DNA from: Actinomycetes bacterium
Lineage (GTDB): Bacteria; Actinomycetota; Actinomycetes; S36-B12; UBA5976
DNA: 11,580 bases
NCBI GenBank assembly: GCA_021784375.1
Contig: JAJXSV010000054.1
Location: 1 to 11,580 of the forward strand
Direction: 5' to 3'
The notes beneath the pieces were generated by a model that saw only the letters and a program-made list of their open reading frames with translations, did no database searches and was not told where the DNA came from. A program made the translations under genes and the position numbers. Of the stretch, positions 1 to 11,580 are shown piece after piece (position 1 is the stretch's first letter; every line of letters begins with the position of its first letter).

Positions 1-1031
1 CCCCGGCCATCAACGACTTCACCGTCATGGTGGACAAGACCTCGCACATGTTCATCACCGGCCCCGACGTCATCAAGACGGTGACCGGCGAGGACGTCGG
101 CTTCGAGCAGCTCGGGGGCGCACGCACACACAACACGGTCTCCGGTGCGGCGCACTACATGGGGCATGACGAGCAGGAGGCCATCGACTACGTCAAGGCG
201 CTGCTCTAGTCCCTTCCCGACAACAACATGGATGAGCCGCCCGCCTTCCCCTGGGAGGCCGACGTCACGATCAGCGACGAGGACCTGGAACTCGACACGC
301 TCATCCCCGATTCATCGAATCAGCCCTACGACATGCATGCCGTGATCGAGCACGTCGTCGACGACGAGTACTTCCTCGAGGTGCAGCCGCTGTTCGCCCC
401 CAACATCATCACCGGCTTCGGCCGCGTCGAGGGGCGTTCCGTCGGCATCATCGCCAACCAGCCCATGCAGCTGGCGGGCACGCTCGACATCGACTCCAGC
501 GAGAAGGCGGCGCGCTTCATCCGCACCTGCGATGCCTTCAACATCCCCGTGGTGTCATTCGTGGACGTGCCCGGCTTCCTGCCCGGCACCGAGCAGGAAT
601 GGGGGGGCATCATCCGTCGCGGCGCCAAGCTCATCTACGCCTACGCGGAGGCCACCGTCCCCCTCGTCACCGTGATCACCCGCAAGGCCTACGGCGGCGC
701 CTACATCGTCATGGGTTCCAAGCACCTGGGCGCGGATGTGAACCTGGCCTGGCCCAGCGCCCAGATCGCCGTCATGGGGGCACAGGGTGCGGTCAACATC
801 CTGTACCGCAAGGAACTCGCGGCGAGCAGCGACGTCGACGCCGAGCGCGCGCGGCTCATCGATGACTACGAGCAGCGACTCGGCAACCCCTACCCCGCGG
901 CCGAGTCGGGTCACGTGGATCGCGTGATCTTCCCCCACGAGACGCGCAAGAACGTGGTGCTGGCCTTGCGTGCACTGCGCAACAAGCGGGCGACGCTGCC
1001 CCCGAAGAAGCACGGGAACATCCCGCTGTGA
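1..1031 (+). pseudogene. pccB: Acyl-CoA (propionyl-CoA) carboxylase beta / carboxyltransferase subunit, 5'-partial, interrupted by an in-frame amber codon
   Basis: The product is the carboxyltransferase subunit of an actinobacterial acyl-CoA carboxylase, which moves CO2 from carboxybiotin to propionyl-CoA or acetyl-CoA in the cytosol. The frame is open from base 3. The N-terminal half survives only as its last part ([23 protein letters not shown]). The C-terminal half is complete, with [19 protein letters not shown], the GIIRRGAKL and RKAYGGAY segments that line the active site in this family, NLAWP, and the typical ending [11 protein letters not shown]. At 207-209 a TAG replaces a codon in the hinge that normally reads like ALLSYLP; the frame resumes at once ([11 protein letters not shown]), so one base substitution (TCG to TAG) explains it. 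The first Met after the stop (228) has no Shine-Dalgarno sequence. It may be a real nonsense mutation, a sequence error or, less likely, readthrough. It overlaps the epsilon gene by four bases (GTGA). Family identity is near certain; functional status is open. Confidence 0.85.
207..209 (+). other. In-frame TAG (amber) inside the carboxylase beta subunit gene
   Basis: Upstream and downstream segments lie in the same frame and both match the beta subunit family, so there is no frameshift or deletion. TAG is used as a genuine stop by the carboxylase alpha gene, the SPFH gene, the ribbon-helix-helix gene and the PLP decarboxylase in this window, which argues against general UAG recoding. Confidence 0.9.
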
Positions 1032-1240
1032 CGGGCTTCGTGGTCCGGCATGGGAATCCCACGCCCGAGGAACTCGGGGTCGTCGTGGCGGTGTTGAGCG
1101 CGGCCGTCGCGTCGCAGGTGGATCGCACAGCGTCCACGCACACCCCGCTGCGCTTCTGGTCCTCCTCGACGCAGTTGGCACGCCCGGCGTTGGTCCGCCC
1201 AGGACGCGGCTCCTGGTCGATCGCCAGCAGGCTGCGCTGA
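1028..1240 (+). CDS. accE: Acyl-CoA carboxylase epsilon subunit
   Basis: This 70-residue protein is the small epsilon subunit found with actinobacterial acyl-CoA carboxylases, where it binds the alpha and beta subunits and stimulates activity. The diagnostic N-terminal segment [19 protein letters not shown] (residues 5-23) matches the family's [16 protein letters not shown] pattern. The C-terminus ([14 protein letters not shown]) matches the usual proline, glycine and tryptophan-containing tail. The middle is low in complexity and poorly conserved, as is usual. The GTG start overlaps the beta-subunit TGA (GTGA), and its own TGA shares one base with the next ATG, so translation probably depends on ribosomes coming from the beta gene. 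The amber codon in the beta gene could therefore also reduce expression here. Identity rests on the short N-terminal motif plus position. Confidence 0.88.
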
Positions 1241-1893
1241 TGCAGTTCGTGCTGGCATCCGCCTCGCCGGCGCGGTCGCGGCTCCTCACAGACGCAGGCG
1301 TGGCGCACCACGTCCGCGTGAGCAACGTCGACGAGGCCGCCCTGGTGCTGGCGGCGGGCTGGGTCGACGCGCACGCTGTGGCCGGTGGCCTGGCCACAGC
1401 CAAGGCCCGTGACGTGGCCGCCGGGCTGGGCAGCGGCTGCCTGGTGCTGGGTTGCGACTCGGTGTTCGACATCGGGGGCGAGATCCACGGCAAGCCGGCG
1501 GACGCCCGGCAGGCCCGAGAGCGCTGGGAGCGCATGCGCGGACGCGACGGCATCCTGTTCACGGGGCACCACGCCGTCGACACGACAAGCGGCCGCGAGG
1601 TCTCCCGGGTGGTGGCCTCCACCGTCTACTTCGCGGATCCCACGGACGACGAGATCGAGGCCTACATCGCCACCGGGGAGCCGCTCAAGGTCGCCGGTGG
1701 GGTCACGATCGACGGGCTGGGCGCCCCCTTCATCGAACGCATCGATGGCGACCACTCCAACGTGATGGGGCTCTCCATCCCCTCGCTGCGACTCATGCTC
1801 ATGGAGATCGGCATCCCGTGGCCGACGCTCTGGTCGCTTACTGACGGGTCGCTGGTCGCGTCCATAGACTCACGCCAACCGGGGAGGTCCTGA
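1240..1893 (+). CDS. maf: Maf-family nucleoside triphosphate pyrophosphatase
   Basis: The protein has 217 residues and is a complete Maf/HAM1-like nucleotide pyrophosphatase, which hydrolyses non-canonical or excess NTPs to NMP and pyrophosphate in the cytosol. Visible motifs are [12 protein letters not shown] (residues 5-16, phosphate-binding loop), VSNVDE (27-32), GCDSVF (71-76, with the family's acidic residue D73), GKP (84-86), FTGHH (107-111) and the long C-terminal block from [11 protein letters not shown] (138-148) through [18 protein letters not shown] to [11 protein letters not shown] (174-184). I cannot tell from sequence whether dTTP/UTP or m7GTP-like substrates are preferred. The ATG start is chosen because it overlaps the epsilon stop (TGATG) and directly precedes the LASASP motif; the frame is open further upstream but nothing there resembles Maf. 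It ends by a one-base overlap with the carboxylase alpha gene. A maf gene here is also seen in M. tuberculosis (Rv3282). Confidence 0.93.
1881..1887 (+). promoter_or_regulatory. Strong ribosome binding site of the carboxylase alpha gene
   Basis: GGGGAGG lies five bases before the ATG at 1893. It is the strongest Shine-Dalgarno sequence in this operon and fixes the alpha-subunit start. It lies inside the end of maf, so alpha translation need not rely only on coupling. Confidence 0.8.
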
Positions 1894-3653
1894 TGACGCA
1901 AGCGTTGCGCAAGGTGCTCATCGCCAATCGCGGGGAGATCGCGGTGCGAGTGGCGCGTGCCTGTCGAGATGCCGGGCTGGCGAGTGTCGCCGTCTACGCG
2001 GATCCCGATCGCGACGCCCTGCATGTGAAGGTCGCGGACGAGGCCTTCGCCCTGGGCGGGGCCACTGCTGCGGAGTCGTACCTGGTCATCGGGAAGCTCA
2101 TCGACGCGGCCCGCCGCAGTGGAGCCGACGCCGTGCACCCGGGCTACGGGTTCCTCTCCGAGAACGCGGACTTCGCCCAGGCCGTCATCGATGCCGGGCT
2201 CACCTGGATCGGACCCCCGCCACACGCCATCCGCGGTCTCGGCGACAAGGTCTCAGCTCGGCACATCGCGGCCCGCGCCGGTGCACCCCAGGTCCCCGGC
2301 ACCAAGGATCCGGTGGCCAACGCCGACGAGGTCGTGGCCTTCGCGCGCGAGTTCGGCCTGCCCATCGCCATCAAGGCGGCCTTCGGGGGCGGCGGGCGCG
2401 GCCTCAAGGTGGCACGCTCGCTGGAGGAGATCCCCGAGCTCTTCGACTCCGCGGTCCGCGAGGCCATCGCCGCCTTCGGACGCGGTGAGTGCTTCGTCGA
2501 GCGCTACCTCGACCGCCCGCGGCACGTCGAGACCCAATGCCTCGCCGACGAGCATGGCAACGTCGTCGTCGTGTCCACGCGCGACTGCTCGTTGCAGCGC
2601 CGACACCAGAAGTTGGTGGAGGAGGCGCCTGCGCCTTACCTGACACCGGCCCAGGTGGATGAGCTCTACGCGTCCTCGAAGGCCATCCTGCGGGAGGCGG
2701 GCTACGTGGGTGCGGGCACCTGCGAGTTCCTCGTCGGCACCGACGGCACCATCTCCTTCCTCGAGGTGAACACCCGCCTGCAGGTCGAGCACCCGGTGTC
2801 CGAGGAGGTCACCGGCATCGACCTGGTGCGCGAGCAGTTCCGCATCGCCTCCGGTGAGGCCCTCGGCTACGACGACCCCCCGGTGCGCGGGCACTCGCTG
2901 GAGTTCCGCATCAACGGCGAGGATCCCGGGCGCTCCTTCCTGCCGGCACCGGGCGCCCTCACCACCTGGGTGCCGCCCATGGGACCGGGTGTGCGAGTGG
3001 ACACCGGCTTCGTGCAGGGTGACGTCATCGGCGGCAACTTCGACTCCCTGCTCGCCAAGCTCATCATCACCGGGCGTGATCGCCGGCAGGCCCTCGAGCG
3101 GGCCCGCCGCGCCCTCGCCGAGTTCCAGGTCGACGGCATCGCCACCGCGCTCACCTTCCATCGCGCCGTCGTGGAGGAGGCGGACTTCGTGGCCGCCGAC
3201 GGCGACTTCAAGGTGCACACGCGCTGGATCGAGACGGAGTTCAACAACACCATCCCCGCCTACTCGGGCACTTCAGCCGCGGACCTGGCCGCCGCACCCG
3301 TTCGCGACACCGTGGTGGTCGAGGTGGGCGGCAAGCGGGTCGAGGTGACACTGCCCGTCGGGTTCGCCAGCGCTCCGGCGGCACCCAACCGTTCCGCCGC
3401 ACCGGTGAAGAAGACCCGGAAGGCGACGACCACGGTCAGCGGCGATGCCGTCACTGCACCCATGCAGGGAACGGTGGTCAAAGTCGCCGTGGCCGAGGGC
3501 CAGTCGGTGGAGGCCGGCGAACTCATCGTGGTCGTCGAGGCCATGAAGATGGAGCAGCCACTCACCGCACACAAGGCCGGGGTCGTCACCGCGCTGCGCG
3601 CAGAGGTGGGAGCCACGCTCACCACCGGCGACATCATCTGCGAACTCAAGTAG
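1893..3653 (+). CDS. accA: Acyl-CoA carboxylase alpha subunit (biotin carboxylase plus biotin carboxyl carrier protein)
   Basis: This 586-residue protein carries ATP-dependent carboxylation of biotin and the swinging carrier domain on one chain. The N-terminal biotin carboxylase domain begins [16 protein letters not shown] (about residues 8-23), followed by [10 protein letters not shown], the ATP-grasp glycine loop GGGGRG (165-170) and the catalytic strand [14 protein letters not shown] (291-304), whose Arg295 and Glu299 match the residues needed for biotin carboxylation. The biotin carboxylase C-terminal domain follows to about residue 450. After a Pro/Ala/Lys-rich linker (about 480-510) comes the biotinyl domain with EAMKM; the biotinylated lysine is Lys552, 34 residues before the C-terminus, the normal distance. 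Length and motifs are those of intact AccA2/AccA3/PccA proteins. In actinobacteria such alpha subunits are often shared by several beta subunits, so this gene may matter even if the adjacent beta gene is broken. Confidence 0.97.
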
Positions 3654-3706
3654 ACGCACCTCGCCCGTCCTCGCCGCGCGCGGTGCTCCATCCTGCGTGA
3701 CCTGTC

Positions 3707-3720
3707 GTCGCGTTCGCGAC
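3707..3720. terminator. Weak hairpin between convergent genes, possible terminator
   Basis: The 77-base gap between the alpha-subunit stop and the convergent ribbon-helix-helix stop contains a perfect inverted repeat, GTCGCG-TT-CGCGAC. No T-tract follows on either strand, so it is not a classical intrinsic terminator. It is the only stem I see where both transcripts must end. Confidence 0.3.
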
Positions 3721-3730
3721 TCGCGTACAC

Positions 3731-3901
3731 CTAGGCGCGGTCGCGGCCCTGCGGTCGCTCGTCGCCCTGCCGCCGCCTCACCGCCTCGCGGAGCAGTACC
3801 TCGACCTCTGCGTTGACGCTACGCAGGTCCGAGGCCGCGAGTCGTTCGATCTCGGCCCACAGTTGCGGATCGATGCGCAGCGGGAACTGCTTGCGGCTCA
3901 A
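3731..3901 (-). CDS. Arc-type ribbon-helix-helix DNA-binding protein
   Basis: This 56-residue protein starts at TTG (3901-3899) and begins SRKQFPLRIDPQLWAEIERL. It has the full Arc-repressor layout: a beta strand with alternating side chains (about residues 4-10, KQFPLRI) that would enter the major groove as a dimer, helix A (about 12-24) and helix B opening with LRSVNAEVEVLLREA (26-40). That matches the RSVNSEI helix-B start of phage P22 Arc. The tail is rich in Arg, Gln and Asp and is probably disordered. The start is supported by GAGGAG four bases upstream; no other start codon fits between it and the upstream in-frame stop. It lies 15 bases downstream of the SPFH gene, in the same frame, so the two are surely co-transcribed. 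It could instead be a solitary antitoxin-like protein, but no toxin gene is adjacent. The inferred role is an autoregulator of the SPFH unit, acting at the tandem palindromes upstream. Confidence 0.82.
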   Translation of the reverse strand: MSRKQFPLRIDPQLWAEIERLAASDLRSVNAEVEVLLREAVRRRQGDERPQGRDRA

Positions 3902-3905
3902 GTTG

Positions 3906-3911
3906 CTCCTC
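3906..3911 (-). promoter_or_regulatory. Ribosome binding site of the ribbon-helix-helix gene
   Basis: GAGGAG on the minus strand lies four bases before the TTG start. It sits between the SPFH stop and the small gene and is what supports a TTG start for a reading frame this short. Confidence 0.7.
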
Positions 3912-3916
3912 GTCGA

Positions 3917-4822
3917 CTACGCGTACAGCGTCCCGGTGTTGACGATGGGCGTCACTTCGCCCTCGCCACACAGCACCACCATGAGGTTGCTCACCATGGC
4001 GGCCTTGCGCTCGTCATCGAGGTCGACGACCTGCGCCGCCGCCAGTTCATGCAGGGCCATCTCCACCATGCTCACCGCGCCCACCACGATCTTGCGGCGG
4101 GCCGCGATGACCGCCTCTGCCTGTTGACGCCGCAGCATGGCCTGGGCGATCTCGGGCGCATAGGCGAGGTGCGTGAGCCGGGCGTCATCGACGACGACCC
4201 CCGCGACGGCCAGCCTCGCCCCCAGGTCCTTGCGCAGGGCCGTGGAGACCTCGTCTGGATTGCTGCGCAGGGTGACCTCGCCGCTGTTCTCGTCGTCACC
4301 ATGGTCATAGGCATAGGCCGTGGCGACGTGGCGCAGCGCCGTCTCGGCCTGGGTCGACACATAGGTCTCGAAGTCCTCGACGTCGAAGGTCGCCTGGGCC
4401 GTGTCCTCGACATGCCACACGATCATGGCCGCGATCTCGATGGGGTTGCCGCGGCGGTCGTTCACCTTGAGCCGGTCACCGAGCAGCGTGCGTGCACGGA
4501 GGGACACCTTGTAGCGGTTCTTGGCCGAGCTGAGGAAGGGATTGGCCCACTTGAACCCACCGGCCCGCACGGTGCCCGCATAACTGCCGAACAGTACGAG
4601 CACGCGGGCCTCATTGGGCTGGAGGGTGAAGTAGCCGGGAGCGGTCAGGATGCCGAGCAGGGCAAGCAGGACCCCCGCCCCCACGAGCCAGGGGTTGGCG
4701 CCGTTCCCCCCGCCGGTCACTCCCGCGCGGACGATGAGGGCGACAGCGCCGATGGCGAGCACGATGGTGACGGGCAGCACTGCTGCGCCGCGGGGAACCG
4801 AAGCCTGACGCTCGGTGGTCAT
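3917..4822 (-). CDS. SPFH/band-7 domain membrane protein
   Basis: The 301-residue protein has two predicted membrane helices near the N-terminus (about residues 13-35 and 43-60), then an SPFH/PHB (stomatin-like) domain. This starts at PNEARVLVLFGSYAGTV (about 69-85) and includes NPFL, GNPIEIAAMIVWHVED and a Gln/Ala-rich helical stretch, HLAYAPEIAQAMLRRQQAEA. The conserved C-terminus reads DERKAAMVSNLMVVLCG and ends NTGTLYA. SPFH proteins form large membrane-bound oligomers linked to membrane microdomains or protease control; no exact substrate is known for this actinobacterial subgroup. The ATG is supported by GGGAGG five bases upstream. It is the first gene of a two-gene unit with the ribbon-helix-helix protein, and the 88-base gap before it carries tandem TGATATCA palindromes, so expression is probably repressed by the small partner. 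Nothing suggests truncation. Confidence 0.92.
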   Translation of the reverse strand: MTTERQASVPRGAAVLPVTIVLAIGAVALIVRAGVTGGGNGANPWLVGAGVLLALLGILTAPGYFTLQPNEARVLVLFGSYAGTVRAGGFKWANPFLSSAKNRYKVSLRARTLLGDRLKVNDRRGNPIEIAAMIVWHVEDTAQATFDVEDFETYVSTQAETALRHVATAYAYDHGDDENSGEVTLRSNPDEVSTALRKDLGARLAVAGVVVDDARLTHLAYAPEIAQAMLRRQQAEAVIAARRKIVVGAVSMVEMALHELAAAQVVDLDDERKAAMVSNLMVVLCGEGEVTPIVNTGTLYA

Positions 4823-4841
4823 GGGAGCCTCCCGGTCAATC

Positions 4842-4860
4842 TGATATCACATTGATATCA
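4842..4860. promoter_or_regulatory. Tandem TGATATCA palindromes, probable operator of the SPFH / ribbon-helix-helix unit
   Basis: Two identical perfect 8-base palindromes, TGATATCA (4842-4849 and 4853-4860), are separated by CAT, so their centres are 11 bp apart, about one helical turn. The site is strikingly AT-rich for this GC-rich window. It ends 20 bases before the SPFH start, just upstream of its ribosome binding site, and overlaps a possible -10 box. Arc-family repressors bind as dimers to half-sites about one turn apart, and an Arc-like protein is encoded by the second gene of this unit. Binding by that protein is inference. Confidence 0.72.
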
Positions 4861-4880
4861 CTCTCGGTCGACGGCCACAA
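4852..4880 (-). promoter_or_regulatory. Possible promoter of the SPFH unit
   Basis: On the minus strand TTGTGG (4880-4875) is followed after 17 bases by TATCAA (4857-4852), a weak match to a -35/-10 pair. The -10 overlaps the upstream TGATATCA box, which would let a bound protein block transcription. Confidence 0.3.
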
Positions 4881-4910
4881 CCGTCCGCGAGGGGATCGGG
4901 CGCCGCGGCG

Positions 4911-6293
4911 TCACTCCAGCGGGTGCAGTTGGCGCGCCGCTTCGGCAATGGAACCGGTGAGCGACGGGTACACGGTGAAGGTGGCGGCCAGGTCATCGAC
5001 GGTGAGCCGCTTGGTCACCGCGAGCGCCAGGGTCGCGATGAGTTCGCTGGCCCGGGGCGCGACCACCACGCCGCCCAGCACCACGCCCGAGCCCGGATCG
5101 CAGAACACCTTCACGAAGCCCTCGCGCACGTTCTGCATCTTCGCTCGCGCGTTCGTGTGCAGCGGCAGCAGGATGCCCTCTGCCACCACGGCTCCGGCGT
5201 CGACCTGGGCCTGGCTCACGCCGACCGTGGCAATCTCCGGGTCGGTGAAGATGTTGGCGGTCACCAAGCGCACGTCGAGCGGCGCCACCGCAGCCCCGAG
5301 GGCGTGGCGCATGGCGATACGGCCCTGCATGGCCGCGACCGACGCGAGCATGAGGACGCCCGTGCAATCGCCGGCAGCATAGACGCCTCGCACATTGGTG
5401 CGTGAGACGCGGTCGACCACGATGTGCCCGCTCGCGGAGGTGTCCACCCCCACCGCGTCCAGGCCCAGCCACTCCGTGTTGGGAAGGGAGCCCACGGCCA
5501 TCAGGCAGTGTGAGCCCTCCACGGTACGGCCGTCAGCGAGGGTGACGACCACGGAATCCCCTTGGCGCACCACGGATTCCGCCCGCGCGCGCGAGACGAC
5601 GGCGATACCGCGCCGCGCGGACACGGCCTCGATGACGTTGGCGGCGTCCGCATCCTGCCCGGGGAGCACGTGGTCCCGTGACGACACGAGTGTCACCTTG
5701 CTCCCGAGCCCGTGGTAAGCGCTCATGAACTCGGCACCGGTGACACCGGAGCCGACGACGATCAGGTGTGAGGGGAGCACCTCGAGGTCGTACAACTGCT
5801 TCCAGGTGAGGATGCGCTCGCCGTCGGGCAGTGCCGTCGGGAGTTCGCGCGGACGGGCGCCGGAGCTGATGAGCACGACATCAGCGGCCAGGGACTCGTC
5901 GAGCCCGCGCACACCGACCAGTCCTGCCGAGTGGAGGAATCCCTCACCACGGATGATGCGGATGCCCTCCGAGCGAAGGCGCTCACCGATGTCCGCGCTC
6001 TGGGCCTCGGCGAGTTCCCGGACGTGCGCGTTCAGGGTGCGGATGTCGACACCCACGCGCGAGTACGAGGTCTTGCGGCCATCGAACTCGAGGCCGAAGC
6101 GGGCGCCCTCGACGGCCCGGGTGAGGATGTTCGCCGCTTCGATGGCGCTCTTGCTCGGTACGACATCGGTGAGCACTGCGGCCCCACCAAGCCCGTCACG
6201 CTCCACGACGGTGACCTCCGCGCCCAGCTGGGCCGCGACCAGTGCCGCCTCGTAGCCGCCCGGTCCCCCACCGATGATCACGACCCGCGTCAT
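4911..6293 (-). CDS. lpdA: LpdA-type NAD(P)H-quinone / flavoprotein disulfide reductase-family oxidoreductase
   Basis: This 460-residue FAD-dependent pyridine nucleotide oxidoreductase resembles M. tuberculosis LpdA (Rv3303c), a quinone reductase, rather than true lipoamide dehydrogenase. The FAD-binding GGGPGG is at residues 8-13, the NAD(P)H-binding fold has IVVGSGVTGAEF, and FAD is closed by IYAAGDCTG-like YAAGDCTG. The C-terminal dimerisation domain reads FTDPEIATVGV and VYPSLTGSIAEAAR. The active-site loop is GGAAVLTDVVPSK: both cysteines of the canonical GGTCLNVGCIPSK loop are missing (Ala39, Val44), and the C-terminal His-Glu dyad (HPTLSE) is replaced by YPSLTG. Dithiol chemistry is therefore excluded, and two-electron reduction of quinones or similar acceptors is the likely reaction. 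The ATG at 6293 is chosen because AGGTGG lies four bases upstream and the FAD motif follows at once; an upstream extension in the open frame is not family-like. It is divergent from the cyclotransferase-like gene. Confidence 0.92.
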   Translation of the reverse strand: MTRVVIIGGGPGGYEAALVAAQLGAEVTVVERDGLGGAAVLTDVVPSKSAIEAANILTRAVEGARFGLEFDGRKTSYSRVGVDIRTLNAHVRELAEAQSADIGERLRSEGIRIIRGEGFLHSAGLVGVRGLDESLAADVVLISSGARPRELPTALPDGERILTWKQLYDLEVLPSHLIVVGSGVTGAEFMSAYHGLGSKVTLVSSRDHVLPGQDADAANVIEAVSARRGIAVVSRARAESVVRQGDSVVVTLADGRTVEGSHCLMAVGSLPNTEWLGLDAVGVDTSASGHIVVDRVSRTNVRGVYAAGDCTGVLMLASVAAMQGRIAMRHALGAAVAPLDVRLVTANIFTDPEIATVGVSQAQVDAGAVVAEGILLPLHTNARAKMQNVREGFVKVFCDPGSGVVLGGVVVAPRASELIATLALAVTKRLTVDDLAATFTVYPSLTGSIAEAARQLHPLE

Positions 6294-6297
6294 CTCG

Positions 6298-6305
6298 CCA
6301 CCTTT
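6298..6305 (-). promoter_or_regulatory. Ribosome binding site of lpdA
   Basis: AAAGGTGG on the minus strand, four bases before the ATG at 6293, decides the lpdA start against longer reading-frame extensions into the divergent gene. Confidence 0.7.
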
Positions 6306-6326
6306 CGCCGTCCTCCGCGGACGACC

Positions 6327-6332
6327 TACCCT
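6327..6332 (+). promoter_or_regulatory. -10 box of a probable leaderless promoter
   Basis: TACCCT (TANNNT type) ends six bases before the GTG at 6339, with no Shine-Dalgarno sequence between, so transcription would begin at or next to the start codon. A possible weak -35 (TTCGCC, 6304-6309) is 17 bases upstream. Confidence 0.5.
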
Positions 6333-6338
6333 GCGTTC

Positions 6339-6782
6339 GTGGCACTGTACGCGGCGTACGGCTCGAACCTGCACCCCTCCTGGATGTCCGAGCGCGCACC
6401 GCACTCGCCACAGGTCGGCCCGGGCTGGCTGCAGGGCTGGCGGCTCACCTTCGGCGGCGAGGACCTGAGCATCCACGGCGCGCTGGCCACCATCGTCGAG
6501 CACCCGGGCTCGCAGGTGTTCGTCATGGTCTACGCCCTCACCGACCTCGACGAGCGCATGCTCAACCAGTACGAGGCCGCGGACCTCGGCATCTATCGCA
6601 AGATCCACGTGCGTGTGGCGATGCTCGACCGGGACATCACCGCTTGGCTGTACGTGCTCGACGGCTTCGAGGGCGGCGCACCCACGCGCATGTACCTGCA
6701 GGACCTGGTAGAGGCGGCCGTCGCCGCCGGCGCACCCCGTGACTACGTCGAGAACCTCCGCGCGATCCCCACGAGCGACTGA
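6339..6782 (+). CDS. Gamma-glutamylcyclotransferase-like (AIG2/GGCT fold) protein
   Basis: The 147-residue protein begins with the family signature [12 protein letters not shown] (residues 2-13), whose YGSN loop holds the gamma-glutamyl group in gamma-glutamylcyclotransferases. Glu79, in [18 protein letters not shown], aligns by position with the catalytic general-base glutamate of the family. [11 protein letters not shown] and [13 protein letters not shown] follow. The reaction would be release of 5-oxoproline from a gamma-glutamyl compound, but the natural substrate is unknown; mycobacteria use mycothiol rather than glutathione. The GTG start is chosen because it directly precedes the motif and lies six bases after a -10 box; the frame is open further upstream only as the antisense of lpdA. 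M. tuberculosis has a small gene, Rv3304, in the same divergent position beside lpdA. Function beyond the fold is inference. Confidence 0.85.
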
Positions 6783-6795
6783 GCGTCGGTCGGAC

Positions 6796-6801
6796 TAGGG
6801 T
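6796..6801 (+). promoter_or_regulatory. -10 box of a probable leaderless promoter before the nucleoside phosphorylase
   Basis: TAGGGT ends seven bases before the ATG at 6809, and no Shine-Dalgarno sequence lies between. I see no convincing -35. The gap to the preceding gene is only 26 bases, so read-through from it is also possible. Confidence 0.5.
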
Positions 6802-6808
6802 CGGCGTC

Positions 6809-7606
6809 ATGCTCACCCCGTATGAACTGGCACGCACCTCGGCGGCGGCCATCGCGCGCATCACCGGCATTCGCACGCACGACGTGGCAGTGGTCCTCGG
6901 CAGTGGCTGGGGCACCGCGGTCGACGCCTTCGGCGCAACCAACAGCGAGGTCGAGTACTCGCAGATCGACGGTTTCTCCGCCACCACCGTGGTCGGTCAC
7001 GCGGGCAGGCTGCGCAGCGTCAACATCGGCGGCGACCGTCACGCCCTGGTCTTCATGGGCCGGCATCACATGTACGAGGGCCTCGGCGTCGACGTGGTCA
7101 CGCACTATGTGCGCACGGCCGCCGCTGCGGGCGCCAAGGCGGTCATCCTCACCAATGCCGCGGGCGGTCTGGACCCGTCATGGCACCCGGGATCGGTGGT
7201 CCTCATCGCCGACCACCTCAACCTCACGGGTCACTCACCGATCGTCGGCGCCACCTTCGTGGACCTCACGAATGCCTACTCGCCACGCCTGCGCGAACTC
7301 TGCCGGAGCATCGACCCCTCGCTCCCCGAGGGCGTCTACGCGGGCCTCCTCGGCCCGCACTACGAGACACCGGCGGAGATCCGCTACCTGCGCACCATCG
7401 GCGCGGAGCTCGTCGGCATGTCCACCGTGCTCGAGACCATCGCCGCGCGCGAGGCCGGTCTCGAGGTGCTCGGCATCTCGCTGGTGACGAACCTGGCAGC
7501 CGGCATGAGCGGCGAGTCCCTGAACCACGAAGAGGTGCTGGAAGCCGGACGCGCAGCCACCGCCCGCGTGGGTGCGCTGCTCGCTGACGTGCTGCGGAAG
7601 ATGTGA
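6809..7606 (+). CDS. punA: Purine nucleoside phosphorylase, trimeric type
   Basis: The 265-residue protein splits inosine, guanosine and their deoxy forms with phosphate into base and (deoxy)ribose 1-phosphate. It belongs to the low-molecular-mass trimeric class. The phosphate-binding serine is in VLGSGWG (Ser32), and GRHHMYEG (84-91) supplies the Arg, His and Tyr seen in the human enzyme. TNAAGGL is at 115-121, the purine-site glutamate in HYETPAEIR (Glu186), the sugar-site methionine in VGMSTV (Met204), Asn228 in SLVTNLAAG and His240 in NHEEVL. Asn228 is the residue that makes this class prefer 6-oxopurines. The length is normal. The ATG lies seven bases after a -10 box. Its stop overlaps the mutase start, so the two genes form a unit. 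M. tuberculosis has the same pair as deoD-pmmB (Rv3307-Rv3308). Confidence 0.96.
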
Positions 7607-9261
7607 TGCTCGAAGACGACGTGCGCTCGCGCGTCCTGGCCTGGCGGGACGACGACCCTGACAGCAGCACGGTGGAGGCAACGGATGCGCTGCTGGCGGC
7701 CGCCGATGGCGGAGACGTCGATGCGGAAGCCCGCCTGCGCAGCGCCTTCGGCCCCTTCCTCAGCTTCGGCACCGCCGGGTTGCGAGGCGCCCTTGGACCG
7801 GGCCCATCGCACATGAACCGGGCGGTGGTGTCACGAGCCGCTGCCGGCATCGCCCAATACCTGTTGCAGCACAACGGTTCCAGCGCCGTGATCGGGTACG
7901 ACGCCCGCCACCGCAGCCTGGACTTCGCCATCGACACCGCGGAGATCCTGACGGGCGCCGGCATCCGCGCGTTCGTCATGCCCACCGTGCTGCCCACGCC
8001 ACTGCTGGCATTCGCGATCCGGGCGCTCGAGGTCGATGCCGGCATCATGGTGACGGCCTCGCACAACCCAGCGCAGGACAACGGCTACAAGGTCTACCTC
8101 GGGGACGGCAGCCAGATCATCCCGCCGACGGACGCCGAGATCGCGGAGCAGATCGCACGTGTCAGCTCCGTCGCATCGCTCCCCCGCGGCGAGGGCTTCA
8201 GCATGCTCACGCACGACATCGTCGACGCCTACGTGAATGCCGCGTCATCGCTCGTCGCACCCGACGCTCCTCGCGCCATCCGGGTCGTGTCCACCTCCAT
8301 GCACGGCGTCGGCCACGAGGTGTGGATGGCGGCCATGCGCGCCGCCGGGTTCCGCGTGCCGTCGGTGGTGACCGCACAGGCCGCGCCCGATCCCGACTTC
8401 CCGACCGTGGCGTTCCCCAACCCGGAGGAGCCGGGTGCGGCGGACCTGCTGCTCGCGCATGCCGCGGCCGAGCACGCCGACATCGCCATCGCCCATGATC
8501 CGGATGCAGACCGTTGCGCCGCCGGCGTGTTCGACCCCCGCAACGGTGCCTGGAGGCTGCTCACCGGTGACGAGCTGGGCACCCTGCTCGCCTGGTGGAC
8601 CATCGAGCGCACCCGTCGCTTCCGTCTGCCCGCGCCCACGGGGGTGCTCGCGGACTCCATCGTGTCCTCGACGCTGCTGCACCGGCTGGCCACCGCCGAG
8701 GGTCTGCGATCGCAGCAGACGCTCACCGGCTTCAAGTGGATCGCCCGCGTGCCCGATCTGGAGTTCGGCTACGAGGAGGCGCTGGGCTACTGCGTGGCGC
8801 CACAACTCGTGGCCGACAAGGACGGCATCAGCGCGGGTCTGCGCATCGTGGAGATGGCCGCCTCACTGAAGGCCGAGGCGCGCACCCTGCTCGATGCGCT
8901 GGACGCCATCTACGGTCGCTTCGGGCTGCATGCCACGTCGCAACTCTCGCTGCGCATCGATGACCCCGCGGCCATCCTCGCCGCCGTGGAGCGCGTGCGC
9001 ACCTCACCACCGAAGACCCTGGGCGGCGAGACGGTCTCGAGTTGCGAGGACCTGAGCAACGGTGTCGACGGTCTGCCGCCCACGGAGGGCCTGCGCCTGC
9101 GCACCGCGAACAGCCAGGTCATCGTGCGGCCCAGCGGCACCGAGCCGAAGCTCAAGTGCTACCTGCAGTTCGTCACCGATCCCGACGGATCCGCCCGGGA
9201 CCGGGCGGACGCCGCCATCGCACGCATGCAGCAGGAGATCCGGCACGCGCTGGGCCTGTGA
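7606..9261 (+). CDS. pmmB: Phospho-sugar mutase (phosphomannomutase / PGM2-like phosphopentomutase)
   Basis: This 551-residue alpha-D-phosphohexomutase superfamily protein moves a phosphate between the C1 and C6 (or C5) hydroxyls of a sugar phosphate. GTAGLRGALGPG opens the first domain. The phosphorylated catalytic serine is Ser152 in TASHNP, the Mg2+-binding loop is DPDADR (298-303), the sugar-binding loop is YEEALGY with Glu390 and Glu391, and the phosphate-binding loop is RPSGTEPK (from 508). The length and the YEEALGYCV...DKDGISAGL pattern place it in the long PGM2-like branch, which includes human PGM2, a phosphopentomutase. Placed directly after purine nucleoside phosphorylase and near deoC, a phosphopentomutase role is likely; a hexose role cannot be excluded. 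ATG 7606 overlaps the previous stop by one base and has GGAAG five bases upstream; GTG 7603, in frame, is an alternative start. It ends against the convergent decarboxylase with no gap. Confidence 0.94.
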   Translation: MLEDDVRSRVLAWRDDDPDSSTVEATDALLAAADGGDVDAEARLRSAFGPFLSFGTAGLRGALGPGPSHMNRAVVSRAAAGIAQYLLQHNGSSAVIGYDARHRSLDFAIDTAEILTGAGIRAFVMPTVLPTPLLAFAIRALEVDAGIMVTASHNPAQDNGYKVYLGDGSQIIPPTDAEIAEQIARVSSVASLPRGEGFSMLTHDIVDAYVNAASSLVAPDAPRAIRVVSTSMHGVGHEVWMAAMRAAGFRVPSVVTAQAAPDPDFPTVAFPNPEEPGAADLLLAHAAAEHADIAIAHDPDADRCAAGVFDPRNGAWRLLTGDELGTLLAWWTIERTRRFRLPAPTGVLADSIVSSTLLHRLATAEGLRSQQTLTGFKWIARVPDLEFGYEEALGYCVAPQLVADKDGISAGLRIVEMAASLKAEARTLLDALDAIYGRFGLHATSQLSLRIDDPAAILAAVERVRTSPPKTLGGETVSSCEDLSNGVDGLPPTEGLRLRTANSQVIVRPSGTEPKLKCYLQFVTDPDGSARDRADAAIARMQQEIRHALGL

Positions 9262-10659
9262 CTACATCGCGGCGTCGAGGACGGCCTTGATCATCTCGAT
9301 GGTCGTGCTCGGGTGCAGGAGTGCGAAGCGTCCCACCACCTCGCCCTCCCACACGGTCGGGGTGGCGAAGGCGACCTGCTGCTCCAGCAGTCGGTCCTGC
9401 AGTGCCAGGTAGTCGTCCTTTCCCCAACCCGGACGTCGCCACAGCACGATGGAAAGGCCCGGCTCGCGGATGAGCTCCACGTGGGGCAGGTCGCTGATGA
9501 GCGCTGCGGTCTCCTGCGCCAGGTCGAGCACATGCTGCACGGCCGCCGCGTAGGCGTCAGTTCCGTGCACCGCGAGTGAGAACCAGAGCGGCAGGCCGCG
9601 CGCCCGTCGCGACAGGTGGTGCGCGAGGTCAGTGGGGTTCCAGTACACGGGGTGGTCCGCCTGGTGCAGCGGGTCCAGGTATGACGCGTGCTGCGTGTGC
9701 ACCGAGGCGGCCTGGTCCGGATCACGGTAGAGCAGGGCCGCGCAGTCGAAGGGGGCGAACCACCACTTGTGCGGGTCCGTGATGAAGGAGTCCGCGTACT
9801 CGAGGCCGGCGAAGCGCCAGCGCTGGTCGGAGAGCAGGGCGGCGCCACCGTAGGCACCGTCGACGTGGAGCCAGAGGTTGCGGGCACGGCAAATCTCACT
9901 GATGCCCTGCAGGTCGTCGACGATGCCGGCGTTGGTGGTTCCCGAGGTCGCCACCACGGCGACCACCGGCGGTCCCTCGTAACCGTCCAGGGCGCGCTGC
10001 AGGTCCTCGCCGGTGAGCCGATGGTCGGTGGAGGGGATGACCACGGCCTCGACGTCGAGGATGCGCAGGGCGTTCGCCACCGAGGAGTGCGCGTCATCGC
10101 TGCACGCGATGCGCACCTCGCGCACGCCGAAGCGCTTGCGCCCGATCTCGCGCGCCACCGCCAGCGCTGACAGGTTGCCAGCGGAGCCACCGGACACGAA
10201 GGTCCCGCCCGCCGTCTCCGGCATGCCGGCGAGGTCGGCGATCCAGCGCAGCACCTGGTTCTCCGCGACCAGCGCTCCGGAGGCCTCGAGCCAGGAGCAA
10301 CCCTGCAGCGAGGCGATGGAGACGACGGTGTCGAACAGCAGGGAGGCCTTGGTGGGCGCCGCGGGGATGAATCCGAAGAAGCGCGGGCTGTCCGTGGAGA
10401 GCACGTTGGCCGCGATGTGCTTGACGTACGCGTCGAGCACCTCGCGCGGGTCCCGGCCGTACTTGTCGATGAAGCCGTCGAGTGCGGCGATGATCGGCTC
10501 GGGCCCCGACGGGTGGTCAAGCGGCGTGTCGATGAAGCTGAGGCGCGTGCGCACGTACTCGAACACCAGGCCCGCCAGGTGCGGGTCGTACCGGTGCATG
10601 CGATCCGCGGGCCGCGTCTCGGCCACGGAGTGCATCAGCATGTACGGGTCATCGGTCAT
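9262..10659 (-). CDS. PLP-dependent group II (aromatic-amino-acid type) decarboxylase family protein
   Basis: The 465-residue protein has fold type I PLP enzyme features of the group II decarboxylases. FVSGGSAGNLSAL (154-166) forms the cofactor phosphate site, DDAHSS (188-193) carries the His that stacks on PLP, ATSGTTNAG (237-245) follows, HVDGAYGG (265-272) holds the Asp that pairs with the pyridine nitrogen, and DPHKWW (295-300) holds the Schiff-base Lys298. FFGFIPAAPT near residue 95 matches the substrate-side loop of this family. The natural amino acid is not predictable; such genes are commonly named aspartate aminotransferase family or aromatic-L-amino-acid decarboxylase. ATG 10659 is chosen over an in-frame TTG 12 bases upstream because GGGAG lies five bases before it. 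It runs against its neighbours, convergent with the mutase and divergent from deoC, so it is probably a separate unit dropped into the nucleoside block. It carries no signal peptide. Confidence 0.9.
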   Translation of the reverse strand: MTDDPYMLMHSVAETRPADRMHRYDPHLAGLVFEYVRTRLSFIDTPLDHPSGPEPIIAALDGFIDKYGRDPREVLDAYVKHIAANVLSTDSPRFFGFIPAAPTKASLLFDTVVSIASLQGCSWLEASGALVAENQVLRWIADLAGMPETAGGTFVSGGSAGNLSALAVAREIGRKRFGVREVRIACSDDAHSSVANALRILDVEAVVIPSTDHRLTGEDLQRALDGYEGPPVVAVVATSGTTNAGIVDDLQGISEICRARNLWLHVDGAYGGAALLSDQRWRFAGLEYADSFITDPHKWWFAPFDCAALLYRDPDQAASVHTQHASYLDPLHQADHPVYWNPTDLAHHLSRRARGLPLWFSLAVHGTDAYAAAVQHVLDLAQETAALISDLPHVELIREPGLSIVLWRRPGWGKDDYLALQDRLLEQQVAFATPTVWEGEVVGRFALLHPSTTIEMIKAVLDAAM

Positions 10660-10664
10660 CGTCT

Positions 10665-10669
10665 CTCCC
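10665..10669 (-). promoter_or_regulatory. Ribosome binding site of the PLP decarboxylase
   Basis: GGGAG on the minus strand lies five bases before the ATG at 10659 and decides the start against the in-frame TTG at 10671, which has no such sequence in front. Confidence 0.65.
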
Positions 10670-10703
10670 AAGGCTCACGGGCGCTCCACACTATCGACTC
10701 CCC

Positions 10704-10709
10704 TAGGCT
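10704..10709 (+). promoter_or_regulatory. -10 box of a probable leaderless deoC promoter
   Basis: TAGGCT ends six bases before the GTG at 10716, with no Shine-Dalgarno sequence. An in-frame GTG at 10710 directly abuts the box and is a less likely start. The 56-base gap must also hold the promoter of the divergent decarboxylase. Confidence 0.5.
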
Positions 10710-10715
10710 GTGGAC

Positions 10716-11580
10716 GTGACTCTGGTCCTCGGTATCAGTGACAGCGATTTGGCTGCGGCGACCGGTTCGGATGCGGCGCTGCGCCGCTTCCTCTACGGGC
10801 TCCCGGGCGTCGACCAGGTGGGCGCGGACGCCCGTGCGGCTGCACTCGGCACCCGCTCCATCAAGGCGCAGACCAAGCGCGAGATGATCGATCTCGCCAT
10901 CTCCATGATCGACCTCACGACCCTGGAGGGCGCGGATACGCCGGGCAAGGTGCATGCGCTGTGCGTCAAGGCCGCACACCCGGACCCCACCGATGCCGCG
11001 ACGCCGCACACCGCAGCGGTCTGCGTCTACGGCGACATGGTGCCGTACGCCAAGCAGGCACTGGGCGCGGATTCGCCGATCCGAATCGCGGCCGTCGCCA
11101 CCGCCTTCCCGAGCGGTCGGGCCTCGCTCGATGTGAAGATCCTCGACGTGCGCGACGCCGTCGCGAACGGGGCCCACGAGATCGACATGGTGATCGACCG
11201 CGGCGCCTTCCTGTCGGGCCGCTACCTGCAGGTGTTCGAGGAGATCCAGGCCGTGAAGCAGGCCTGCGAGCACGCGCACCTCAAGGTGATCCTCGAGACC
11301 GGTGAACTGCAGACGTACGACAACGTGCGCAGGGCATCGTGGCTGGCCATGATGGCCGGCGCCGACTTCATCAAGACCTCGACGGGCAAGGTGCAGCCCG
11401 CAGCCACCGCGCCCGTGGTGCTCGTGATGCTGGAGGCCGTGCGCGATTGGCATGCCATCACCGGCAGGCACATCGGCATGAAGCCCGCCGGCGGCATCCG
11501 CAGCACCAAGGACGCACTCAGGATGCTCGTGCTGGTGAACGAGGTCACCGGTGGCGACTGGCTGACTCCGACACTCCTCC
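10716..11580 (+). CDS. deoC: Deoxyribose-phosphate aldolase, 3'-partial
   Basis: The frame is open to the window end and gives 288 residues from the GTG start. The enzyme splits 2-deoxyribose 5-phosphate into acetaldehyde and glyceraldehyde 3-phosphate, the last step of deoxynucleoside breakdown. The Schiff-base lysine is Lys220 in GADFIKTSTGK, and the second active-site lysine is Lys256 in MKPAGGIR. AVATAFPSG (barrel strand with the usual substrate-site residues), NGAHEIDMVID with the catalytic-triad Asp, and KVILETGEL are all present in the normal order. The N-terminal part is about 50 residues longer than in the E. coli enzyme, as in the longer DeoC forms found in animals and many actinobacteria (SIKAQTKREMIDLAISMIDLTTLEG region). 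The start lies six bases after a -10 box. Function fits the upstream phosphorylase and mutase. The C-terminal end lies outside the window. Confidence 0.95.
   Translation, partial: MTLVLGISDSDLAAATGSDAALRRFLYGLPGVDQVGADARAAALGTRSIKAQTKREMIDLAISMIDLTTLEGADTPGKVHALCVKAAHPDPTDAATPHTAAVCVYGDMVPYAKQALGADSPIRIAAVATAFPSGRASLDVKILDVRDAVANGAHEIDMVIDRGAFLSGRYLQVFEEIQAVKQACEHAHLKVILETGELQTYDNVRRASWLAMMAGADFIKTSTGKVQPAATAPVVLVMLEAVRDWHAITGRHIGMKPAGGIRSTKDALRMLVLVNEVTGGDWLTPTLL

Follow-up and report, generated by a model that had tools for sequence, protein, structure and literature searches.

The window (the whole 11,580-nucleotide stretch of DNA analysed here) carries on its minus strand a gene for an SPFH/Band 7 membrane protein, followed after 15 nt by a gene for a 56-residue protein resembling ribbon-helix-helix (RHH) regulators. 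Two perfect TGATATCA palindromes precede the SPFH gene, the nearer one 19 bp from its start codon. The features of the locus are as follows.

3731 to 3901, minus strand: RHH-like gene (Arc/CopG/HicB superfamily), the proposed autorepressor; 56 aa, TTG start (ORF call)
3906 to 3911, minus strand: likely ribosome-binding site of the RHH gene, GAGGAG (direct reading)
3917 to 4822, minus strand: SPFH/Band 7 membrane protein, 301 aa (Pfam Band_7, E 2.8e-23, and alignment)
4828 to 4833, minus strand: likely ribosome-binding site of the SPFH gene, GGGAGG (direct reading)
4831 to 4838, minus strand: weak third operator position, TGACCGGG (implied by the 30-bp model)
4842 to 4849, no strand: candidate operator box, perfect TGATATCA (motif search); central position where the 30-bp model scores highest in the window (26.5)
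4852 to 4857, minus strand: possible -10 element TATCAA, tentative (by eye); overlaps the box at 4853-4860
4853 to 4860, no strand: candidate operator box, perfect TGATATCA (motif search); 11 bp from the other box
4875 to 4880, minus strand: possible -35 element TTGTGG, tentative and weak (by eye); 17 bp before the possible -10 element

The initial annotation had reported an SPFH gene with a 56-residue small gene 15 bases downstream, two perfect TGATATCA boxes 11 bp apart before the SPFH start, and an AT-rich patch. The coordinates of both genes were confirmed, with a Band_7 match at E 2.8e-23; the boxes lie at 4842-4849 and 4853-4860, and the GC content falls to 0.52 at 4825-4874, compared with 0.66-0.82 in the 50-base windows of 4600-5100 outside 4800-4899. 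A search for the double box with up to 3 mismatches gave one match in the window, with 0 mismatches, against a shuffle mean of 0.01. The weak third operator position at 4831-4838 overlaps the SPFH ribosome-binding site. A consensus promoter scan of the window returned nothing above threshold and picked up neither TATCAA nor TTGTGG. Upstream of the operator on the same strand (4911-6299) lies an ordinary neighbour, a match to NAD(P)H-quinone dehydrogenase (NCBIfam PRK07845.1).

The SPFH protein scores 83.3 bits against Pfam Band_7 (cut-off 23.6) and contains two N-terminal hydrophobic stretches, as judged by eye, and a C-terminus, NTGTLY, that is conserved in the alignment. It reaches neither the HflK equivalog (18.7 against an NCBIfam cut-off of 159.4 bits) nor the HflC equivalog (15 against 134.4 bits), and prohibitin 1 (E 0.00096) is the one PDB entry matched by its sequence. 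In close relatives, the SPFH protein is about 80% identical to that of the window. Bacterial SPFH proteins are widespread, and many of them have no clear function.

The small protein had been called Arc-type, a description that holds at the superfamily level only, the window protein passing no Pfam cut-off: its single match is HicB (E 0.024, 15 bits against a cut-off of 21). Among 92 relatives, Pfam matches at E<=0.01 comprise ParD_like (30), HicB (26), RHH_5 (18, best 1e-5) and Arc (5). Across 124 loci including that of the window, R9, R27, S28 and N30 are invariant and K4 is present in 98%. We take these residues to fit the RHH pattern, with roles assigned by analogy with Arc, and the 124 loci have in common a basic residue of the strand and S/N where helix B begins. 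The sole PDB sequence match of the protein is an Arc variant (E 0.81, not significant). AlphaFold monomer models, built with 25 and 92 sequences, predict a single uninterrupted helix spanning residues 12 to 47/48 and no strand, and so fail to support an RHH fold; their pTM is 0.48-0.50, and an isolated chain says little about a dimer whose subunits intertwine. By its sequence pattern, the small protein is tentatively assigned to RHH at the superfamily level.

Co-occurrence of the SPFH and RHH genes

Relatives were collected by a scan with an SPFH alignment, one genome per species, which used neither the small gene nor the boxes; the best 80 of at least 544 confirmed candidates formed the first set. 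These loci come from Verrucomicrobia, Actinobacteria, Coriobacteriia, Planctomycetota, Acidobacteria, Proteobacteria, Aminicenantes and others by record title, and the pair is not confined to Actinobacteria. The expectation that the RHH gene follows SPFH was borne out in 75 of these best 80 loci; in two of the five without it, L032 and L042, the sequence breaks off 3 and 301 bp beyond SPFH. Upstream, 74 of the 80 loci have a perfect TGATATCA, and L001, L011, L035, L041, L054 and L066 do not. In L054 hardly any sequence precedes SPFH. The arrays of L001 and L035 are good (scores 24.1 and 19.7) but contain CGATATCA variants, and L011, L041 and L066 have neither a perfect box nor an RHH gene.

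In a whole-genome survey, RHH and SPFH were searched separately on the same 690 genomes, of which 296 belong to the phylum of Bifidobacterium simiarum (G017, locus L070), 249 to that of a Burkholderiales genome (G018, L071) and 145 to that of a Verrucomicrobia genome (G001, L002). Only the top first-look candidates were scored, and absences are therefore less sure than presences. Strong RHH matches (E <= 3.4e-12) occur in 31, 19 and 4 genomes of the three phyla, respectively, and SPFH matches at E <= 8.6e-67 in 30, 20 and 4. A strong RHH match accompanies SPFH in 30/30, 19/20 and 4/4 genomes, 53 of 54 in total. The exception, G385, has an SPFH match of comparable score (5.6e-67) with neither RHH nor site. 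In G064, the remaining one of the 31 actinobacterial genomes with a strong RHH match, SPFH is present as a fragment cut by a contig end. SPFH also matches less strongly, and with no RHH, in G339 (1.2e-49) and G209 (2.4e-23), and G135 has a second, weak SPFH (9.6e-24). Weak RHH matches in genomes without SPFH number 4, 6 and 1 in the three phyla; the site was found at none of the four such orphan loci examined of the 11, all four from Pseudomonadota. Pairwise distances of the SPFH and RHH proteins correlate over 124 loci (r 0.59), a value as high occurring in 0 of 1000 permutations.

Several loci depart from the simple arrangement. G082 has a second, weaker RHH match with no site or SPFH of its own. 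In L090, a second, weaker RHH relative (5789-5953, 52 bits) stands about 1.7 kb beyond the first; a 450-aa gene precedes it, and it has no operator of its own. L089 (3501-4041), a close relative of the window (75.9% over 170 aa), lacks the first half of its SPFH gene, with TGATATCA directly at the junction, and its RHH gene is open; this locus is either a decayed copy or an assembly fault.

Some loci carry a further gene between SPFH and RHH. It encodes a PH-domain membrane protein in L013, L016 and L065 (Pfam bPH_5) and, by clustering, in L014, L018 and L029; a DUF1648 protein in L071, with a match below the cut-off in L056 and a similar protein by eye in L080; and a YbjQ protein in L047. Among 110 stretches compared, an ABC-ATPase-like cluster occurs in 20 and a PadR-like cluster in 7. 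These intervening and neighbouring genes hint at a role in the envelope. The PadR-like gene stands beside the SPFH-RHH pair in Streptomyces-like loci (L107, L109 and L112-L116; before SPFH in L113), several of which also have ABC/FtsX-like genes by eye. In the neighbour clusters listed, only SPFH and RHH are common to nearly all loci.

The operator array and its distribution

When sites were aligned on the box, further boxes appeared at -11 and +11 of the central one with mirror-image spacers, giving a consensus of about GATATCAATG TGATATCA CATTGATATC. The alignment has 76 rows, two of them from the window, and its central box is invariant by selection. From these flanking boxes, the full operator is predicted to be a 30-bp array of three boxes at 11-bp pitch. 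The tandem palindrome pair of the initial annotation is better described as complete 8-bp palindromes in an array of 11-bp pitch that is threefold in the consensus of relatives. In the window, the middle and one flanking box are perfect and the third position is weak; two good boxes are also found in several Pseudomonadota, for example L131, L133 and L134, and Streptomyces-like loci (a label given partly by gene content) keep little beyond the central box.

The box is far more frequent than expected by chance. Of 107 loci (duplicates included), 99 have a perfect TGATATCA in the 300 bp before SPFH, where no other 8-mer is as common; first-order random sequences would give 0.39 in total. A control stretch inside the SPFH gene contains it in 0/107 loci.

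Follow-up loci comprised 29 from the G017 phylum and 21 SPFH+RHH loci from the G018 and G001 phyla. An operator-like site precedes SPFH in 28/28 of the former with upstream sequence (L101 is cut) and in 21/21 of the latter, with a perfect TGATATCA in 25/28 and 18/21, respectively. The 28 include L089 and one duplicate, L096, of L039. Eight control loci, four with SPFH and no RHH and four with a weak RHH and no SPFH, have no site before the gene, and their best score anywhere is 7.4.

For the pooled set, two duplicates were dropped and six loci skipped, five for short sequence after SPFH and one for short sequence before it. Of the first 80 loci, 74 served to train the site model. With a threshold of 8, chosen after the scores were known, a site within about 400 bp upstream of SPFH was found in 120/120 deduplicated SPFH+RHH loci; 116 reach 12 and 4 fall below it. 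The sites of 112 contain a perfect TGATATCA, and those of the other 8 do not. No SPFH locus was thus found that keeps the small gene and lacks the site, the outcome that would have spoken against the initial annotation. Among SPFH loci without RHH, the site occurs in 0/5, a class that is thin because it has only five members, two of which (L145 and L146) are distant SPFH paralogues. Of the skipped loci, L009, L032 and L042 have the site, and L136 and L137, from the RHH-less G385 and G339, do not. Deduplicated loci outside the training set gave 48/48 at a score of at least 8 and 44/48 at 12 or more. In other 430-bp stretches of the same loci, with the SPFH upstream region excluded, 0/2222 reach 8; a less fair null, which instead excludes stretches with a perfect box, gives 14/2507.

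The double box (up to 2 mismatches) was also searched in 28 whole genomes, with the reversed pattern as control. It has 31 matches in 20 of the 28 genomes, 25 of them at SPFH/RHH loci. The remaining 6 compare with 4 matches of the control pattern, and neither SPFH nor RHH was found within about 3 kb of them. A regulon beyond the SPFH locus was therefore rejected, with the six matches taken as chance, and the site appears, from these pattern counts, to be dedicated to the SPFH/RHH locus. Of the 25 positive genomes among the 28, 24 have one RHH match each. The exception, Collinsella provencensis (G021, locus L077), carries a further RHH and a further operator together with additional SPFH pieces; in this second locus (L081), SPFH, RHH and operator lie in pieces amid unknown bases and repeated flanks, perhaps a scaffolding artefact.

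Regulation of the unit

At 99 sites, TTGACA-like sequences (at least 5 of 6) cluster before the box: 63 fall between -31 and -17 relative to it, and the rest of the stretch from -45 to +9 has 12; the array thus spans from the -35 element to the likely start site. Tandem phased sites therefore lie at the promoter of the unit itself, its overlap being read from the -35-like elements of relatives and its two genes presumably being co-transcribed. Because the RHH protein is the only regulator common to nearly all loci in the clusters listed, and SPFH loci without RHH have no site, it is the natural candidate to bind the boxes. The self-regulation proposed in the initial annotation is strongly supported by this comparison, with a site in 120/120 loci that have the small gene and 0/5 that do not. 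Its further proposals, a small protein that senses SPFH dosage and a tight feedback on the scaffold, are hypothetical. We put the probability at about 85% that the SPFH gene, the RHH gene and the boxes form one autoregulated unit, in which the RHH protein would be a dedicated autorepressor of its own promoter; DNA binding, repression, cooperativity and co-transcription are what we infer for it.

In the proposed mechanism, the small protein would form a ribbon-helix-helix dimer, and two or three dimers would sit side by side, one per TGATATCA box and with one box per helical turn. The bound dimers would cover the SPFH promoter and block RNA polymerase. Since the small gene follows SPFH in the same orientation, the RHH protein would keep down its own synthesis as well as that of the SPFH protein and, in some lineages, that of small membrane proteins whose genes lie between the two.

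The boxes might instead serve another regulator, unlinked or neighbouring, while the RHH protein does something else. The PadR-like gene of Streptomyces-like genomes is such a neighbour: it adjoins the unit in 7/109 relative loci (Pfam PadR, E 6.7e-15, in the one tested). AGCTAG adjoins the central box in L107, L109, L112 and L116, where its position beside a single central TGATATCA suggests two overlapping operators. The PadR cluster, however, is confined to 7 loci against a site in 120/120 SPFH+RHH loci, no other regulator family is common to nearly all loci in the clusters listed, and RHH-less SPFH loci have no site, which makes this reading unlikely. As a second regulator of the unit, the clusters listed gave only the PadR-like gene, in its 7 loci. 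Binding sites by themselves do not tell repression from activation, and the RHH protein could bind the boxes and activate the promoter or shape the DNA with no repression; in many relatives, however, the boxes lie just downstream of -35-like elements, where a bound protein is expected to hinder polymerase, and we consider this variant quite improbable.

The Pfam matches of relatives include the antitoxins ParD_like and HicB, and antitoxins often autorepress, so that the pair could be a toxin-antitoxin or conflict module with the RHH protein as antitoxin and SPFH or the intervening gene as its partner. The partner, however, is a Band_7 protein, no toxin-like cluster recurs beside the unit (by eye, in the neighbour clusters listed) and PADLOC has no model match for the two proteins of the window; we regard this module as unsupported and very improbable. 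That the boxes are chance palindromes of an AT-rich promoter can practically be dismissed: the local GC dip is real, but perfect boxes stand in 99/107 loci where 0.39 were expected, and the double box of the window had an expectation of 0.01.

For the autoregulated unit, the simplest reading of its purpose is homeostasis of the scaffold level. It could also act as a sensor of membrane state, a speculative and rather doubtful extension in which the SPFH assembly would capture the RHH protein upon membrane disturbance, the three-box operator would open and more scaffold would be made. Small membrane proteins or exporter genes alongside might be raised as well in some lineages, an equally tentative corollary. 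If true, the sensor would be an envelope-stress circuit in one operon, spread over several phyla, with no kinase, sigma factor or ligand domain.

That a linked small regulator and its fixed operator persist from Actinobacteria to Verrucomicrobia and Proteobacteria would mean that the level of this SPFH subfamily is held or switched, and the recurrence of the trio in several phyla suggests a widespread self-limiting switch. It also offers a handle on the scaffold level, in that loss of the 56-aa gene or a change in one box should alter the amount of SPFH protein. The TGATATCA box can serve as a simple annotation marker for this SPFH subfamily.

Comparison with known systems

Arc, a small RHH repressor of phage P22, binds as two dimers to operator half-sites about one helical turn (11 bp) apart. 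The protein described here is likewise small, its F-x-L-R ... R-S-V-N residues align with an Arc variant, and its sites are one turn apart. Unlike Arc, it is encoded by a chromosomal gene tied to SPFH, the TGATATCA box is threefold in the consensus and the Arc match has an E value of only 0.81. MetJ, CopG and omega are RHH repressors acting on tandem boxes, and the proposed unit would resemble them in having more than one RHH dimer on short, phased repeats at a promoter and in regulating itself. It differs from them in boxes, pitch and regulated gene, and 56 aa are too short for a co-repressor domain.

The SPFH protein has the Band_7 domain in common with HflK/HflC, prohibitin, stomatin and flotillin, whereas it falls far below both NCBIfam cut-offs for HflK and HflC. 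Control by a linked RHH gene is not known for any of these families. In Bacillus subtilis, the ArsR-type autorepressor SdpR is captured by the membrane protein SdpI. The present unit resembles SdpR-SdpI in that a small putative autorepressor is encoded with a membrane protein, and DUF1648, found in L071 and below the cut-off in L056, is a domain of SdpI-like proteins. In contrast to the ArsR-type SdpR, the regulator here is RHH-type, and its capture at the membrane is hypothetical.

In a search of the open-access literature, no title listed deals with the SPFH-RHH pair or its box. The terms SPFH and ribbon-helix-helix both occur in one article (PMC8656257), the latter only in the reference list. 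A table of a Bifidobacterium longum transcriptome study gives an SPFH gene of unspecified subfamily a value of 2.02 under inflammatory factors (PMC7701253). Autorepressing RHH proteins on phased boxes and the SPFH family are known already; new, among the titles listed, are the fixed pairing of the two, the three-box operator and the spread over several phyla.
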